Source of the DNA: Crocosphaera watsonii WH 8501
Lineage (GTDB): Bacteria > Cyanobacteriota > Cyanobacteriia > Cyanobacteriales > Microcystaceae
Direction of reading: 5' to 3'
Length of the DNA: 64,000 nt
Assembly: GCF_000167195.1 (NCBI RefSeq)
Contig: NZ_AADV02000002.1
Span: forward strand, 124,001 to 188,000
Position numbers and translations under genes: made by a program. The notes under the pieces are model-generated. The model made no database searches, was not told the DNA's origin, and saw only the letters and a list, made by a program, of their open reading frames with translations. Shown piece by piece: positions 1-64,000 of this stretch (position 1 is the first letter of the stretch; each line of letters begins with the position of its first letter).

Positions 1-1
1 G

Positions 2-397
2 GGCAAAGTTACTTCAAGATCAACGCAAATTCACCAACCTTTGAGGCGATCGCCTCCGAACAAAAAACCCTCAAAACAACAAATCCAAGTTTCTCCTTTA
101 GAAATAGCACAAAAGTTCGCTAATCAGGGAAAATTAGAAGAAGCGGCCCAATCTTGTCAAACTTATCTCCAACAAAATCCCATTGATGCTGAGGGTTATG
201 TCTTGTTGGGGGAGATTTCTCAAGCGCAAGACAACCCAGAAGAAGCTCAACGGTGTTTCCAAAAAGCTCTCTATCTTCAGCCTAATTATCGCAAAGCTTT
301 AGTTCATTTAGCCTTGCTGCGAGAAAGTAAAGGAGATAAACAAGGGGCAGCCATCCTAAAAAATCGCATTCAACGATTAGAGAATCTTCAAGGTTGA
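2..397 (+). CDS. TPR-repeat protein, C-terminal part (runs off the left edge)
   Basis: The frame is open to the first base of the window, so this is the 3' end of a longer gene. The visible part has a basic, polar linker followed by about two tetratricopeptide repeats (the [22 protein letters not shown] and [18 protein letters not shown] helices show the A-G-A-P pattern). TPRs mediate protein-protein contacts. The stop is 4 bp before the start of the chemoreceptor gene, so the two are very likely co-transcribed, and a role in the same signalling or motility complex is plausible. In cyanobacteria such chemoreceptors often sit in pilus/phototaxis operons, but no CheW, CheY or CheA domain is visible here, so the link is inference. 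A TTG at 41 could be an internal start but has no clear ribosome binding site. Confidence 0.7.
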
Positions 398-401
398 AAC
401 T

Positions 402-2099
402 ATGAAATTTTACAGATCGATGACTATCGAATCCAAACTATTGGGACTGTTGGTATTTTCTGCTTTTATTATGGGAGTTGGTGCCATAGTTACTTGGGTG
501 GGGATGTCTAAGCTATACGCGGAAGTTAGACAAATGTCAGAAGAAGATTTATCTTTGATTCAAAATTTGATTTTAATGCAGGAAAATCAACTGGAACAAG
601 TGCTTAACTTTGAGAAAGCTTATATCGCTGGCGTTAATAGTGTCAATAACCCCACCAATAAAACTAATTTTAATCAATCTCGTACTAACTTTCTTAATAA
701 TCAAAGTCGGGTTCGTACTGCCATCGAATCTTCCCAAAGTCTCATTCGTAAGCAACTAGATACTGCCAATAACCCAAAAGATGAAAGTGATTTTCAGGCG
801 ATCGCCGATAGCTTAAACGATTACGAACAAGCTCATATTAGTTATAACACTGGGGCTGAGAAGGTGTTCAGTTTAATCAATAGTAATGACATCGATTCTG
901 CTAGAAATATTGGCAGCAGAGTTCAGGCTTCTCAAGATGGACTCAAAGACAAAAATATTGCTCTAGTTAACCAGGTAGTTGGTTTATCCCAAGATTCTGC
1001 TAAAGTAGCGAAACAACATCAACAAAATACCGTTAACATTGTTTCTATTACGTTTATCATTAGTATTATTACAATTATCAGTTTAGGCTACTGGATTACT
1101 CGTACCATTACTCACTCTTTAGGACACGCAGTTCAACTGGCAGAAGAGGTTTCTAATGGCAATCTCACCGGAGAAGTAGAAGTAATTTCTAAGGATGAAA
1201 TTGGACAACTTCTAGAAGCTTTAAAAATCATGATTTATAACCTTAATTCTTTAATTTCTAAGGTACAACAATCGGGTATTGCTATTACCAGTTCAACAAC
1301 ACAAATGGCTGCTTCTCGCAAACAATTAGAAGCGACTTTAACCGAACAAATTGCTTCGACTAATGAGGTAACAACCACCGCCCAAGAAATTGCTAATACC
1401 TCTGAAGAATTAGTCAATACCATGGAACAAATTACGGAACTTTCCCAAAGTACGGCCACCGCAGCAAATCAAGGTCAAGATGATTTGGGGAGGATGGAAA
1501 CTACTATGCGTCAATTGGCAGAAGCAACCACTTCTATTGCTTCTAAATTGGGAATTATGAGTGAAAAAGCCCACAATATTAACAGTGTGGTCTTAACTAT
1601 CACCAAAGTAGCGGATCAAACCAATTTATTGTCTTTAAACGCTGCTATTGAAGCAGAAAAAGCAGGAGAATATGGTGCAGGGTTTGCAGTAGTTGCCAGG
1701 GAAATTCGTCGTTTAGCGGATCAAACTGCGGTAGCAACCTTAGAAATTGAACAGATGGTTAAAGAAATGCAATCTGCTGTTTCTACAGGAGTTATGGAAA
1801 TGGATAAATTTAATAAAGAAGTGAGTAGTAGTGTGCAAGATGTGGGCAATATTAGTCATCAAATTGCTCAAGTTATCGAACAGGTGCAAAGTATTACCCC
1901 TCGCTTTGAATTAGTGAGTAAAAGCATGGAAGAACAATCTCGCAGCGCCCAACATATCCGTGAAGCGATGGAACAGTTGAGCGAAGGGTCCGAACAAACC
2001 GCTTATTCTCTCCACGATACTCATCTTGTCTTAGAAAGATTAAATGATGCTGCACAAAGTTTACAAACAGAAATCTCTGTGTTTAAAGTGAAAGATTAA
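402..2099 (+). CDS. Methyl-accepting chemotaxis protein (PilJ/Tsr type)
   Basis: A 565-residue chemoreceptor. Residues about 10-33 form the first membrane helix and about 35-205 the extracytoplasmic sensing helices. The second membrane helix is at about 210-232, followed by a HAMP domain to about 285 and a long coiled-coil signalling region. The hairpin tip is canonical ([18 protein letters not shown] then [12 protein letters not shown], about residues 404-440), which is where CheA and CheW dock. The sensing domain is a four-helix type with no known ligand motif. ATG at 402 sits 4 bp after the preceding TPR gene, so they form an operon. In cyanobacteria this architecture is used for type IV pilus-based phototaxis; which stimulus it reads cannot be told from sequence. 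The gene looks intact. Confidence 0.93.
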
Positions 2100-2106
2100 T
2101 GTTGAA

Positions 2107-2130
2107 CCCAGGTATTTTGATAGACCTGGG
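2107..2130. terminator. Bidirectional terminator-like hairpin
   Basis: CCCAGGT and ACCTGGG pair around a 10-nt loop, between the stop codons of two convergent genes (chemoreceptor and GNRP-repeat protein). There is only a weak U tract on either strand. Confidence 0.5.
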
Positions 2131-2142
2131 AATTTCCCTTGA

Positions 2143-2583
2143 TTAATCAAGATAGCCCATTAATAAAGCTGGATCATCTATTTCGTTAGGAGCAACAGGA
2201 CGATTGCCCATAACGGTATAGGTTTCACTGACTTGTAAATGACTGACCATGATCGGTCTTTGTCCAGAGATGGTTAAGGTACTGGAGATTTCCATATCAC
2301 CAGCAGCAACGGGACGGGCTGCACCAACGGACTTATAGGTACTGACTATCTTCAGATGACTAGCTTCTACGGGACGGTTTCCAGGGAGAAGGCCAGGTTC
2401 AGTAATTAGTTGAATACCCTGAGCGGTTGTACTGGTTTTTTCTTTAACAGATAAGGCACTACTCTGTTTTTCTGCTGTCGCTGTAGTAGTTCTACTGCGA
2501 GTGGTGGTGGTTTTGCTAGTAGCTGTTGTCTTTGGGGTTTCTGCGCTTGGAGTGCCGTTAGTTTGGGTTTTTTGGGTAGCCAT
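2143..2583 (-). CDS. GNRP-repeat protein with Thr-rich N-terminus, function unknown
   Basis: A 146-residue protein with no signal peptide or membrane segment. Residues 1-50 are a low-complexity Thr/Ser/Lys tail that is probably disordered. From about residue 60, a unit of about 20 residues recurs: GNRPVEASHLKIVSTY, ARPVAAGDMEISSTL, GQRPIMVSHLQVSETY and GNRPVAPNEI. The core is (G)xRP(V/I)xxxxLxIxxTxxxxG. The protein ends with an acidic, hydrophobic tail (DDPALLMGYLD). I recall cyanobacterial hypothetical proteins with the same GNRP pattern and tail, but I know no assigned function. The alternating hydrophobic pattern suggests short beta strands stacked as a solenoid. The ATG at 2583 is followed by a high-quality frame. 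It is convergent with the chemoreceptor gene. Confidence 0.75.
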   Translation of the reverse strand: MATQKTQTNGTPSAETPKTTATSKTTTTRSRTTTATAEKQSSALSVKEKTSTTAQGIQLITEPGLLPGNRPVEASHLKIVSTYKSVGAARPVAAGDMEISSTLTISGQRPIMVSHLQVSETYTVMGNRPVAPNEIDDPALLMGYLD

Positions 2584-2828
2584 AATTATTTATCTCCTGA
2601 ATATTATTATCCTAAGCTTACAGGATTATAGTTCATTCAATATCTTACCTTGGCGAGAAGCCATTGTGGATAGTGTTTTGTGTTGTGATGTGCTTGGCTT
2701 CCACATTCAGAGTTACTCAGAAAAGTTTACATTGATCTGTGGTGATTTTTTATTATAATAAATAAATAATAGTCTTTTTGTTTGACATACAATCCTTAAA
2801 TATTGACCGTTTAATTAACTTTAAAATC

Positions 2829-2996
2829 ATGGTATCATCCTTAGAGAACACTCAAAATAAGTCGCAAAAAACGACCAACCAACAGGTATTAGAAACTTCC
2901 TCAAATTCAGATCCTATTTTATGCCCCCATTGTAAACGGACAGCCAGCAATGGTATTAAATGTAAAGGAATATGTATTGCTGATAATGATTATTAA
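2829..2996 (+). CDS. Small protein with C-terminal CxxC...CxxxC cluster
   Basis: A 55-residue frame starting at ATG 2829; the frame is open further upstream but only from a TTG. The first 28 residues are Ser/Thr/Asn/Gln-rich. The C-terminal third has the pattern CPHCKRTASNGIKCKGIC followed by an acidic DNDY end. Four cysteines and one histidine in this spacing could bind zinc or an Fe-S cluster. I recall small cyanobacterial proteins with the same CPHC-RTA-NGI-C pattern, which supports a real gene. No operon partner is visible: it is followed by repeat DNA and an IS. The function is unknown. Confidence 0.6.
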   Translation: MVSSLENTQNKSQKTTNQQVLETSSNSDPILCPHCKRTASNGIKCKGICIADNDY

Positions 2997-3024
2997 TCTT
3001 TATATAGAAAGTTTACAATAGTCA

Positions 3025-3053
3025 GATAATTGGGGAGCATCCCATTTTTGTAT
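3025..3053. repeat. Single copy of a dispersed GAGCATCC repeat end
   Basis: The block GATAATTG-GGGAGCATCCCATTTTTG resembles GGATAATTGATAGAGAGCATCCTATTTTTG at 50085-50115, and its inverted form recurs at about 50209-50225. It looks like one end of a small dispersed repeat. Confidence 0.35.
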
Positions 3054-3086
3054 TTAGACAGTTTAAAAGGATGCAGATACTTCGCG

Positions 3087-3108
3087 AAACTTATTCGCGA
3101 ATAAGTTT
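3087..3108. repeat. 22-bp perfect palindrome upstream of the ISKra4-like gene
   Basis: AAACTTATTCG is followed directly by its reverse complement. It lies 66 bp upstream of the ISKra4-like reading frame and may be part of that element's left end, as an operator-like or hairpin structure. Confidence 0.5.
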
Positions 3109-3174
3109 AAATATTTACCTTCCATCAATTAATTCTGACATAATGGGGGTGTAAACATTGAGAATTATCTCATT

Positions 3175-3856
3175 ATGACTCCATTAGAAAGACTTGAACT
3201 TGAAGCTTGTATAAACAGAGCAAGTGAAATACTTTATAAAAATGCAGACCCTGACTCTTTAGAGACTCTTGAAGACATCGAAACTGCTGTGAGGGAGCAG
3301 GTTTTAGAGAATGTTAGTCCACAAATAGCCCGTCTTGTTGCGCCTTCCCTTGCGCCGTAAGACGACGCGGGTTCGCACCGCTTTTTTTATCGAAAGAAAA
3401 ACAAAAACGAGAAAAGGAAGAAATCGGAAAATAAAAAGTTGTGTGGGACAATTAAAAATAACTGAAAAACAATGTGACCGCTTAGGCGTTAATCCTTATA
3501 CTCGTCATAGTCCCCTTCTAGAAAAGTGTTGTTTGCTCTTAAGTGCCAATGAATCTTATCAGAATGCGGAGAAGGATATGTTATTATTAATGGGCTTTAA
3601 AGTTGGACATTCAACCCATCATCGAAAAGTCCAGAGAATCGACAATTTATTACCAGAAGTAAAACAAGGCTGTTCAGAGGTTGCTGTAGATGGAGGGAAA
3701 ATCAGATTAAGAGGAGAAGACGGGGAAAAAAGTTATTGGAAAGAATATAAAACTGCTAGATTACAAGGAATATATTACGGTGCTTTTTTTGAGGATAATC
3801 AATCTTTAATCGATTGGGTTAATAGTCAGAAGTTAACTAATCCGCTTTATTATTTA
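3175..3856 (+). pseudogene. ISKra4-family transposase, frameshifted and cut by IS5-like copy A
   Basis: The first frame (3175-3360) begins MTPLERLELEACINRASEIL, typical of ISKra4-family proteins. A second, overlapping frame continues from about 3335 with the GDxGxP-like helical region and a DGGKIRLRGEDGEK block, which contains the first acidic residue of the DDE core. The sequence is out of frame at about 3340-3400, which may be a programmed shift as reported for some ISKra4/ISMich2 elements, or decay. The gene stops at 3856 where copy A begins, so the remaining acidic catalytic residues are missing. No continuation of this gene is found to the right of copy A. The element is dead in this form. 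Confidence 0.75.
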
Positions 3857-3929
3857 GGGTTTGCTGAATAAAAGCAAAACCCTATTCTTTAAAAGGTTAC
3901 ACCCATATTCGCGATCGCAAAAAAGATCA

Positions 3930-3956
3930 GCTTTGTCGGCTACAAACCGCTATAAT
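3930..3956 (+). promoter_or_regulatory. Probable promoter of the IS5-like transposase
   Basis: A perfect TATAAT at 3951-3956 lies 37 bp before the transposase ATG. The -35 region is weak (CAGCTT at 17 bp spacing). A HIP1 octamer GCGATCGC lies just upstream at 3911-3918. The same block is present in every copy of the element. Confidence 0.45.
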
Positions 3957-3992
3957 TGGTAGAAACACCTCCCAGTTGTTGGTCAAGAACAA

Positions 3993-5518
3993 ATGTATCG
4001 AAAAGAGGAGCAACCTTTACCGCCCCCAGAAAAATTTGAATTACCTTTCGAGGGCAAATTGTCCCCCAATAATTGTTGGGTAATCATGGCAGAGTTGATA
4101 CCTTGGGATGATTTTGAGGAAGAATATGCTAAACTTTTTTCAGCGGAAAAAGGTGCGCCAGCCAAACTATTTAGAATGGCATTAGGGACATTAATTATTA
4201 AGGAAAAATTAGGAACAAGTGATAGAGAAACTATAGAACAGATTAGAGAAAATCCCTATCTACAATACTTTATAGGTTTAAATTGTTATCAACAAGAGCC
4301 ACCACTGGAATCTTCAATGCTAGTTCATTTTAGGAAAAGAATTGATGGAGAATTGATAAACAAAATCAATAAAAAAATAGTAAAAAGAGAAATAGACAAG
4401 AGTGATAAAGAAGTAAAAAAAAAGGATTGTCTCCAAGAAAAAGGAGAAAAAATAAAAAATAAAGGTAAACTAATTTTAGATGCGACTTGTGCGCCAGCAG
4501 ACATCAAATACCCAACGGATTTAGGCATATTAAATCAAGCCAGAATTGAGACAGAAAGAATAATAGATAATCTTTATAAACCATTAAGAGTAAAATTGAG
4601 AAAAAAGCCGAGAACTTCTAGAAAAATTGCTAGAAAGGAATACTTAAAAGTAGCTAAAAAACGAAAAGTATCTTACCAAGAAAGAAGAAAAGCTATCGGG
4701 AAACAGTTAAAATACCTTAAGAAAAATTTAGGAAATATAGAAGACTTAATTCAAGCTGGGGCTTCCCTGGAAAATCTGAGTAAAAGACAGAAAAATTGTC
4801 TAGAGACTATCAAAAAAGTTTATGAACAACAACAGTCAATGTGGGAGAATAAGACCCAGAGTGTTCCTCAAAGAATTGTAAGTTTAACTCAACCGCATAT
4901 TCGTCCAATAGTGAGGGGAAAAGCAGGAAAACCAATAGAGTTTGGAGCTAAACTCTCAGTAAGCTGTGTAGATAACTATGTGTTTCTAGACAAAATAAGT
5001 TTGGAAAACTTCAATGAATCTTGTCATTTAAAAGAACAAGTAGAAAAGTATAAAGAAACGTTTGGCTATTATCCCGAATCCGTCCATGTAGATAAAATTT
5101 ATCGAACTAGGGAAAACAGAAATTGGTGTAAGGAAAGAGGGATAAGAATCAGTGGTCCGAAGTTAGGAAGACCTCCGAAAATGTCAGTGAAGAAGAAAAG
5201 AAACAAGCCCACTCCGATGAATGCTTCCGTAATGCTATTGAGGGAAAGTTTGGACAAGCTAAACGAAGATTTAGCCTAAATCTCGTGATGACAAAACTCC
5301 CTGAAACCTCCATTACATCTATTGCTATTACATTTTTAGTTGTCAATCTTTCTAAACTTCTGAGGCAGTTTTTGTCGCTTTTTTTGTCCTTATTTACTAA
5401 TAATAGAACAGGGAAACTCATCAAACCGCCTTTCATTAATTTTGATTATACTTTAAACAATTTTTATGTACTAAAAGTTATTGATTTGTCAGAAAATTCT
5501 TGGTCAAAAGTGGCATAA
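3993..5518 (+). pseudogene. IS5/IS1182-type transposase, copy A, one-base frameshift
   Basis: It matches the 508-residue transposase of copies C, D and E almost throughout. The N-terminal DUF772-type helical domain (residues 1-120) is followed by a DDE core, whose first Asp is in LILDATCAPADIK and second Asp in SVHVDKIYR. At 5178-5181 the run AAAA replaces AAAAA of the other copies. The frame then switches and stops at 5279, so the segment with the catalytic Glu (FRNAIEGKFGQAKRRFSL in other copies) is lost. It continues in another frame from 5285 to 5518. Copy A carries an R-to-C change near residue 28 (NNCWVI) and shares the DKISLENF variant with copy D. Confidence 0.88.
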
Positions 5519-5548
5519 ATTTTGGAGAAACTTTTTCAGCAAACCCTA

Positions 5549-6036
5549 AATTAGTGGAAGATGGCAAGTTAGAGGTGAGAATTGGGATTCCCGTCGATAA
5601 AATAAGCATAATTAGGCGTAAAAGTCAATATTCTGTATTAATTAATAATAAACAGTATGGTGCCAAGCTTTCTGCAATTTTACCAGAAGTAGATGCTGCT
5701 ACCCGTACTCAGACCATCATTTTAAACCTAGAATCCAGTGCAGGGTTTAGAGTTCCCCAAGGTGCGATCGCTCGTTTAAATGTGAATGAAACCATTGCTC
5801 AATCAGGGTTTTGGTTACCGACTACAGCGTTAATTAAAGGCGATTGGGGTTTGTGGTCTTGTTATGTGGTTATTGAAGGGGAAAATGGCACACAAATAGT
5901 TGAAAAAAGAGATATAGAGATTTTATATACCGAAAGTAGTCGAATTTTAGTCAGAGGAACGATTAACCCAGGGGATAGGGTTATTACTCAAGGAACTCAA
6001 CGAGTTGTACCAGGACAAATTGTGATCAGTGAATAG
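5549..6036 (+). pseudogene. RND efflux periplasmic adaptor (membrane fusion protein), C-terminal fragment
   Basis: About 162 residues of the C-terminal part of a HlyD/AcrA-like adaptor: the beta-barrel (VRIGIPVDK...AKLSAILPEVDAATRTQTIILNLE) and the membrane-proximal domain (ALIKGDWGLWSCYVV...ILVRGTINPGDRVITQGTQRVVPGQIV). The N-terminal signal, lipoyl and hairpin domains are gone, replaced by the right end of IS5-like copy A. An open frame runs from a TTG at 5500 inside the IS into this fragment, adding 16 IS-coded residues, but it lacks a signal peptide and cannot work as an adaptor. The next gene on the same strand is its pump partner, also broken. Confidence 0.8.
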
Positions 6037-6149
6037 TTAACAGTTAACAATTATGGATTTTTTATCAATTACATTTCTGATCTTGATTTTCTATCAATTA
6101 CACTTCTGAATTACATTTCTGTGGGATAGCACACTCTACGTATTGAGAA

Positions 6150-6168
6150 ACTTCTGACTTCTGACTTC
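6150..6168. repeat. Short tandem heptamer repeat ACTTCTG
   Basis: Two and a half units of ACTTCTG lie just before the RND start. The preceding 80 bp also contain near-duplicates of TATCAATTACA-TTCTGA. The adaptor-pump spacer is therefore largely repeat-derived. Confidence 0.5.
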
Positions 6169-6173
6169 ATAAA

Positions 6174-6999
6174 ATGGCTACTATCTTTTATCGAAATTTA
6201 CGCTTATTAATCCTAACAATTCTCCTAATCCTTTTTGTGGGGTTATCTTCCTTTCAACTACTTCCGCGTATGGAAGATCCTGAACTCCTATCACGGGTAG
6301 CAACCATCACCACTTTTTGGCCAGGAACAAATGCTGAACGGGTGGAATCGCTAATAACCGAGAAATTAGAGGATAAATTGCAAGATATTGAGGAAATTAA
6401 AAACTTAGAATCCGTTTCTCAAAGGGGACTTTCCTTAATTACTGTAGAGTTAGAAGACTCAGTTAAGGAAGTTGATCCAATTTGGTCCCAAGTCCGAGGT
6501 AAACTGAATGATGCTCAAGTTAATCTCCCCAAAGAAGCAACCGAACCCGAATTTGAGGAATTAAAAATCAAAGCCTATGCAATGTTAATTGGCCTAACCT
6601 GGGAGGCGGATAATGAACCAAACTATGCTATATTACGCCGTCGTGCGAAGATGCTAGAAGATGAATTACGGTCAATTTCGGGGACAGAAGAAGCAGAATT
6701 ACGAGGAGAACCCGATGAAGAGATTTTAGTGGAAATTAACCCCATTACCCTATCTAGTTTAGGGTTAACCCCACAACAAGTGGCTCAAACCATTGACGAA
6801 AGTGACGCTAAAGTCGCATCAGGACAACTCAGAAACCTAGAAAATGAGTTATTGCTAGAAGTTGATACAGAGTTAGACAGTTTAGAGAGAATTAAACAAA
6901 TACCTCTACAATCTTCTATTTCTAGTCAAATCACCCGTGTGGGGGATATTGCCTTAGTCAGTAAAGGAATTAAACAACCACCCTCAGATATAGCAATTA
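6174..6999 (+). pseudogene. RND efflux pump (AcrB/HAE-like), N-terminal fragment
   Basis: About 275 residues of the start of an RND transporter: the first membrane helix (LLILTILLILFVGLSSFQLL) and the porter domain, with the usual EDPEL, TFWPGTNAERVE and EIKNLESVSQRGLS blocks. RND pumps are about 1000 residues, so roughly three quarters are missing. The break is exactly where the ISAzo13 element begins (GGTGATTTCC at 7000). Together with the beheaded adaptor upstream this was an efflux operon that is now non-functional at both ends. The start is ATG 6174. Confidence 0.85.
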
Positions 7000-7087
7000 G
7001 GTGATTTCCAAGAAAAAGTTTCCCACCCATTCTCAGAATCTGTTTGTAGAACATCTCAAATAAGCGAAAAGGGAAAAATAAAAAGTT

Positions 7088-7110
7088 GTTCGCGGATACT
7101 TTCCGCGAAC
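7088..7110 (-). terminator. Terminator at the end of ISAzo13 copy 1
   Basis: A 9-bp perfect stem GTTCGCGGA/TCCGCGAAC with a 5-nt loop. On the minus strand it is followed by AACTTTTTATTTTT. It lies about 110 bp past the transposase stop. Confidence 0.7.
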
Positions 7111-7217
7111 AAAAACCTCCCTATCTAAAAGAAAGAAATACGCTAACTTTTAAATTAGCTTTGACTATTTTTAAAAAGGAAATTCACTTAATTTTACACT
7201 CTTATTAACTTTTTAGA

Positions 7218-8389
7218 CTAACTGGGTCTAATCAAAATATCCCATTTAGGTAAGTGAGGATTACGTTCTAAACGTTTCTCAATTTCCTTCATCTCTTTTT
7301 TCGTTAAAGAAATGCCTTTTTGATAAACTTTTTTACTTAACTTAACTATCGGATTTAAGCCTTTCCATGTCATAGTTTTTACCCAAGCTAACATCGTTTG
7401 AGCATTTCTCAGAAGTGTTCCTTTCCAATGCCTCTCTAAAATTCCCCAACATCTTTCTATGGGATTATATTTACTGTGATAAGGAGGAAAATATAGTAAT
7501 TGAATAGATTTCTTAGTTTGGTCGGCAAACTCTACCATTCTCTTCAAAAATTGCCTTCTTATTCCACTATTTTCTGGTCCATTATCAACTTTAATTTGGA
7601 TGTTCTCTAGTTGCTGCTTTTCATTTATACTCAGACTTGTCCACCATTGCTCCAAGTTATCTACCATGAAATCACTCGTTTTATAAGAACTTCCAAAAGT
7701 TACATAAAGTTGCCCTGTATCTTCATCTACAATCCCACAAGGAACGTATTTTTCTTTAGTTCCCATATCATGATCTTGAGCTTGATTATAACCTCTGGTT
7801 TGTCCGCCACGTGAATATTCTCCTATTTCCACAGTTGCTTTACAATCCATACTTAAACGTTTCACAGAAGGGTCTTTTTTTCTATCTTTTTTCTCTATAT
7901 TCTCGAAGATAGCGTCTGTCTCCGAGATTTTTTTTTAGGTTTAGCTTTTACCACTTTTCTTAATCGATAGCCCAAACGATTTAAAATATCTGCCATTGTC
8001 GAAGCAGCAGGAACCTCCTCTCCATTATATCCTAGATTTCTTAATTGTTTAATGGCTTCAGCCGCCGTTAATCTTGTATAGGCAATGGGGTTATTAAATG
8101 TGGGGTTTTGTTGTGCGTGAGCTTCGGCTATTTCTTTCAATGATTGGGCAACTATTGGGTATCTTTCCTCCCATTTTTTACATCCACTATTGACTGATTG
8201 TAATCCTAAACACACTATCCCAGTTCGTTTTTCATGTAATCCAAGTTGAACATTTTTTCTCCCCCAACCAAACACGATTTCGGTTTGTCTGGCACTTCCT
8301 CCACAATACTTGAGACACATTTCAGCTTGAAATGAACGACGCTCTGCTCCCGTCATTTTTGAGGCTGCTAAACGTAAATCATCGACCAT
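7218..8389 (-). CDS. ISAzo13-family transposase, copy 1 (two frames across an A9 run)
   Basis: The N-terminal frame (8389-7895, MVDDLRLAASKMTGAERRSFQ...) carries the helical DNA-binding part with the GGSARQTEIVFGWGR motif. The second frame (7865-7218) carries the DDE core: SMDCKATVEIGEYSRGG, IKVDNGPENSG and YHSKYNPIERCWGILE. The frames join in a run of nine A (coding sense; 7928-7936). A -1 shift there gives the continuous KKKISETDAIFENIEKKDRKKDPSVKRL. This could be programmed frameshifting or transcriptional slippage, or a true or sequencing deletion of one base. Otherwise the protein looks complete (about 390 residues). The start is ATG 8389. Confidence 0.75.
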
Positions 8390-8611
8390 CGACGGGGTTA
8401 AGGGATGATTTGTCTGTTTTAGCTTTAATTTACTCTCTCTAATCTTTTTACCTCTTCATTTTAATCTATTCCTTCTGTTTTTTCAGACAAGCCAATTATG
8501 AAATTTTAAAGTTGTGTACCAAGATCCGCTAACTCTCTGTTCCTTTTATTTCTTGAAAGCCTTTAGTCCAAGCGATTACCCCCTATGGGAAAAGCTTTCT
8601 CGGAAATCACC

Positions 8612-8946
8612 TTCCCTGGGTGGTCATATTTTGGTCCGCGTTTAAATCCTTTTTTGCGTTTCTTTTTGTCAGAAGGCTTTTTTAGTTGGTCTGATGATGG
8701 GGGGACTGAACTGTTTTTTGAGTTACGGTTTTTTAGCTTATCTCTCTCTTCTTTCAATTTTTCAATTTCTTGCTGTTGTGTAGAGATTTGTTGTTGTTGC
8801 TGGTCAATCAGTCTTTGTTGAAGAGATAACTGTTGTTGTGCCTTGACTAGCCACTCAATCATGAAGACATTGTTCGCCAACTGTTCATCGGCGATAGCTC
8901 TAACTAGCTTTGAATCAATGGTAGCATTTGTGGTCATAACCCCCAC
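8612..8946 (-). pseudogene. IS66-family transposase, N-terminal fragment
   Basis: About 110 residues with a leucine-zipper-like coiled coil rich in Gln (QQQLSLQQRLIDQQQQQ). This is followed by the IS66 signature NSKNSSVPPSSD and a basic GFKRGPKYDHPG stretch. The DDE core (about 350 residues) is missing because ISAzo13 copy 1 starts at 8611. A few chimeric residues (up to the stop at 8563) are coded by ISAzo13 DNA. The better start is the ATG of MTTNATIDSK at 8937; the frame also has an ATG at 8946. Confidence 0.8.
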
Positions 8947-9015
8947 TATACATAAAAATCCCCGATTTTACCTTTATGTTGTCAAGACAGATTCTTTATT
9001 GCGGTGAGCAATTAC
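8612..9015 (-). mobile_element. IS66-family element, left-end fragment
   Basis: On the minus strand the fragment begins GTAATTGCTCACCGC at 9015, fitting the GTAA start usual for IS66 ends. It lies exactly where IS5-like copy B is interrupted. It is cut at 8612 by ISAzo13 copy 1. Its right end and the rest of copy B are not in the neighbourhood. Confidence 0.6.
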
Positions 9016-10229
9016 TGTTTCTTTTCTTCTTCACTGACATTTTTCGGAGGTCTTCCTAACTTCGGACCACTGATTCTTATCCCTCTTTCCTTACACCAAT
9101 TTCTGTTTTCCCTAGTTCGATAAATTTTATCTACATGGACGGATTCGGGATAATAGCCAAACGTTTCTTTATACTTTTCTACTTGTTCTTTAAAATGACA
9201 AGATTCATTGAAGTTTTCCCAACTTATTTTGTCTAGAAACACATAGTTATCTACACAGCTTACTGAGAGTTTAGCTCCAAACTCTATTGGTTTTCCTGCT
9301 TTTCCCCTCACTATTGGACGAATATGCGGTTGAGTTAAACTTACAATTCTTTGAGGAACACTCTGGGTCTTATTCTCCCACATTGACTGTTGTTGTTCAT
9401 AAACTTTTTTGATAGTCTCTAGACAATTTTTCTGTCTTTTACTCAGATTTTCCAGGGAAGCCCCAGCTTGAATTAAGTCTTCTATATTTCCTAAATTTTT
9501 CTTAAGGTATTTTAACTGTTTCCCGATAGCTTTTCTTCTTTCTTGATAAGATACTTTTCGTTTTTTAGCTACTTTTAAGTATTCCTTTCTAGCAATTATT
9601 CTAGAAGTTCTCGGCTTTTTTCTCAATTTTACTCTTAATGGTTTATAAAGATTATCTATTATTCTTTCTGTCTCAATTCTGGCTTGATTTAATATGCCTA
9701 AATCCGTTGGGTATTTGATGTCTGCTGGCGTACAAGTCGCATCTAAAATTAGTTTACCTTTGTTTTTTATTTTTTCTCCTTTTTCTTGGAGACAATCCTT
9801 TTTTTTTACTTCTTTATCACTCTTGTCTATTTCTCTTTTTACTATTTTTTTATTGATTTTGTTTATCAATTCTCCATCAATTCTTTTCCTAAAATGAACT
9901 AGCATTGAAGATTCCAGTGGTGGCTCTTGTTGATAACAATTTAAACCTATAAAGTATTGTAGATAGGGATTTTCTCTAATCTGTTCTATAGTTTCTCTAT
10001 CACTTGTTCCTAATTTTTCCTTAATAATTAATGTCCCTAATGCCATTCTAAATAGTTTGGCTGGCGCACCTTTTTCTGCTGAAAAAAGTTTAGCATATTC
10101 TTCCTCAAAATCATCCCAAGGTATCAACTCTGCCATGATTACCCAACGATTATTGGGGGACAATTTGCCCTCGAAAGGTAATTCAAATTTTTCTGGGGGC
10201 GGTAAAGGTTGCTCCTCTTTTCGATACAT
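9016..10229 (-). pseudogene. IS5/IS1182-type transposase, copy B, C-terminally truncated
   Basis: About 404 of 508 residues remain, from MYRKEEQPLPPPEKF to NVSEEEKKQ. The helical N-terminal domain and the first two acidic residues are present, but the catalytic Glu region is lost to the IS66 insertion. The last codons before the stop at 9012 lie in IS66 DNA. It could still be bound by, or interfere with, transposase from intact copies, but cannot catalyse transposition. Confidence 0.88.
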
Positions 10230-10365
10230 TTGTTCTTGACCAACAACTGGGAGGTGTTTCTACCAATTATAGCGGTTTGTAGCCGACAAAGCTGATCTTT
10301 TTTGCGATCGCGAATATGGGTGTAACCTTTTAAAGAATAGGGTTTTGCTTTTATTCAGCAAACCC
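9016..10365 (-). mobile_element. IS5/IS1182-type insertion sequence, copy B (3' truncated)
   Basis: 1350 bp of the 1691-bp element are present, with the transposase-proximal end intact (ends at 10365, TA at 10366-10367). The last 341 bp are missing, replaced by the IS66 end. The sequence is closest to copy E: both have the CTPADIK, SRIIARKE and CHFKEQ variants in the protein. Confidence 0.88.
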
Positions 10366-11255
10366 TAAATAAGTTAGCAGAATCTGAAGAAGAATTAAGA
10401 CAGTTAGAAAGATATGAAGAGGAGATCACATCCTACGACAAAGCTTTAGAAATTAAACCTGATGATCATCAAGCTTGGAATAACCGAGGGGTTGCTTTAC
10501 GTAACTTAGGAAGATATGAAGAGGCGATCGCATCCTACGACAAAGCTTTAGAAATTAAACCTGATAAACATGAAGCTTGGAATAACCGAGGGAATGCTTT
10601 AGGTAACTTAGGGGGATATGAAGAGTCGATCGCATCATACAACAAAGCTTTAGAAATTAAACCTGATAAACATGAAGCTTGGAATAACCGAGGGAATGCT
10701 TTAGGTAACTTAGGAGGATATGAAGAGTCGATCGCATCATACAACAAAGCATTAGAAATTAAACCTGATGATCATCAAGCTTGGTATTTTCGAGGGAATG
10801 CTTTATATAACTTAGGAAGATATGAAGAGGCGATCGCATCTTATGATCAAGCATTAGAAATTAAACCAGATAAAGATAAAGCTTGGTATAACCGAGGGAT
10901 TGCTTTACATAACTTAGGAAGGCTAGAAGAGACGATCACTTCTTGGGATAAAGCATTAGAAATTTCATCTAATGATTATGAAGCCTGGTATTGTCGAGGG
11001 AATGTGTTATTTTTCTTAGGAAAGCATGACGAGGCCTTAGAATCCTATCTCAAAGCAAGAGAATTGCAACTTGATTATGATGAAGTTTGCATTAAAGTAT
11101 GCAATTTATTTCATCCTACTAATTCTTTTCGTCCGCCTATAAATATACTAGAACGGATGATAGAGCTTAAGATGGCCGATTATAACGAATATAACGGATT
11201 GAGATCACTAGACGAAGGTTACGACGAAAAAATAATGAATAAATTGAAACAATAA
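10366..11255 (+). pseudogene. TPR-repeat protein, N-terminus removed by IS5-like copy B
   Basis: A frame open from the IS boundary to the stop at 11253-11255, about 295 residues. It consists of at least seven 34-residue tetratricopeptide repeats of the kind GRYEEAIASYDKALEIKPDDHQAWNNRG, spaced 102 bp apart from about 10410 to 11030. Units 2 to 4 are nearly identical in DNA, which means recent duplication or gene conversion. A non-repeat C-terminal tail follows (LDYDEVCIKVCNLFHPTNSFRP...MNKLKQ). The original start is missing; only an internal ATG at 11004 could be used, giving an 83-residue product. Such genes are common in cyanobacteria as scaffolds; the partner is unknown. Confidence 0.75.
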
Positions 11256-11300
11256 ATATCTATTGTAGGGACATAATATTATTATGGCCGCAAATGGCAT

Positions 11301-11407
11301 TATAGCGTTTCTTAGACTTATGAGGTACACCCTGCCCTCCTGTAGAGACGTTGCATGCAACGTCTCTACAACAAACTATGTACCTCACGAGTATGAGAAG
11401 TGCTATA
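11301..11407. repeat. MITE-like element with TATAGC termini, copy 1
   Basis: It begins TATAGCGTTTCTTAGACT and ends with the inverted counterpart (TATAGCACTTCTCATACT on the other strand); 23 of the first 30 bases match. The ends enclose a 30-bp perfect palindrome. A second element with the same ends is at 43324-43442 but with a different interior. Confidence 0.6.
11341..11370. repeat. 30-bp perfect palindrome inside the MITE-like element
   Basis: TGTAGAGACGTTGCA followed directly by its reverse complement. GTAGAGACGTTGCATGCAAC is a type of dispersed palindrome I recall from filamentous and unicellular cyanobacteria. Confidence 0.75.
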
Positions 11408-11452
11408 TGTCCAGATAATACCCTCAATTGGGTTTTTAGCCAGGGAATTAGG

Positions 11453-11797
<345 letters not shown>

Positions 11798-11887
11798 TTA
11801 CTCCTCGTAATCTAGGTTTACTCGTTGTCTACTATAGATATAAATTCCCACCCAGTTGCCCATAAACCCTAAGATTTTTAAGTATTG

Positions 11888-12661
11888 ATGAGTATTGATC
11901 CTCGAAAAATCCAAATCCAGTTACAAAAACCTGAACTTCCCCTACATATCTTTGATACAGTTACCTCCACAAATCAAGTGGTTTGGGACTTATTAGCAGA
12001 GGGAAACCCCTTCCCTCTGATGGCGATCGCTTCTCAACAAACAGCAGGAAGGGGACAATGGGGCAGAAACTGGGTTTCTGCGGTGGGGGGACTTTATCTA
12101 TCCATCGGTCTAAAATTGCAGATAACAGCCCAAAATGCTCCCCATTTAACCCTCTTCAGTGCTTGGGGTATTGCTGAGAATTTACCTCGTTATGGACTAC
12201 CCGTAAAATTAAAGTGGCCTAATGATCTTATTTTGCAAGGCAGAAAATTAGGGGGAATTAAAAGCGAAACTCGTATTCAACAAGAGACAATTACCCACTG
12301 TGTCATTGGTGTAGGGATTAATTGGTGTAATCAAACACCAGATCCAGGGATTACCATTCAATCTTACGACAAACCCCATAATATTGACAGTTTAGAAACC
12401 TTAGCGGCCATTACCACCAATGGAGTCTTTCGGGGTTATGACCATTATTTGAGCAATGGGATTGATAATTTACTGAGAAATTATATAGAAATCTTGGATA
12501 GTGTCGGCCGTAAAGTTATCATTGAAGGAATGACAGGAACTATCATCGGTGTTAGCACTCAAGGAGAGTTAAAGGTTTCTTTGCAGGCCCCTGGGTCAAA
12601 AACCACCCTGAAACTACCACCAGGAACCCTATCCCTTGGTTATTCACAAGGGGAAACATGA
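11888..12661 (+). CDS. birA: Biotin-[acetyl-CoA carboxylase] ligase, without HTH domain
   Basis: A 257-residue monofunctional biotin protein ligase that makes biotinyl-AMP and transfers biotin to AccB. Visible motifs are TSTNQVVWDLL, the nucleotide-binding loop GRGQWGRNW (about residues 54-62), LKWPNDL and the biotin-contact GRKLGGIKSE. The short C-terminal beta-barrel domain ends with LKLPPGTLSLGY. There is no N-terminal DNA-binding domain, so it is not a repressor. ATG 11888 is preferred over the TTG three bases earlier. It is followed by the DUF177 gene on the same strand after 36 bp. Confidence 0.93.
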   Translation: MSIDPRKIQIQLQKPELPLHIFDTVTSTNQVVWDLLAEGNPFPLMAIASQQTAGRGQWGRNWVSAVGGLYLSIGLKLQITAQNAPHLTLFSAWGIAENLPRYGLPVKLKWPNDLILQGRKLGGIKSETRIQQETITHCVIGVGINWCNQTPDPGITIQSYDKPHNIDSLETLAAITTNGVFRGYDHYLSNGIDNLLRNYIEILDSVGRKVIIEGMTGTIIGVSTQGELKVSLQAPGSKTTLKLPPGTLSLGYSQGET

Positions 12662-12697
12662 CCTAATTGAACATTAACAAGAGGAAGGTTTAAGATT

Positions 12698-13201
12698 ATG
12701 CAAGCGATTTATATTCCCCATTTACTCAACGCTCCCAATAGAACCCAAACCCTTGTTTTTGATGATTTTATCCCTGAATTACAAAGTTTAACCCCCTTTC
12801 GTGGGAAAATGATGGTTCGTCACGGAGGAACTTTTTTGGAAGTGGGGGTTAAAGGAGAAACTATTATTACCTTAACCTGCGATCGCTGTTTACAACGGTA
12901 TAATCGTCGTCTTGCTCTAGATACTTCGGAAATTATTTGGTTAGATAAAGACGCAGAGTTACCGCAAAATTATCCTCAAGAAAGAGAAGTTTCTTTGGAA
13001 GATTTATCAGAAACTTTATCCCCAGATGGACATTTTGATGCTCAAGGTTGGCTTTATGAACAATTATGTTTAGCGGTTCCTTTAAGACAATTATGTGGTA
13101 AAGATTGTCAACCCCCAAAAACAAAAACAGAGGAAAATGAACCAAAAATTGATAGTCGTTGGTCTGGTTTAGAAGCTTTAAAGCAACAATTACAGAACTA
13201 G
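12698..13201 (+). CDS. YceD/DUF177 family protein (23S rRNA accumulation-like)
   Basis: A 167-residue DUF177 protein. The central TCDRCLQRYN and C-terminal CGKDCQPP pairs of cysteines are typical of the family and may bind a metal. In bacteria and plants the family is linked to 23S rRNA accumulation; often the gene precedes rpmF, but here it follows birA. The N-terminal half has the usual GKMMVRHGGTFLEVGVKGE beta-rich block. It has an AGGAAGG ribosome binding site before ATG 12698. A hairpin follows the stop. Confidence 0.85.
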   Translation: MQAIYIPHLLNAPNRTQTLVFDDFIPELQSLTPFRGKMMVRHGGTFLEVGVKGETIITLTCDRCLQRYNRRLALDTSEIIWLDKDAELPQNYPQEREVSLEDLSETLSPDGHFDAQGWLYEQLCLAVPLRQLCGKDCQPPKTKTEENEPKIDSRWSGLEALKQQLQN

Positions 13202-13206
13202 ACAAG

Positions 13207-13228
13207 ACCCCGTTCTTAATGACGGGGT
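13207..13228 (+). terminator. GC-rich hairpin after the DUF177 gene
   Basis: ACCCCGT and ACGGGGT pair around an 8-nt loop, directly after the stop codon. There is only a TTT tail, so it may be a terminator or the hairpin end of an IS200/IS605-derived repeat. Confidence 0.5.
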
Positions 13229-13275
13229 TTAAGTGAGTTGACAACAGTTTCCTTAAGTTCAGTAATGGGGGATAA

Positions 13276-14160
13276 ATGGTGAATAAGATTGATAAAGTTG
13301 CTCTTTTTGGTGGTACTCATGGCAACGAGATGACGGGAATTTATTTGATTAAAAAATATCTCCAAAACCCCGATTTAATTGAGCGTTCAACTCTTAAAGT
13401 TTTTCCATTTTTATCTAATCCTAGAGCAATTGAATCCAGAGTTAGATATACAGAAATTGATTTGAATCGTTGTTTTGGTTCGGAGGAAATAGACAATTTA
13501 GATAATTTTTTATATGAGCAACTTTTAGCTAAAACCATTCATCAAAAGCTACTCAATGAGCAGATAAATTTTGTTGTGGATCTCCATAGTACAACAGCTA
13601 ATATGGGATTAACAATTATTCTTTCTGATACAGATGATTTTCATCTACAACTCTGTAGTTATTTAAGCAGTATTTATCCCGAAATTAAGGTTTTATTCTA
13701 TGCTTCAAAGGAAAAAGATAAATTGTTGAGAAGTAATACAGAATTAGGATTGACCATTGAAATAGGTGCAGTTGCTCAGGGAGTCTTAGATGCAAATTTA
13801 TTTATTAAAACAGAAAAGATTGTTGAGAGTTTATTAGATTATTTAGACAAAAAAAATCAAGATCAAATTCCTGAAAAAAGTCATAAATTAGGATTTTATG
13901 AAGTATTTGAAAGACTTGATTATCCCAGAATAAATGAAGAAATAGCAGCTATGATTCACCCTAATTTACAATTTAAAGACTATAAACCTCTTAATCCAGG
14001 GGATGATTTATTTATTACTTTCGATGGTAAAACTATCACTTATCAGGGTGATTCAACAGTTTACCCTGTCTTTGTGAATGAAGCAGCTTATTATGAAAAA
14101 GGAATTGCTATGTGTTTAGCTAAACAACGGGAAATAGTTGTAAATTTTAATAATGGATAA
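13276..14160 (+). CDS. Aspartoacylase-like metal-dependent deacylase
   Basis: A 294-residue AspA/AstE family hydrolase. The zinc site is intact: GGTHGNE (His and Glu) near residue 13 and DLHSTTANMG (His) near residue 100. The substrate-binding Arg cluster NPRAIESRVRYTEIDLNR is also present, with the later EIGAVAQGVL block. The family cleaves N-acetylaspartate or related N-acyl amino acids; cyanobacterial members are annotated aspartoacylase without firm biochemistry that I know of. Start ATG 13276 has a GGGGGA ribosome binding site. The last codons lie inside a heptamer repeat, which may have shaped the C-terminus (NNG). Confidence 0.9.
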   Translation: MVNKIDKVALFGGTHGNEMTGIYLIKKYLQNPDLIERSTLKVFPFLSNPRAIESRVRYTEIDLNRCFGSEEIDNLDNFLYEQLLAKTIHQKLLNEQINFVVDLHSTTANMGLTIILSDTDDFHLQLCSYLSSIYPEIKVLFYASKEKDKLLRSNTELGLTIEIGAVAQGVLDANLFIKTEKIVESLLDYLDKKNQDQIPEKSHKLGFYEVFERLDYPRINEEIAAMIHPNLQFKDYKPLNPGDDLFITFDGKTITYQGDSTVYPVFVNEAAYYEKGIAMCLAKQREIVVNFNNG

Positions 14161-14196
14161 TGGATAATGGATAATGGATAATGGATAATGGATAAT
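14151..14196. repeat. Short tandem repeat TAATGGA x6
   Basis: Six perfect TAATGGA units plus TAAT. The first unit contains codons, and the stop TAA at 14158-14160 is the start of the second unit. This is a heptameric STRR of the type known in cyanobacteria. One unit also occurs at 50228-50236. Confidence 0.85.
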
Positions 14197-14252
14197 TACA
14201 GAGATAGAATATAGAATGACATTTGATTCTACATTCTATCTCACTGCCTTGG

Positions 14253-14720
14253 TCAAATTTCTAGTAGTAGAATTATTAACAGAGTAGATGTTAAACAGGC
14301 AAACAATGTCCTAATTACATTCCACTTATTCCAACGGGGTTCAAAGTTTAAACGTGCTGTTTTTAATGTACTTTCATCCATATCCATAACATCCCAAGTT
14401 TGTAGTTTATTATTCAGTGGAACATTAATGGTAAAAGTGGGTAATTGAACACCAAAAATGTAAATAAATGTACCAACAAGAAGCAGAGGAAAAAATTGAT
14501 TTAATTGTCCAATGCCAAGTATGGCAGAAGTGATTAAAAATATTACTGAACCAACCCAAACTAAAACAAAAATTGGTTGATTGTTCTGAATAATACTATC
14601 TATCACCTGAAAAGCACGAATAAACTCTCGGTCATTTAAACGTTGTATTCCCGGCATCACTACTAGGACAAAAGCAAACAAAAATCCAGCGACCAAAGAA
14701 CAGAAAAGTGTGGCTATACT
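14253..14720 (-). pseudogene. DUF1772-like membrane protein, N-terminus replaced by IS5-like copy C
   Basis: About 155 residues with four membrane helices (IATLFCSLVAGFLFAFVLVV, FVLVWVGSVIFLITSAIL, FPLLLVGTFIYIFGVQL, TLFACLTSTLLIILLL). Between them is an NVPLNNKL...WNKWNVIRT stretch typical of DUF1772 (anthrone oxygenase-like) proteins. Only the first few residues appear to be lost. A TTG in the end of the IS (14747) opens a hybrid frame that adds MEKLFQQTL, so a nearly full-length protein might still be made. Function is unknown. Confidence 0.65.
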
Positions 14721-14722
14721 TA

Positions 14723-16413
14723 GGGTTTGCTGAAAAAGTTTCTCCAAAATTTATGCCACTTTTGACCAAGAATTTTCTGACAAATCAATAAGTTTTAGTA
14801 CATAAAAATTGTTTAAAGTATAATCAAAATTAATGAAAGGCGGTCTGATGAGTTCCCCTGTTCTATTATTAGTAAATAAGGACAAAAAAAGCGACAAAAA
14901 CTGCCTCAGAAGTTTAGAAAGATTGGCAACTAAAAATGTAATAGCAATAGATGTAATGGAGGTTTCAGGGAGTTTTGTCATCACGAGATTTAGGCTAAAT
15001 CTTCGTTTAGCTTGTCCAAACTTTCCCTCAATAGCATTACGGAAGCATTCATCGGAGTGGGCTTGTTTCTTTTCTTCTTCACTGACATTTTTCGGAGGTC
15101 TTCCTAACTTCGGACCACTGATTCTTATCCTTCTTTCCTTACACCAATTTCTGTTTTCCCTAGTTCGATAAATTTTATCTACATGGACGGATTCGGGATA
15201 ATAGCCAAACGTTTCTTTATACTTTTCTACTTGTTCTTTTAAATGACAAGATTCATTGAAGTTTTCCCAACTTATTTTGTCTAGAAACACATAGTTATCT
15301 ACACAGCTTACTGAGAGTTTAGCTCCAAACTCTATTGGTTTCCCTGCTTTTCCCCTCACTATTGGACGAATATGCGGTTGAGTTAAACTTACAATTCTTT
15401 GAGGAACACTCTGGGTCTTATTCTCCCACATTGACTGTTGTTGTTCATAAACTTTTTTGATAGTCTCTAGACAATTTTTCTGTCTTTTACTCAGATTTTC
15501 CAGGGAAGCCCCAGCTTGAATTAAGTCTTCTATATTTCCTAAATTTTTCTTAAGGTATTTTAACTGTTTCCCGATAGCTTTTCTTCTTTCTTGATAAGAT
15601 ACTTTTCGTTTTTTAGCTACTTTTAAGTATTCCTTTCTAGCAATTTTTCTAGAAGTTCTCGGCTTTTTTCTCAATTTCACTCTTAATGGTTTATAAAGAT
15701 TATCTATTATTCTTTCTGTCTCAATTCTGGCTTGATTTAATATGCCTAAATCCGTTGGGTATTTGATGTCTGCTGGCGCACAAGTCGCATCTAAAATTAG
15801 TTTACCTTTGTTTTTTATTTTTTCTCCTTTTTCTTGGAGACAATCCTTTTTTTTTACTTCTTTATCACTCTTGTCTATTTCTCTTTTTACTATTTTTTTA
15901 TTGATTTTGTTTATCAATTCTCCATCAATTCTTTTCCTAAAATGAACTAGCATTGAAGATTCCAGTGGTGGCTCTTGTTGATAACAATTTAAACCTATAA
16001 AGTATTGTAGATAGGGATTTTCTCTAATCTGTTCTATAGTTTCTCTATCACTTGTTCCTAATTTTCCCTTAATAATTAATGTCCCTAATGCCATTCTAAA
16101 TAGTTTGGCTGGCGCACCTTTTTCTGCTGAAAAAAGTTTAGCATATTCTTCCTCAAAATCATCCCAAGGTATCAACTCTGCCATGATTACCCAACGATTA
16201 TTGGGGGACAATTTGCCCTCGAAAGGTAATTCAAATTTTTCTGGGGGCGGTAAAGGTTGCTCCTCTTTTCGATACATTTGTTCTTGACCAACAACTGGGA
16301 GGTGTTTCTACCAATTATAGCGGTTTGTAGCAGACAAAGCTGATCTTTTTTGCGATCGCGAATATGGGTGTAACCTTTTAAAAAATAGGGTTTTGCTTTT
16401 ATTCAGCAAACCC
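14723..16413 (-). mobile_element. IS5/IS1182-type insertion sequence, copy C (complete, 1691 bp)
   Basis: Ends are GGGTTTGCTGAA and TTCAGCAAACCC with TA on both sides. The left flank is a DUF1772-like gene missing its start and the right flank is an IS1634 transposase missing its front, so the flanks are unrelated. The promoter and hairpin at the transposase end are as in copy A. Confidence 0.92.
14751..16277 (-). CDS. IS5/IS1182-type DDE transposase, copy C
   Basis: A full-length 508-residue transposase. The N-terminal domain (1-120, DUF772-like) has the AKLFRMALGTLII and NPYLQYFIGL blocks usual in this superfamily. A Lys/Glu-rich spacer follows. The DDE core carries Asp in DATCAPADIK (about residue 168), Asp in SVHVDKIYR (about 368) and Glu in FRNAIEGKFGQ (about 433). 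Unique changes in this copy are IIKGKLGTS, KERRIRIS and VANLSKLL. All three acidic residues are present, so it may be active. Confidence 0.93.
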   Translation of the reverse strand: MYRKEEQPLPPPEKFELPFEGKLSPNNRWVIMAELIPWDDFEEEYAKLFSAEKGAPAKLFRMALGTLIIKGKLGTSDRETIEQIRENPYLQYFIGLNCYQQEPPLESSMLVHFRKRIDGELINKINKKIVKREIDKSDKEVKKKDCLQEKGEKIKNKGKLILDATCAPADIKYPTDLGILNQARIETERIIDNLYKPLRVKLRKKPRTSRKIARKEYLKVAKKRKVSYQERRKAIGKQLKYLKKNLGNIEDLIQAGASLENLSKRQKNCLETIKKVYEQQQSMWENKTQSVPQRIVSLTQPHIRPIVRGKAGKPIEFGAKLSVSCVDNYVFLDKISWENFNESCHLKEQVEKYKETFGYYPESVHVDKIYRTRENRNWCKERRIRISGPKLGRPPKNVSEEEKKQAHSDECFRNAIEGKFGQAKRRFSLNLVMTKLPETSITSIAITFLVANLSKLLRQFLSLFLSLFTNNRTGELIRPPFINFDYTLNNFYVLKLIDLSENSWSKVA

Positions 16414-16415
16414 TA

Positions 16416-16856
16416 AGTAGAAAGACTAAAGAAGCAGGAAAATTTATTTTAGCAACTAACTTAGTAGAGGAAAATAAATTAGAAGCTAGTGAAATTCTGA
16501 TAACTTATAAAAACCAGCAATCTACGGAAAGAGGATTTCGATTTTTGAAAGATCCCTTATTTTTTACTGATAGTTTCTTCGTTAAAAAACCAGAAAGAAT
16601 AGAAACAATGTTATTTTTAATGTCTTTGTGTTTGTTGATTTATAACTTGGGGCAAAGAGAATTAAGAAATTGTTTAAAAAGAGTCAAAAAAGGAATAAAT
16701 AATCAAGTAGGGAAAGTAACATTGCGTCCGACTTTGAGGTGGATATTTCAATGTTTTCAAGGTATTCATTATGTGATTTTAAACGGAGTTAAACAAATTG
16801 TCAATTTAACAGAAGAAAGGCGTTTTATATTGAGTTTATTACCTGCATCTTGTTAA
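16416..16856 (+). pseudogene. IS1634-family transposase, C-terminal fragment
   Basis: About 145 residues open from the IS boundary. The block FILATNLVEENKLEASEILITYKNQQSTERGFRFLKDPLFF carries the YREK-like end of the IS4/IS1634 DDE core with the last Glu. It is followed by the MLFLMSLCLLIYNLGQRELR helix typical of IS1634. The N-terminal two thirds are missing and are not found elsewhere in the window. The element's right end is not obvious in the following 220 bp. Confidence 0.8.
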
Positions 16857-17082
16857 AGATATTATCTATAAATTGAATTGGATAAAGCAAAAATAATAAA
16901 AGAATAAGAGTCTAATGATATCAAATGAGAAGAGGAAACTCTCCTTCGTTTGTGCTGAGTCTTGCTAAGTTTTCAATGAGTATAAATCTTCTTAATTTGA
17001 TTATTTTTCCTAAAAATTTAATGAAAAGAGAAATATTCTTGCCCAGGTATGATTTTCGGACTTTTTGAAACTATGTATTTTT

Positions 17083-17772
17083 TTATACTACATTTTGAAG
17101 TGCGGAATCTGGGTTAAAATTTAGTGTTTGTAATAACCAAGTAATTTCTGAGGGTACATAATATCTTTCATTGCAGTTAATTGTTTTTTTGTTGCCCAGA
17201 TCATCTTCAATATTAAAAATGCTCGACTCTCGAAAAGTCATTAAATCAAAAGAATGATTTTCCGTGTTTCCAGAATTAATATTATCATCCATCAAATCTT
17301 TAACGGAATGATAGAGGGGATATAAAGCATTTAAAGCCGTAAAAATAAACAGTCCCCCAGGTTTTAAAGCCTTAGCTGCACTAGCAAGAATTTGGAAATT
17401 CATGTCATCGGTTTCCATTAAACAAAATCCCCCTTCACACATAATATAGACCAAATCGAATTCATCAATAAAAGGTAAATTTCTAGCATCATGTTTATAA
17501 AACTCAAGAGATAAATTTTCCCCAAGCACTTTGTCTTTAGCCCTGTTTAATAGGGAATCTGACAAATCGATACCTACTACTTGATAACCTCGTTTGGCCA
17601 ATTCAATAGAATGTCTGCCTGTTCCACAACCGATATCTAATATTCTGGTATTTTTATCATAATTAATTTCTTCTTCAAGAAAATCACACTCACCAACAGT
17701 TCCTTTAGTAAACCCTTCTTGATCGTACTTAAGAGCGTAATTTTCAAATAATTCTTCGTACCACTGTTTCAT
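17083..17772 (-). CDS. Class I SAM-dependent methyltransferase
   Basis: A 229-residue protein with a classical Rossmann methyltransferase fold: motif I RILDIGCGTGRHS (about residues 43-55), motif II VVGIDLS, the acidic YKHDARNLPF and motif IV EFDLVYIMCEGGF, then ALKPGGLFIFTAL. Substrate is unknown. The family usually ends with a further strand and an FSRDDPL-like tail; here the last residues (NPDSALQNVV) look atypical, so the C-terminus may be truncated. ATG 17772 has no strong ribosome binding site. It stands alone between mobile elements. Confidence 0.8.
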   Translation of the reverse strand: MKQWYEELFENYALKYDQEGFTKGTVGECDFLEEEINYDKNTRILDIGCGTGRHSIELAKRGYQVVGIDLSDSLLNRAKDKVLGENLSLEFYKHDARNLPFIDEFDLVYIMCEGGFCLMETDDMNFQILASAAKALKPGGLFIFTALNALYPLYHSVKDLMDDNINSGNTENHSFDLMTFRESSIFNIEDDLGNKKTINCNERYYVPSEITWLLQTLNFNPDSALQNVV

Positions 17773-17864
17773 GATTTTATCTTAAGGGAATAAATGTGAC
17801 AGGGATATCATAACTTGTTGACAACTCCACTGCCCTTATGGCGAGTGAATTCTTCCTTCACCGC

Positions 17865-19085
17865 TCAACGCCTTGCAAAAGCAGTGCCTTTGCTTGGTCT
17901 GACTCGAACTCCAGAAGCAGCAGCGAGATGCCCTCCCGCCAAAATTCGTAATCCTTCATCTTTGATATTTTTAGCAGCGTTTATGTCACGATCATGGGTA
18001 GTTTGACAATGCTCACAAGTCCAGGTTCTAACATTAAGTGGCAAACTGTCCACTTGTGTTAGGCATACGTTACAGGTCTTAGAGCCAGGAAAAAACCTAT
18101 CAACTTCAATGTAAGTTGTTCCTTCCCATTCTGCTTTATACTTAAGCATGGTGCAGAACATCCCCCAACCAGCGTCGCTAATAGACTTGGCTAGGCTATG
18201 GTTCTTAACCGCCGACCCACCTTGAATTGAATTCAAGGTGGAAAGCGGCGGTGCATTCCGCACCATGTTTTTGACCGCCAGATTTTCTACTACTATGACT
18301 TGGTTTTCGTCAACTAAATTACGACTTAGCTTGTGTAGAAAATCCTCACGACATCGGCTTATCTTTTCATGAACCTTAGCAACTTTAACTTTAGCTTTAT
18401 TACGGTTACTAGAGCATTCTTGCTTACGGCTAAGTTGTTTTTGTTTAATTGCTAACTTTTTCTCATACTTACGATAGTATTTAGGATTACCGTGCTTAGT
18501 ACCGTCGCTAGTTATAACGAAATGGGTTAACCCTACATCAATACCGACCGCCTTGCCTTGAGAGTTAGGCTCAGGCTTTTCTTTCCCATCATCGTACAAG
18601 CAAGAGGCGTAAAATTGACCAGAGGGGGTCATAGAAACAGTTACGGACTTAAGCTTACCTTGGGGCAATTTAGATACCTTACAGTAGACTTTCTTTATTT
18701 TAGGTAATGTTAAGTAGTCCCCTTCTAGCTTGATTCCTTGAGGAAATCTGATAGATTGTTTTTTATGCCTCTTCTTGAAATTAGGGTACTTGGCGCGCTT
18801 CCCAAAGAAGTTAAGAAACGCACTGGACAAGTCTAAAGCTACCTGCTGTAAAGCTTGTGAAGGTGCTTCAGGCAGCCATTCGTACTCTTCTTTAAGTGTA
18901 GGTAAAAGTTTAATGATGTCGTTGCGACTCAACCCTTTACCAGTGTCTTTGTAGGTTTGGCTTGTTAGGTTAAGAGCATAGTTGTAAAACCAACGAGCGC
19001 ACCCAAAAGACCTAATTAACAAGTCTTTTTGGGCTTCTGTTGGATATATACGGTACTTGTACGCTTTTAACCTTATCTTTACCAA
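17865..19085 (-). CDS. tnpB: TnpB, RNA-guided nuclease of an IS200/IS605-type element (no TnpA)
   Basis: A 406-residue TnpB. The N-terminal KAYKYRIYPTEAQKDLL and SFGCARWFYNYAL motifs are intact. The RuvC-like site has Asp183 (GIDVGLTHF), Glu267 (IVVENLAVKNM) and Asp365/367 (THDRDINAAKNI), with a zinc finger CNVC...CEHC at 338-360. Such proteins are RNA-guided DNA nucleases using an omega RNA from the element's right end. No tnpA is present, so it is an IS1341-type element. About 16 residues after Glu267 (APPLSTLNSIQGGSAV) are coded by a palindromic insert absent from the neighbouring TnpB. Start GTG/ATG choice: ATG-equivalent start at 19085 begins MVKIRLKAYKY. Confidence 0.93.
   Translation of the reverse strand: MVKIRLKAYKYRIYPTEAQKDLLIRSFGCARWFYNYALNLTSQTYKDTGKGLSRNDIIKLLPTLKEEYEWLPEAPSQALQQVALDLSSAFLNFFGKRAKYPNFKKRHKKQSIRFPQGIKLEGDYLTLPKIKKVYCKVSKLPQGKLKSVTVSMTPSGQFYASCLYDDGKEKPEPNSQGKAVGIDVGLTHFVITSDGTKHGNPKYYRKYEKKLAIKQKQLSRKQECSSNRNKAKVKVAKVHEKISRCREDFLHKLSRNLVDENQVIVVENLAVKNMVRNAPPLSTLNSIQGGSAVKNHSLAKSISDAGWGMFCTMLKYKAEWEGTTYIEVDRFFPGSKTCNVCLTQVDSLPLNVRTWTCEHCQTTHDRDINAAKNIKDEGLRILAGGHLAAASGVRVRPSKGTAFARR
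18208..18252. repeat. 45-bp palindromic insert within tnpB, in frame
   Basis: CCACCTTGAATT (18217-18228) and AATTCAAGGTGG (18230-18241) pair perfectly around one base. They are enclosed by ACCGCCG (18208-18214) and CGGCGGT (18246-18252). The paralogue at 21611-22500 lacks it. It adds about 16 codons without breaking the frame. Confidence 0.75.
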
Positions 19086-19141
19086 ACTTACGACACTATG
19101 TTAAACTAACCAGTTAGGTAATGTCAACCCCTAAATCAAGT

Positions 19142-19156
19142 CCCCCTAAAAGGGGG
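19142..19156. other. Left-end hairpin of the TnpB element
   Basis: CCCCCT-AAA-AGGGGG just upstream of tnpB. Subterminal imperfect or perfect hairpins are the recognition structures of IS200/IS605 ends. Confidence 0.5.
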
Positions 19157-19349
19157 AGGTTTTAAACCCAATTTTTCGATAAGTTGCAAAAATAACCAGA
19201 TCAACTCCGAACTCCGAAATCCGTTTGATAACTGAGCAACGATAACGCATGACAATTCGATACAATATTGTCAACGAGACATAATCAAGCTAAACTCTCG
19301 AACGAACACTATCCGCGATTAAATGGAGTAGCTGGAGAAACAAACACAC

Positions 19350-21572
19350 ATGGGCAAAGTAGTCGGCATTGATCTGGGGACAACTAATTCTGTCGTTGCA
19401 GTAATGGAAGGCGGAAAACCAGTCGTGATCGCCAACTCAGAAGGAATGCGTACTACCCCTTCTGTGGTTGGCTTCAATAAAGATGGAGAATTAGTCGTTG
19501 GACAAATGGCCAGACGACAAGCGGTTTTGAACCCCCAAAACACCTATTATGGGGTGAAGCGGTTTATGGGACGAAAATACCCAGAATTAACCCCCGAATC
19601 AAAACAAGTTCCCTACACCATCCGTCGGGATGAATACGGTAGCATTAAAATAAAATGTCCTCGCCTCAAAAAAGACTTTGCTCCCGAAGAAATTTCAGCT
19701 AAAATTCTCCGTAAATTGGCAGAAGAAGCGGAACGCTACTTAGGAGAACCTGTTACAGGAGCCGTGATCACCGTTCCGGCCTATTTTAACGATTCCCAAC
19801 GCCAAGCCACTCGGGACGCTGGCAGAATCGCTGGATTAGAGGTTTTACGAATTATCAACGAACCCACAGCAGCGTCATTGGCCTATGGGTTGGATCAAGA
19901 AAGGTCACAAAAAATTCTCGTCTTTGACTTAGGAGGAGGAACTTTCGATGTATCTGTGTTGGAAGTGGGAGATGGAGTGTTTGAAGTCAGAGCTACCAGT
20001 GGGGATACCCAACTAGGAGGAGGAGACTTTGATAAACGCATTGTCGATTGGTTGGCCGAGCAATTTTTAGAACAGGAAAAAGTCGACCTTCGTAAAGATA
20101 GACAAGCATTACAACGGCTGACAGAAGCAGCAGAAAAGGCGAAAATTGAGCTATCAGGGGTCAGTGTCACCGATATTAACCTCCCCTTCATTACTGCCAC
20201 CGAAGAGGGTTCCAAGCACATAGAAACCCGTCTGATGCGCCCTCAATTCGAGGATCTCTGCGGAGACTTAGTAAGTCGTCTCACTCGTCCCATTAAACGG
20301 GCTTTGAACGATGCTAGATTAACCCCTGTACAGATCGATGAGGTGGTGTTAGTGGGTGGGGGGACTAGAATGCCCATGATCAAAGCCCTGGTACGGAGTT
20401 TTATCGATAAAGAACCCAACGAAAATGTTAACCCCGATGAAGTAGTAGCGGTGGGGGCGGCCATTCAATCGGGTATTTTGGCAGGGGAAGTGAAAGAAAT
20501 CTTGTTATTGGATGTTACTCCTCTGTCTTTGGGTTTGGAAACCATTGGAGGTGTCACTAAAAAGTTGATACCCCGTAACACCACTATTCCTGTACGTCGT
20601 TCCGATATCTTTTCTACTGGGGAAAATAATCAAACTATGGTAGAGGTTCATGTGGTGCAAGGAGAAAGGGAAATGTCTAAGGATAATAAATCCTTGGGAC
20701 GGTTTAAATTAACAGGGATACCACCAGCACCAAGGGGCATTCCTCAAGTGCAGGTAGCTTTTGATATCGACGCTAACGGAATTTTACAGGTGACGGCACG
20801 CGATCGCACCACAGGCAGAGAACAAAGTGTGGTGGTTCAAGGTGCTTCTACTCTTAGCGAAGGGGAAATTAATCGGATGATTAATGAAGCAGCGGAGTTT
20901 GCTGAGGAAGATAGACAGAGAAGGGAAAGGATCGAAAAACGGAATAAGGCCAAAGCTCTAACGGATCAGGCATTACGTCGTTTAAAAGACGTTACTTTGG
21001 ACTTTGGAACCCAATTTACCAGTGGTTATCGTCGTCAAATCGAAGCTTTAAATGCAGAGATCATGGATAGTTTAGATAAAGACGACGAAAGACGACTAGA
21101 TCGGGCGCAAGCAGACTTAGAAGATGTTTTGTACGAACTGAAGCGAGAAGTGCGTTTACAATATGAGGATGAAGAAGATGAGGGCATTTTTGATTCTATC
21201 CGTCGTACCCTAGTGGGAGACGATGAGGACGACTATCCTTATACTCCCCGTGGTTCAAGTTATGGTAACGATTATGATACACCCCGTTATCCAGAAAGAT
21301 CAGACTATGGACAACCCCGTTACGATGAACGTCGTTATGATGAGCGTCAAACCTATGGTTCTCCTCCTTCTCGTTATGAACGCAATGATCGTTACGATGA
21401 CGAATACGATGAATGGGACAGCGGCGATCGCCCCAGTCCCCGATCCCGTCGTCCTTCTCCTGAACCCCGTCGCTATCCTCCCAAAGACTCCGATAGCTAT
21501 TACACCCGCGATCGCTCCCGTCGTATTCCCAAAGAAAACCAATGGGATGAAGAGGATGATGATTGGTTTTGA
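19350..21572 (+). CDS. dnaK: DnaK chaperone with long acidic/Arg-Tyr-rich tail (DnaK3-like)
   Basis: A 740-residue Hsp70. The ATPase domain (1-380) has [39 protein letters not shown] and VGGGTRMP. The substrate domain follows to about 530, then the helical lid. It is about 100 residues longer than classical DnaK. The extra tail (about 610-740) is charged, low complexity and rich in Arg, Tyr, Asp and Pro. Cyanobacterial DnaK3 (thylakoid-associated and essential in Synechocystis) has the same start [20 protein letters not shown] and a long tail, so I assign this type. A GGAG lies 12 bp before ATG 19350. A TnpB element sits right after the stop, so any former downstream co-chaperone gene is not adjacent. 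Confidence 0.95.
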
Positions 21573-21579
21573 ACTACCA

Positions 21580-21604
21580 CACGCTGACGCAAGCGTACAG
21601 CGTG
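21580..21604. other. Right-end hairpin of the second TnpB element
   Basis: CACGCTG and CAGCGTG enclose a nested ACGC/GCGT pair, lying between the dnaK stop and the TnpB stop. This is the usual place of the IS200/IS605 right-end hairpin and the 3' end of the omega RNA. Confidence 0.5.
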
Positions 21605-21610
21605 GGTTTC

Positions 21611-22500
21611 CTACCCAGAGACAAGCACAGTAGTAGATTTCTTGCGTCCTCTATTACTGCGGCTTACAGTCTGGCGATAGGCTTTGTCCCGTGTCCCACA
21701 GGTCAAAATTCGTAGTCCCTCTTCTCTGAGGTTAATTGCAGCATTAACATCCCTGTCGTGTGTTGTATGGCAGTTATTACAAGTCCATTTTCTGACATCA
21801 AGGGGTAAACTACCCACTTGATTTAAGCAAACATGACAAGTCTTTGAGGAAGGGAAAAACCGATCAACTTCAAGATAGGTTTTTCCATCTTGTTCTGCTT
21901 TGTATTTAAGCATGGTCATGAACATTCCCCATCCCACTTGTCCTATGGCTTTAGCCAGACAATGGTTTTTCATCATACCTTTAACGTTAAGATTTTCTGT
22001 CACAATGACTTGGTTATCGTCAACAATCCTACGAGAGAGTTTGTGTAGAAAATCCTCACGACAGTTAGCTATTTTACGGTGTACTTTTGCAACTTTCCTT
22101 CTAGCGTTATTACGGTTATTAGAACCTTTTTGTTTTCTAGATAGTTATTGCTGCTTAAGTTTTAAGTTCTTTTCATATTTGGTGAGAAATCTTGGATTAT
22201 CAAATTTAGAGGCATCACTGGTAATAGCAAAATGGGTTAAGCCTACGTCAATACCGACTGCTTTTCCTTCTGTTGATGCTTCTGGCTTTTCTTTACCATC
22301 ATCAAATAAGATAGAAGCAAAGTATTGACCACAACAGTTTTTACTGATAGTTACAGTTTTAATCTTACCCTCAATAGGTCTATGGATAACTGCTTTTACA
22401 TCTCCAATTTTAGGAATTTTCAAGTAGTTATCAAATACTTTGACGTTTTGAGGGTACTGTATAGACTGCCTACCACGTTTCGACTTAAATCTAGGATACT
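21611..22500 (-). pseudogene. TnpB pseudogene (N-terminus lost, one in-frame stop)
   Basis: Related to the TnpB at 17865-19085. IS5-like copy D removed about the first 100 residues; the remaining part begins KYPRFKSKRGRQSIQYP. RuvC Asp (GIDVGLTHF), Glu (IVTENLNVKGM), the zinc finger CHVC...CNNC and HDRDVNAA are still readable. A TAA stop interrupts LKLKQQ-stop-LSRKQKG at about 22145, probably from CAA. The C-terminal extension (TRDKAYRQTVSRSNRGRKK) differs from that of its neighbour. The frame upstream is extended into the IS through VKSGINFGETF. It lies in the 3' region of dnaK on the opposite strand. Confidence 0.88.
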
Positions 22501-22502
22501 TA

Positions 22503-24193
22503 GGGTTTGCTGAAAAAGTTTCTCCAAAATTTATGCCACTTTTGACCAAGAATTTTCTGACAAATCAATAAGTTTTAGTACATAAAAATTGTTTAAAGTA
22601 TAATCAAAATTAATGAAAGGTGGTTTAATGAGTTCCCCTGTTCTATTATTAGTAAATAAGGACAAAAAAAGCGACAAAAACTGCCTCAGAAGTTTAGAAA
22701 GATTGACAACTAAAAATGTAATAGCAATAGATGTAATGGAGGTTTCAGGGAGTTTTGTCATCACGAGATTTAGGCTAAATCTTCGTTTAGCTTGTCCAAA
22801 CTTTCCCTCAATAGCATTACGGAAGCATTCATCGGAGTGGGCTTGTTTCTTTTCTTCTTCACTGACATTTTTCGGAGGTCTTCCTAACTTCGGACCACTG
22901 ATTCTTATACCTCTTTCCTTACACCAATTTCTGTTTTCCCTAGTTCGATAAATTTTATCTACATGGACGGATTCGGGATAATAGCCAAACGTTTCTTTAT
23001 ACTTTTCTACTTGTTCTTTTAAATGACAAGATTCATTGAAGTTTTCCAAACTTATTTTGTCTAGAAACACATAGTTATCTACACAGCTTACTGAGAGTTT
23101 AGCTCCAAACTCTATTGGTTTTCCTGCTTTTCCCCTCACTATTGGACGAATATGCGGTTGAGTTAAACTTACAATTCTTTGAGGAACACTCTGGGTCTTA
23201 TTCTCCCACATTGACTGTTGTTGTTCATAAACTTTTTTGATAGTCTCTAGACAATTTTTCTGTCTTTTACTCAGATTTTCCTGGGAAGCCCCAGCTTGAA
23301 TTAAGTCTTCTATATTTCCTAAATTTTTCTTAAGGTATTTTAACTGTTTCCCGATAGCTTTTCTTCTTTCTTGATAAGATACTTTTCGTTTTTTAGCTAC
23401 TTTTAAGTATTCCTTTCTAGCAATTTTTCTAGAAGTTCTCGGCTTTTTTCTCAATTTTACTCTTAATGGTTTATAAAGATTATCTATTATTCTTTCTGTC
23501 TCAATTCTGGCTTGATTTAATATGCCTAAATCCGTTGGGTATTTGATGTCTGCTGGCGCACAAGTCGCATCTAAAATTAGTTTACCTTTATTTTTTATTT
23601 TTTCTCCTTTTTCTTGGAGACAATCCTTTTTTTTTACTTCTTTATCACTCTTGTCTATTTCTCTTTTTACTATTTTTTTATTGATTTTGTTTATCAATTC
23701 TCCATCAATTCTTTTCCTAAAATGAACTAGCATTGAAGATTCCAGTGGTGGCTCTTGTTGATAACAATTTAAACCTATAAAGTATTGTAGATAGGGATTT
23801 TCTCTAATCTGTTCTATATTTTCTCTATCACTTGTTCCTAATTTTTCCTTAATAATTAATGTCCCTAATGCCATTCTAAATAGTTTGGCTGGCGCACCTT
23901 TTTCTGCTGAAAAAAGTTTAGCATATTCTTCCTCAAAATCATCCCAAGGTATCAACTCTGCCATGATTACCCAACGATTATTGGGGGACAATTTGCCCTC
24001 GAAAGGTAATTCAAATTTTTCTGGGGGCGGTAAAGGTTGCTCCTCTTTTCGATACATTTGTTCTTGACCAACAACTGGGAGGTGTTTCTACCAATTATAG
24101 CGGTTTGTAGCCGACAAAGCTGATCTTTTTTGCGATCGCGAATATGGGTGTAACCTTTTAAAGAATAGGGTTTTGCTTTTATTCAGCAAACCC
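22503..24193 (-). mobile_element. IS5/IS1182-type insertion sequence, copy D (complete, 1691 bp)
   Basis: Same ends and TA flanks as the other copies. The left flank is a TnpB gene missing its start and the right flank is the last 40 codons of an unrelated membrane protein. Confidence 0.92.
22531..24057 (-). CDS. IS5/IS1182-type DDE transposase, copy D
   Basis: A full-length 508-residue transposase with all three acidic residues (in DATCAPADIK, SVHVDKIYR and FRNAIEGKFGQ). Private changes relative to other copies are DRENIEQ and GASQENL. The DKISLENF variant is shared with copy A, suggesting that A and D are closer to each other than to C. Likely able to supply transposase. Confidence 0.93.
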   Translation of the reverse strand: MYRKEEQPLPPPEKFELPFEGKLSPNNRWVIMAELIPWDDFEEEYAKLFSAEKGAPAKLFRMALGTLIIKEKLGTSDRENIEQIRENPYLQYFIGLNCYQQEPPLESSMLVHFRKRIDGELINKINKKIVKREIDKSDKEVKKKDCLQEKGEKIKNKGKLILDATCAPADIKYPTDLGILNQARIETERIIDNLYKPLRVKLRKKPRTSRKIARKEYLKVAKKRKVSYQERRKAIGKQLKYLKKNLGNIEDLIQAGASQENLSKRQKNCLETIKKVYEQQQSMWENKTQSVPQRIVSLTQPHIRPIVRGKAGKPIEFGAKLSVSCVDNYVFLDKISLENFNESCHLKEQVEKYKETFGYYPESVHVDKIYRTRENRNWCKERGIRISGPKLGRPPKNVSEEEKKQAHSDECFRNAIEGKFGQAKRRFSLNLVMTKLPETSITSIAITFLVVNLSKLLRQFLSLFLSLFTNNRTGELIKPPFINFDYTLNNFYVLKLIDLSENSWSKVA

Positions 24194-24195
24194 TA

Positions 24196-24318
24196 ATTAC
24201 AGGTTTACTTGCTTCTGGTTTACCCTTAACAGGAATGTTACTTTATCCCCCTTTAAGATTAAGACAATTAAAAGCTCAATATCGCCGTCAAGAATCTAAA
24301 AAATTGATTGAACCGTAA
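24196..24318 (+). pseudogene. Membrane protein, last ~40 residues only
   Basis: The frame is open from the IS boundary and reads GLLASGLPLTGMLLYPPLRL, then RLRQLKAQYRRQESKKLIEP and a stop. One membrane helix is followed by a basic cytoplasmic tail. PepSY-type and cytochrome-like membrane proteins can end this way, but the piece is too short to assign. The rest of the gene is absent. Confidence 0.5.
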
Positions 24319-24342
24319 CAGTTTTAATTTAATACAGAGTTT

Positions 24343-24363
24343 GGGCATAATAGTATTATGCCC
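24343..24363. repeat. 21-bp palindrome of a GGGCATAATA repeat
   Basis: GGGCATAATA-G-TATTATGCCC, followed by CCCTAC and, 40 bp on, GTAGGGG, so two nested inverted repeats fill most of the gap before the Uma2 gene. A degenerate relative (GGGACATAATATTATTATGG) is at 11267-11286. Confidence 0.55.
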
Positions 24364-24449
24364 CTACGAGGATGAGAATTTATGAATGATTTGTTGTAGG
24401 GGTTTAATACTATTAAAACCACTCCACCTGTGTATAACATCAAAAAATC

Positions 24450-25094
24450 ATGCTAACCACTGACAAACCTACTAACCCAAAAGCTGATCGAGTTGTTTTA
24501 TATCATATTGGTTGGCAACAATTTAATAACTTATTAAAAGACTTAGGAAATAACCGTTCCGCTAGAATAGCTTATGATCAAGGAACATTAGAAATTATGA
24601 CCCCTTTACCCGAACATGAATATTTTAAAGAAAGAATCAGCGATACAATTAAGGATGCTGCTGACATATTAGACTTAGACTTTGAATGTTTAGGATCAAG
24701 CACATGGAAACGAGAAATTAAACAAGCAGGAGTTGAACCGGATAACTGTTTCTACTTCCAAAACGAACCCTTAATTAGAGGGAAATTAACCTTTGACTTA
24801 AATCAAGATCCTCCCCCAGATTTAGCTTTAGAAATTGATTTAACCAGTAAATCTTTAGATCGCTTGCCAATTTATGCTCGTTTAGGCGTTCCTGAAATAT
24901 GGTGTTATGATTCTGGCAAACTAAAAATTTATCAATTAGAAAAAGAAACTTATATCGAAACAGAAAAGAGTTTTATTTTTCCTGCTCTTAACATTAAAGA
25001 AATTCCCAGATTAATTGAATCATACCGTGAGTTAGGAAGACATACTTTCCGCAAAGCTGTTAGGGAATGGGTGAAAGAACAAATTATGATTTAA
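24450..25094 (+). CDS. Uma2 family (DUF820) putative restriction endonuclease
   Basis: A 214-residue Uma2 protein, a PD-(D/E)XK nuclease-fold family strongly expanded in cyanobacteria. Motifs seen are RIAYDQGTLEIMTPLPEHE near residues 40-58, GVEPDNCFYF, then DPPPDLALEID with the catalytic acidic residues, and SLDRLPIYARLGVPEIWCYD. Length is typical. Cellular role is not established. Its 3' end overlaps that of the convergent glycosyltransferase gene by 4 bp. The start is ATG 24450. Confidence 0.88.
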   Translation: MLTTDKPTNPKADRVVLYHIGWQQFNNLLKDLGNNRSARIAYDQGTLEIMTPLPEHEYFKERISDTIKDAADILDLDFECLGSSTWKREIKQAGVEPDNCFYFQNEPLIRGKLTFDLNQDPPPDLALEIDLTSKSLDRLPIYARLGVPEIWCYDSGKLKIYQLEKETYIETEKSFIFPALNIKEIPRLIESYRELGRHTFRKAVREWVKEQIMI

Positions 25095-26650
25095 GTCTTT
25101 TTCTCAATTTCAACTAAACGATAACGTTCAACATCATTAAGGTCTTTGAAAGAATGAATAAATTTTTCTTGATAACCCTTATTCTCGATAATTTCTCCAT
25201 CCTCTCCTTTAGGGTTATCTCTATCGGACTCCCCATAAAGAAGATAAAGACAGCTAGTATTAAGAGTTTCTAATTTCTCCAAGTCTTTAATTTTCCATCT
25301 TCCCATATCTAATTTATTTTGAACAACATCTACCCCATATTGTTGATATTGACTGGGAGGCATTTGGGCAAAAAATGGGATCATGATATAAGCATAAGTT
25401 CCATAAACATGATCACTATAAACAATACATTCATAAGAAGTTTTTTCAGCATAGCTGATGGTTTCTCCTAAAGTTGATAACCAAACATCTGTATGCCAAC
25501 GGGGATATTCAAAGACATATCGCTGAGAATAAATAACTAAATTAGCGAACATAACTCCCATGAGCAAAAATATGGCAGCCTTTTTCCATATACCTTGAGA
25601 AAAGTCAGTTATTTTACCAACAGCATAACCAGAAATAATCGCAAATAATGGAGTAACTAGTAAAGTCCTAACCGCACTCTCTGGAGAAATAAAAGCAGCA
25701 GGAATGGGGTATAATACTAACCATATATATAAGATCCATTTATGATAGGTTTTCTCTTTAATCAGGAGTAGTAAACCTGCCAAAATTAAGGGTATTTGAA
25801 ATGAGTAAAGTCCGGCCATATTATTAATCTTATGACGAGGACTGGGATCACCTTCAAAAAACAAGAAATCTAAACTAAAATAGGAAAAATAATCACTAAC
25901 AATTTTATTAAAATCTGTTTGAATTCCTACTGTATTAGCTCTAGCCATTCCTTCGGGAGATAATTGATAAATAATTTGAGGAATAAATAGAATAGAAAAA
26001 GCAATTAAAGCCCACGTTGTATAATATCGATTTTTCCAAAGATGTTCCCAATATATAGCACCTAATCCCAGTAAGAATAAAGGAATAAAAACTCTAGAAG
26101 AATTGTACGTATAGATACTAATACAAAATAGTAAACTTGAAGCAACTAACCATTTGGGCTGCTTAAAACTCTTGAAAAATAAGAAAAGACTTAAACAAAA
26201 TAAACAGGGAACCAAAATCGCTCGAAACGTGACACGACTAAAATGTATATGCCAGGGTAATATTGCTAAAAATAGAGCAGATAAGAGACCTATTTTTTGA
26301 TTAAAAATTTCTTTAGCAAGATGGTACACTATGAAAACTGTTAAGGTTCCAATCACAGCGGAAGTAATTCTTGCTCCAAAAGTGGTTAATCCAAATAGTT
26401 TAATGAAGGGAACCATGAGGTACGTATAAAGTCCTTCACGGTAATCATTAGCTGATTTAAAATACCACGGTAAAAACTCTCCATATTGATCCCGTAAAGT
26501 ATGAAGAATTGAATAAGCATCGTAAGCATTGGATGCTTCATCGGTAAACAAACCACTGGGTATGCTTCCTAGAAATACTACTCTTAATAGTAAAGCGGTA
26601 ATTAAGATAGCTGGCAAATAGAGGGAAGTATTTTTAAATTTAGTTAACAT
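25091..26650 (-). CDS. Membrane glycosyltransferase, GT39/ArnT-PMT-like (GT-C fold)
   Basis: A 519-residue polytopic membrane protein with about ten hydrophobic segments. After the first helix comes the extracytoplasmic loop SGLFTDEASNAYDAYSIL, with the Asp-Glu pair that is catalytic in GT-C enzymes using polyprenyl-phosphate sugars. A further motif is LPWHIHFSRVTFRAIL. The soluble C-terminal part (about 390-519) faces the periplasm. It is probably involved in glycosylating surface polysaccharide, lipid or protein. It is followed upstream on the same strand by a second membrane glycosyltransferase 54 bp away, suggesting one transcript. Confidence 0.85.
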   Translation of the reverse strand: MLTKFKNTSLYLPAILITALLLRVVFLGSIPSGLFTDEASNAYDAYSILHTLRDQYGEFLPWYFKSANDYREGLYTYLMVPFIKLFGLTTFGARITSAVIGTLTVFIVYHLAKEIFNQKIGLLSALFLAILPWHIHFSRVTFRAILVPCLFCLSLFLFFKSFKQPKWLVASSLLFCISIYTYNSSRVFIPLFLLGLGAIYWEHLWKNRYYTTWALIAFSILFIPQIIYQLSPEGMARANTVGIQTDFNKIVSDYFSYFSLDFLFFEGDPSPRHKINNMAGLYSFQIPLILAGLLLLIKEKTYHKWILYIWLVLYPIPAAFISPESAVRTLLVTPLFAIISGYAVGKITDFSQGIWKKAAIFLLMGVMFANLVIYSQRYVFEYPRWHTDVWLSTLGETISYAEKTSYECIVYSDHVYGTYAYIMIPFFAQMPPSQYQQYGVDVVQNKLDMGRWKIKDLEKLETLNTSCLYLLYGESDRDNPKGEDGEIIENKGYQEKFIHSFKDLNDVERYRLVEIEKKT

Positions 26651-26704
26651 TTTACAATTTAAGATTTTTGGCTAAGAAAACAGAAAAAATCAGTAAACTA
26701 CCTA

Positions 26705-28492
26705 TTATTTTAAAATTTTTCTCCCTTGACATTTCTCCGCAACATATTCAGGACTTATATCAAACTCTCCTTGAAGAGAATAATTGCGAGGAGGATGGAA
26801 ATAAGAACTATAGAAAAAAGTATGAGGTCCTTCACCAACTAAGCAAACAGACTCACCATCTTTTATCTTTGCCAGCACTTCTTGAGACACATTAGGCTCG
26901 ATATAATCTGATAAGGGAGAAAAGGAAGGCTTGCTAAAAAAGTAATTTGTTTTCTCCATAAAAATAAACATAAAAGCTGCTGCAACTAAGGCAAAATATT
27001 GTGGTTTAAGAATTCGTTTATCGGGTAATAAGTCTAGATTATGACACAGTAAATAACAATTTAGAGAAACAAAAACTATCATCCAATACATATAGTATCG
27101 AAGTTCATAAGCTTGAGGCATCAATGGTGTTAATGCTGTCATAATCAACATTAAAATCATAGCGACTTTAGCCTGAGCATTGAAGTTTCTGATGCACAAA
27201 TAAATAAATAAACAGAGGTTAACTAGGACATAACCGCCAAAATAACCACCGATACCAAATCTTTCTTCATCCCACGAAATAAAGTCCATAGCTAAAGTCC
27301 AAGGCCAAGGTCTTCTATCATCAAAAGCATTAATTTCCAATACCGACCTTCCCCAGCGTAGATGTGGAGGAAGCTTTCTTATATTTTCGTGCATGAAATT
27401 AGGAGCAGCTTCGTTATGATTGAGAACTATGCCAGCAATCTCAACTTTAACGGGATAAAATGGATTTTGATAAACAATGATATTTTTGATTGGAGTCGCA
27501 AAAATCAATAAACTTGCTAATAAACATAACAAGAAACTCTTAATTGCACGAGGACTATTAATTTTTTCATTTTCTGTTTGACCGTATTTCAAAATTACTT
27601 GTGGCAAAACTGTCAGCAAAATTAAACAAACCACAGGAATTAATTGAAATTTAATATGTGCCGCTCCTGCTGCTGAAGCGATAATAAGGAGAAACGTTTT
27701 GTTATTTAAGGAAATCTTATTAACATACAGTAGATAAGTTGTCAAAATTAAAATAGAAACACAAACATTCCCCGGTAAGTCAATATAACTTCTAGCTGCG
27801 TGCATATGAACCATCGGCACAGCTAACAAGGAGAGAGTAGCCAAATAAAAGGGTATTTTTAGATAAAACTTTAGATAAGAGATGATAGTAATTAGACTAA
27901 AAAAAGCGAGTAAATTGGTTGCTTCTGGTCTTTGAAATATTTTCCAAAAAAGTCCTTGTAAAAAGTTGGCTAATAGGGGAAATCCCTTGAGACGATGTTC
28001 TAAATTGTATTCAAAAGTATATTGTTCGGGGGAGATAATACCCCAAATCCTAGCAGCAAAAGGAAGATGATACATATAGGCATCTCCCCCATAGTTACCA
28101 TCAAAAAAGCTAATCTGAAAAATAGAAAATAGTATAGTAATAGAACCGACTGTTAACAATATTTTCAGGGTTAACTGAGAAACTATCTTGGATAGAAAAT
28201 GGTTAGTGTTTTTGTTATTTTGTAAAATAGGAAATGTTATACTCAGTAGTCCTCCTATTCCTAAAAAAGCTCTAATTTTTCGTAATAGTGAGCCGTCAAT
28301 ATATCCGAAATAACCAACTATTCCCAACATTAATGCTAGGGAAATTAAGACTAAACCAAGAAGTGTTATTTTTTGTTCTCTTAGTCCAAAAATAAACGGA
28401 ATATTTTTGAGGGCTGGCACAGCAACATATACCAGGGATGATGTAGTTAAAATGATGATGCCGAACACGAAACTAATCAGAGGAATAAACAT
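26705..28492 (-). CDS. Large polytopic membrane protein, probable GT-C glycosyltransferase
   Basis: A 595-residue protein with about 12 predicted membrane segments. The loop FFDGNYGGDAYMYHLPFAARIW has the Asp-rich first-loop pattern of GT-C glycosyltransferases, and the block LEHRLKGFPLLANFLQGLFW supports this. The C-terminal about 90 residues form a soluble domain (EVLAKIKDGESVCLVGEGPHTFFYSSYF). It sits between a GT39-like gene and an FkbM methyltransferase on the same strand, so a role in assembly of an exported glycan is the simplest reading. Donor and acceptor are unknown. Confidence 0.7.
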   Translation of the reverse strand: MFIPLISFVFGIIILTTSSLVYVAVPALKNIPFIFGLREQKITLLGLVLISLALMLGIVGYFGYIDGSLLRKIRAFLGIGGLLSITFPILQNNKNTNHFLSKIVSQLTLKILLTVGSITILFSIFQISFFDGNYGGDAYMYHLPFAARIWGIISPEQYTFEYNLEHRLKGFPLLANFLQGLFWKIFQRPEATNLLAFFSLITIISYLKFYLKIPFYLATLSLLAVPMVHMHAARSYIDLPGNVCVSILILTTYLLYVNKISLNNKTFLLIIASAAGAAHIKFQLIPVVCLILLTVLPQVILKYGQTENEKINSPRAIKSFLLCLLASLLIFATPIKNIIVYQNPFYPVKVEIAGIVLNHNEAAPNFMHENIRKLPPHLRWGRSVLEINAFDDRRPWPWTLAMDFISWDEERFGIGGYFGGYVLVNLCLFIYLCIRNFNAQAKVAMILMLIMTALTPLMPQAYELRYYMYWMIVFVSLNCYLLCHNLDLLPDKRILKPQYFALVAAAFMFIFMEKTNYFFSKPSFSPLSDYIEPNVSQEVLAKIKDGESVCLVGEGPHTFFYSSYFHPPRNYSLQGEFDISPEYVAEKCQGRKILK

Positions 28493-28578
28493 AATTTTGA
28501 AATTTTAGTTTATATACTCTGGATTAGAATTAATTTCTAATCCAGCTTAAAGTTTATACTTAGTGCTAGAATCAAATA

Positions 28579-29739
28579 CTATATATAAAGATTAGTGGGC
28601 AAGTTTTTGAAGTCGCTAATCTCAATAATTCTTGCTCCTTGGACTGACAAAGTATCGTCAAAGGTTTCATGAAGAAAGTCGAAATAAAGGTCTATTTTTG
28701 ATGTCTCAGAAAGATGAATCACCCAATCACGATAACTAGAAGCCAATAAATTACTATAAGCGTGGTAACGAAAAATAGGTTTATCCCCTACTTTAACCCC
28801 ACAAGTTAAGTCATTATCGGTTCCCTGTGCCGTAAAAACAACATCGATTAAGTAGCGTCCTTTATCCAAAATTAAAGGTGTTTTTAACCCAATAGAACCG
28901 TTTTCTTTGCTATAAAAATTAGAAGCATCTAGGGTGGTTCCTTCTCGGAAGCTAAAAGGGGGATTGTAAGGTACTTCTGATAAACGTTCTTGATGGATAT
29001 AAAGATTGTTGCGGATAGCGACTCCTGGGGGATAATCTTGGGCATTTTCGATGGTTTGATAGGTATTCAAATCAATAGAAATATACCCTTTCTCTAATAA
29101 GAAATCTAAACAACGAGTATCTTCTGGCTGGGTTTCTAAAATTAAATGGGGCTTGGCCGATTCGATGGTTTTGGACATTCCTTTAACGGCATCAAATTCT
29201 GCCCCTTCGATGTCCATTTTAACTAGATTAGGAACTAATTTGATATGTTCAACAAAATCATCTAGAGCAATAGTTGAAACCTCATAACCTTGAGTTCCTG
29301 TTGATTGTTCTGCGTAGATGCTATCGTTGAGATGACTGCCTAAATAAATGGGAACTTTACTGTAGGATTTGTAATAGACTGCCGCATGAAATAACTGCAC
29401 ATTACTACACCCACTAAGGACAATATTACGCTGACATTTATCAACAATACGGGGACTAGCTTCAAAGGAACAAACCACCCCTTTAGGTCCCACCATTCGA
29501 GACATAACGGTGCTTAAACCTCCAAAGTTAGCACCCACATCAAAAACTACATCACCAGGACGGCATAAGTCTCTCAAGGCTAATTGTACAGGAGGTTCCC
29601 AGAAGTTGCCCTGATACCAGGGAGAAATACCATACATTCGTACTTCTTCTAGTTTCTGATTGAGTCCTAATTGTTGATCAATTTCTGGGGCTAAACCTTT
29701 ACTTAGTTTTGCTTTTAACCATTCTTTCAGTTGTTTCAT
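28579..29739 (-). CDS. FkbM family methyltransferase with C-terminal beta domain
   Basis: A 386-residue protein. Residues about 50-235 are an FkbM methyltransferase: VVFDVGANFGGLSTVMSRM is motif I, then VCSFEASPRI, VKMDIEGAEFDAVKGM and HLILETQPE. Residues about 250-386 add a beta-rich domain (GSIGLKTPLILDKGRYLIDVVFTAQG...) that may bind carbohydrate. Enzymes of this family O-methylate sugars of surface glycans or small molecules. The ATG at 29739 overlaps the stop of the decayed glycosyltransferase (ATGA), so the two were once translationally coupled. Confidence 0.85.
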   Translation of the reverse strand: MKQLKEWLKAKLSKGLAPEIDQQLGLNQKLEEVRMYGISPWYQGNFWEPPVQLALRDLCRPGDVVFDVGANFGGLSTVMSRMVGPKGVVCSFEASPRIVDKCQRNIVLSGCSNVQLFHAAVYYKSYSKVPIYLGSHLNDSIYAEQSTGTQGYEVSTIALDDFVEHIKLVPNLVKMDIEGAEFDAVKGMSKTIESAKPHLILETQPEDTRCLDFLLEKGYISIDLNTYQTIENAQDYPPGVAIRNNLYIHQERLSEVPYNPPFSFREGTTLDASNFYSKENGSIGLKTPLILDKGRYLIDVVFTAQGTDNDLTCGVKVGDKPIFRYHAYSNLLASSYRDWVIHLSETSKIDLYFDFLHETFDDTLSVQGARIIEISDFKNLPTNLYI

Positions 29740-30076
29740 GATTCAGTTTTCTCCAATTTAGTTAACCATAAAAATGCGTGTTGTTCGTGACAATTATCGT
29801 TAAAAATACGATAATCTGGCTTTAATCCTAAGCTTTTTTCTTCATCCCAGGTTGCTAAATGTTCTTGTTCGATTTGTTTGGCTAACTTCCGAGTTTGTAG
29901 AACTCTGCTTAACGGGGGAAATCGAGATAATTTAGGCATCCAATCTAAAGAACGATAAGCTTGTAATAAGGTTTCAATTCCTTTGAAATACTCTAGAACT
30001 TTTGATTACTGCGATAAAAGGTTTGACCACCGCCAACCTTACTAAATAAATCGAAATCAGCAATCAGGACTTTCAT
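29736..30076 (-). pseudogene. Glycosyltransferase remnant: both ends kept, middle deleted
   Basis: From ATG 30076 the frame reads MKVLIADFDLFSKVGGGQTF and ends after YRSNQKF at a TAG. The N-terminus with its Gly-rich loop is typical of GT-B glycosyltransferases. Directly after, in another frame, VLEYFKGIETLLQAYRSLDW continues into MPKLSRFPPLSRVLQTRKLA and ends with FLWLTKLEKTES at 29736. This C-terminal part looks like the end of the same or a similar enzyme. Hundreds of codons between the two pieces are gone. The surviving C-terminal frame (ATG 29939) is 67 residues and unlikely to work alone. Confidence 0.7.
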
Positions 30077-30530
30077 AAGATACTAATTAATCACTTTTTT
30101 ATAGTTTCGCCTTGGTTGACAGAATCAATTAATTCTTGGTTTAAGGCTAATGATGGCATCCGTAAAATACTAAGCACAATTTAAGGGTTTGTCAACTTAT
30201 TTTATCGGAAGTCAGTGAGTTGAATGTTTAACCTTAACTTAGTTTATGATAACTAACCTAAGATTATCGGCTTTTCGTCATAGAAAATATAATCTAAAAT
30301 AGAGGTCAATGATGTTGCTGACGTTGACTCATTGCCAAAAGTTCCCTGAGAAGGCAGTTATCAGTTATCACCTCAATAGAAAAGTTCGTAGTGAAGGCTT
30401 TAGCCATCATGAGGACTATCTTTATCATCTATTAGGACTAACTACAAACTAGGGAAATTCAAGATTTTAACTTTTGAATAGTAGAAACTAAAATGACTTG
30501 CATACTATCTACCTATTTATTTATTTAATT
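30077..30530. other. 454-bp AT-rich intergenic region, no gene seen
   Basis: No convincing reading frame on either strand. The only structure I see is an imperfect hairpin, TGAAGGCTTTAGCCATCA at 30392-30409, in a block (GTTCGTAGTGAAGGCTTTAG) that resembles dispersed cyanobacterial repeats. The glycosyltransferase-remnant promoter should lie at its left edge. Confidence 0.5.
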
Positions 30531-30534
30531 CTCT

Positions 30535-30579
30535 TAATAAAAAAACGTAGAAGGTAAAATCAACTATTACTTCTACGTT
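30535..30579 (-). terminator. Rho-independent terminator of the porin gene
   Basis: AACGTAGAAG (30544-30553) pairs with CTTCTACGTT (30570-30579). On the minus strand the stem is followed by a run of seven or more T. It lies 27 bp past the porin stop. Confidence 0.85.
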
Positions 30580-30605
30580 CTTAACTCTAATTTTTTGAAA
30601 TTAAA

Positions 30606-32366
30606 TTAGAACTTAAAGGTAGTCCGTAAAACCCCAACCCAAATAGTATTGTTATCTTCATCCCCTTCAGGGTTGATCACAGTGTAGAAACCAGGGGTTA
30701 ATAAGATACCATCTGCAAGAGGATACTTATACTGAGCCTCGATGATATAAGGAGTATCTCTGTCAATAGACTGTAAATCTCCAGGAAGGGTTTCAACCCG
30801 TTCAGCAGTAACGTATTGTCCACCACCAACAGAAAATACAGCACCTTCCTTAAAGATATCCACAGCAGACAAAATAGCTGTCCAAGTCCATAAATCAGCC
30901 CCTAAACCACGGCGATCTTCTCCATTAGCCGGGTTAGCAACACCTTGAGCGCGGGCTAAAGCATAGGCACCAGTAGCGTATAAATGGAACGTATCATTAA
31001 TACGCCAATCTCCTGTTATACCGTAACTATCTCGATTAGTGGCTACGTCAAAGAAGGGATCACTAGCCACACGGCTACCATTACTAGAGGAAGTATTAAC
31101 ATCATCCTCAGTGAAGTGGGAAAACACATAGGTAAAACTGATGTCTAAACTATCAGTGGGATAAATACTTAACTGACCCCCTGTACTATAGGAACCGTTA
31201 AATAAACCTTCCCCTAAGTCGGGGCTATTTCCGTTATCTGCTAGGTAAAGACCCCTGACTACAAAAACATCGTCCCAGAACTTGTATTCCGCACCAGCAC
31301 CGATCCCTTCCGGTCCACGGAATAGTAAGGGGTTACGACGGATGAAACGGGACAAAGCACCGCTTCCAGAACTAGCTAAGAATGGGTTACCTACATCAAA
31401 AATGTTGTCAATATCTAAGGCATTGGTTCCTACCCAACCACGGAACTTACCGATGGGGAAGCGATAGTAAACATCATTTAATTCCACATCAGCATCATTA
31501 GACGCATCGTGTCCTAAACGGGCCATGGTGGTTCCCATTGCCCGATCCCATCGGGGAATGGTTCCAGTTTGAACACGAACCCTTAAACGGTCTTTTCCGT
31601 AGAAACTACTGTCAAAATTGAGTCGAGTCCGGAAGGCTAAAGTGGCATTATCATCAGGTCTTCGGGTTGCTCTGCGTCCGTCTGCCCCAAAGTTAAAGAT
31701 AGCATCCCGTTGACGAGAATCGATCGCCCGTTCTCCAGATGCAGAGGAGAAGGTAAACAAGACTTCCCCTCCTAGTTTAGTGGTGGTAGAAAACTGATGA
31801 TCTTCGAGGAAAGCAACCCGTGATTCTAAGTTATCCACCCGTGATTTTAGGGCCATTAACTCTTGTTCAAATTCTTGGGCCAACCGCTTTAATTTTTCGA
31901 TATCTTCCCGTAAAACGGCGACATTTTCCTGTAATAACCGTTCGATGGTGTTTAAACAAGCGTTTAAACCGGCAGCAAACTCCCAACGAGACGTAGCGCG
32001 GTTGCCTCGGAAGGTGCGATCGGGATAGCCCACAATACAACCATAACGCTCTACTAAACTCCTTAAAGCTTCGTAGGCCCAGTCTGTAGGGGAAACGTCT
32101 CTTAACTCAGAAATATTGGTAACTTGGGACATTCCATCCCCACTGGTGTTATCCCAAAACTGTTTACTGGTGTCTCGGTTTAAAGGAGTGTTGAGGGTTG
32201 GACGATTTTGTAATACCCCTAAAGCTTCTTCAGGGGAAATGATCTCCCCTTGAGTTTGGTTTAGTTGGCTTTCATCGGGAACAGCGATCGCACTTTGAGC
32301 AGCGATCATCGATAAGACTGCTACACCGGATGTCATTTTGAGACATTGGGAGAATAATTTCCGCAC
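30606..32366 (-). CDS. SLH-domain outer-membrane porin (OprB-like, iron-uptake porin type)
   Basis: A cyanobacterial major outer-membrane porin of about 586 residues. The order is signal peptide (RKLFSQCLKMTSGVAVLSMI...AIA), an SLH domain (SPTDWAYEALRSLVERYGCIVGYPDRTFRGNRATSRWEFAAGLNACL) that anchors to peptidoglycan, a coiled coil (LLQENVAVLREDIEKLKRLAQEFEQELMALKSRVDNLES), then the beta-barrel ending in a C-terminal Phe (RTTFKF). The GTG at 32366 is preferred: it has GAGGAA nine bases upstream and gives a proper signal peptide. A TTG at 32420 would add 18 residues. The family includes porins reported to admit inorganic ions including iron. Monocistronic with its own terminator. Confidence 0.92.
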   Translation of the reverse strand: MRKLFSQCLKMTSGVAVLSMIAAQSAIAVPDESQLNQTQGEIISPEEALGVLQNRPTLNTPLNRDTSKQFWDNTSGDGMSQVTNISELRDVSPTDWAYEALRSLVERYGCIVGYPDRTFRGNRATSRWEFAAGLNACLNTIERLLQENVAVLREDIEKLKRLAQEFEQELMALKSRVDNLESRVAFLEDHQFSTTTKLGGEVLFTFSSASGERAIDSRQRDAIFNFGADGRRATRRPDDNATLAFRTRLNFDSSFYGKDRLRVRVQTGTIPRWDRAMGTTMARLGHDASNDADVELNDVYYRFPIGKFRGWVGTNALDIDNIFDVGNPFLASSGSGALSRFIRRNPLLFRGPEGIGAGAEYKFWDDVFVVRGLYLADNGNSPDLGEGLFNGSYSTGGQLSIYPTDSLDISFTYVFSHFTEDDVNTSSSNGSRVASDPFFDVATNRDSYGITGDWRINDTFHLYATGAYALARAQGVANPANGEDRRGLGADLWTWTAILSAVDIFKEGAVFSVGGGQYVTAERVETLPGDLQSIDRDTPYIIEAQYKYPLADGILLTPGFYTVINPEGDEDNNTIWVGVLRTTFKF

Positions 32367-32535
32367 TTTTGCGTTCCTCACGCCTAAAACTAATAAGCCT
32401 AATTGATGTTTTGGGAACAATTTCGGCTATTAATACTAATCTAATGGTTAGTTAAGAGAAGATTGTCAAATCATCATCTTTTATTATTATTTTCCTGAAT
32501 TTTTCTCTATCCTTTCTCTATCCGCATTAACGTTA

Positions 32536-32580
32536 GTGAGCAGGATGCTCACACTCCCCCTGCTCCCCCTGCTCCACACT
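32536..32580. repeat. Hairpin plus short tandem CTCCCCCTG repeats
   Basis: GTGAGCA-GGA-TGCTCAC (32536-32552) is followed by CTCCCCCTG twice and CTCC (about 32554-32575). It lies between the phoU stop and the porin promoter region and may end phoU transcription. Confidence 0.5.
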
Positions 32581-32586
32581 CCCCAC

Positions 32587-33255
32587 TCACCCCCGATGGC
32601 CGGTAACAATATAGGAGACACGCTGAGCAATATTAGTAGCGTGATCAGCCATTCTTTCTAGATGACGAATCATCAGAGCAAGGAGTAAAAATGGCTCAAT
32701 TACCCCTGGAATACTGTGCTGATAAGCTAAATGATGATAGAGTTCCTCGTAAGCATCATCCACGGTATCGTCTAACTTTTTCACCCGTTGGCCGGCACCG
32801 GCATCTAAGTCTGCCAAAGCCACTAAACTGGTAGCCAACATCATTTGAGCATGATTAGACATCATGGCAATATCGTCCATACAATCGTGGGGTTCGTAGG
32901 CAAATAATTTAACGGAAATTTCCCCTAAATCTTTGGCATAATCTCCAATCCGCTCTAAATCTCTGACTAATTGCATAAAAGCACTCAGAAGACGTAAATC
33001 TTGAGCAACAGGAGATTGTAGGGTCATTAATGTCGCACAGTCTAGTTCGATTTTACGATAGTAACGGTCAATTTTTTTATCGAGAATAGCAATTTTGTGG
33101 GCAGCATCAATATCTCTTTCAAACAAAGCTTGATGACTGAGTCGGAAAGATTCTTCTACTAAGGTTCCCATGCGCAAAACTTCTTGTTCGAGTCGTTTCA
33201 AACAACGTTGAAAATACGTATTTTCTGGATAATTTTCTGGGTAAGAGACATTCAC
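32587..33255 (-). CDS. phoU: Phosphate signalling protein PhoU (SphU)
   Basis: A 222-residue PhoU with two tandem three-helix PhoU repeats. Each has the metal-binding type motif (ERDIDAAHKIAILDKKIDRYYRKIE in the first, DLDAGAGQRVKKLDDTVDDAYEEL in the second), and RHLERMADHATNIAQRV closes the protein. PhoU represses the phosphate regulon by linking the Pst transporter to the histidine kinase. In Synechocystis the homologue SphU acts with SphS. Here the sphS-like kinase gene is immediately upstream on the same strand (162 bp), which supports the assignment. Confidence 0.95.
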   Translation of the reverse strand: MNVSYPENYPENTYFQRCLKRLEQEVLRMGTLVEESFRLSHQALFERDIDAAHKIAILDKKIDRYYRKIELDCATLMTLQSPVAQDLRLLSAFMQLVRDLERIGDYAKDLGEISVKLFAYEPHDCMDDIAMMSNHAQMMLATSLVALADLDAGAGQRVKKLDDTVDDAYEELYHHLAYQHSIPGVIEPFLLLALMIRHLERMADHATNIAQRVSYIVTGHRG

Positions 33256-33417
33256 AACACTATTTTTAACCTATACCTAATACTACTTGATTAAAAATTT
33301 AATTTAGACCTATATCTACCATAGTCTTTTTTCTCTGCAAGTTACAACAATTTGCAACATAAATTTATTGTCAGATTATATACTTTAACAGCAAGAAGTT
33401 AAGAAATCACTAACACT

Positions 33418-34755
33418 TTAAGGGGTTTTGGTTAACATAATTTCTATCCAAGCCCCTCCTGTATCAGGATGATTTTTAGCTGTGATTGTTCCCCCGTGAG
33501 CTTCGATAATTTCTTGGACAATCGCTAGTCCTAAACCGCTTCCTGATCTGACAGATTGATCATCTACTCCTTGTCGGGTGCGAGAGGTATCCCCACGATA
33601 TAAACGATTAAAAATATGGGGTAGATCCTTATCTAAAAAACCTGTTCCTTGATCGAGAATACTAATTTCTCTGGTTTGCTCATCTTGATTATCTCGGAGA
33701 TTGACAAGAATTTCACTGTTATTAGGACTATGTTTAATACTATTATCAAGAAGATTAATAAAAACTTGAATTAAACGAGAGCGATCGCCGCTAAATTGTA
33801 ATGTTTTTGCTCCAGAAATCCTTAAATTGATTTGTTTTTCTTGGGCAAGGGGTTCTACTACTTCCCAGGCTACCAATAGTATATCGTTTAATTCTAATAG
33901 TTCTAAGCGTAAATTTTGGTAAGGATTGTCTTGTATTTGACTCAATTCTAACCAATCTTCAACTAAATTAATCAGACGCTGGGTTTCTTGTCCCATTTGC
34001 TTTGCTCGACGGCCTTCGGGATCTGCTAAACGTCTTTCTAACCACTCAGAAATCAGGGAAATTGATGTTAAAGGAGTGCGTAACTCATGGGTGAGATCGG
34101 ATAAAGCACGATCACGAGAACGGGATAACTCCACTAGGGGTTGTTGGTTATGAAGATAGACAACAACTTGTCCTTGAGGTAAGGGATAAGCAAAGCCTTT
34201 TAAAGCTACAGAACTGCTATTTAGGTTATTTTTTGGGTAATTCTGGTTTTGATGTCCTTCTGGTACGTAATTGGTGGGGTAGAATGTCCACTCATTCACT
34301 TGAAGACTTTGAGTTTGCCGAGTTTGTTCGATTAGTTGATCCAATTCATAGGAACGAACTAACTCCAGTAATAAACGAACTTGTCCAGGTTGCCAGCGAT
34401 CAATTTGCAATAAGTGCTGAGCTTGTTGATTACACCATAGTAACTGATTTTCTTGATCTACCCGTAAATAAGCAATGGGGGCGATCTCTAAAATCTCCTG
34501 TTTTAATGCTAATTCTTGTTGTTGTTTGTGGTATTGTTCTTTAATATAGCCAATTTCCCTCTTAATTAGAGTTATTACTGGTAAAGCTCCCAATAAATCT
34601 TGTGTATCAGGACAGAAGGTTAAAACGTTCTTTAATTGAGCTTTTAGGTGATAACGGCTCCAAATTAGAATCATCATCCCTAAGAGAAAGCCAAGAATAA
34701 AAGAGTACAAAATTACACAGGGGGTTTGACAGCAGTTTTCAATTGAGTGTATCAA
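33418..34755 (-). CDS. sphS: Phosphate-sensing histidine kinase (SphS/PhoR type)
   Basis: A 445-residue sensor kinase. The N-terminus has one membrane-associating helix (ILYSFILGFLLGMMILIW). A PAS domain follows (about 85-205, EILEIAPIAYLRVDQENQLLWCNQQAQHLL). The HisKA box LTHELRTPLTSISL holds the phosphorylated His near residue 223. The ATPase domain has the N box NLLDNSIKHS and the G boxes DQGTGF and GSGLGLAIV. Adjacent phoU supports a phosphate role; the response regulator sphR is not in the window. Start codon is uncertain: TTG 34755 or TTG 34710. Confidence 0.88.
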   Translation of the reverse strand: MIHSIENCCQTPCVILYSFILGFLLGMMILIWSRYHLKAQLKNVLTFCPDTQDLLGALPVITLIKREIGYIKEQYHKQQQELALKQEILEIAPIAYLRVDQENQLLWCNQQAQHLLQIDRWQPGQVRLLLELVRSYELDQLIEQTRQTQSLQVNEWTFYPTNYVPEGHQNQNYPKNNLNSSSVALKGFAYPLPQGQVVVYLHNQQPLVELSRSRDRALSDLTHELRTPLTSISLISEWLERRLADPEGRRAKQMGQETQRLINLVEDWLELSQIQDNPYQNLRLELLELNDILLVAWEVVEPLAQEKQINLRISGAKTLQFSGDRSRLIQVFINLLDNSIKHSPNNSEILVNLRDNQDEQTREISILDQGTGFLDKDLPHIFNRLYRGDTSRTRQGVDDQSVRSGSGLGLAIVQEIIEAHGGTITAKNHPDTGGAWIEIMLTKTP

Positions 34756-35029
34756 AATTTGGCTTAACTGAGTGACGGGGTGACCCCGGATTTCTCACAA
34801 ATTAATTTGAAAGCCCAATCCAGAGATGAAAAATGATAATTTTTAGGACTAATAGAAATTTTGAATATAGATGAATAAAAAAATTGACTTTGATTATCCA
34901 AAAATTGAGTTTAAGAGGGAATAATTATATTAACTTTTGATTTTCTCCACGATAAATAAGACTAAATGAAAGTATCAGTCAGTCAACAACTTATGATAGA
35001 TATCTTTTTTGAAAAACAACTTATTCTAC
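34756..35029. other. Gap between sphS and the IS1380 transposase
   Basis: No gene seen. TGACCCCGGATTTCTCACAA at 34792-34811 may be the outer end of the IS1380 element, whose termini often begin with CC-rich sequence, but I could not find a matching inverted copy on the other side. Confidence 0.3.
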
Positions 35030-36517
35030 TTATCCAGTATTAGGAATAGTTTTAATTCTTTTGTTAGCAATAGACAAAATATCTTGATAAGGACAAGCAC
35101 TAGCTATAGCGATAATAATTCTTCTACAACTAATCTTTATTCTGGCTCCCAACTTAAGAAGATTTAGACGTATTCTTCCCACAGTTGCTTTAGCCAATGA
35201 AGTTTTTTTTTAAACAGTGTTGACGAAAAGCATTTATGAGAACATAAGCCCAGGAATGTATCCATAATCTTAGTTTATTACTTTGAAATGTTTGAGTTGA
35301 AGTTCTATCAGCTAACAAGTCTAATTGTTGTTCTTTAATCCGATTTTCCATCTCGCCTCTCGGACAGTATTTTTTTGTATAAAGTTTTGAGGGTGGAATT
35401 TTTGAAGCGGGCAAAGATGTCACCACATGGCGCATTTTTAAGCCATCACTTCCATAACAAACTTTTGTCACTACTCTTCTTTGACAACTCCATGACTTTT
35501 CTGTTTTATAACGAATAGAGCGATACCAAGTAGAAATTGGTACTAATTTTTTAACTTCTTCTAAATCTTCTTTTTTCTGAAATAAACTATCCATTAATTC
35601 AGTTATTGGAGCTAGTTTTTTTTCATATTCATGTTTGGCTTTTTCAATTACATCATCCGCTCGTAACTTAAGAACGCCATTTATTCCCATAGCTATAACA
35701 TAATCAACTAAAGGCTGATTTTCACAAAAATAGAAGATTTCTTCACGGGCATAGGCACTATCACCCCTAACTAGGATATGAGTCTCTGACCATTTTTCTC
35801 TAATTAGTCCGATAATTCTTTGTAATTCGTCTAAGGCTCCATCGGCTGGATCTACATTAGATGAACGAAGTTTAGCAACTAATAAATGATGCCCACAGAA
35901 AATATATAAAGGAGCATAACATACTCCGTGATAATAACTATTAAAAAATGGCCCTTCTTGATTACCATGTACTTGGTCATCCGTGACATCCATATCTAAT
36001 ATAATACTTAAGGGAGGTTTTTTATAAGACTCTAAAAAAAAAATTCGACAAAAGATTTTTCAATGGCTTCAAAGTTGGGTTCTATTTTATGATAACGACT
36101 CGTTTTTTGGTCGAGAATAGTCTCAGGACAATATTCCAATCTATTAATTGTACTTTTTCCAGCTAACCATCCCTTTTTATCTTCAAGTTCATTAAGCTTT
36201 TCTAAAGCGATCTTAAGGGCAGGATCGTGACGTAATTTATCATGGTCATTGACATCTTCATAGCCTAAAATAATTCCATAAAGCCTTTGTGCTAATAACT
36301 CATGAACGGAATGATCTACATAAGATTGATGACGATGATCTTGAAAACAGTTACCAAACTTCTCCGTAATTCCCAGTTTTTTATCCAACTCAGCTATCCA
36401 GACAATCCCCGCATCTGAAGTGATTAGTCCCCCATCAAAATTAGCGATTATTTCTTTTCCTTTCTGTTTACTAAAGTTGATTACTTGACGAGGGGTTCGG
36501 GGATGACTGGGACTCAT
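35030..36517 (-). pseudogene. IS1380-family transposase in three frames (two homopolymer shifts)
   Basis: Frame 1 (36517-36032): MSPSHPRTPRQVINFSKQKG, then ANFDGGLITSDAGIVWIAEL with the first Asp of the DDE core, and HDKLRHDPALKIAL. Frame 2 (35993-35190): ILDMDVTDDQVHGNQEG and HILVRGDSAYAREEIFYFCE. Frame 3 (to 35030): SLAKATVGRIRLNLLKLGAR and an end at IPNTG. The first break is in ten T and the second in nine A (coding sense; 36034-36043 and 35203-35211). Each would be repaired by a -1 shift. The full protein would be about 495 residues. Either slippage restores it or it is dead. Confidence 0.85.
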
Positions 36518-36721
36518 TAAATCAGTTTAAGGTAAATTGCTTTAATAATTAAATTATAGCATATTTTATTCTAACAATCTAGTACTATTAGAGATTTTAT
36601 TAATAATTTTTTTGGAAAAATGAGTGATTGATTTATCTTTTCATCTTTGTCTAATTCGGGTTGATTTTAACTTAAAATCTGACAACAGACTGTTGGTTGG
36701 GGAAATCTGCGATCGCTCTGT

Positions 36722-37114
36722 TCAAACCCACTTCCTGTAAGGCTTCCGTGTTTGGCGATCGCGGATTTTGTGAGAAATTCGGGTATAATAGGTTGTAGAA
36801 GTAGAATAGTTACGGGAATTGTTATAGTATGTAGAAGAATTATTATGGGAACGACTAGGAGTTGAGGAACCCCTGCTAGATCCTGATCCCGATGAACTGC
36901 TAGAACTTCCAGAAGAAGAACGACTACTCGAACCAGAGGAACCCTTCTTGAATGATCCCCCTCCACTGCGTCCCCCACTGCTTCTTGCTTGTACTTCCTG
37001 TTGAGGTTTTAACCAACTATGAGAGGTGTTAGGTGCTTGTGGTAGTTCAATGGTGTTTATCGTGGCGATCGCTGCCACAGTTGTTAAAAATAATTTTGTT
37101 GTCTTTTGTAACAT
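36722..37114 (-). CDS. Small secreted Ser/Gly-rich protein
   Basis: A 130-residue protein with a signal peptide (KTTKLFLTTVAAIATINTIE). It then has an ARSSGGRSGGGSFKKG block and about 45 residues of Ser/Gly/Arg repeats, and ends with an Asn/Tyr/Ser/Thr-rich tail. The RSGGRxGGGSF start resembles the N-terminus of DUF1517-type thylakoid or secreted proteins in cyanobacteria, but the conserved C-terminal DUF1517 part is absent. It may therefore be truncated. It is divergent from the RNA methyltransferase gene. Confidence 0.55.
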   Translation of the reverse strand: MLQKTTKLFLTTVAAIATINTIELPQAPNTSHSWLKPQQEVQARSSGGRSGGGSFKKGSSGSSSRSSSGSSSSSSGSGSSRGSSTPSRSHNNSSTYYNNSRNYSTSTTYYTRISHKIRDRQTRKPYRKWV

Positions 37115-37261
37115 AATTGATCATTGTTTATCCCTACTACCATAAGAGTTCCCAAAAATCATCTACAAATTAAAATTTCGAATACGCTCAGTTTTAATAC
37201 CTCGACTAACTATTCCAATCTACTATATCTAACAATCAAATCCAAACAATTATTATTATTA

Positions 37262-38389
37262 ATGACGAATCAATATTTTGCTACCGTTGCCAGAGGTTTA
37301 GAAGAAATTGCTGCTAAAGAGTTAGAAAATTTAGGAGCAAAAAATGTTAATCCTGACTTTACAGGGGTTTATTTTGAAGGAGATAAAGCTTTATTATATA
37401 AAGTTAATATCTGGTCAAGAATTATTTTCCGTGTTTTAGTTCCTATTAACACTATTAATAGTAAAAATGCAGAAGAATTATATAAAAATGTAAAAAAAAT
37501 AAATTGGGCTGAACATTTACAAATTGATCAAACCTTTGCTATTAATTGTACAGGAAAAAATCAAGAATTAAACCATAGCCATTTTACCGCCTTACAGATT
37601 AAAAATGCCATAGTTGATCAACAAAGAGATCGTTATAATAGACGCTCAAATATTGATGTCAAAGATCCCGACATATTAATCAATGCTCATATTTATGATC
37701 ATCAATGTATCCTTAGTTTAGATAGTTCTGGAGAAAGTTTACATAGAAGAGGATATCGGCCAGCAATGGGGGATGCACCTCTAAAAGAAAGCTTAGCTGC
37801 TGCCCTATTAGAAATGGCAAACTGGACCCCTGATATTCCTTTTTTAGACCCCATGTGTGGCTCAGGAATTTTACCCATTGAAGCTGCCTTAAAAAGCTTA
37901 AATATTGCCCCCGGTTTATCGAGAAATCGTTTTAATTTTGAACAGTGGTCAGACTTTGATGCAGAATTATGTGATAGAATAATAGATGAGGCAATAGAGC
38001 AACAAAAACACGAATTAGACGCGCCCATTTTTGCTAGCGATCGCAACGTTGAAATGGTGAGACAAGCAAGGATAAACGCAAAAAAATGCGATGTAAACCA
38101 CCATCTTAAATTAACTCAAGTTGCCTTAGAAAATATTGAAGCACCCACGGATCATGGTATCATTATCTGTAACCCTCCCTACGGTAAACGGTTAGGTAAG
38201 TCTGAAGAATTAGGGTCATTATATAAACTATTAGGAGATATATTTAAACAGCGTTTTAAGGGTTGGACTGCTTATGTTTTAAGTGGAAACAAAGAACTAA
38301 CCAAAAAAGTTGGTTTAAGAACATCAGGACGTATTCCCGTGTATAACGGTTCTTTGCCTTGCACCTTACTTAAGTACGAGTTATATTAA
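37262..38389 (+). CDS. THUMP-domain class I RNA methyltransferase (RlmL/YcbY N-terminal type)
   Basis: A 375-residue protein from ATG 37262 (MTNQYFATVARGLEEIAAKEL). The N-terminal ferredoxin-like and THUMP domains bind RNA (residues about 1-155; GKNQELNHSHFTALQIKNAIVDQQ). The methyltransferase domain has FLDPMCGSGILPIEAAL as motif I and IICNPPYGKRLG (about residues 300-311) as the catalytic NPPY. Such enzymes make N2-methylguanine in 23S rRNA (G2445 in E. coli). The frame is open 46 codons upstream but this extension lacks similarity. Its end overlaps the convergent sulfotransferase gene by 20 bp. Confidence 0.92.
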   Translation: MTNQYFATVARGLEEIAAKELENLGAKNVNPDFTGVYFEGDKALLYKVNIWSRIIFRVLVPINTINSKNAEELYKNVKKINWAEHLQIDQTFAINCTGKNQELNHSHFTALQIKNAIVDQQRDRYNRRSNIDVKDPDILINAHIYDHQCILSLDSSGESLHRRGYRPAMGDAPLKESLAAALLEMANWTPDIPFLDPMCGSGILPIEAALKSLNIAPGLSRNRFNFEQWSDFDAELCDRIIDEAIEQQKHELDAPIFASDRNVEMVRQARINAKKCDVNHHLKLTQVALENIEAPTDHGIIICNPPYGKRLGKSEELGSLYKLLGDIFKQRFKGWTAYVLSGNKELTKKVGLRTSGRIPVYNGSLPCTLLKYELY

Positions 38390-39215
38390 CCCAATCTAAA
38401 GATGAATTTTTCACTGTTTCTTGAAAATTATCACAGGTTAAATCAACACCTAACCAACTTCCTAAAACGGCTAAATCTTCATCAAAAATAACTGTAAGTC
38501 TGTCAATATTTTCTGCTGTTAAATCAGGTTTTTTCTTAATTGTCCAGAGACTTCTTACCCAGGTGCGAAAGCTTTTAAGGATTAGTAAACGTCGTAATTG
38601 TTTTAATCCTGGTGTTTCCACAATAGCATCTCGCCAAGCACTTTTAATCATGCGTTGATTAGAAACATTACTAGCATTTAATTCCTGATACCATTGGGGT
38701 TTATCTTTATATCCAATAAAGCGGCAAATTCTTTCTAATTCTGTTTGTGGAGTGGTTAACATTCTCTCAAAAAAGATAGGTAAAACTCTCTCTTGGCCAA
38801 AAGTATCAAAATAGGGTTGTAATTGTTTAGTATACAAACTATATTCCAGCAATTCTGGATGTGGGTCAATACTTTCATTAATCCCAACAGAAATAACCCT
38901 TTGACTCCATTCATGAATATATTGAGAGACTAAACGATTAATCAGATGACGCATAACATAAATAAATTTAGCATCAGGTAGATATTTTTGTAGTCTTTCA
39001 ATAGTATGGGGATAGGTAGGGAGTTTCGTGTAATGAGTGCTAGACTCTCCAATTAAATCATTAATATTAGCCTCTTCAAAATGGGATAAATACCATTCTG
39101 ATCCCTTATTATATTCTTCATCATTACTAAAAAAATTAGGTTCTTTCAGTTCACTCATGAAAATTCCTGGCTGTTGGTTTAATTGTTCATGGAGGGAACT
39201 GGTAGCGCATTTCAT
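38370..39215 (-). CDS. Sulfotransferase family protein, start region frameshifted
   Basis: PAPS-dependent sulfotransferase, 281 residues as read from ATG 39215. The PAPS 5'-phosphosulfate loop is MKCATSSLHEQL. The 3'-phosphate motif region is DAKFIYVMRHLINRLVSQYIHEW, and RVLPIFFERMLTTPQTELERICRFIGY is typical of the C-terminal half. The conserved strand before the loop (PNFIIIGA) is encoded just upstream in the same frame. It is cut from its ATG (39250-39252) by a run of seven A (coding sense) where six would give MKKLPNFIIIGAMKCATS. The true start is therefore probably 39252. It probably sulfates a surface glycan; a glycosyltransferase gene overlaps it upstream. Confidence 0.82.
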   Translation of the reverse strand: MKCATSSLHEQLNQQPGIFMSELKEPNFFSNDEEYNKGSEWYLSHFEEANINDLIGESSTHYTKLPTYPHTIERLQKYLPDAKFIYVMRHLINRLVSQYIHEWSQRVISVGINESIDPHPELLEYSLYTKQLQPYFDTFGQERVLPIFFERMLTTPQTELERICRFIGYKDKPQWYQELNASNVSNQRMIKSAWRDAIVETPGLKQLRRLLILKSFRTWVRSLWTIKKKPDLTAENIDRLTVIFDEDLAVLGSWLGVDLTCDNFQETVKNSSLDWVNITRT

Positions 39216-39664
39216 GGCACCAATAATAATAAAATTAGGGAGTTTTTTTCATAACTACTAGGGGGTAAAATAGGTAATTGTAAAGGTTCTTTCCAGTTCA
39301 TCCAAATATCTTGTTCTTGATATTCACAAGTATGGGGTTGTTTATTGTTGATTAATTCTCGTATCCAAGCAATACTTCTTCCCAATAACCAACAAATATT
39401 AGCGAGCCAAAGACCAAATATGCCATAAAACTTAGCAAAATAGCGAGAACGAGACGCATATAGATAGGATCGGGGACGTTTACGCGCTTTGACATCAGAT
39501 TTTACTGAACCACTACCACGCCTAAGATGAACTACCCTAGCATAGGGCCAATGAAGAATATTCCATCCTGCATTTTTAGCAGAATGACAATAATCAACAT
39601 CATCAAAATACATGAAATAGCCTTCATCCATCAAACCTATTTGCTCAATAACCTCTTGTCTAAT
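39212..39664 (-). pseudogene. GT2 glycosyltransferase, C-terminal fragment
   Basis: About 150 residues of the end of a family-2 glycosyltransferase. LMDEGYFMYFDDVDYCHSAKNAGW is the acceptor-side ED(V)D motif of rhamnosyl/dTDP-sugar type transferases, followed by HLRRGSGSVKSD and a hydrophobic stretch. The N-terminal nucleotide-sugar binding half is missing, replaced by IS5-like copy E. A TTG in the IS end (39691) opens a hybrid frame adding MEKLFQQTL. The stop overlaps the sulfotransferase ATG (ATGA). Confidence 0.82.
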
Positions 39665-39666
39665 TA

Positions 39667-41357
39667 GGGTTTGCTGAAAAAGTTTCTCCAAAATTTATGC
39701 CACTTTTGACCAAGAATTTTCTGACAAATCAATAAGTTTTAGTACATAAAAATTGTTTAAAGTATAATCAAAATTAATGAAAGGCGGTTTAATGAGTTCC
39801 CCTGTTCTATTATTAGTAAATAAGGACAAAAAAAGCGACAAAAACTGCCTCAGAAGTTTAGAAAGATTGACAACTAAAAATGTAATAGCAATAGATGTAA
39901 TGGAGGTTTCAGGGAGTTTTGTCATCACGAGATTTAGGCTAAATCTTCGTTTAGCTTGTCCAAACTTTCCCTCAATAGCATTACGGAAGCATTCATCGGA
40001 GTGGGCTTGTTTCTTTTCTTCTTCACTGACATTTTTCGGAGGTCTTCCTAACTTCGGACCACTGATTCTTATCCCTCTTTCCTTACACCAATTTCTGTTT
40101 TCCCTAGTTCGATAAATTTTATCTACATGGACGGATTCGGGATAATAGCCAAACGTTTCTTTATACTTTTCTACTTGTTCTTTAAAATGACAAGATTCAT
40201 TGAAGTTTTCCCAACTTATTTTGTCTAGAAACACATAGTTATCTACACAGCTTACTGAGAGTTTAGCTCCAAACTCTATTGGTTTTCCTGCTTTTCCCCT
40301 CACTATTGGACGAATATGCGGTTGAGTTAAACTTACAATTCTTTGAGGAACACTCTGGGTCTTATTCTCCCACATTGACTGTTGTTGTTCATAAACTTTT
40401 TTGATAGTCTCTAGACAATTTTTCTGTCTTTTACTCAGATTTTCCAGGGAAGCCCCAGCTTGAATTAAGTCTTCTATATTTCCTAAATTTTTCTTAAGGT
40501 ATTTTAACTGTTTCCCGATAGCTTTTCTTCTTTCTTGATAAGATACTTTTCGTTTTTTAGCTACTTTTAAGTATTCCTTTCTAGCAATTATTCTAGAAGT
40601 TCTCGGCTTTTTTCTCAATTTTACTCTTAATGGTTTATAAAGATTATCTATTATTCTTTCTGTCTCAATTCTGGCTTGATTTAATATGCCTAAATCCGTT
40701 GGGTATTTGATGTCTGCTGGCGTACAAGTCGCATCTAAAATTAGTTTACCTTTGTTTTTTATTTTTTCTCCTTTTTCTTGGAGACAATCCTTTTTTTTTA
40801 CTTCTTTATCACTCTTGTCTATTTCTCTTTTTACTATTTTTTTATTGATTTTGTTTATCAATTCTCCATCAATTCTTTTCCTAAAATGAACTAGCATTGA
40901 AGATTCCAGTGGTGGCTCTTGTTGATAACAATTTAAACCTATAAAGTATTGTAGATAGGGATTTTCTCTAATCTGTTCTATAGTTTCTCTATCACTTGTT
41001 CCTAATTTTTCCTTAATAATTAATGTCCCTAATGCCATTCTAAATAGTTTGGCCGGCGCACCTTTTTCTGCTGAAAAAAGTTTAGCATATTCTTCCTCAA
41101 AATCATCCCAAGGTATCAACTCTGCCATGATTACCCAACGATTATTGGGGGACAATTTGCCCTCGAAAGGTAATTCAAATTTTTCTGGGGGCGGTAAAGG
41201 TTGCTCCTCTTTTCGATACATTTGTTCTTGACCAACAACTGGGAGGTGTTTCTACCAATTATAGCGGTTTGTAGCCGACAAAGCTGATCTTTTTTGCGAT
41301 CGCGAATATGGGTGTAACCTTTTAAAGAATAGGGTTTTGCTTTTATTCAGCAAACCC
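39667..41357 (-). mobile_element. IS5/IS1182-type insertion sequence, copy E (complete, 1691 bp)
   Basis: Ends GGGTTTGCTGAA and TTCAGCAAACCC, with TA at 39665-39666 and 41358-41359. It is flanked by a beheaded GT2 gene on the left and a 12-codon gene tail on the right. Nearest relative in the window is copy B. Confidence 0.92.
39695..41221 (-). CDS. IS5/IS1182-type DDE transposase, copy E
   Basis: A full-length 508-residue transposase with all three acidic residues. It shares the CTPADIK, SRIIARKE and CHFKEQ changes with copy B, so B and E derive from a common recent ancestor. Probably competent. Confidence 0.93.
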   Translation of the reverse strand: MYRKEEQPLPPPEKFELPFEGKLSPNNRWVIMAELIPWDDFEEEYAKLFSAEKGAPAKLFRMALGTLIIKEKLGTSDRETIEQIRENPYLQYFIGLNCYQQEPPLESSMLVHFRKRIDGELINKINKKIVKREIDKSDKEVKKKDCLQEKGEKIKNKGKLILDATCTPADIKYPTDLGILNQARIETERIIDNLYKPLRVKLRKKPRTSRIIARKEYLKVAKKRKVSYQERRKAIGKQLKYLKKNLGNIEDLIQAGASLENLSKRQKNCLETIKKVYEQQQSMWENKTQSVPQRIVSLTQPHIRPIVRGKAGKPIEFGAKLSVSCVDNYVFLDKISWENFNESCHFKEQVEKYKETFGYYPESVHVDKIYRTRENRNWCKERGIRISGPKLGRPPKNVSEEEKKQAHSDECFRNAIEGKFGQAKRRFSLNLVMTKLPETSITSIAITFLVVNLSKLLRQFLSLFLSLFTNNRTGELIKPPFINFDYTLNNFYVLKLIDLSENSWSKVA

Positions 41358-41393
41358 TACTTAGATATCTATATTGGAACCGAAACTGAATGA
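41358..41393 (+). pseudogene. 12-codon tail of an unidentified gene
   Basis: The frame open from the IS boundary reads YLDIYIGTETE and stops at TGA. It is the only trace of whatever gene the right side of copy E interrupts. Too short to identify. Confidence 0.3.
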
Positions 41394-41481
41394 AGCTATT
41401 TAATATTTAAAATTCCCTAAAAAGATGGAAAGAGAGTTTTTAAAATCACCTTAATTCTCTATTTTAGCTCTGGAGATATGT

Positions 41482-41502
41482 TTAGCGTAAAATTTACGCT
41501 AA
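41482..41502 (+). terminator. Terminator-like palindrome
   Basis: TTAGCGTA and TACGCTAA pair around five bases, followed by CAATTGTTTTTT. It may terminate transcription coming from the left. Confidence 0.5.
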
Positions 41503-41510
41503 CAATTGTT

Positions 41511-41800
41511 TTTTATCCAAAGTCCAATACGAGGCTTACTATAAACTTTTTGAAGCTTTAGGTTTGCCCCAAGTAGAAATTTCATGGCTAAATTCTAGTA
41601 AAGTTGCGCCTCCTCCAGAAGAGGATATCTTAAATTATGTAAATTTGAGAGATATATTAGAACAAATTAAGAAAGGTGAATCAGAGAAATTACTGAATCA
41701 ATTTACAAAATCTAAACCAGTTACAAGTTATCAATCAAATTCAAATTTCACGAAGCTAAAAAGCAAAGTAAAAAAGATAATCTCTGTTATCAGAGAATAA
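41511..41800 (+). pseudogene. Degraded gene, C-terminal end only
   Basis: An open frame without a good start (open from 41486; a TTG at 41564 is the only usable-looking codon). It reads VQYEAYYKLFEALGLPQVEI, then SWLNSSKVAPPPEEDILNYV and a Lys-rich end KSKVKKIISVIRE. It resembles the C-terminal part of an enzyme rather than a stand-alone protein; I do not recognise the family. It overlaps the end of the convergent fetB-like gene by 11 bp. Confidence that it was once coding is moderate. Confidence 0.4.
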
Positions 41801-42575
41801 ATTTTTTTAACTGTGCTTGTTCATTAAAACAGCGACGATATACGCCTTCTGTCACCAGAATAGCGGTTAAAATATTGGTCAACATAATCATAAATAAAAT
41901 TAAAATTTGATAAGAGGCTGCATTTAAAGGGTTGTTTCCTGCTAACACCTGGCCGGTAAACATTCCTGGTAAACTAACCATCCCTACCACCATCATTTGG
42001 TTTAAGGTAGGAATTAAACTAACTCTAATAGCTTCTTTTCGATAACTAGCGATGGCCTCTTTAGGAGTTGCCCCTAAAGATAAATAGGTTTCCACCTCAA
42101 GTTGGTTATGAGAGATGGTGCTAATAAGACGTTCCCCCGATAAAGAAGCACTATTCATAGCATTTCCCAGTATCATGCCTGTTAAGGGAATTAAATACTG
42201 AGGAGAATACCAAGCTTCCGGCTGGATAATCAAAGCGAGGGCATAACTAATGGTTAAACCACTACTCACCAATAACGATACCCAAACCAGAGGAAAAAGT
42301 CCCTTAATCTTTTGAGAAATGCGGTTACGGGAGACTTGGGTAGCAATGGTTAACATTACCCCTAAAATGAATAGAACAGGGATAGGATGGTTTAATTCAA
42401 AGATGGCAGTGATAACATAACCCACCACCAACAGTTGAAGTAGCGATCGCCCCGTGGCTAAAAAAAGTTGTCCTTCTAGGCCCAACCGTTGCCAGTTGGA
42501 CAAAACCATAGCAATAGCCATGATAGCCAAAGACCACCCCAAATCTAAAAAATCAAGTTCAATTGCACTACCCAA
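41790..42575 (-). CDS. UPF0014 membrane protein, FetB-like ABC permease
   Basis: A 261-residue protein with seven hydrophobic segments and the UPF0014 signatures GMILGNAMNSASLSGERL and ATPKEAIASYRKEAIRVSLIPTLNQM, then GMVSLPGMFTGQVLAG. In E. coli FetB is the permease of a putative iron exporter; plant STAR2/ALS3 proteins are related. The partner ATPase (FetA) is not adjacent. The thioredoxin-like gene is 26 bp upstream on the same strand, so they may be one transcript. Confidence 0.87.
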   Translation of the reverse strand: MGSAIELDFLDLGWSLAIMAIAMVLSNWQRLGLEGQLFLATGRSLLQLLVVGYVITAIFELNHPIPVLFILGVMLTIATQVSRNRISQKIKGLFPLVWVSLLVSSGLTISYALALIIQPEAWYSPQYLIPLTGMILGNAMNSASLSGERLISTISHNQLEVETYLSLGATPKEAIASYRKEAIRVSLIPTLNQMMVVGMVSLPGMFTGQVLAGNNPLNAASYQILILFMIMLTNILTAILVTEGVYRRCFNEQAQLKKFIL

Positions 42576-42601
42576 TAGATAATTCTCCCCAGTTGTTTAG
42601 C

Positions 42602-43186
42602 TTACCCACCAAAATAAGGGGGCTCATTACCCGCTTTCCATTTGATGTTACAGCCGATACTAGGCTTTTGTTGAGTATAAACCTTTCTATCTAGTAAAAC
42701 CTCTTCTATGGCTGCTTTTAAGTCCTTTCCAGTAACAGGAACATCATTACCGGGACGACTATCATCGAACTGTCCACGATAAACTAAGGTATTGTTGCTA
42801 TCAAATAAGAAAAAATCAGGAGTACAAGCAGCAGTATAAGCTTTAGCAACTTCTTGGCTTTCATCGTAACAGAAAGGAAAATTAAAACCTAATGTTGCTG
42901 CCATTTCTTTCATTTTGTCAGGGGCATCACCGGGGTGAGTAGTGATATCGTTGGAACTAATAGCTACAACACCTAAACCTTTATCTACATATTCTTTTCC
43001 TACGGCTGCTAGGGCATCCTGAAGATGTTTAACGAAAGGACAATGAACACAAATAAACATTACTAATAAAGCTTTTTTGTCCGTAAAGGTATCGAGAGAA
43101 ATCTTATTACCTGATACTGCATCTTCTAAAGAAAAATCAGGGGTTTTTGTCCCCAAAGGTAACATAGTAGAAAGGGTCTTTACCAT
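42602..43186 (-). CDS. Thioredoxin-fold redox protein (AhpC/TSA-like)
   Basis: A 194-residue redoxin. FICVHCPFVKHLQDAL carries a CxxC site (C-V-H-C) after a beta strand, and VAISSNDITTHPGDAPDKMKEMA is typical of this cyanobacterial/bacterial subgroup. CTPDFFLFDSNNTLVYRGQFDDSRPGN is the cis-Pro region and following loop. The C-terminus SIGCNIKWKAGNEPPYF contains a further conserved Cys. It is probably a cytosolic peroxidase- or thiol reductase-like protein; no signal peptide is seen. Start ATG 43186 has an AGGAG-like site at 43195-43199 on the opposite strand. Confidence 0.88.
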   Translation of the reverse strand: MVKTLSTMLPLGTKTPDFSLEDAVSGNKISLDTFTDKKALLVMFICVHCPFVKHLQDALAAVGKEYVDKGLGVVAISSNDITTHPGDAPDKMKEMAATLGFNFPFCYDESQEVAKAYTAACTPDFFLFDSNNTLVYRGQFDDSRPGNDVPVTGKDLKAAIEEVLLDRKVYTQQKPSIGCNIKWKAGNEPPYFGG

Positions 43187-43323
43187 GATAATAACTCCTA
43201 GTTAATTATAGACAATTTACAACAGTTATTGATTTTACAGGTTCACAGTCTCGAAGACTGGGTTAAGGTTTGCTTCGGCAATGAAAATGCTATACTTACA
43301 ATTATACCTTTTATATAGGGTTA

Positions 43324-43442
43324 TATAGCGTTTCTCGGACTCAATATGTACACCTAATATCAAGCCTCCGAACTCCGAACTCCGAACTCCGAACTCCGAA
43401 CACTAGAAAACTGTGTACCTCACAAGTATGAGAAGTGCTATA
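43324..43442. repeat. MITE-like element with TATAGC termini, copy 2
   Basis: It starts TATAGCGTTTCTCGGACT and ends with TATAGCACTTCTCATACT in inverted orientation, the same ends as at 11301-11407. The interior differs: it holds five tandem CTCCGAA units. Its right end contributes the TAG stop codon of the adjacent TPR gene. Confidence 0.6.
43366..43400. repeat. Short tandem repeat CTCCGAA x5
   Basis: Five perfect heptamers. Two further units occur at 19204-19219 (ACTCCGAACTCCGAA) upstream of dnaK. Confidence 0.85.
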
Positions 43443-44526
43443 GTTGTTTTAACAAGTCATCCACCTTTTTTATTCCTTCTGTGTTATCGTACTCTTGATA
43501 GAGCTTTTTAGCATAATCGAGGGCTTTTTTTGCTTCTCCATTCCTATTTCTTTCTTTAAAAGCCATACCTAAATAATAATAAGGTTCTGGATTTTGAGGT
43601 ATAATTTCGATTAAATCTTGATAGGTAATAGTTGCTCCTAAATAATCTTTTTGTGCCAACTGAATTCTGCCAACTCCTGCAAAAGCTTCTGGATTTTTTC
43701 TGTTAAAAAATGAAACGCTACGATAGATATTCAGTGCTTCATCTAGATTATCTTGAACTTCATAAATACGGGCAATTTTTAACTGAACTTTAATATTTCT
43801 GGGATCAACTCTTTCTGCTCTTTTTAGGTGTTCCTTTCCTAATTCTAGTTGACCTTGTTGTAGATAAGCAGTAGCCAATAATAATCTTAAATCTACATCA
43901 CGGGGAAAACGTTGAACTGCATTGCCTAAATATTGTAAAGCTTGATCCAGTTGTTTTTGTTGTAAGAGAGAAGAACCCATAATAGCAAAAGCTTCGGGAT
44001 TATTTGGATCAAGGGCGATCACTCTTTTGTAAGCTTCTGCTGCCCCTTCATAATCTTCTTGGCGGAGTAAAACAACACCTAAACCAATATAACTTTTAAC
44101 AAATTTAGGGTTTAGTTGAATAGCATAATAATAGGCAGAAGCTGCGTTATTATTATCTCCAACATTAGCTAAGCTATCCCCTAAAGCATAATAGAAATTA
44201 GGGTTACTCGAATCAAGAGAAAGGGCTTTTTGATAATATTTTACTGCTGCTGAATGGTTACCCTGTTTACTGTGTAAATAACCGATTCCTGAAAATATTT
44301 TAGCGTTATCAGTGTCTAAACTGGCGGCCTGTTGATAGATAGCGATCGCCCGTTGATAGTCTCTCTTATCTACATGATCTCTCCCTCGGCGTAATAAATC
44401 ATCTAATTGTTTCTCGCGAGGGGTTTGTGATACAAGTAAAGGTAAATCAGTAGAAGCCAAAACAGGGGGAACAATACTGCTGAAAATAAGGGTTGTGAGT
44501 AAAGAGAGAGTAAGTTTAGAAATCAT
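43438..44526 (-). CDS. Secreted/periplasmic TPR-repeat protein
   Basis: A 362-residue protein from ATG 44526 (MISKLTLSLLTTLIFSSIVPPVLAS, a signal peptide). ATG codons upstream to 44589 are possible but would bury the signal sequence. About nine tetratricopeptide repeats follow, for example YQRAIAIYQQAASLDTDNAKIFSG and HSAAVKYYQKALSLDSSNPNFYYALG. It ends KKVDDLLKQL, with the TAG stop lying inside a MITE-like repeat. It is probably a scaffold in the periplasm or thylakoid lumen. It lies 8 bp plus the leader after psb27 on the same strand. Confidence 0.85.
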   Translation of the reverse strand: MISKLTLSLLTTLIFSSIVPPVLASTDLPLLVSQTPREKQLDDLLRRGRDHVDKRDYQRAIAIYQQAASLDTDNAKIFSGIGYLHSKQGNHSAAVKYYQKALSLDSSNPNFYYALGDSLANVGDNNNAASAYYYAIQLNPKFVKSYIGLGVVLLRQEDYEGAAEAYKRVIALDPNNPEAFAIMGSSLLQQKQLDQALQYLGNAVQRFPRDVDLRLLLATAYLQQGQLELGKEHLKRAERVDPRNIKVQLKIARIYEVQDNLDEALNIYRSVSFFNRKNPEAFAGVGRIQLAQKDYLGATITYQDLIEIIPQNPEPYYYLGMAFKERNRNGEAKKALDYAKKLYQEYDNTEGIKKVDDLLKQL

Positions 44527-44596
44527 AGCTTTTATTAAATGGGAGTAAAAAAAGGTTTGAAGAATCAAACCTTGCAACATTATAGACAAAAAAATT

Positions 44597-45001
44597 TTAA
44601 ATGCCTCGTTTGATAGCCACTTCAGCTTGCTTAAATTCCTGTTTTAAGCGTTTTTTCAACTTTTCAGGTAGGGGACGATTTCCATAGGAAGTATAGTAAC
44701 CTGCAAGGGAATTTAATGCCGTCTGCATGGTGGTGAAGGAACGAAGTCCTCCAGACTCTCCATTGCGTCGATAGCGAGAAATATAATCATTAATTTGTTC
44801 TTTGGCTAAAGATTTGATCTCTTGCTTGTTCTCAGCATCATTAGGTAGATCGAGGGCAGTGGTTAAAGTTTCGATAACTGCTAAGGTATCTTCGCTATAA
44901 TTACCAGAGAGTCCGCTTGAACTATTACCACATCCTGTTAAAGTAACCACAGCCACTAAAACTAAGGCTAGAATACGAGATAAGGCAGATTTGAAAAACA
45001 T
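44597..45001 (-). CDS. psb27: Photosystem II assembly lipoprotein Psb27
   Basis: A 134-residue protein with a lipoprotein signal (RILALVLVAVVTLTGCGN, lipobox LTGC). The mature four-helix domain has the family's typical blocks DTLAVIETLTTALDLPNDA, INDYISRYRRN, and LNSLAGYYTSYGNRPLPEKLKKRLKQEF. Psb27 binds CP43 on the lumenal side of assembling or repairing photosystem II that lacks the oxygen-evolving cluster. Length and motifs are normal and the gene appears intact. Confidence 0.95.
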   Translation of the reverse strand: MFFKSALSRILALVLVAVVTLTGCGNSSSGLSGNYSEDTLAVIETLTTALDLPNDAENKQEIKSLAKEQINDYISRYRRNGESGGLRSFTTMQTALNSLAGYYTSYGNRPLPEKLKKRLKQEFKQAEVAIKRGI

Positions 45002-45070
45002 AAGTTGTTAATACAATGAAACAATTCTAGATTTTCCCTATCCTATCCTAGAAGGGGTAACAGAGTGAAG

Positions 45071-47791
45071 TCAGGCAAACAAAGCACTAACTTGTTGGGG
45101 AGGAATGGGTTGACTAAAAAAGTAACCTTGGGCCTGATGACATCCTTTTTCTTTTAAAAATGCTGCTTGTTCTTCATTTTCTACCCCTTCGGCAATAATC
45201 TGTAAATTGAGGGCATAACCCAAAGCGATCACCGCTTGTGATATGGCCGTATCATTGGTGTCGTGGGGAAGATCCCTAATAAAAGACTGGTCAATTTTAA
45301 GTTTATCAATAGGTAGTCTCTTCAGATAATTTAAGGAAGAATAACCTATTCCAAAATCATCAATGGTCAATTTTATACCCATGCCTTGTAACTTTTCCAG
45401 TTGCTTAATATTCTGTTCTGTTTGCTTCATTAATAACCCTTCGGTTAACTCTAATTCTAAATACGCGGCTGGTAGGCCAGTGGTTTTGAGGACATTTTCA
45501 ACCACTTGGATAAAGTCCCCATGTTGAATTTGAGGGGCAGCCACATTAACAGCAATACGACCAAAATCGAGCTTCTGCTCTAACCAAATTTTAGCTTGTC
45601 GACAGGCAGTGGTTAACACCCAAGTGCCGATCTCTTGAATGAGTCCACTTTGCTCGGCAATGGGGATAAACTGTGCAGGAGAAACCACTCCTAACTCTGG
45701 ATGATGCCAACGTAATAAAGCCTCTATTCCTAGACAACGATGGGACAACATCTCAATTTGGGGTTGATAGAGTAAATAAAATTCCTTCTTTTTGAGGGCT
45801 TCTCGGAGGGCATTTTCCAATAACATATATTCAAAAACAGTGGAAGTCATTTCCTTCCTATAGAAACAGTAGGTATTGCGGCCATCTTCCTTGGCACGAT
45901 ACATAGCAGCATCGGCATTGCGTAGAAGGGTAGCAACATCTGTTCCATCATCGGGAAACAAACTTAACCCCATACTAGAAGTCATCTTAATAGTTCGACC
46001 TTCTATGATAAAAGGTTCCTCAAAAGTCCTCATCAGTTTCCCCACAACCATCCCTGCGTGTTGAGTATCTTTAATGTCTTCTAAAATAACCACAAACTCA
46101 TCCCCACTAATACGAGCGACGGTATCACTCTTGCGTCTCTGTTGACATAGGCGTTGTGCTAACTGTTCTAATAAGGAGTCACCGGCCCTGTGTCCCAAGC
46201 TATCGTTAATATTTTTAAAGCGATCCAAATCGATAAACACCACTGCTAACTTATCTCCCTTGCGAGTAGCTTGTTGAATACTTTGCTCTAAACGAGTATT
46301 CATGAGCATACGGTTAGGTAAATTGGTGAGAGTATCATGGTGAGCCTGATAATAAAGCTTCTGTTCTGATTCTTTGATCTGGGTGATATCATGAATGTTT
46401 ACCACAGCAGAGGTAACTCCTTTATTTGCTTCTCTATAGGGGGAGTATAGGGCATGATAATAACGTTGTTCCTCACCCAGATCAAACCAAGTTTCATATC
46501 TGACTTCTTCTCCTTGTAAGCAACGATCTAGGTGGGGTTGGATTGTATCCATAAATTCTTCCCCAACAATCTCAACAACAGACTTACCAATGATCTCTTC
46601 TTTTGCTCTCTGGAAGTTTCTCGCATAAGCATCATTGACTATTTGATAAGTGTAGTTTTGATCAATAAGGGCCATCATGTCTTGAGTGGTGGCAACAATA
46701 CATTCAAAGATCCTTAGTTGTTCCTCCATGCGTTTGCGATCGCTAATATCCATCACCGAACCGATATAACCTTTAAACTGGCCATCGGCACTAAACCGAG
46801 GCTTTCCGGCATCGATACCCCAACAATAGACACCATCACGACGGCGAAAACGATAATCAATAGAAAAAGGCTGTCTTTTTTCATTAAACTCTAGAAAGCG
46901 TTTACGAGCTAATTCTCTCTCATCGGGATGAATCACGTCTAACCAACCAAACCCTAGAGCAGTTCCCTCTTTTTGCCCAGAAAAATCGTACCAGCTTTGA
47001 CTGACATAAGTAGAATAACCAGTTTCGTCTGTTACCCAGACCATAACTGGAGCATGATCGGCCATGTTCCGAAAAAGGGCTTCACTTTCTCGTAAGGCCA
47101 TCTCTGTTTCTTTGTGTTCCAGTTCCAGTTGCTTACGTTCGGTGATATCCATAACTATGCCAAGGAGACGAATAACATTACCTTGATCGTCCTTTTCAGC
47201 ACTGCCTAAAGCTTGAACCCAGTGGATGGAAGCATCTGGGTGAATAATACGATATTCTATTCTGTGTTCTTTGCCCTTTTCTCGACAATCTTGGACATTT
47301 TTTTGCCAGTGTTCCACGTCTTCTGGATGAATCGCTCCTTGAACCTGTTGCAACTCCCCCCGAAATGTACCTGGTTCCATCCCCCAGATTCTTTCTACTT
47401 CTTCTGACCAAAATACTTTTTCTGTTACCACATCAAACTCCCAAGAACCAGTTTGGCTGAACTTAAGGGCCTGAGCATAATGGTTTTCTCTGCTGTTGAG
47501 TGTTGCTTGAGTGCTATGTAATTCTGCTAAAACCTGGGATAATTGAGCCGTCCTTTGGGCGATTCGTTGCTCTAATTCTTGATTTTGTTTTTGCAGGTCT
47601 ATTTCTGCTTGTTGATCTTGCCTTTCGGGTTGGTGGCGATCGCTAATATCATGGAAAAAAATTGCCAGTCCTCCTGGAAAGGGATGAGTTTGAATTTCCA
47701 GGCAAATGACTTTTGTAGACTTATTAGGATAGCCATATTCCATACTACTAAATACCTGTTTATCCATAGCATGGCGTAAATTTTTTTCCAC
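45071..47791 (-). CDS. PAS/PAC-GGDEF-EAL cyclic-di-GMP signalling protein
   Basis: 906 residues as read from GTG 47791. It begins inside a PAS domain, then a coiled coil (QNQELEQRIAQRTAQL), three more PAS/PAC units (about 95-225, 240-360, 370-470), a GGDEF domain and an EAL domain. The GGDEF site is ARISGDEFVV (SGDEF, normally active), the EAL site IEALLRWHHP, and loop 6 TIDDFGIGYSSL is intact. The protein could therefore make or degrade c-di-GMP. The N-terminal PAS is incomplete because an in-frame TAA precedes it (see 47792-47977). No membrane segment, so the sensor is cytosolic. Confidence 0.9.
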   Translation of the reverse strand: MEKNLRHAMDKQVFSSMEYGYPNKSTKVICLEIQTHPFPGGLAIFFHDISDRHQPERQDQQAEIDLQKQNQELEQRIAQRTAQLSQVLAELHSTQATLNSRENHYAQALKFSQTGSWEFDVVTEKVFWSEEVERIWGMEPGTFRGELQQVQGAIHPEDVEHWQKNVQDCREKGKEHRIEYRIIHPDASIHWVQALGSAEKDDQGNVIRLLGIVMDITERKQLELEHKETEMALRESEALFRNMADHAPVMVWVTDETGYSTYVSQSWYDFSGQKEGTALGFGWLDVIHPDERELARKRFLEFNEKRQPFSIDYRFRRRDGVYCWGIDAGKPRFSADGQFKGYIGSVMDISDRKRMEEQLRIFECIVATTQDMMALIDQNYTYQIVNDAYARNFQRAKEEIIGKSVVEIVGEEFMDTIQPHLDRCLQGEEVRYETWFDLGEEQRYYHALYSPYREANKGVTSAVVNIHDITQIKESEQKLYYQAHHDTLTNLPNRMLMNTRLEQSIQQATRKGDKLAVVFIDLDRFKNINDSLGHRAGDSLLEQLAQRLCQQRRKSDTVARISGDEFVVILEDIKDTQHAGMVVGKLMRTFEEPFIIEGRTIKMTSSMGLSLFPDDGTDVATLLRNADAAMYRAKEDGRNTYCFYRKEMTSTVFEYMLLENALREALKKKEFYLLYQPQIEMLSHRCLGIEALLRWHHPELGVVSPAQFIPIAEQSGLIQEIGTWVLTTACRQAKIWLEQKLDFGRIAVNVAAPQIQHGDFIQVVENVLKTTGLPAAYLELELTEGLLMKQTEQNIKQLEKLQGMGIKLTIDDFGIGYSSLNYLKRLPIDKLKIDQSFIRDLPHDTNDTAISQAVIALGYALNLQIIAEGVENEEQAAFLKEKGCHQAQGYFFSQPIPPQQVSALFA

Positions 47792-47977
47792 ATCAGTACC
47801 GACCCAAGTTGGCCATACTTCCCATAATGTTTACTCGGAAGAGGATTCCTCGAAATACTCCTCTTTGTCCCTTGCTCCCTCCTGGTGATTATCTTCTAAT
47901 AAGTGCCTTAAAATTCCTTTTAAGGCACTTTTATAGATAACGCACCAGTCCTCATCCACTAATATAAACCCATTCAT
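47792..47977 (-). pseudogene. Upstream part of the N-terminal PAS domain, separated by one TAA
   Basis: In the same frame as the GGDEF/EAL gene, ATG 47977 opens MNGFILVDEDWCVIYKSALK, continues through GILRHLLEDNHQEG and a Glu/Ser-rich stretch, and meets TAA at 47831-47833. Reading through gives TLWEVWPTWVGTDVEKNL, the normal PAS_4 continuation. The original gene thus started near 47977 and has acquired a single nonsense codon, or the start has moved to the GTG. Confidence 0.65.
47902..47931. repeat. 30-bp inverted repeat within the PAS coding remnant
   Basis: AAGTGCCTTAAAA and TTTTAAGGCACTT pair around TTCC, a 13-bp perfect stem. It overlaps the coding remnant (KSALKGILRHLL) and could form a strong mRNA hairpin. 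Confidence 0.7.
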
Positions 47978-48197
47978 CTTAGTAGCTAAAACCTTTTTTA
48001 TCTAGTTTTTTACTTATTTGAGCCGTATAGAAACTATACAAAATTTGTCTTTGTTTAGGAAATAGGGAACAATGGAAGCAAGGATAAAATGCCACTACAG
48101 CAAATATTTATCCCATAAATAGTTAACAAAATATATGCACTATATCATAGCTAAAATTTGGCGAGATAGGGCTTAATTTTATAAATTATTAACAATA
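47978..48197. other. 220-bp intergenic region
   Basis: AT-rich with no gene seen. It should contain the promoter of the PAS/GGDEF/EAL gene and the end of the ABC ATPase transcript; no clear terminator. Confidence 0.4.
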
Positions 48198-49994
48198 CTA
48201 AGTCCTAACACCAGAAGTCCAATCTAGGGATTCTGGAAATTGGGGAATAGAATCAAGGAGATTTTTAGTATATTCTTCTTGGGGATTATTAATAATAGTC
48301 TCTGCGTCTCCTATTTCCACAATTTCACCTTGATTCATGACCATAATACGATCGCTCATAAACCGGACTACACTTAAGTCATGGGAGATAAAAATACAGG
48401 TCAATTTCAACTTTTCTTGTAAGTCTTTTAAGAGGTTCAAAACCTGTGCTTGTACAGATACATCTAAGGCAGAAACTGACTCATCACAGATTAAAAAACG
48501 GGGATTTAAAGCTAAGGCGCGGGCGATACAAATTCGTTGTCTTTGTCCTCCAGAAAATTCGTGAGGATAGCGATTAAAACTGTCTATATCTAATCCTACT
48601 AAAGTCAACAATGCTGCCACAATCTCATTGATTTGCTTACTATTGCTTTGGGTTTTATGAATAATCATCGGTTCAGCAATAGCTTGTCCTACAGTTAGTC
48701 TGGGGTTGAGAGAATTATAGGGATTTTGGAAAACAATTTGCATATTTTTTCTCAAATTTTTTAACCATTTATTGCTCATCGATTTTTTAGAAATCTCGTA
48801 AGTTTCAAAAGAAATTGTGCCACTTACTGCTGAAATAAGTCTAAGAATAGCCCTTGCTAAAGTTGATTTTCCGCAACCAGATTCACCAACTAACCCTAAT
48901 GTTTCCCCTGCATAAACTTCAAAACTCATGTTATTAACTGCCGTAAATTTATTGGATTTGGATCCCAAGAAACCTGATTTTCCAAACTCTACATTTAACT
49001 TATCTACTGACAATAAAACTTTCTTTTCTTGGGCTTCTTGAGTTCTAGATTCAATTTCATCATGAGGTATAATTTGATAAATTAAATCGCTTTGTTGAGA
49101 TGCTTCTGTAACTTGATTATCTGTCAAGAAATCAGCGACAGTGGGTAATTTATCTACTTTAACATGAAGGGGAGGACGACAAGCTAATAATCCTTTGGTA
49201 TAGGGATCTTGAGGAGAATAAAGTATATTTTCTTTTTTCCCTTTTTCTATTACTTTTCCTTGATACATCACCAATATATTATCAGCTACTTCATTGATAA
49301 CTCCCAAGTCATGAGAGATAAAAATCATCGCAATATTTTTATCTTGACAGAGACCTTTTAATAACTCTAAAATTCCTTTTTGAACCGTTACATCTAGAGC
49401 AGTTGTTGGCTCATCAGCAATTAAAATAGTAGGATTACAAGAGATTGCCATAGCAATCATAACCCGTTGTAACTGTCCTCCAGATAGTTCGTGAGGATAC
49501 CTTTTTAGATAGGCTTTTGCTTGTTTATCGGGACAGGTTTGCTTTAAAACTCTGACACTTTTTAATAAATTAATTGCTTCTTGGTTAGCCTTTTCTTGAG
49601 TTACATTCTGATGTAGTTTAATAGCTTCAGTTAATTGATAACCTATAGTATAAACGGGGTTAAAAGCACTCATAGGTTCTTGGAATATCATGGCAATTTC
49701 TTGACCACGATATCTTGTCCATTCTGATGATTCTAATCTGGTTAAGTCAATGGTATATTCTGGAGATTGATAATATTTAATACTACTTTCTTGAGCAATT
49801 TTACCAGGATTTTGAATTAAACCCATAATAGCTAAAGAAGTCACAGATTTTCCTGAGCCTGACTCCCCAACAATACCTAAAATTTCACCTCTTTTGAGTT
49901 GAAAATTAATATCATTTACTGCTATTTTATTTGATTTTCCTTGTAACGGGAATTCAATACGGAGATTAGATACATCAAGAACAATATCACTCAT
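48198..49994 (-). CDS. ABC transporter ATPase with two NBDs (oligopeptide/dipeptide type, DppD-DppF fusion)
   Basis: A 598-residue protein from ATG 49994 (MSDIVLDVSNLRIEF; a further ATG is three codons upstream). It has two complete ATPase domains in tandem. The first has Walker A GESGSGKS, signature LSGGQLQRVM and Walker B LIADEPTTALD. The second has GESGCGKS, FSGGQRQRIC and FLICDESVSALD. Each domain is followed by the oligopeptide-transporter C-terminal extension (YTKGLLACRPPL and YTKNLLDSIPQFP). It powers import of peptides or related solutes together with DppB/DppC-type permeases, which are not nearby. The same fusion is known in YejF and GsiA. Confidence 0.93.
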   Translation of the reverse strand: MSDIVLDVSNLRIEFPLQGKSNKIAVNDINFQLKRGEILGIVGESGSGKSVTSLAIMGLIQNPGKIAQESSIKYYQSPEYTIDLTRLESSEWTRYRGQEIAMIFQEPMSAFNPVYTIGYQLTEAIKLHQNVTQEKANQEAINLLKSVRVLKQTCPDKQAKAYLKRYPHELSGGQLQRVMIAMAISCNPTILIADEPTTALDVTVQKGILELLKGLCQDKNIAMIFISHDLGVINEVADNILVMYQGKVIEKGKKENILYSPQDPYTKGLLACRPPLHVKVDKLPTVADFLTDNQVTEASQQSDLIYQIIPHDEIESRTQEAQEKKVLLSVDKLNVEFGKSGFLGSKSNKFTAVNNMSFEVYAGETLGLVGESGCGKSTLARAILRLISAVSGTISFETYEISKKSMSNKWLKNLRKNMQIVFQNPYNSLNPRLTVGQAIAEPMIIHKTQSNSKQINEIVAALLTLVGLDIDSFNRYPHEFSGGQRQRICIARALALNPRFLICDESVSALDVSVQAQVLNLLKDLQEKLKLTCIFISHDLSVVRFMSDRIMVMNQGEIVEIGDAETIINNPQEEYTKNLLDSIPQFPESLDWTSGVRT

Positions 49995-50084
49995 GATTCT
50001 CATAGAAATATAAAATTAGACAGATTTTAACTTATTTTTTAGCATTTGACAAAGATTCTACTAGAGTTTGCTCCATTATCAAGG

Positions 50085-50225
50085 GATAATTGATAGAGAG
50101 CATCCTATTTTTGCAAAAAACTTAATTCTTGGAGTTTGACGGGGAGACGGGGAGACGGGGAGAAATTCATCAGATCAACTATTATCAGTAAAGGACAAGA
50201 AAGCAACTTTGGGATGCTCCCAATT
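50085..50225. repeat. Repeat-rich 400-bp gap with inverted GAGCATCC ends and ACGGGGAG x3
   Basis: The left border reads GATAGAGAGCATCCTATT and the right border GGGATGCTCCCAATTGAT, roughly inverted copies about 125 bp apart, as in a small non-autonomous element. Inside lie three tandem ACGGGGAG units (50139-50162). The rest of the gap (50004-50403) holds no gene that I can see; the flavodiiron promoter should be at its right edge. Confidence 0.45.
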
Positions 50226-50403
50226 GATAATGGATAATTAAACATATTTTTTGCAATTTAACCAGGATTATACCAGACTTTGATCATTTTTTTGTGAATT
50301 GATTAAAACAATCTTACCTTTTCCATAAGTAATTCAAAGTCACATTATTAAAGAAGCGTGTCACAATATAAATAAATAATGAAAACATTATACGGAGAGG
50401 GAT

Positions 50404-52131
50404 ATGGTAGCAACTCCCATCAAAACAAAAAAGCGTTTAAGCATACAAACTGGTGATATTGCCGAAAATACAACTACTATTAGATCCTTAGACTGGGATC
50501 GAGATCGCTTCGACATAGAGTTTGGTCTGCAAAATGGAACCACTTATAACTCCTATATTATTAGGGGTGAGAAGATCGCCTTAATAGACACTTCTCATGT
50601 TAAGTTTCGACAGTTATACATCGATACCATAACCGGACTCATTGACCCCAAAACCATCGATTATTTAGTGGTTAGTCACACCGAACCGGATCATAGTGGT
50701 TTGGTTAAAGATATCTTAGAACTAGCTCCCCAAGCAACTATAGTAGGGTCAAAAGTAGCGATTAATTTTCTAAAAAACTTTATCCATCAACCCTTTGAAT
50801 ACATTGCCGTCAAAACGGGGGATAGTTTGGACTTAGGGAAAGGTCATGTTTTAGAATTTGTCAACGCCCCTAATCTACATTGGCCTGATACGATTTTAAC
50901 CTATGATCAAGGTACCGAAACCTTATACACCTGTGATGTATTTGGGATGCACTATTGTTCTGATGTGCTATACGACGAACACTTAGAGGATATTGCCCCA
51001 GACTATCACTTTTATTATGAGTGTTTGATGGGTCCCAACGCGAGATCGGTGCTTTCGGCCTTAAAACGCATGGACAAGTTAGGTCATTTTTCCTTAGTAG
51101 CCAATGGTCACGGTCCCTTGCTGCGCTACAATGTCCATGAGTTAGTAGAACGTTATCGTACTTGGAGCGAGGAACAAAGCAAAGCCGATAAAAGCGTTGC
51201 TGTGTTTTATATTTCTGATTATGGATATAGCGATCGCCTCTCCCAAGCTATTGCCAAAGGTATCACCAAGGCCGGTGTAGCAGTAGAAATGGTTGATCTA
51301 AAATCAGCCGATGCTCAAGATGTCCACGAGATCGTCAGTGGTTCCGCCGGTTTAGTGGTGGGAATGCCCCCCTTAGAAGGCACTCATAGCAACGAAACCA
51401 CCAGCAACATCGGAACCATTCTCGCCGCAGCTAAAAATAAGCAATATATAGGGATGTTCGAGTCTTATGGTGACAACGATGAACCCATCGACCCCTTATT
51501 AACCAGGTTCCGAGAAGCTGGCTTAAACAAAGGGTTTAATCCTATTCGGGTTAAAGATACCCCCACAGAAGCTATTTATCAACTCTGTGAAGAAGCAGGA
51601 GTCGACTTAGGACAAGCGTTAACCCAAGCCAAAAAAGTCAAGCAAAGGAAGTCCTTAGATAGCGACTTAGATAAAGCCATCGGTCGTATTAGTGGCGGTT
51701 TATATATTCTCACCGCTAATAAGAGAGAACTCAACGGGGCCATGTTAGCCTCTTGGGTAACACAAGCAAGTTTTGACCCCCCAGGGTTTACTGTTGCCGT
51801 AGCCAAAGATCGGGCGATCGAGTCTTTGATGCAGGTAGGAGATAGTTTCGTTTTAAACATCCTCGAAGAAGGGAAATATCAACCCCTGATGAAGCATTTC
51901 CTGAAAAGATTCCGTCCTGGGTCCGATCGCTTTGAAGGGGTTAATGTCCAAACCGCTAACAATGGATCACCTATCCTAGTGGATGCTTTAGCCTATTTAG
52001 AATGCGAAGTTGTCAGTCGGATGGAATGTAGTGATCATTGGATCGTTTATAGCAAAGTGAGCAATGGGCGAGTTTCTAACCCCGATGGGTTAACCGCTAC
52101 TCACCACCGAAAAGTCGGTAACTATTACTAA
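50404..52131 (+). CDS. Flavodiiron protein (A-type with C-terminal flavin reductase domain)
   Basis: A 575-residue cyanobacterial flavodiiron protein that reduces O2 to water with electrons from photosystem I side carriers. The metallo-beta-lactamase-like domain (1-260) has an intact diiron motif SHTEPDHSG (about residues 91-99) plus further His/Asp ligands (NLHWPDT, CDVFGMHY, NGHGPLL). The flavodoxin domain (about 265-410) starts SVAVFYISDYGYSDRLSQ, and the flavin reductase domain (about 425-575) has SGGLYILTANKREL. The canonical ligands favour an Flv3- or Flv4-like protein over Flv1/Flv2, where ligands are replaced; I do not choose between them. A GGAGAGG site precedes ATG 50404. Confidence 0.93.
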   Translation: MVATPIKTKKRLSIQTGDIAENTTTIRSLDWDRDRFDIEFGLQNGTTYNSYIIRGEKIALIDTSHVKFRQLYIDTITGLIDPKTIDYLVVSHTEPDHSGLVKDILELAPQATIVGSKVAINFLKNFIHQPFEYIAVKTGDSLDLGKGHVLEFVNAPNLHWPDTILTYDQGTETLYTCDVFGMHYCSDVLYDEHLEDIAPDYHFYYECLMGPNARSVLSALKRMDKLGHFSLVANGHGPLLRYNVHELVERYRTWSEEQSKADKSVAVFYISDYGYSDRLSQAIAKGITKAGVAVEMVDLKSADAQDVHEIVSGSAGLVVGMPPLEGTHSNETTSNIGTILAAAKNKQYIGMFESYGDNDEPIDPLLTRFREAGLNKGFNPIRVKDTPTEAIYQLCEEAGVDLGQALTQAKKVKQRKSLDSDLDKAIGRISGGLYILTANKRELNGAMLASWVTQASFDPPGFTVAVAKDRAIESLMQVGDSFVLNILEEGKYQPLMKHFLKRFRPGSDRFEGVNVQTANNGSPILVDALAYLECEVVSRMECSDHWIVYSKVSNGRVSNPDGLTATHHRKVGNYY

Positions 52132-52319
52132 ACCTGTAGGGTGGGCAATGCCCACCTTGTCTAATGGTCAACTACAATTTGAAAAATACAAGGTAAGCTA
52201 GATAAGTAAAGGATTAACAAAAGTTCCTCCAAGGTGGGAAGAAAATTTCTCGATCGAGTGTGAGTGGAAAAAGATTGTTTAATCTGGTAAGTGCGACTCT
52301 AGCAAAGTGATAAAACTCC

Positions 52320-53618
52320 ATGCTGCGAATCATCACCCAGTCAGCCGAGATAAATACAGAATTGCAAAGAATCGGAGATCGCCCCTATCGGGACGAGATT
52401 CAAGCAAAAGAGGTTGCTGTGGGAGAAATTTTGGAGAGGATTAAACATAAAGGGGATCAAGGACTATTTAAACCCTTCGACACCCTCACCACTCCCACAA
52501 ACCTTAAAGTTAGCGGCTCCGACTTAGACGCAGCCTATCAAAAAATTTCCAAAGAATTACTAGATACCATCCAAACAGCCAGCCAAAAACTAGAAAACTT
52601 CTATAAACAGCAACTGCCCAAACCTTGGGTAAAATTTGAAGAAGACGACGTAGTTGTAGGCAAACGTTACATTCCTGTCCAACGGGCTGGGATCTATGTA
52701 CCCTGGGATCAAGCTTCACCTATCACTCGGGTACTGATGCAAACCCTCCCCGCAAAAATTGCCAAAGTACCAGAGATTATCCTCGTCAGTCCCCCGGATG
52801 AAACTGGCAAAGTTCCCCCCGACATTTTAGTAGCTGCACAAGTGAGTGGAGTTAACCAAATTTACCGCTTAGGAGGAGCCCAGGCCATCGCTGCTTTGGC
52901 CTACGGAACCCAAACTATTCCCAAAGTAGATGTGATCACAGGAACCGGAGGATTAGATGTCATTTTAGCTAAACGCATGGTTTATGGCACTGTCACCACC
53001 GACACCCCTGTGGATGCCTCAGAATTATTTATTATTGCCGATGAAACGGCAAACGAATCCTACATTGCCGCCGACATATTAGCCCAAGTTGAACAAGATC
53101 CCAGTAGTGCAGTGATAGTCCTGACAACGAATTTCAACTTGGCACAAAAAATTCAAAGCAAAGTACAACAAAAATTACAAGATAACGCCCACGGCATTTT
53201 ATCCGAAAAAGCCATTGCTCATTATGGCTTAATTGCGGTGGTGGAGTCCCTAGAACAAGCTGTTAAGATTACCAACCAATTTGCCCCTCATTATCTGATT
53301 TTAACCTTAGCTAAACCTTGGGATATAGTAGAGAAAATTCGTACCGTCGGTAGCCTGTTCATTGGCCAAATGACCCCAAAAGCTATTGGTGATTATTTGG
53401 GTAATGGAGGCGTAATTTTGCCCCCTTCTGGCTTAATTCGTTATGCTTCTTCGGTGCGGGTAGAAACCTTCTTCAAACCCTCCCATCTCATCGAATACTC
53501 TCCCACTGCCCTAAAAAAAATAGCCCGTGTTTTGGAGACTTTGGCCCTCGCCGAAGGTTTTACCGGCAGTGCAGAAGCTATTAATTTACGATTGAAAGAA
53601 GGAGAAAATTGTGACTGA
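52320..53618 (+). CDS. HisD-like protein lacking catalytic residues
   Basis: 432 residues, full length for histidinol dehydrogenase, and clearly homologous along its whole length (IYRLGGAQAIAALAYGTQTIPKVD, ELFIIADETANESYIAADILAQ). Key sites differ from working HisD. GPGN is GTGG (208-211). Zinc-binding QxxH is QVEQ (256-259). The catalytic Glu-His of APEHLEL is APHYLIL (322-328). GPNHVLPT is GNGGVILPP. The C-terminal zinc His (EGLTAHA) is Ser417. Only the GDY Asp358 remains. It probably does not oxidise histidinol. Cyanobacteria often have a second HisD homologue, so this is likely a paralogue with another role. It precedes the beta-CASP gene by 43 bp. Confidence 0.88.
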   Translation: MLRIITQSAEINTELQRIGDRPYRDEIQAKEVAVGEILERIKHKGDQGLFKPFDTLTTPTNLKVSGSDLDAAYQKISKELLDTIQTASQKLENFYKQQLPKPWVKFEEDDVVVGKRYIPVQRAGIYVPWDQASPITRVLMQTLPAKIAKVPEIILVSPPDETGKVPPDILVAAQVSGVNQIYRLGGAQAIAALAYGTQTIPKVDVITGTGGLDVILAKRMVYGTVTTDTPVDASELFIIADETANESYIAADILAQVEQDPSSAVIVLTTNFNLAQKIQSKVQQKLQDNAHGILSEKAIAHYGLIAVVESLEQAVKITNQFAPHYLILTLAKPWDIVEKIRTVGSLFIGQMTPKAIGDYLGNGGVILPPSGLIRYASSVRVETFFKPSHLIEYSPTALKKIARVLETLALAEGFTGSAEAINLRLKEGENCD

Positions 53619-53661
53619 ATAACTGGTAATTGGTAAATCTCATTGACTAAAAACAGTGTCT

Positions 53662-55320
53662 ATGAATGAACGTCTTCCCAAAGCTAAGCATCCTCCAAAT
53701 CGTTTGGCCTGTTTACCATACGGGGTTGGTCATGATGATGAAGGGGTCTGTCTAGAGGTGCAACTGGGTCCTTATCGCATTTTACTGGATTGTGGTTTAG
53801 GGGATCTCAGCCATTTAATCGATCAAACTCAAACTCCAGTTGATGCGGTCTTTTGTAGTCATGCTCACAGGGATCATGCTAGAGGTTTAAAATCACTTCA
53901 TGAGGCTTTTCCTAACTTACCTATCTATGCTAGTCAGGTCACTAAACACCTTCTTCCCCTGAATTGGCCCCAGAAAAATCCCCCCAAAACCTCTAATTTT
54001 TGTCAGGGGTTATCCTGGGAAAAACCCCTGGAATTATTTGATGATTTAACGGTGCAATTATTTCCCTCCGGCCATTTACCAGGGGCTGCGTCTATTCTCT
54101 TGAGTTACCGTACCAGCCAACGAACCTATAAATTACTCTACACAGGAGATTTTTCTTTATCCAATCTCCAATTGGTGGAAGGACTCTCTATCGAAGCATT
54201 ACGGGGTTTATCTCCCGATATTTTGATTATTGAAGGAAGTTATGGGACTATTCGCCATTCCCATCGTCGTCAACAAGAAAAACAACTAATGCAGCGTATT
54301 CATGAGTGTTTGACTCATGGTTACAGTATTGTTTTACCAGTGCCAACCTTGGGGCTAGGACAAGAAATTTTAAAATTATTACGTTCCCATCATCAATTTA
54401 CGGGCCGTGAGTTGGATATTTGGGTGGATGGGGAGGTGGCCAACGCTTGCGATCGCTATTTAGATTTGCTTTCAGAGTTTCCCTTATCGGTACAAAATTT
54501 CGCTAAGCATCAACCTCTTTTTTGGGATGAGCGCATCTGTCCCCGTTTACGTCGTTTGACCCCCCAACAACGGGGAAAAATTGGACAAAATTCCTGCATT
54601 GTCTTAACAGATGATCTCACCACTCTTTATGACGAAGGTTATTTGCTATCAGGGTTATGGGTGATTTTATTCCCTGCTTCTCCCAATGAGGGACAAACCC
54701 TAGAATCACCGGAAATTATGTCCCTGATGGAACGGGTTTCTATTCATAGCGAGTCTTATGTTTTGGCGGAACATAGCGATGGCCGCAATACCACTCAATT
54801 AATTCATAATTTACGACCACAGCATATTATTTTTGTTCATGGTTCAACGATTAATTTAAGAGATTTAACTAATTTAGAAGAGCTACAAAATCGTTATCAA
54901 CTTCATCTCCCATCCCCTGGAACTTTAGTGGAACTTCCCATTGGAGACAAGTTTATTCAACCAGAAGCTCCTTCTTCTGGTGTTTACGAGGGAGAGTTAA
55001 ATGATTTAGAAACCAATATTACCTTGACTTTCCCCCACACCATTGTTAACGATCCTCACTGGCGTTATTTCGCTGATACGGGCCTGCTTGAAGCTCGTTG
55101 GCAAGGGGATGAGTTGGTTTTGCGCGGTATTTCTCAACGGGAACTGCTCAACCAAAGTAAAACCGATCAGATATTTAATGATTTAGATTGTTGTTTGACC
55201 TGTTGTCATTATCGGGGTCAACGTTGTTGGAATTCTCAGTCCCCTCTTTATGGGTTTAAGGTGACACAAGAGGGTTACTGTCCTGTTTTTAAACCTCTAC
55301 CCAAACCAGAAGATGAGTAA
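53662..55320 (+). CDS. Metallo-beta-lactamase fold, beta-CASP-type protein with Cys-rich tail
   Basis: 552 residues from ATG 53662. The N-terminal metallo-hydrolase motifs are CSHAHRDHARG, SGHLPGAAS and YTGDFSLSN. A beta-CASP-like insertion follows (IVLPVPTLGLGQEIL). Then come VLAEHSDGRNTTQLIHNLRPQHIIFVHGS, which close the active site. Such proteins are usually RNA or DNA nucleases (RNase J/CPSF relatives). An extra C-terminal region of about 150 residues ends with CCLTCCHYRGQRCWN and GYCPVF, a cluster of six Cys and a His that could hold a metal. Substrate unknown. It may be co-transcribed with the HisD-like gene. Confidence 0.85.
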   Translation: MNERLPKAKHPPNRLACLPYGVGHDDEGVCLEVQLGPYRILLDCGLGDLSHLIDQTQTPVDAVFCSHAHRDHARGLKSLHEAFPNLPIYASQVTKHLLPLNWPQKNPPKTSNFCQGLSWEKPLELFDDLTVQLFPSGHLPGAASILLSYRTSQRTYKLLYTGDFSLSNLQLVEGLSIEALRGLSPDILIIEGSYGTIRHSHRRQQEKQLMQRIHECLTHGYSIVLPVPTLGLGQEILKLLRSHHQFTGRELDIWVDGEVANACDRYLDLLSEFPLSVQNFAKHQPLFWDERICPRLRRLTPQQRGKIGQNSCIVLTDDLTTLYDEGYLLSGLWVILFPASPNEGQTLESPEIMSLMERVSIHSESYVLAEHSDGRNTTQLIHNLRPQHIIFVHGSTINLRDLTNLEELQNRYQLHLPSPGTLVELPIGDKFIQPEAPSSGVYEGELNDLETNITLTFPHTIVNDPHWRYFADTGLLEARWQGDELVLRGISQRELLNQSKTDQIFNDLDCCLTCCHYRGQRCWNSQSPLYGFKVTQEGYCPVFKPLPKPEDE

Positions 55321-55386
55321 TTACCCGTTTATGATAGGATATTTTGTAATCCATAATATAAAACAATTGGGAAGGTACATAACCAG

Positions 55387-55524
55387 ATGGAAGCCGTATT
55401 CCTTTTAGCAAAATTACCCGAAGCTTATCAAATTTTCGATCCCTTGGTAGATGTGTTACCAGTCATTCCCGTATTTTTCTTGGCTCTAGCCTTCGTTTGG
55501 CAAGCAGCAGTAGGTTTTAAGTAA
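55387..55524 (+). CDS. psbK: Photosystem II reaction centre protein PsbK
   Basis: 45 residues, including the short leader that is removed (MEAVFLLAK), then the mature [20 protein letters not shown] and [16 protein letters not shown]. This is the standard PsbK sequence with one membrane helix. It associates with CP43 in photosystem II. GGGAAGG lies 12 bp upstream of ATG 55387. It is followed by a strong terminator, so it is probably a single-gene unit. Confidence 0.97.
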
Positions 55525-55562
55525 ACTTTGACTTACTCTCAATAGTTAAGTTTCTTATTTAT

Positions 55563-55598
55563 CAAAGGCATCTACTTATAGATGCCTTTGTTTTTTTT
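55563..55598 (+). terminator. Rho-independent terminator after psbK
   Basis: CAAAGGCATCTA pairs with TAGATGCCTTTG around CTTA, followed by eight T. Confidence 0.95.
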
Positions 55599-55711
55599 GG
55601 CAACTTTACCCCCCCGATGATTTCGTCAAGTTAATTCCTTAGCTTTATCCCGCAGACAGAATTCGGACGACATTGTGATAAACTATAAATTTTTATAGGA
55701 AGTATTGTATT

Positions 55712-56083
55712 ATGGGTTTTCAAGAGGTTTGTTTATTGTTGGCTTCAGTGCTAACTAGCGCCATGGGACAGTTATTCCTGAAAATGGGAGCCAATTCATT
55801 AGGAAAGGTGAACGCAAGTAATGCTGTCAGTCATATTCTTAATATTCTTTTGACCCCAAAACTAATATTAGGGTTGGCTTGCTATGGGTTAGGGGCGATC
55901 GCTTATATTCTTTTATTAACTCGTGTCAACCTTAGTGTAGCTGGCCCTTCTGCTTCGATTATCTATATCTTTTCTGTCTTATTTGGGTATTTTGTCTTTA
56001 AAGAAAATATCCTCATCCATCAGGCTCTTGGTCTAGGACTTATTGTCTGTGGCGTTGTTCTTGTGGCCTCCAAAGGTAACTAA
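55712..56083 (+). CDS. EamA/DMT-type small membrane transporter
   Basis: A 123-residue protein with four membrane helices (VCLLLASVLTSAMGQLFL, LILGLACYGLGAIAYILLL, ASIIYIFSVLFGYFVF, ALGLGLIVCGVVLVAS), the size of half an EamA transporter. The pattern GQLFLKMGA and the ending HQALGLGLIVCGVVLV match small multidrug/EamA proteins such as ArnE-like ones. It probably acts as a dimer; substrate unknown. It is followed 72 bp later by a tRNA gene. Confidence 0.82.
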   Translation: MGFQEVCLLLASVLTSAMGQLFLKMGANSLGKVNASNAVSHILNILLTPKLILGLACYGLGAIAYILLLTRVNLSVAGPSASIIYIFSVLFGYFVFKENILIHQALGLGLIVCGVVLVASKGN

Positions 56084-56155
56084 AATTATTTTTGCGATTA
56101 GTCTTGCTAAATGTCTGGAGGTTGTGCTATGATAATTAGTCGTTGAGAAAGACAA

Positions 56156-56229
56156 GGGCTTGTAGCTTAGTGGATTAGAGCGCGTGGCTACGAACCACGA
56201 GGTCGGGGGTTCAAGTCCCTCCAAGCCCG
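56156..56229 (+). tRNA. tRNA-Arg (anticodon ACG)
   Basis: 74 bases fold as a cloverleaf. The acceptor stem is GGGCTTG/CAAGCCC. The anticodon stem is CGTGG/CCACG with loop CTACGAA (anticodon 56190-56192), and the T arm has GGTTCAAGTCC. CCA is not encoded. ACG is read as ICG after deamination. The surrounding genes are ridA and a DMT transporter. Confidence 0.95.
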
Positions 56230-56244
56230 TACACATGGAAAAAT

Positions 56245-56640
56245 ATGAGTAATTTTCAGATTATTCGTACCAATAATGCTCCTTCCCCTGTCGGCCCTTA
56301 TAATCAGGCCATTGCAGCACAGGGGAGGCTTTTGTTTTTGGCTGGACAGATTCCTTTGCACCCGGAAACAGGGGAACTGGTTGGGGAAAATGATATTACT
56401 GAACAAACCCAACAAGTTATGAAAAATATCGCTGCTATTTTGGCCGCAGCAGGGGCAAACTGGCAAAATGTGGTTAAAACTACTGTTTTTTTGAGCAACT
56501 TAACCAATTTTACCCCGATGAATCAAGTGTATGGTCAATACTTTAACGAAGAAACAGCGCCTGCACGGGCTTGTGTAGAAGTTTCTCGTCTGCCTAAAGA
56601 TGTTTTAGTGGAGATTGAATGTATTGCCATAATCCCCTAA
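56245..56640 (+). CDS. ridA: RidA/YjgF family 2-iminobutanoate/2-iminopropanoate deaminase
   Basis: A 131-residue RidA protein with the usual blocks [46 protein letters not shown] and [24 protein letters not shown]. The conserved Arg of PARACVEV (substrate carboxylate) and Glu near the end are present. It hydrolyses reactive imines and enamines made by PLP enzymes. It starts 15 bp after the tRNA gene. Confidence 0.95.
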
Positions 56641-56646
56641 TTTTTG

Positions 56647-56823
56647 TTAGATCAAATCAAATTGATGACAAATAACCCCACACACAGCGGCAAAAACCGT
56701 GATTCCTAAAGCTAGGAGAGGGTTTTGTCCTTGGCTAACCGCAAAAGAGGTAACAACCCCTGCACCTAAACCCGCAGTTAAAGCAGCACTCACAAAGTCT
56801 TTGTCTGTATTTTTCTTATACAT
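56647..56823 (-). CDS. 58-residue membrane protein, cyanobacterial small protein
   Basis: Read from ATG 56823: MYKKNTDKDFVSAALTAGLG, then AGVVTSFAVSQGQNPLLALG and ITVFAAVCGVICHQFDLI. There are two hydrophobic segments joined by SQGQNP and a short polar N-terminus. Codon use and low-gap hydrophobic pattern make it a convincing gene. It is convergent with ridA and divergent from the ferredoxin gene. I recall similar short proteins in cyanobacterial genomes, but no function. Confidence 0.65.
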   Translation of the reverse strand: MYKKNTDKDFVSAALTAGLGAGVVTSFAVSQGQNPLLALGITVFAAVCGVICHQFDLI

Positions 56824-57021
56824 ATATTTTTCTTGGTTCTATTAATACAAGAGATAATTTTGACGTTGCTCAAACTTAACATTCTCTGAGAGCCAAGTGT
56901 CAGGAAATGCTGTAAATTGCAATCAAGCTTTAAGTTTAGTCATATCTCTTAACAATAACCAAGAGGCTACCGAATAAAGATACATTAGATTAAGGAAAGC
57001 CGATCAAGTTTTACGGAAAAT

Positions 57022-57339
57022 ATGTCCAATACCTATACTGTTGAGATCCATCATCAAGGAAACACCCAAACCATTGAAGTTCCCGAAGATCAAAAGGTGT
57101 TAGTTGCAGCTAGAGAAGCAGGTATCGATCTACCAATCTCCTGTGAAGCAGGAGTCTGTACAAGCTGTGCAGGAAAGCTCTTGGAGGGAGAAGTTGAACA
57201 AAGTGACGGGATGGGTTTAAGTCCTGAGTTACAAGGAGAGGGTTATGCCTTATTATGCGTATCCTATCCTCGTTCTAACCTCGTCGTTGAAACTGAAAAA
57301 GAAGAAGAGGTTTATAGCAGACAGTTTGGACAACCTTAA
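57022..57339 (+). CDS. Plant-type [2Fe-2S] ferredoxin
   Basis: A 105-residue ferredoxin. Cluster ligands are in CEAGVCTSCAGKL with the fourth in YALLCVSYP, the normal C-x4-C-x2-C-x~29-C layout. The acidic surface (EGEVEQSDGMGLSPE) and tail fit a photosynthetic electron carrier that receives electrons from photosystem I. It is a few residues longer at the C-terminus (EEEVYSRQFGQP) than major PetF, so it may be one of the minor ferredoxins. It is followed by a strong terminator. Confidence 0.93.
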   Translation: MSNTYTVEIHHQGNTQTIEVPEDQKVLVAAREAGIDLPISCEAGVCTSCAGKLLEGEVEQSDGMGLSPELQGEGYALLCVSYPRSNLVVETEKEEEVYSRQFGQP

Positions 57340-57357
57340 CTAATTATGATATCAATG

Positions 57358-57390
57358 AATAAGGGGCTTAATTTGATTAAGCCCCTTATT
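57358..57390. terminator. Bidirectional terminator after the ferredoxin gene
   Basis: AATAAGGGGCTTAAT pairs with ATTAAGCCCCTTATT around TTG, a 15-bp perfect stem. It lies between the ferredoxin stop and the convergent NACHT remnant. Confidence 0.9.
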
Positions 57391-57396
57391 TATGTC

Positions 57397-57616
57397 TTAA
57401 ATTGATAATAAAGTCGATTCTATTTCCTGTTTCACCTTTGAGCTAATATTACCCTCTCCCTGTAAACATTCTACTAAGAAAACATTCCCATTATAAAAAA
57501 GGTTCCATAATTCCTTTTCTTGTTCATCTAACCGCCAGTCATAACAAATGTTACGGTGATTGATTAATATCTCTCGAAATTTATCAACCCATTCTTGCCC
57601 TTGATTTTTCCACCAA
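57397..57616 (-). pseudogene. NACHT (NLR-like) protein, C-terminal NCH2-type fragment
   Basis: About 73 residues: PWWKNQGQEWVDKFREILIN, then HRNICYDWRLDEQEKELWNLFYN and VFLVECLQGEGNISSKVKQEIESTLLSI. HRNI-DW followed by NxxLVECL and a final EIExTLL is the C-terminal helical signature I recall from cyanobacterial NACHT proteins (NCH2). Bacterial NACHT proteins are anti-phage immune proteins. The N-terminal effector and NACHT ATPase are missing, replaced by ISAzo13 copy 2, which supplies a chimeric front part (up to 57714). Dead here. Confidence 0.65.
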
Positions 57617-57838
57617 GGTGATTTCCGAGAAAGCTTTTCCCATAGGGGGTAATCGCTTGGACTAAAGGCTTTCAAGAAATAAAAGGAACAGAGAGTTAGC
57701 GGATCTTGGTACACAACTTTAAAATTTCATAATTGGCTTGTCTGAAAAAACAGAAGAAATAGATTAAAATGAAGAGGTAAAAAGATTAGAGAGAGTAAAT
57801 TGAAGCTAAAACAGACAAATAATCCCTTAACCCCGTCG

Positions 57839-59009
57839 ATGGTCGATGATTTACGTTTAGCAGTCTCAAAAATGACGGGAGCAGAGCGTCGTTCATTTCA
57901 AGCTGAAATGTGTCTCAAGTATTGTGGAGGAAGTGCCAGACAAACCGAAATCTTGTTTGGTTGGGGGAGAAAAAATGTTCAACTTGGATTACATGAAAAA
58001 CGAACTGGGATAGTGTGTTTAGGATTACAATCAGTCAATAGTGGATGTAAAAAATGGGAGGAAAGATACCCAATAGTTGCCCAATCATTGAAAGAAATAG
58101 CCGAAGCTCACGCACAACAAAACCCCACATTTAATAACCCCATTGCCTATACAAGATTAACGGCGGCTGAAGCCCATTAACAATTAAGAAATCTAGGATA
58201 TAATGGAGAGAAGGTTCCTGCTGCTTCGACAATGGCAGATATTTTAAATCGTTTGGGCTATCGATTAAGAAAAGTGGTAAAAGCTAAACCTAAAAAAAAT
58301 CTCGGAGACGGACGCTATCTTCGAGAATATAGAGAAAAAAGATAGAAAAAAAGACCCTTCTGTGAAACGTTTAAGTATGGATTGTAAAGCAACTGTGGAA
58401 ATAGGAGAATATTCACGTGGCGGACAAACCAGAGGTTATAATCAAGCTCAAGATCATGATATGGGAACTAAAGAAAAATACGTTCCTTGTGGGATTGTAG
58501 ATGAAGAGACAGGGCAACTTTATGTAACTTTTGGAAGTTCTTATAAAACGAGTGATTTCATGGTAGATAACTTGGAGCAATGGTGGACAAGTCTGAGTAT
58601 AACTGAAAAGCAGCAACTAGAGAACATCCAAATTAAAGTTGATAATGGAGCAGAAAATAGTGGAATAAGAAGGCAATTTTTGAAGAGAATGGTAGAGTTT
58701 GCCGACCAAACTAAGAAATCTATTCAATTACTATATTTTCCTCCTTATCACAGTAAATATAATCCCATAGAAAGATGTTGGGGAATTTTAGAGAGGCATT
58801 GGAACGGAACACTTCTGAGAAATGCTCAAACGATGTTAGCTTGGGTAAAAACTATGACATGGAAAGGCTTAAATCCGATAGTTAAGTTAAGTAAAAAAGT
58901 TTATCAAAAAGGCATTTCTTTAACGAAAAAAGAGATGAAGGAAATTGAGAAACGTTTAGAACGTAATCCTCACTTACTTAAATGGGATATTTTGATTAGA
59001 CCCAGTTAG
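57839..59009 (+). pseudogene. ISAzo13-family transposase, copy 2 (stop codon and A8 frameshift)
   Basis: It aligns with copy 1 throughout. Copy 1 has GCCATTAAACAA where copy 2 has GCCCATTAACAA, giving an in-frame TAA at 58178-58180. The homopolymer between the two frames is A8 (58292-58299) instead of A9, so a different shift would be needed. The DDE part (58362-59009) is complete with KVDNGAENSG and YHSKYNPIERCWGILE. Not able to make full-length transposase without two corrections. Confidence 0.85.
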
Positions 59010-59116
59010 TCTAAAAAGTTAATAAGAGTGTAAAATTAAGTGAATTTCCTTTTTAAAAATAGTCAAAGCTAATTTAAAAGTTAGCGTATTTCTTTCTTTT
59101 AGATAGGGAGGTTTTT

Positions 59117-59139
59117 GTTCGCGGAAAGTATCCGCGAAC
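59117..59139 (+). terminator. Terminator at the end of ISAzo13 copy 2
   Basis: GTTCGCGGA/TCCGCGAAC stem, then AACTTTTTATTTTT, identical to copy 1. Confidence 0.7.
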
Positions 59140-59227
59140 AACTTTTTATTTTTCCCTTTTCGCTTATTTGAGATGTTCTACAAACAGATTCTGAGAATGG
59201 GTGGGAAACTTTTTCTTGGAAATAACC

Positions 59228-60717
59228 TTGCTCCTTTTAATTATGGTAAATCTACCCTATTAAATGCTTTACTAGGAGAAAAAACTTTACCCATCGATCT
59301 TATTCCCACCACAGGGGCAGCCATTTATGTTAAATATGGAGAATAATTAAAAACCAAAATAACCTTAAATAATAATAAAATTATTGAAGAAGAAGGAACA
59401 AATATCCTAAAAAAATATGCAACACTTGATGATAACAGGTGTATGAATCAAGAAGTAAAATCTGTAGAAGTTTATTGTAATCATTCCCTTTTAAAAATGG
59501 GAGTGGAATTTTTAGATTTACCAGGAACCAATGATCGAGAAGAGCAAAATAAATTAGTTAAAGATCAATTATTAACTTCAGATTTAATTATCCAAGTGGT
59601 TGATGCTCGAAAATTAATGACTCTTGAAGAAAGAGAAAATTTTAGAGATTGGTTGCTAAACCGTGGCATTAATAGTGTTATATTAGTGATAAATTTCTTG
59701 AATTTATGGGAACCACAAGAACAAAAAGACGTTTATTATAGATTACGCTTTGTTGCTGAAAGTTTTCGCTCAAATTTACCTTCTGGGTTCAGTAATCTAT
59801 ATAGAGTTGATGCTTTACCGGCATTGAGAGGGAAACTCAAAGGGGATAATAATGAAGTACAAAGAAGTGGTTTGTCCATGCTTGAGTCTGCTTTACAAAC
59901 TATTATCATTCAACAGAAACAAGAACAAACTTTTAGAAGAGAACGTTTTGAGACAATTAGTTTTCAAGTGAAAGAGATAGCCCTCAATCAAAGAAATAAT
60001 CTTATTAAACAATTGAAAAATATAGAACAGAGAATAGATAAAGAAAAAGAAATCAAACAGAAAGCACAACAAGTCATTAACCAAGGATTTCAACGCGCCC
60101 TCTCTGATTTTTATAGTTGGCTATACTTACCTAAACTATTAAATCAATATCAAAATGAATTAGCGATCGCTTTAGAACAAAATACCTTTCAACAGTGGTG
60201 TAATAATGATTTTCAAGATAAAATAATTACTTATCAAAAGAATATCAATGAATGGGGAGATAAAGCTTGTTTATTTTTTGAAAATAACTTCTTGACTCCT
60301 TTAAATATTAGCATTCCTGATCCCCCAGAAATATCCATTTCTTTACCAGAAGGAAATGAAGAAAAATCTAACTATTTTAATGATATCACCACCGTTGGTA
60401 TTCCTACAGGAATCGGTTTGTTAGTAGGAGGACCTATAGCAGCTGCCGTTTTAGGAGGGGCAAGTTATTTCCTCAACAAAACCACAACACAAGCAGAAAA
60501 AGAAGCAATGACACAGAATTCTCAAACTCCATCTACTTCTGTTGAATTTGCTCAGAACTATTTAACTCATTTTAGTGAGCAAGTATTATTAAGTTTACGG
60601 AAATATGAACAAGAACTATCCAAAATTATGGAGGTACCCCATAATTTACACTCATCAGAAATAGCTCAGTTATCTTATAAAATACAGATATTAAACGATC
60701 TTTTAACGGGACTTTAG
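59228..60717 (+). pseudogene. Dynamin-like GTPase, N-terminus missing and one in-frame stop
   Basis: About 495 codons. G1 is APFNYGKSTLLNALLG at the very start, so only the region before the P-loop is lost to ISAzo13 copy 2. G2 Thr lies in PTTGAAIYV, G3 is DLPGTND and G4 is NFLNLW. A TAA at 59344-59346 splits the frame 30 codons after the P-loop; the part from ATG 59443 is 424 residues without G1. The helical stalk follows, with a hydrophobic Gly-rich segment (TGIGLLVGGPIAAAVLGGASYFL) near residue 315 of that part, a likely membrane-contact paddle. Bacterial dynamins act on membranes, and some are phage defence proteins. Confidence 0.82.
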
Positions 60718-60760
60718 CTAATTTTAGTCCAAGAATCCCTCACTTTTAGCGAAGGGAGCG

Positions 60761-63673
60761 TCAAATGGGAAATCGTTTCAACAGGGCGATCGCCTCTTTA
60801 GCGGTTGTGATCAAATAACCGGAAATGCCTGGAGTTTGGGGAATTTGCCAAAGAATATCAACAGTTCGCCTCAGCAAACGAACTAAGTCTCCTTCGTCCA
60901 AACTGGTGTTTTCACAAAGTTCCTGCCAGTCACCCCCTAAAGCCCATTGTTCCACCAAGCCCATTAATTCTAACTCTAACCAAACAGGAATAGTAACTTG
61001 ATAGCGTCGTTGGGTTTGGTTCAATAAACGGCGCATTTCCCCAATACTCACCCCGTCTTCTGGAGACTCTTGAAACAGACTCAAGACTTCTGGAGACGGT
61101 AAATAATTTGTCCAAGTGTCAGGGCGGAGGGTTTCGGTAATAATAGCACTCACCGCCGCCGCTAGTTGAGGGGCTTCGAGATGCTCTAAAGTACTCGACA
61201 TAAGCACCATGCCCAACCATAACTGGTTTTCTCCGCGCATGGTAGCCGCCGCTTCACCAAGGGCTGTGGGAGTGTAATTATCTAAAGCCTTAAATTCCCG
61301 TAAAATCTCGATTAAATTCAGAAATTCTTGCCAATAGTAAGATTGATTGGACTGTAATTTTTGGAACTTAATTTGTCGGTTATGGAGTTGTTCCCGTAAT
61401 TCTAAACGTCGATGATGGGACTTAAATAAGCGTTTAAAATCTTTGCTTTGGGTTAAGGGATGATCATCGAGTAAGGTTTGCACATGATCAATACGTTGTT
61501 GTTGTTCGATTACTTCTGGTGGGGTGATTCGGCCAAAGGCGCGATCGCTCATTTGTTGGGTGATTTGCCTAGAATTTTCATCCCCTTTTGGTCCCCTGCC
61601 TAAAGATAATCTTCTCAGATCCGGTAGGGTCAAATTATCCGCAAAAGAGAGGGGTAAAGAAGCCCCATAAAAATCAACAATATCTCCTCTTTTTACTAAA
61701 TACCAGTAGTTATTATCCCCCAAACATAGCAAATCAAAACCTTGTCCCGAGCCTGGAACCATAGCCACAATCGTAGCTAGTTGAGGAATAGATGTTTTTA
61801 AGCGTTTGCCCTTTAAATAAACTAAATCCCCAATATTCAACTTACTCAATTGACCGGCAATTTCTTTTTTACGCTTTTCTTGTGCTTGAGCTTCAAGAAC
61901 TTTCAGAAGTCGTTTTTCTTCTTTTAATCGAGCTTTTAATTTCTCATAAGCTAGGATATCTTTTTCTTGTAGCCCTCCTAATTCGATATCCAGTTTAGCT
62001 AATTCTGTACTCAAACTAGCGATAGCCTGTTGTTCTGGTTCTAGTTTTAGTTGAGCTAAATATTCGGCAAAACTCCTTTCTAAGAGGTCCTTTGCTTCCC
62101 GTAGGCTGTGTTTTTGCAACAGGTTTAAGACCATACCATAGGAAGGGGTGAAACAACTTTTTAAGGGTTCAGACTCTGCGGTGGCTAAGTAAGCAGCTTC
62201 TGTTGCCCCTTCAAAGGGGGTTTGAATGGTGACCACATGGCCCACCTCATCCATACCTCGTCGTCCTGCCCGCCCAGCAATTTGCAGAAATTCTGAGGGG
62301 TTTAACATACTGTGTCCGGTATCAATGCGTTTAGATAAAGCAGAGATAACCGTAGTTCTGGCTGGCATATTGATCCCGGCTGATAGGGTTGCTGTGGCAA
62401 ACACCACTTTAACCAAACCCACTTCAAATAGTTGTTCCACTAATTCTTTCCACAGGGGTAAAATCCCGGCATGATGTGCCGCAATACCTCTGGTTAAAGG
62501 TTCGAGTTGTTCTGAGCGTACTAACTGACACAGATTAGCTAGAATCTCGAATAAATGGACTTTGCTCTCTTCATCCTCCCCTAAATAGGTAAAGAGATTA
62601 GACTGGGGGGAAAGGGTGCTTAAAAAGTCTTTGAGGGGTTCGTATAAAGGTGGGTTTTCTGTGGCCACCGCCTCGAGGAGACTCACTTGTAAATTGGTAT
62701 TTTCCCCTAAAAAGAAGGTCAACAGGTTATATTGTAGAGCATGGGCTTCTTCGGGAGACACCAACACCACCCCCTCAAGTTTTTGCACGGCTCGATCGCA
62801 TTCTCGACGGCTAAAGATAACATAGATGGCTGGTAAGAGATCCTTTTCATAAAGTTGTTGGATCACCATCATCGGAGTGGGACATTCACTTCGTTTTACT
62901 CGTCGGCGTTTCTTACGGTTTCCTTTGGGTTTGAGGCGATTGTTAAGGCCCGTTTGTTGCTGGTTAAGCAGGGGATAGAGTCCGTTTTTCTGGCTAAAGT
63001 AGAAGCGTAGAGGAACGGGGCGAAAATCCGAGTTAATCAGTTTACACAGACTGATAGAGGTTTTGTCGGGATCAAAGTTGGGAGCAGTTTTCCGCACTTG
63101 ATTGATCCACTTGGTTAAGTCTTCTGAGTTGCCGATGGTTGCAGAGAGAGCGACTAATTGAATGCTGGGGGAACAATAAATAATCGATTCTTCCCAGACG
63201 GTTCCCCTACCACGATTACTAATATAATGACACTCATCTAAAATAACCGTAGCCACATTTTCTAAGGATGTTCCCACTTGCCCAATGGGGGTTTCGTAGA
63301 GCATATTACGGAAGATTTCTGTGGTCATCACCACAATCGAAGCGTCGGCATTGATAACCGTATCTCCTGTAATTAACCCCACCATCCCTTCGACTACTCC
63401 TGCTTCTGTGGTGGCAAATTTGTCTTGGAAGTCTCTAAACTTTTGATTAGATAAAGCTTTGAGAGGAGTGGTGTAGAAAACTCTTTGACCTAGATGCAAA
63501 GCCCGATAGATGGCAAATTCTCCGATAACTGTCTTACCTGAACCTGTGGGGGCGCAGACAACGACAGATTCCCCTTGATGCAACGCTGCGATCGCTTCCT
63601 GTTGAAAGGGATCTAGTTCAAAGGGAAATAGTTCTTCAATCCTAAGCTCAGTTGAGGTTAATGGTTGTTTCAC
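60761..63673 (-). CDS. Ski2-like DEAD/DEAH-box RNA helicase
   Basis: A 970-residue superfamily-2 helicase of the Ski2/Mtr4 group. Walker A APTGSGKT is at 41-48, motif II DECH at 146-149, motif III LSATIGN, motif V TATLSAGINMPARTTV and motif VI QIAGRAGRRGMDE. The C-terminal half contains a coiled-coil region and a DSHCT-type domain (GENQLWLGMVLMSSTLEHLEAPQLAAAVSAI). Cyanobacteria carry one such gene, probably working in RNA turnover or ribosome-linked processes, but the precise function is not known to me. ATG 63673 gives the usual N-terminus. Intact. Confidence 0.92.
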   Translation of the reverse strand: MKQPLTSTELRIEELFPFELDPFQQEAIAALHQGESVVVCAPTGSGKTVIGEFAIYRALHLGQRVFYTTPLKALSNQKFRDFQDKFATTEAGVVEGMVGLITGDTVINADASIVVMTTEIFRNMLYETPIGQVGTSLENVATVILDECHYISNRGRGTVWEESIIYCSPSIQLVALSATIGNSEDLTKWINQVRKTAPNFDPDKTSISLCKLINSDFRPVPLRFYFSQKNGLYPLLNQQQTGLNNRLKPKGNRKKRRRVKRSECPTPMMVIQQLYEKDLLPAIYVIFSRRECDRAVQKLEGVVLVSPEEAHALQYNLLTFFLGENTNLQVSLLEAVATENPPLYEPLKDFLSTLSPQSNLFTYLGEDEESKVHLFEILANLCQLVRSEQLEPLTRGIAAHHAGILPLWKELVEQLFEVGLVKVVFATATLSAGINMPARTTVISALSKRIDTGHSMLNPSEFLQIAGRAGRRGMDEVGHVVTIQTPFEGATEAAYLATAESEPLKSCFTPSYGMVLNLLQKHSLREAKDLLERSFAEYLAQLKLEPEQQAIASLSTELAKLDIELGGLQEKDILAYEKLKARLKEEKRLLKVLEAQAQEKRKKEIAGQLSKLNIGDLVYLKGKRLKTSIPQLATIVAMVPGSGQGFDLLCLGDNNYWYLVKRGDIVDFYGASLPLSFADNLTLPDLRRLSLGRGPKGDENSRQITQQMSDRAFGRITPPEVIEQQQRIDHVQTLLDDHPLTQSKDFKRLFKSHHRRLELREQLHNRQIKFQKLQSNQSYYWQEFLNLIEILREFKALDNYTPTALGEAAATMRGENQLWLGMVLMSSTLEHLEAPQLAAAVSAIITETLRPDTWTNYLPSPEVLSLFQESPEDGVSIGEMRRLLNQTQRRYQVTIPVWLELELMGLVEQWALGGDWQELCENTSLDEGDLVRLLRRTVDILWQIPQTPGISGYLITTAKEAIALLKRFPI

Positions 63674-64000
63674 TCAAAGTTACGTATTTAGGCAATCACA
63701 GGTTAAACCCTATTTCTATTTTAGGGTAAAAATCCTTGATTTTTTAGGTCAAGCCTCCTACTTCCCTCGTTTCAAGTGGGGGCAGAATGACTTTATTTTT
63801 GGTTAAGATATTAATCTTAACAATTTTTCTGAGAGATTAGGGCCATAGCTTGCCAAAATTTTAATTTTACTTTACAATTAGAGTAGCAATAAATCCCAAC
63901 AATATCGATTCAGATTTTGCTGAGAGAAAAGAAATTACCAAGAAAATTTAAGCTACAACCACCCCTGTGAATTTCCTTCACTGTATCTACAAACAACAAA
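63674..64000. other. 327-bp right-edge region without a gene
   Basis: AT-rich, no convincing reading frame. It holds the helicase promoter region and one terminator-like hairpin (63802-63828). Confidence 0.5.
63802..63828 (+). terminator. Terminator-like hairpin
   Basis: GTTAAGAT pairs with ATCTTAAC around ATTA, followed by AATTTTT on the plus strand. No plus-strand gene is visible upstream. Confidence 0.4.

Follow-up and report, generated by a model that had tools for sequence, protein, structure and literature searches.

Retention of an apparently non-catalytic HisD homologue beside a foreign-type histidinol dehydrogenase in Crocosphaera watsonii and other cyanobacteria

Why would a cyanobacterium keep a full-length homologue of histidinol dehydrogenase (HisD) from which the catalytic residues are missing? 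The question is raised by a gene of Crocosphaera watsonii WH 8501 (RefSeq assembly GCF_000167195.1), located in a stretch of 64,000 nucleotides of contig NZ_AADV02000002.1 (positions 124,001 to 188,000) that we refer to as the window. The original prediction, made from the letters of the window, described a recruited HisD paralogue that had lost its catalytic Glu-His pair and most of its zinc ligands. Here, D denotes the resident HisD homologue of the window (52320..53618, + strand) and its orthologues in the family of the window genome, X denotes a foreign-type HisD, and Y a second foreign HisD type present in five genomes of family f5.

Active-site residues, selection and predicted fold of the resident protein

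The gene is an intact open reading frame and matches the HisD family models almost end to end (PF00815, 433.6 bits over model positions 8-411 of 411; TIGR00069, 382.3 bits versus a cut-off of 243.8), as expected for the full-length homologue that had been proposed. Because D scores above the curated cut-offs of both models, annotation pipelines would name it histidinol dehydrogenase; that family models give this name to copies that are probably dead is a warning for annotation. Residues are numbered after E. coli K-12 HisD, aligned to the window protein. The zinc-ligand numbers in the E. coli protein and the role of His367 are our assumption, and we take the motifs PGGxA, GPGN and GPSE to be the NAD loops of HisD. 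According to PMC11382572, the zinc of HisD is bound by Gln, Asp and two His (one from the other chain), catalysis involves Glu326 and His327, and the fold is a domain-swapped dimer with active sites shared between the chains.

The E. coli residues Q259, H262, E326, H327, D360, H367 and H419 align with QQHYDVS in the window protein (Table 1). Both zinc histidines, the catalytic Glu-His pair and His367 are missing, and the positions of Q259 and D360 are retained. The statement that most zinc ligands are lost is thus right for H262 and H419 but worded slightly too strongly, given the two positions that are kept. The Glu-His pair is indeed gone (APHYLIL versus APEHLEL of the canonical copy), and it is not displaced, since the alignment to the canonical copy is ungapped there. 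The Gln said to replace the zinc His of AEHD is present, with its number, 259, being that of the window protein for E. coli position 262, and Ser417 stands at the C-terminal zinc ligand His419, also correctly called as lost. The motifs GPGN and GPSE are altered (GTGG and DASE), as claimed, and so is PGGxA (PWDQA).

Table 1. Features at and around the resident HisD homologue; coordinates are those of the window.
Feature	Position	Strand	Basis or remark
D, putative HisD-derived pseudoenzyme gene	52320..53618	+	432 aa, ATG start, intact ORF; PF00815, TIGR00069, tree position
PWDQA replacing PGGxA, NAD-loop motif (residues 128-132)	52701..52715	+	alignment
GTGG replacing GPGN (residues 208-211)	52941..52952	+	alignment
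DASE replacing GPSE (residues 232-235)	53013..53024	+	alignment
Gln256, E. coli Q259, retained zinc-ligand position	53085..53087	+	Q in 40/44 family copies
Gln259 replacing zinc ligand His262	53094..53096	+	Q in 39/44 family copies
His324-Tyr325 replacing catalytic Glu326-His327	53289..53294	+	alignments
Asp358, E. coli D360, retained zinc-ligand position	53391..53393	+	D in 38/44 family copies
Val365 replacing His367	53412..53414	+	alignment
Ser417 replacing zinc ligand His419	53568..53570	+	alignment
MBL-fold/beta-CASP-like gene	53656..55320	+	37 bp downstream of D; outside family-wide pattern
Flavodiiron-type protein gene	50404..52131	+	188 bp upstream of D; neighbour only

The substitutions are conserved across the family. 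Forty-four D rows were aligned; a duplicate (L057) and a truncated piece of X from the end of a contig (L121) had been removed. H262, H367 and H419 are absent from all of them (H367 as an alignment gap in 13 and H419 in 4), E326 is absent from 43 and H327 from 28, and Q259 and D360 are retained in 40 and 38, respectively. All seven residues are present in the 30 canonical cyanobacterial HisDs of the same alignment. At position 326 the D copies carry T, Q, H, Y, A, E or D, and at 327 Y, H, T, S, A, I or V. The replacements at the former catalytic positions differ between genera, which argues for loss and not for a new active site.

Conservation was compared using 25 of the 44 D copies. Among the changes listed, the only strongly D-specific ones are I95L, N145Q, V169I, V239L, H262Q, E356K and A363G. 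Of the 207 columns that are conserved in the canonical HisDs, 69 are also kept in D and 56 have been lost from it; the universally conserved columns that are lost lie largely in the NAD loops and the active site. We found no enrichment in D of a patch conserved specifically in cyanobacteria (23/86 specific versus 46/121 universal columns kept, p 0.10). As no such patch stands out, the kept residues look like the core of the fold. From these alignments, we infer that D is a non-catalytic protein derived from HisD.

D is under purifying selection. Its median dN/dS is 0.119 over 21 pairs from the window's genus and 0.116 over 55 pairs from the Microcystis group; five further genera, with 1-3 pairs apiece, give medians of 0.09-0.16. 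For X, dN/dS is 0.05-0.14 in five genera; D is the faster of the two in four of the five genera compared, and in the Microcystis group it is no higher than X (0.116 versus 0.136). Outside the family, values are 0.08-0.18 for damaged copies (four pairs) and 0.02-0.075 for canonical copies (five pairs). No stop occurs within the matched part of 43 of the 44 D frames, the exception being L084, which has a stop codon. In a neutral simulation at 0.64 substitutions per site, about 15 stops are expected and none of 500 frames stayed open.

The AlphaFold2 model of the window protein has a mean pLDDT of 84.3, with a loop (367-376) near the former active site below 50. Foldseek matched the model to HisD structures (E 2.6e-36, TM 0.48) and VIA-align gave a Z of 27.1 to 1k75_A (rmsd 14.8, 350 residues aligned), the top matches of both searches being HisD and HpsN. 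Parts of the monomer model match HisD, and their mutual placement differs from that in the domain-swapped crystals, which may be an effect of modelling a monomer. With its fold predicted to be kept, catalytic residues missing and purifying selection acting on it, D can probably be classed as a pseudoenzyme.

Origin and distribution of the resident and foreign-type HisD

The window genome (6,238,068 bases in 323 contigs) contains exactly two PF00815 genes, D and, on another contig, X (L001:1110-2414). A canonical hisD, which the original prediction had suggested looking for, is not encoded: the genome has no other HisD of the cyanobacterial type, and the second HisD is of the foreign type. The window protein is 54% identical to canonical cyanobacterial HisD versus 31% to the X of its own genome, and its phmmer scores range from 441 to 491 bits with 30 canonical copies and from 200 to 234 bits with 11 X copies. 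In the tree, D is a single clade nested among canonical cyanobacterial HisDs (support 99, starred as well supported; 22 of the 44 D copies used), and its support is 100/98 and 100/99 (both starred) in careful trees built without the active-site columns (11 of the 44 used). By its tree position, D is the original, vertically inherited cyanobacterial HisD and not a side paralogue. Thus, of the claim of a recruited paralogue as opposed to decay, the second half agrees with the open frames and the dN/dS values; the first half does not stand, as D is apparently the original HisD, displaced.

X also forms a single clade (100, starred; 20 rows), and its nearest relatives outside are from Chloroflexota. 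The cyanobacterial X copies adjoin a copy from Chloroflexaceae and then Anaerolineae, and those of Desulfobacterales and Thiotrichaceae are more distant. Within the family of the window genome the X copies do not form a clean single clade: of the six used, the g77 copy (L073) lies apart from the rest, and X may therefore have entered on more than one occasion. A record titled Candidatus Gracilibacteria (L131), probably a mis-binned cyanobacterial contig, has an X copy with 77% identity to that of the window genome.

A survey of 146 genomes from across the phylum gave PF00815 matches in 73, of which 11 belong to the window's family and 62 do not. Among 50 genomes of the family, X is encoded in 45 (in one as a contig-end fragment), D in 44 and both in 41; four have X alone, three D alone and two neither. 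Members include Crocosphaera, Microcystis, Synechocystis salina, Snowella, Hydrococcus, Aphanothece hegewaldii and Chroococcus FPU101, as well as cyanobacterial endosymbionts of Epithemia and Rhopalodia. Two of the three genomes with D alone are 89% and 78% complete. The third, of Microcystis type (G168), was considered as an exception and not counted, as the stretch where X is expected reads N.

D is missing from six small genomes of the family (1.4-3.1 Mb) and retained in the other 44 (2.8-7.9 Mb). Four of the six, of 2.5-3.1 Mb, encode X and hisB (the his gene searched for here), and three of these are endosymbionts, of Epithemia turgida (G138), Epithemia clementina (G181) and Rhopalodia gibberula (G180). 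Since these four genomes have X and hisB and lack D, D looks dispensable for histidine. The remaining two (G147 and G148; 1.4-1.5 Mb), which we take to be UCYN-A, lack X, D and hisB, suggesting that histidine synthesis has been lost. Two genomes of 2.8-2.9 Mb have D, so that the link between loss of D and endosymbiosis is weak.

The X copy of the window genome scores above the cut-offs of the HisD family models and has the Glu-His pair and the two zinc histidines. H262, E326, H327 and H419 are retained by X in all 148 rows (duplicates included), and every row is altered at three other positions (Glu at 259, Thr or Asn at 360, Ala at 367). The 44 X rows in the family-wide residue alignment represent 37 distinct genes. 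An HpsN mutant in the Asp that matches position 360 had no detectable activity, according to PMC11382572. Given the changes at 259, 360 and 367, we infer the histidinol activity of X from its context. Of the non-cyanobacterial genomes with X, 14 were examined (completeness not stated), and in 13 of them X is the only PF00815 gene. These genomes are mostly Chloroflexota and also include Desulfobacterales and Thiotrichaceae. X copies with the unusual metal site are seen at L001 and L168-L202; in most of the genomes examined from Chloroflexota and other phyla, there is no HisD besides this type. Searches with seven E. coli His proteins identified a his gene within 0.5 kb of X in 5 of 80 loci (hisB at L132, L138 and L186, hisC at L169 and hisH at L171) and at a distance of 1.3-3.0 kb in a further 14; none was found in the available flanks of the other 61. 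The hisB gene lies just downstream of X in two family members (L132 and L138) and in a member of the Chloroflexaceae (L186). X is very probably the working HisD of these cyanobacteria.

Recurrence in other cyanobacterial lineages

One or more of the seven residues are missing from the resident HisD in 17 of the 18 X-bearing cyanobacterial genomes that were examined outside the family (13/14 from a first set and 4/4 checked as a prediction). The X-bearing loci L131, L150, L154 and L155 were left out of this count. The damage differs by lineage, from H262Q alone (L204, L206) or H419N alone (L205) to TQKHHHH in Xenococcus PCC 7305; other damaged residents read KTEYNDR, QKQNDYR, QRAQSAP, QSAQQPQ and QRQNDQH. 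The sole exception of the 14 is Pseudanabaena lw0831 (L203), with an intact resident beside X. These residue states suggest an order of events in which X arrived first and losses followed stepwise.

The four genomes of the second set come from a search for X in 389 genomes of the order. It returned 60 matches, of which 42 are in the family of the window genome, 14 outside it and 4 are canonical HisDs (371-375 bits). All 14 of the outside genomes are among the 17 with a damaged resident. Ten had already been examined; for the remaining four, damage was predicted in advance and found in each (QQQKDSL, ERERDRQ, TQKHHHH and QRQNDQH), two of them representing new families. In the Hormoscilla-like genome G351 (94% complete, 7% contaminated), the X copy is itself broken up, by a stop codon and a frame change (L314, L315).

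In genomes with a single HisD, the seven residues are intact in 68 of 68 examined (57, 4 and 7 from three sets). Intact residues are expected of any only copy, and the weight therefore lies on the X-bearing genomes. Six families (f4, f7, f10, f11, f34 and f38) contain an X-bearing genome with a damaged resident versus X-free members with intact ones. All six point in one direction (two-sided sign test, p 0.03 if the families are independent). On the tree of 63 rows, the f4 and f7 residents are placed apart from the other copies of their families. Restricted to well-supported (starred) pairs, the sign test gives four for, none against and one tie (p 0.125).

On the best tree (63 rows, no active-site columns; L236, L290 and L298 removed as long or odd), the intact and damaged states need 8 changes (bootstrap 7-9), at least 4 of which are forced by starred branches. 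A single origin of all damaged copies was tried on a 56-row tree, from which L241 is absent, and rejected (p-AU 0.0019). On the same tree, D and the Xenococcus copy can be joined as one loss (p-AU 0.47); this joining is compatible with the data, so that the exact number of losses is uncertain. Two resident HisDs from Acaryochloris-like metagenome-assembled genomes (L240, L241) show frame changes, either decay or assembly error.

X is not the only foreign HisD found beside a resident. Genome G230, which has no X, combines a damaged resident (L323, QQQHLHH) with a different foreign HisD, L324, whose active site is intact and whose NAD loop is odd (VPAAVA). In five f5 genomes, Y, with an intact active site (L246-L249, L251), occurs beside residents that keep all seven residues (L250, L252, L253, L296 and L297), although the NAD-loop motifs of L250 are altered. 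Together with Pseudanabaena lw0831, the Y genomes indicate that loss need not follow when a foreign HisD is present.

Possible roles of the retained protein

We think it rather probable that the resident hisD was displaced by X and was then kept as a pseudoenzyme for a second role that HisD already had. The lineages of the family, starting from the original cyanobacterial hisD, would have acquired X, once or more than once, and this enzyme, whose type occurs in Chloroflexota and a small number of further phyla, would have taken over histidine synthesis. Freed from catalysis, the resident could lose its zinc histidines, catalytic pair and NAD loops while the fold stayed, and purifying selection would hold it as a non-catalytic protein. 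The function kept may be one of binding or scaffolding, exerted by the folded protein toward a partner and predating the displacement. Because the same loss is seen in several cyanobacterial lineages, it is simplest to assume that HisD already had the kept function; otherwise, several lineages must independently have found a use for a redundant protein. The pattern thus points to a further role of HisD in cyanobacteria.

We suggest, more tentatively and with doubts that outweigh our confidence, that every cyanobacterial HisD is bifunctional, with a non-catalytic role in free-living cells that is hidden because the gene is essential. If so, takeover by a foreign enzyme would let the resident shed its active site and expose the second role alone. 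That role would be dispensable in some endosymbionts and present in cyanobacteria with a single HisD, such as Synechococcus elongatus.

Alternatives are taken here in order of likelihood. D could be a regulatory partner of X, a dead subunit resembling a prozyme, through which the working HisD is activated, stabilised or placed under allosteric control. A second HisD does accompany D or the damaged resident in all genomes examined but three (two incomplete and one reading N at the place of X), and dead paralogues that activate a living partner are known from trypanosomatid deoxyhypusine synthase and AdoMetDC. As in those prozymes, the fold is apparently kept, catalysis lost and the gene retained beside a living homologue. 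Unlike them, the dead copy in cyanobacteria is probably the original one and the living copy foreign, the pattern is recurrent, and X also occurs without D, as the non-cyanobacterial genomes and the four family genomes with X and hisB illustrate. X thus seems to work without D. X and D, moreover, come from different lineages, and their interface would need several independent origins. We regard a regulatory role as unlikely.

D could also have become a different enzyme that uses a new substrate on the same fold. A change of substrate on the PF00815 fold has a precedent in the sulfopropanediol dehydrogenases, which are relatives (PDB search; PMC11382572), and HpsN (DHPS 3-dehydrogenase; 8v35, 8wwe) shares the fold of D and represents another use of the HisD fold. 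HpsN, however, still has its zinc site and Glu-His pair and carries the His126 motif GRY(A/S)H, again as described in PMC11382572. D has neither; the position of His126 is Pro134 in the window protein, as placed through the E. coli alignments. No new conserved catalytic residue is seen in D, in which positions 326 and 327 vary freely and the NAD loops are eroded. A new enzyme appears somewhat less likely still than a regulatory subunit.

Slow death of a functionless gene after its replacement would be consistent with the faster evolution of D than X in most genera compared, with the strong divergence of D in the genus of Synechocystis salina (178-230 bits), with the two broken resident copies outside the family and with the one family copy that has a stop. 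We consider it very improbable, as dN/dS within genera is low, 44 of 50 genomes keep D, and 43 of 44 frames are without a stop over genus- to family-level divergence, where neutrality predicts many. That D is still a histidinol dehydrogenase, using other residues or a mixed dimer, might be argued from its family-model scores and from the sharing of active sites in the domain-swapped dimer, but is scarcely credible for a protein that has lost the two zinc histidines along with the catalytic Glu and its NAD loops, when mutants of the equivalent Glu or His in HpsN lose activity 580- and 240-fold (PMC11382572) and four family genomes have X and hisB without D.

Displacement of the resident by X, with retention for an earlier second role, remains the reading that we prefer. 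With HisD itself (PF00815, TIGR00069; E. coli 1k75, Brucella 4g07), D shares full-length homology, the predicted fold and descent from the cyanobacterial enzyme; it differs in lacking the zinc histidines, Glu-His, His367 and NAD loops and in having a second HisD nearly always present. In xenologous gene displacement, a core step passes to a foreign gene of equivalent function; here, unlike in that process, the resident hisD is not lost but apparently kept as a pseudoenzyme. Displacement and pseudoenzyme coupled repeatedly, and in one direction, would mean that evolution may separate the catalytic from the non-catalytic role of a core biosynthetic enzyme.

For literature on these HisDs we used slr0682 and slr1848, which we take to be their locus tags. 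In PMC3564720, the tags appear in a table row. Across titles and the beginnings of abstracts, drawn mostly from sources other than subscription papers and preprints, we found no account of recurrent HisD displacement with a retained pseudoenzyme. Pseudoenzymes and displacement by foreign genes are known in general; their recurrence here and the implied second role of HisD are new as far as these searches reach.

Gene order points to no partner for D. In ten family genomes, no neighbour within 6 kb of the resident copy is common to three or more. The original prediction pointed to the neighbouring beta-CASP gene, which is present across a 37 bp gap and has a match at 5 of 8 loci of the same genus (flanks of about 500 bp or less); none was found beside nine resident copies in other genera (one on a 3 kb contig). 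Found only in the window's genus, this neighbour says little about the function of D. At canonical hisD loci of other families, two neighbours are conserved (19/30 and 15/30), presumably tatD and rpsT, and they are beside neither D nor X. Farther along the window, adjoining + strand open reading frames at 57800-58180 and 58362-59009 give the impression, from their translations, of pieces of a broken transposase.
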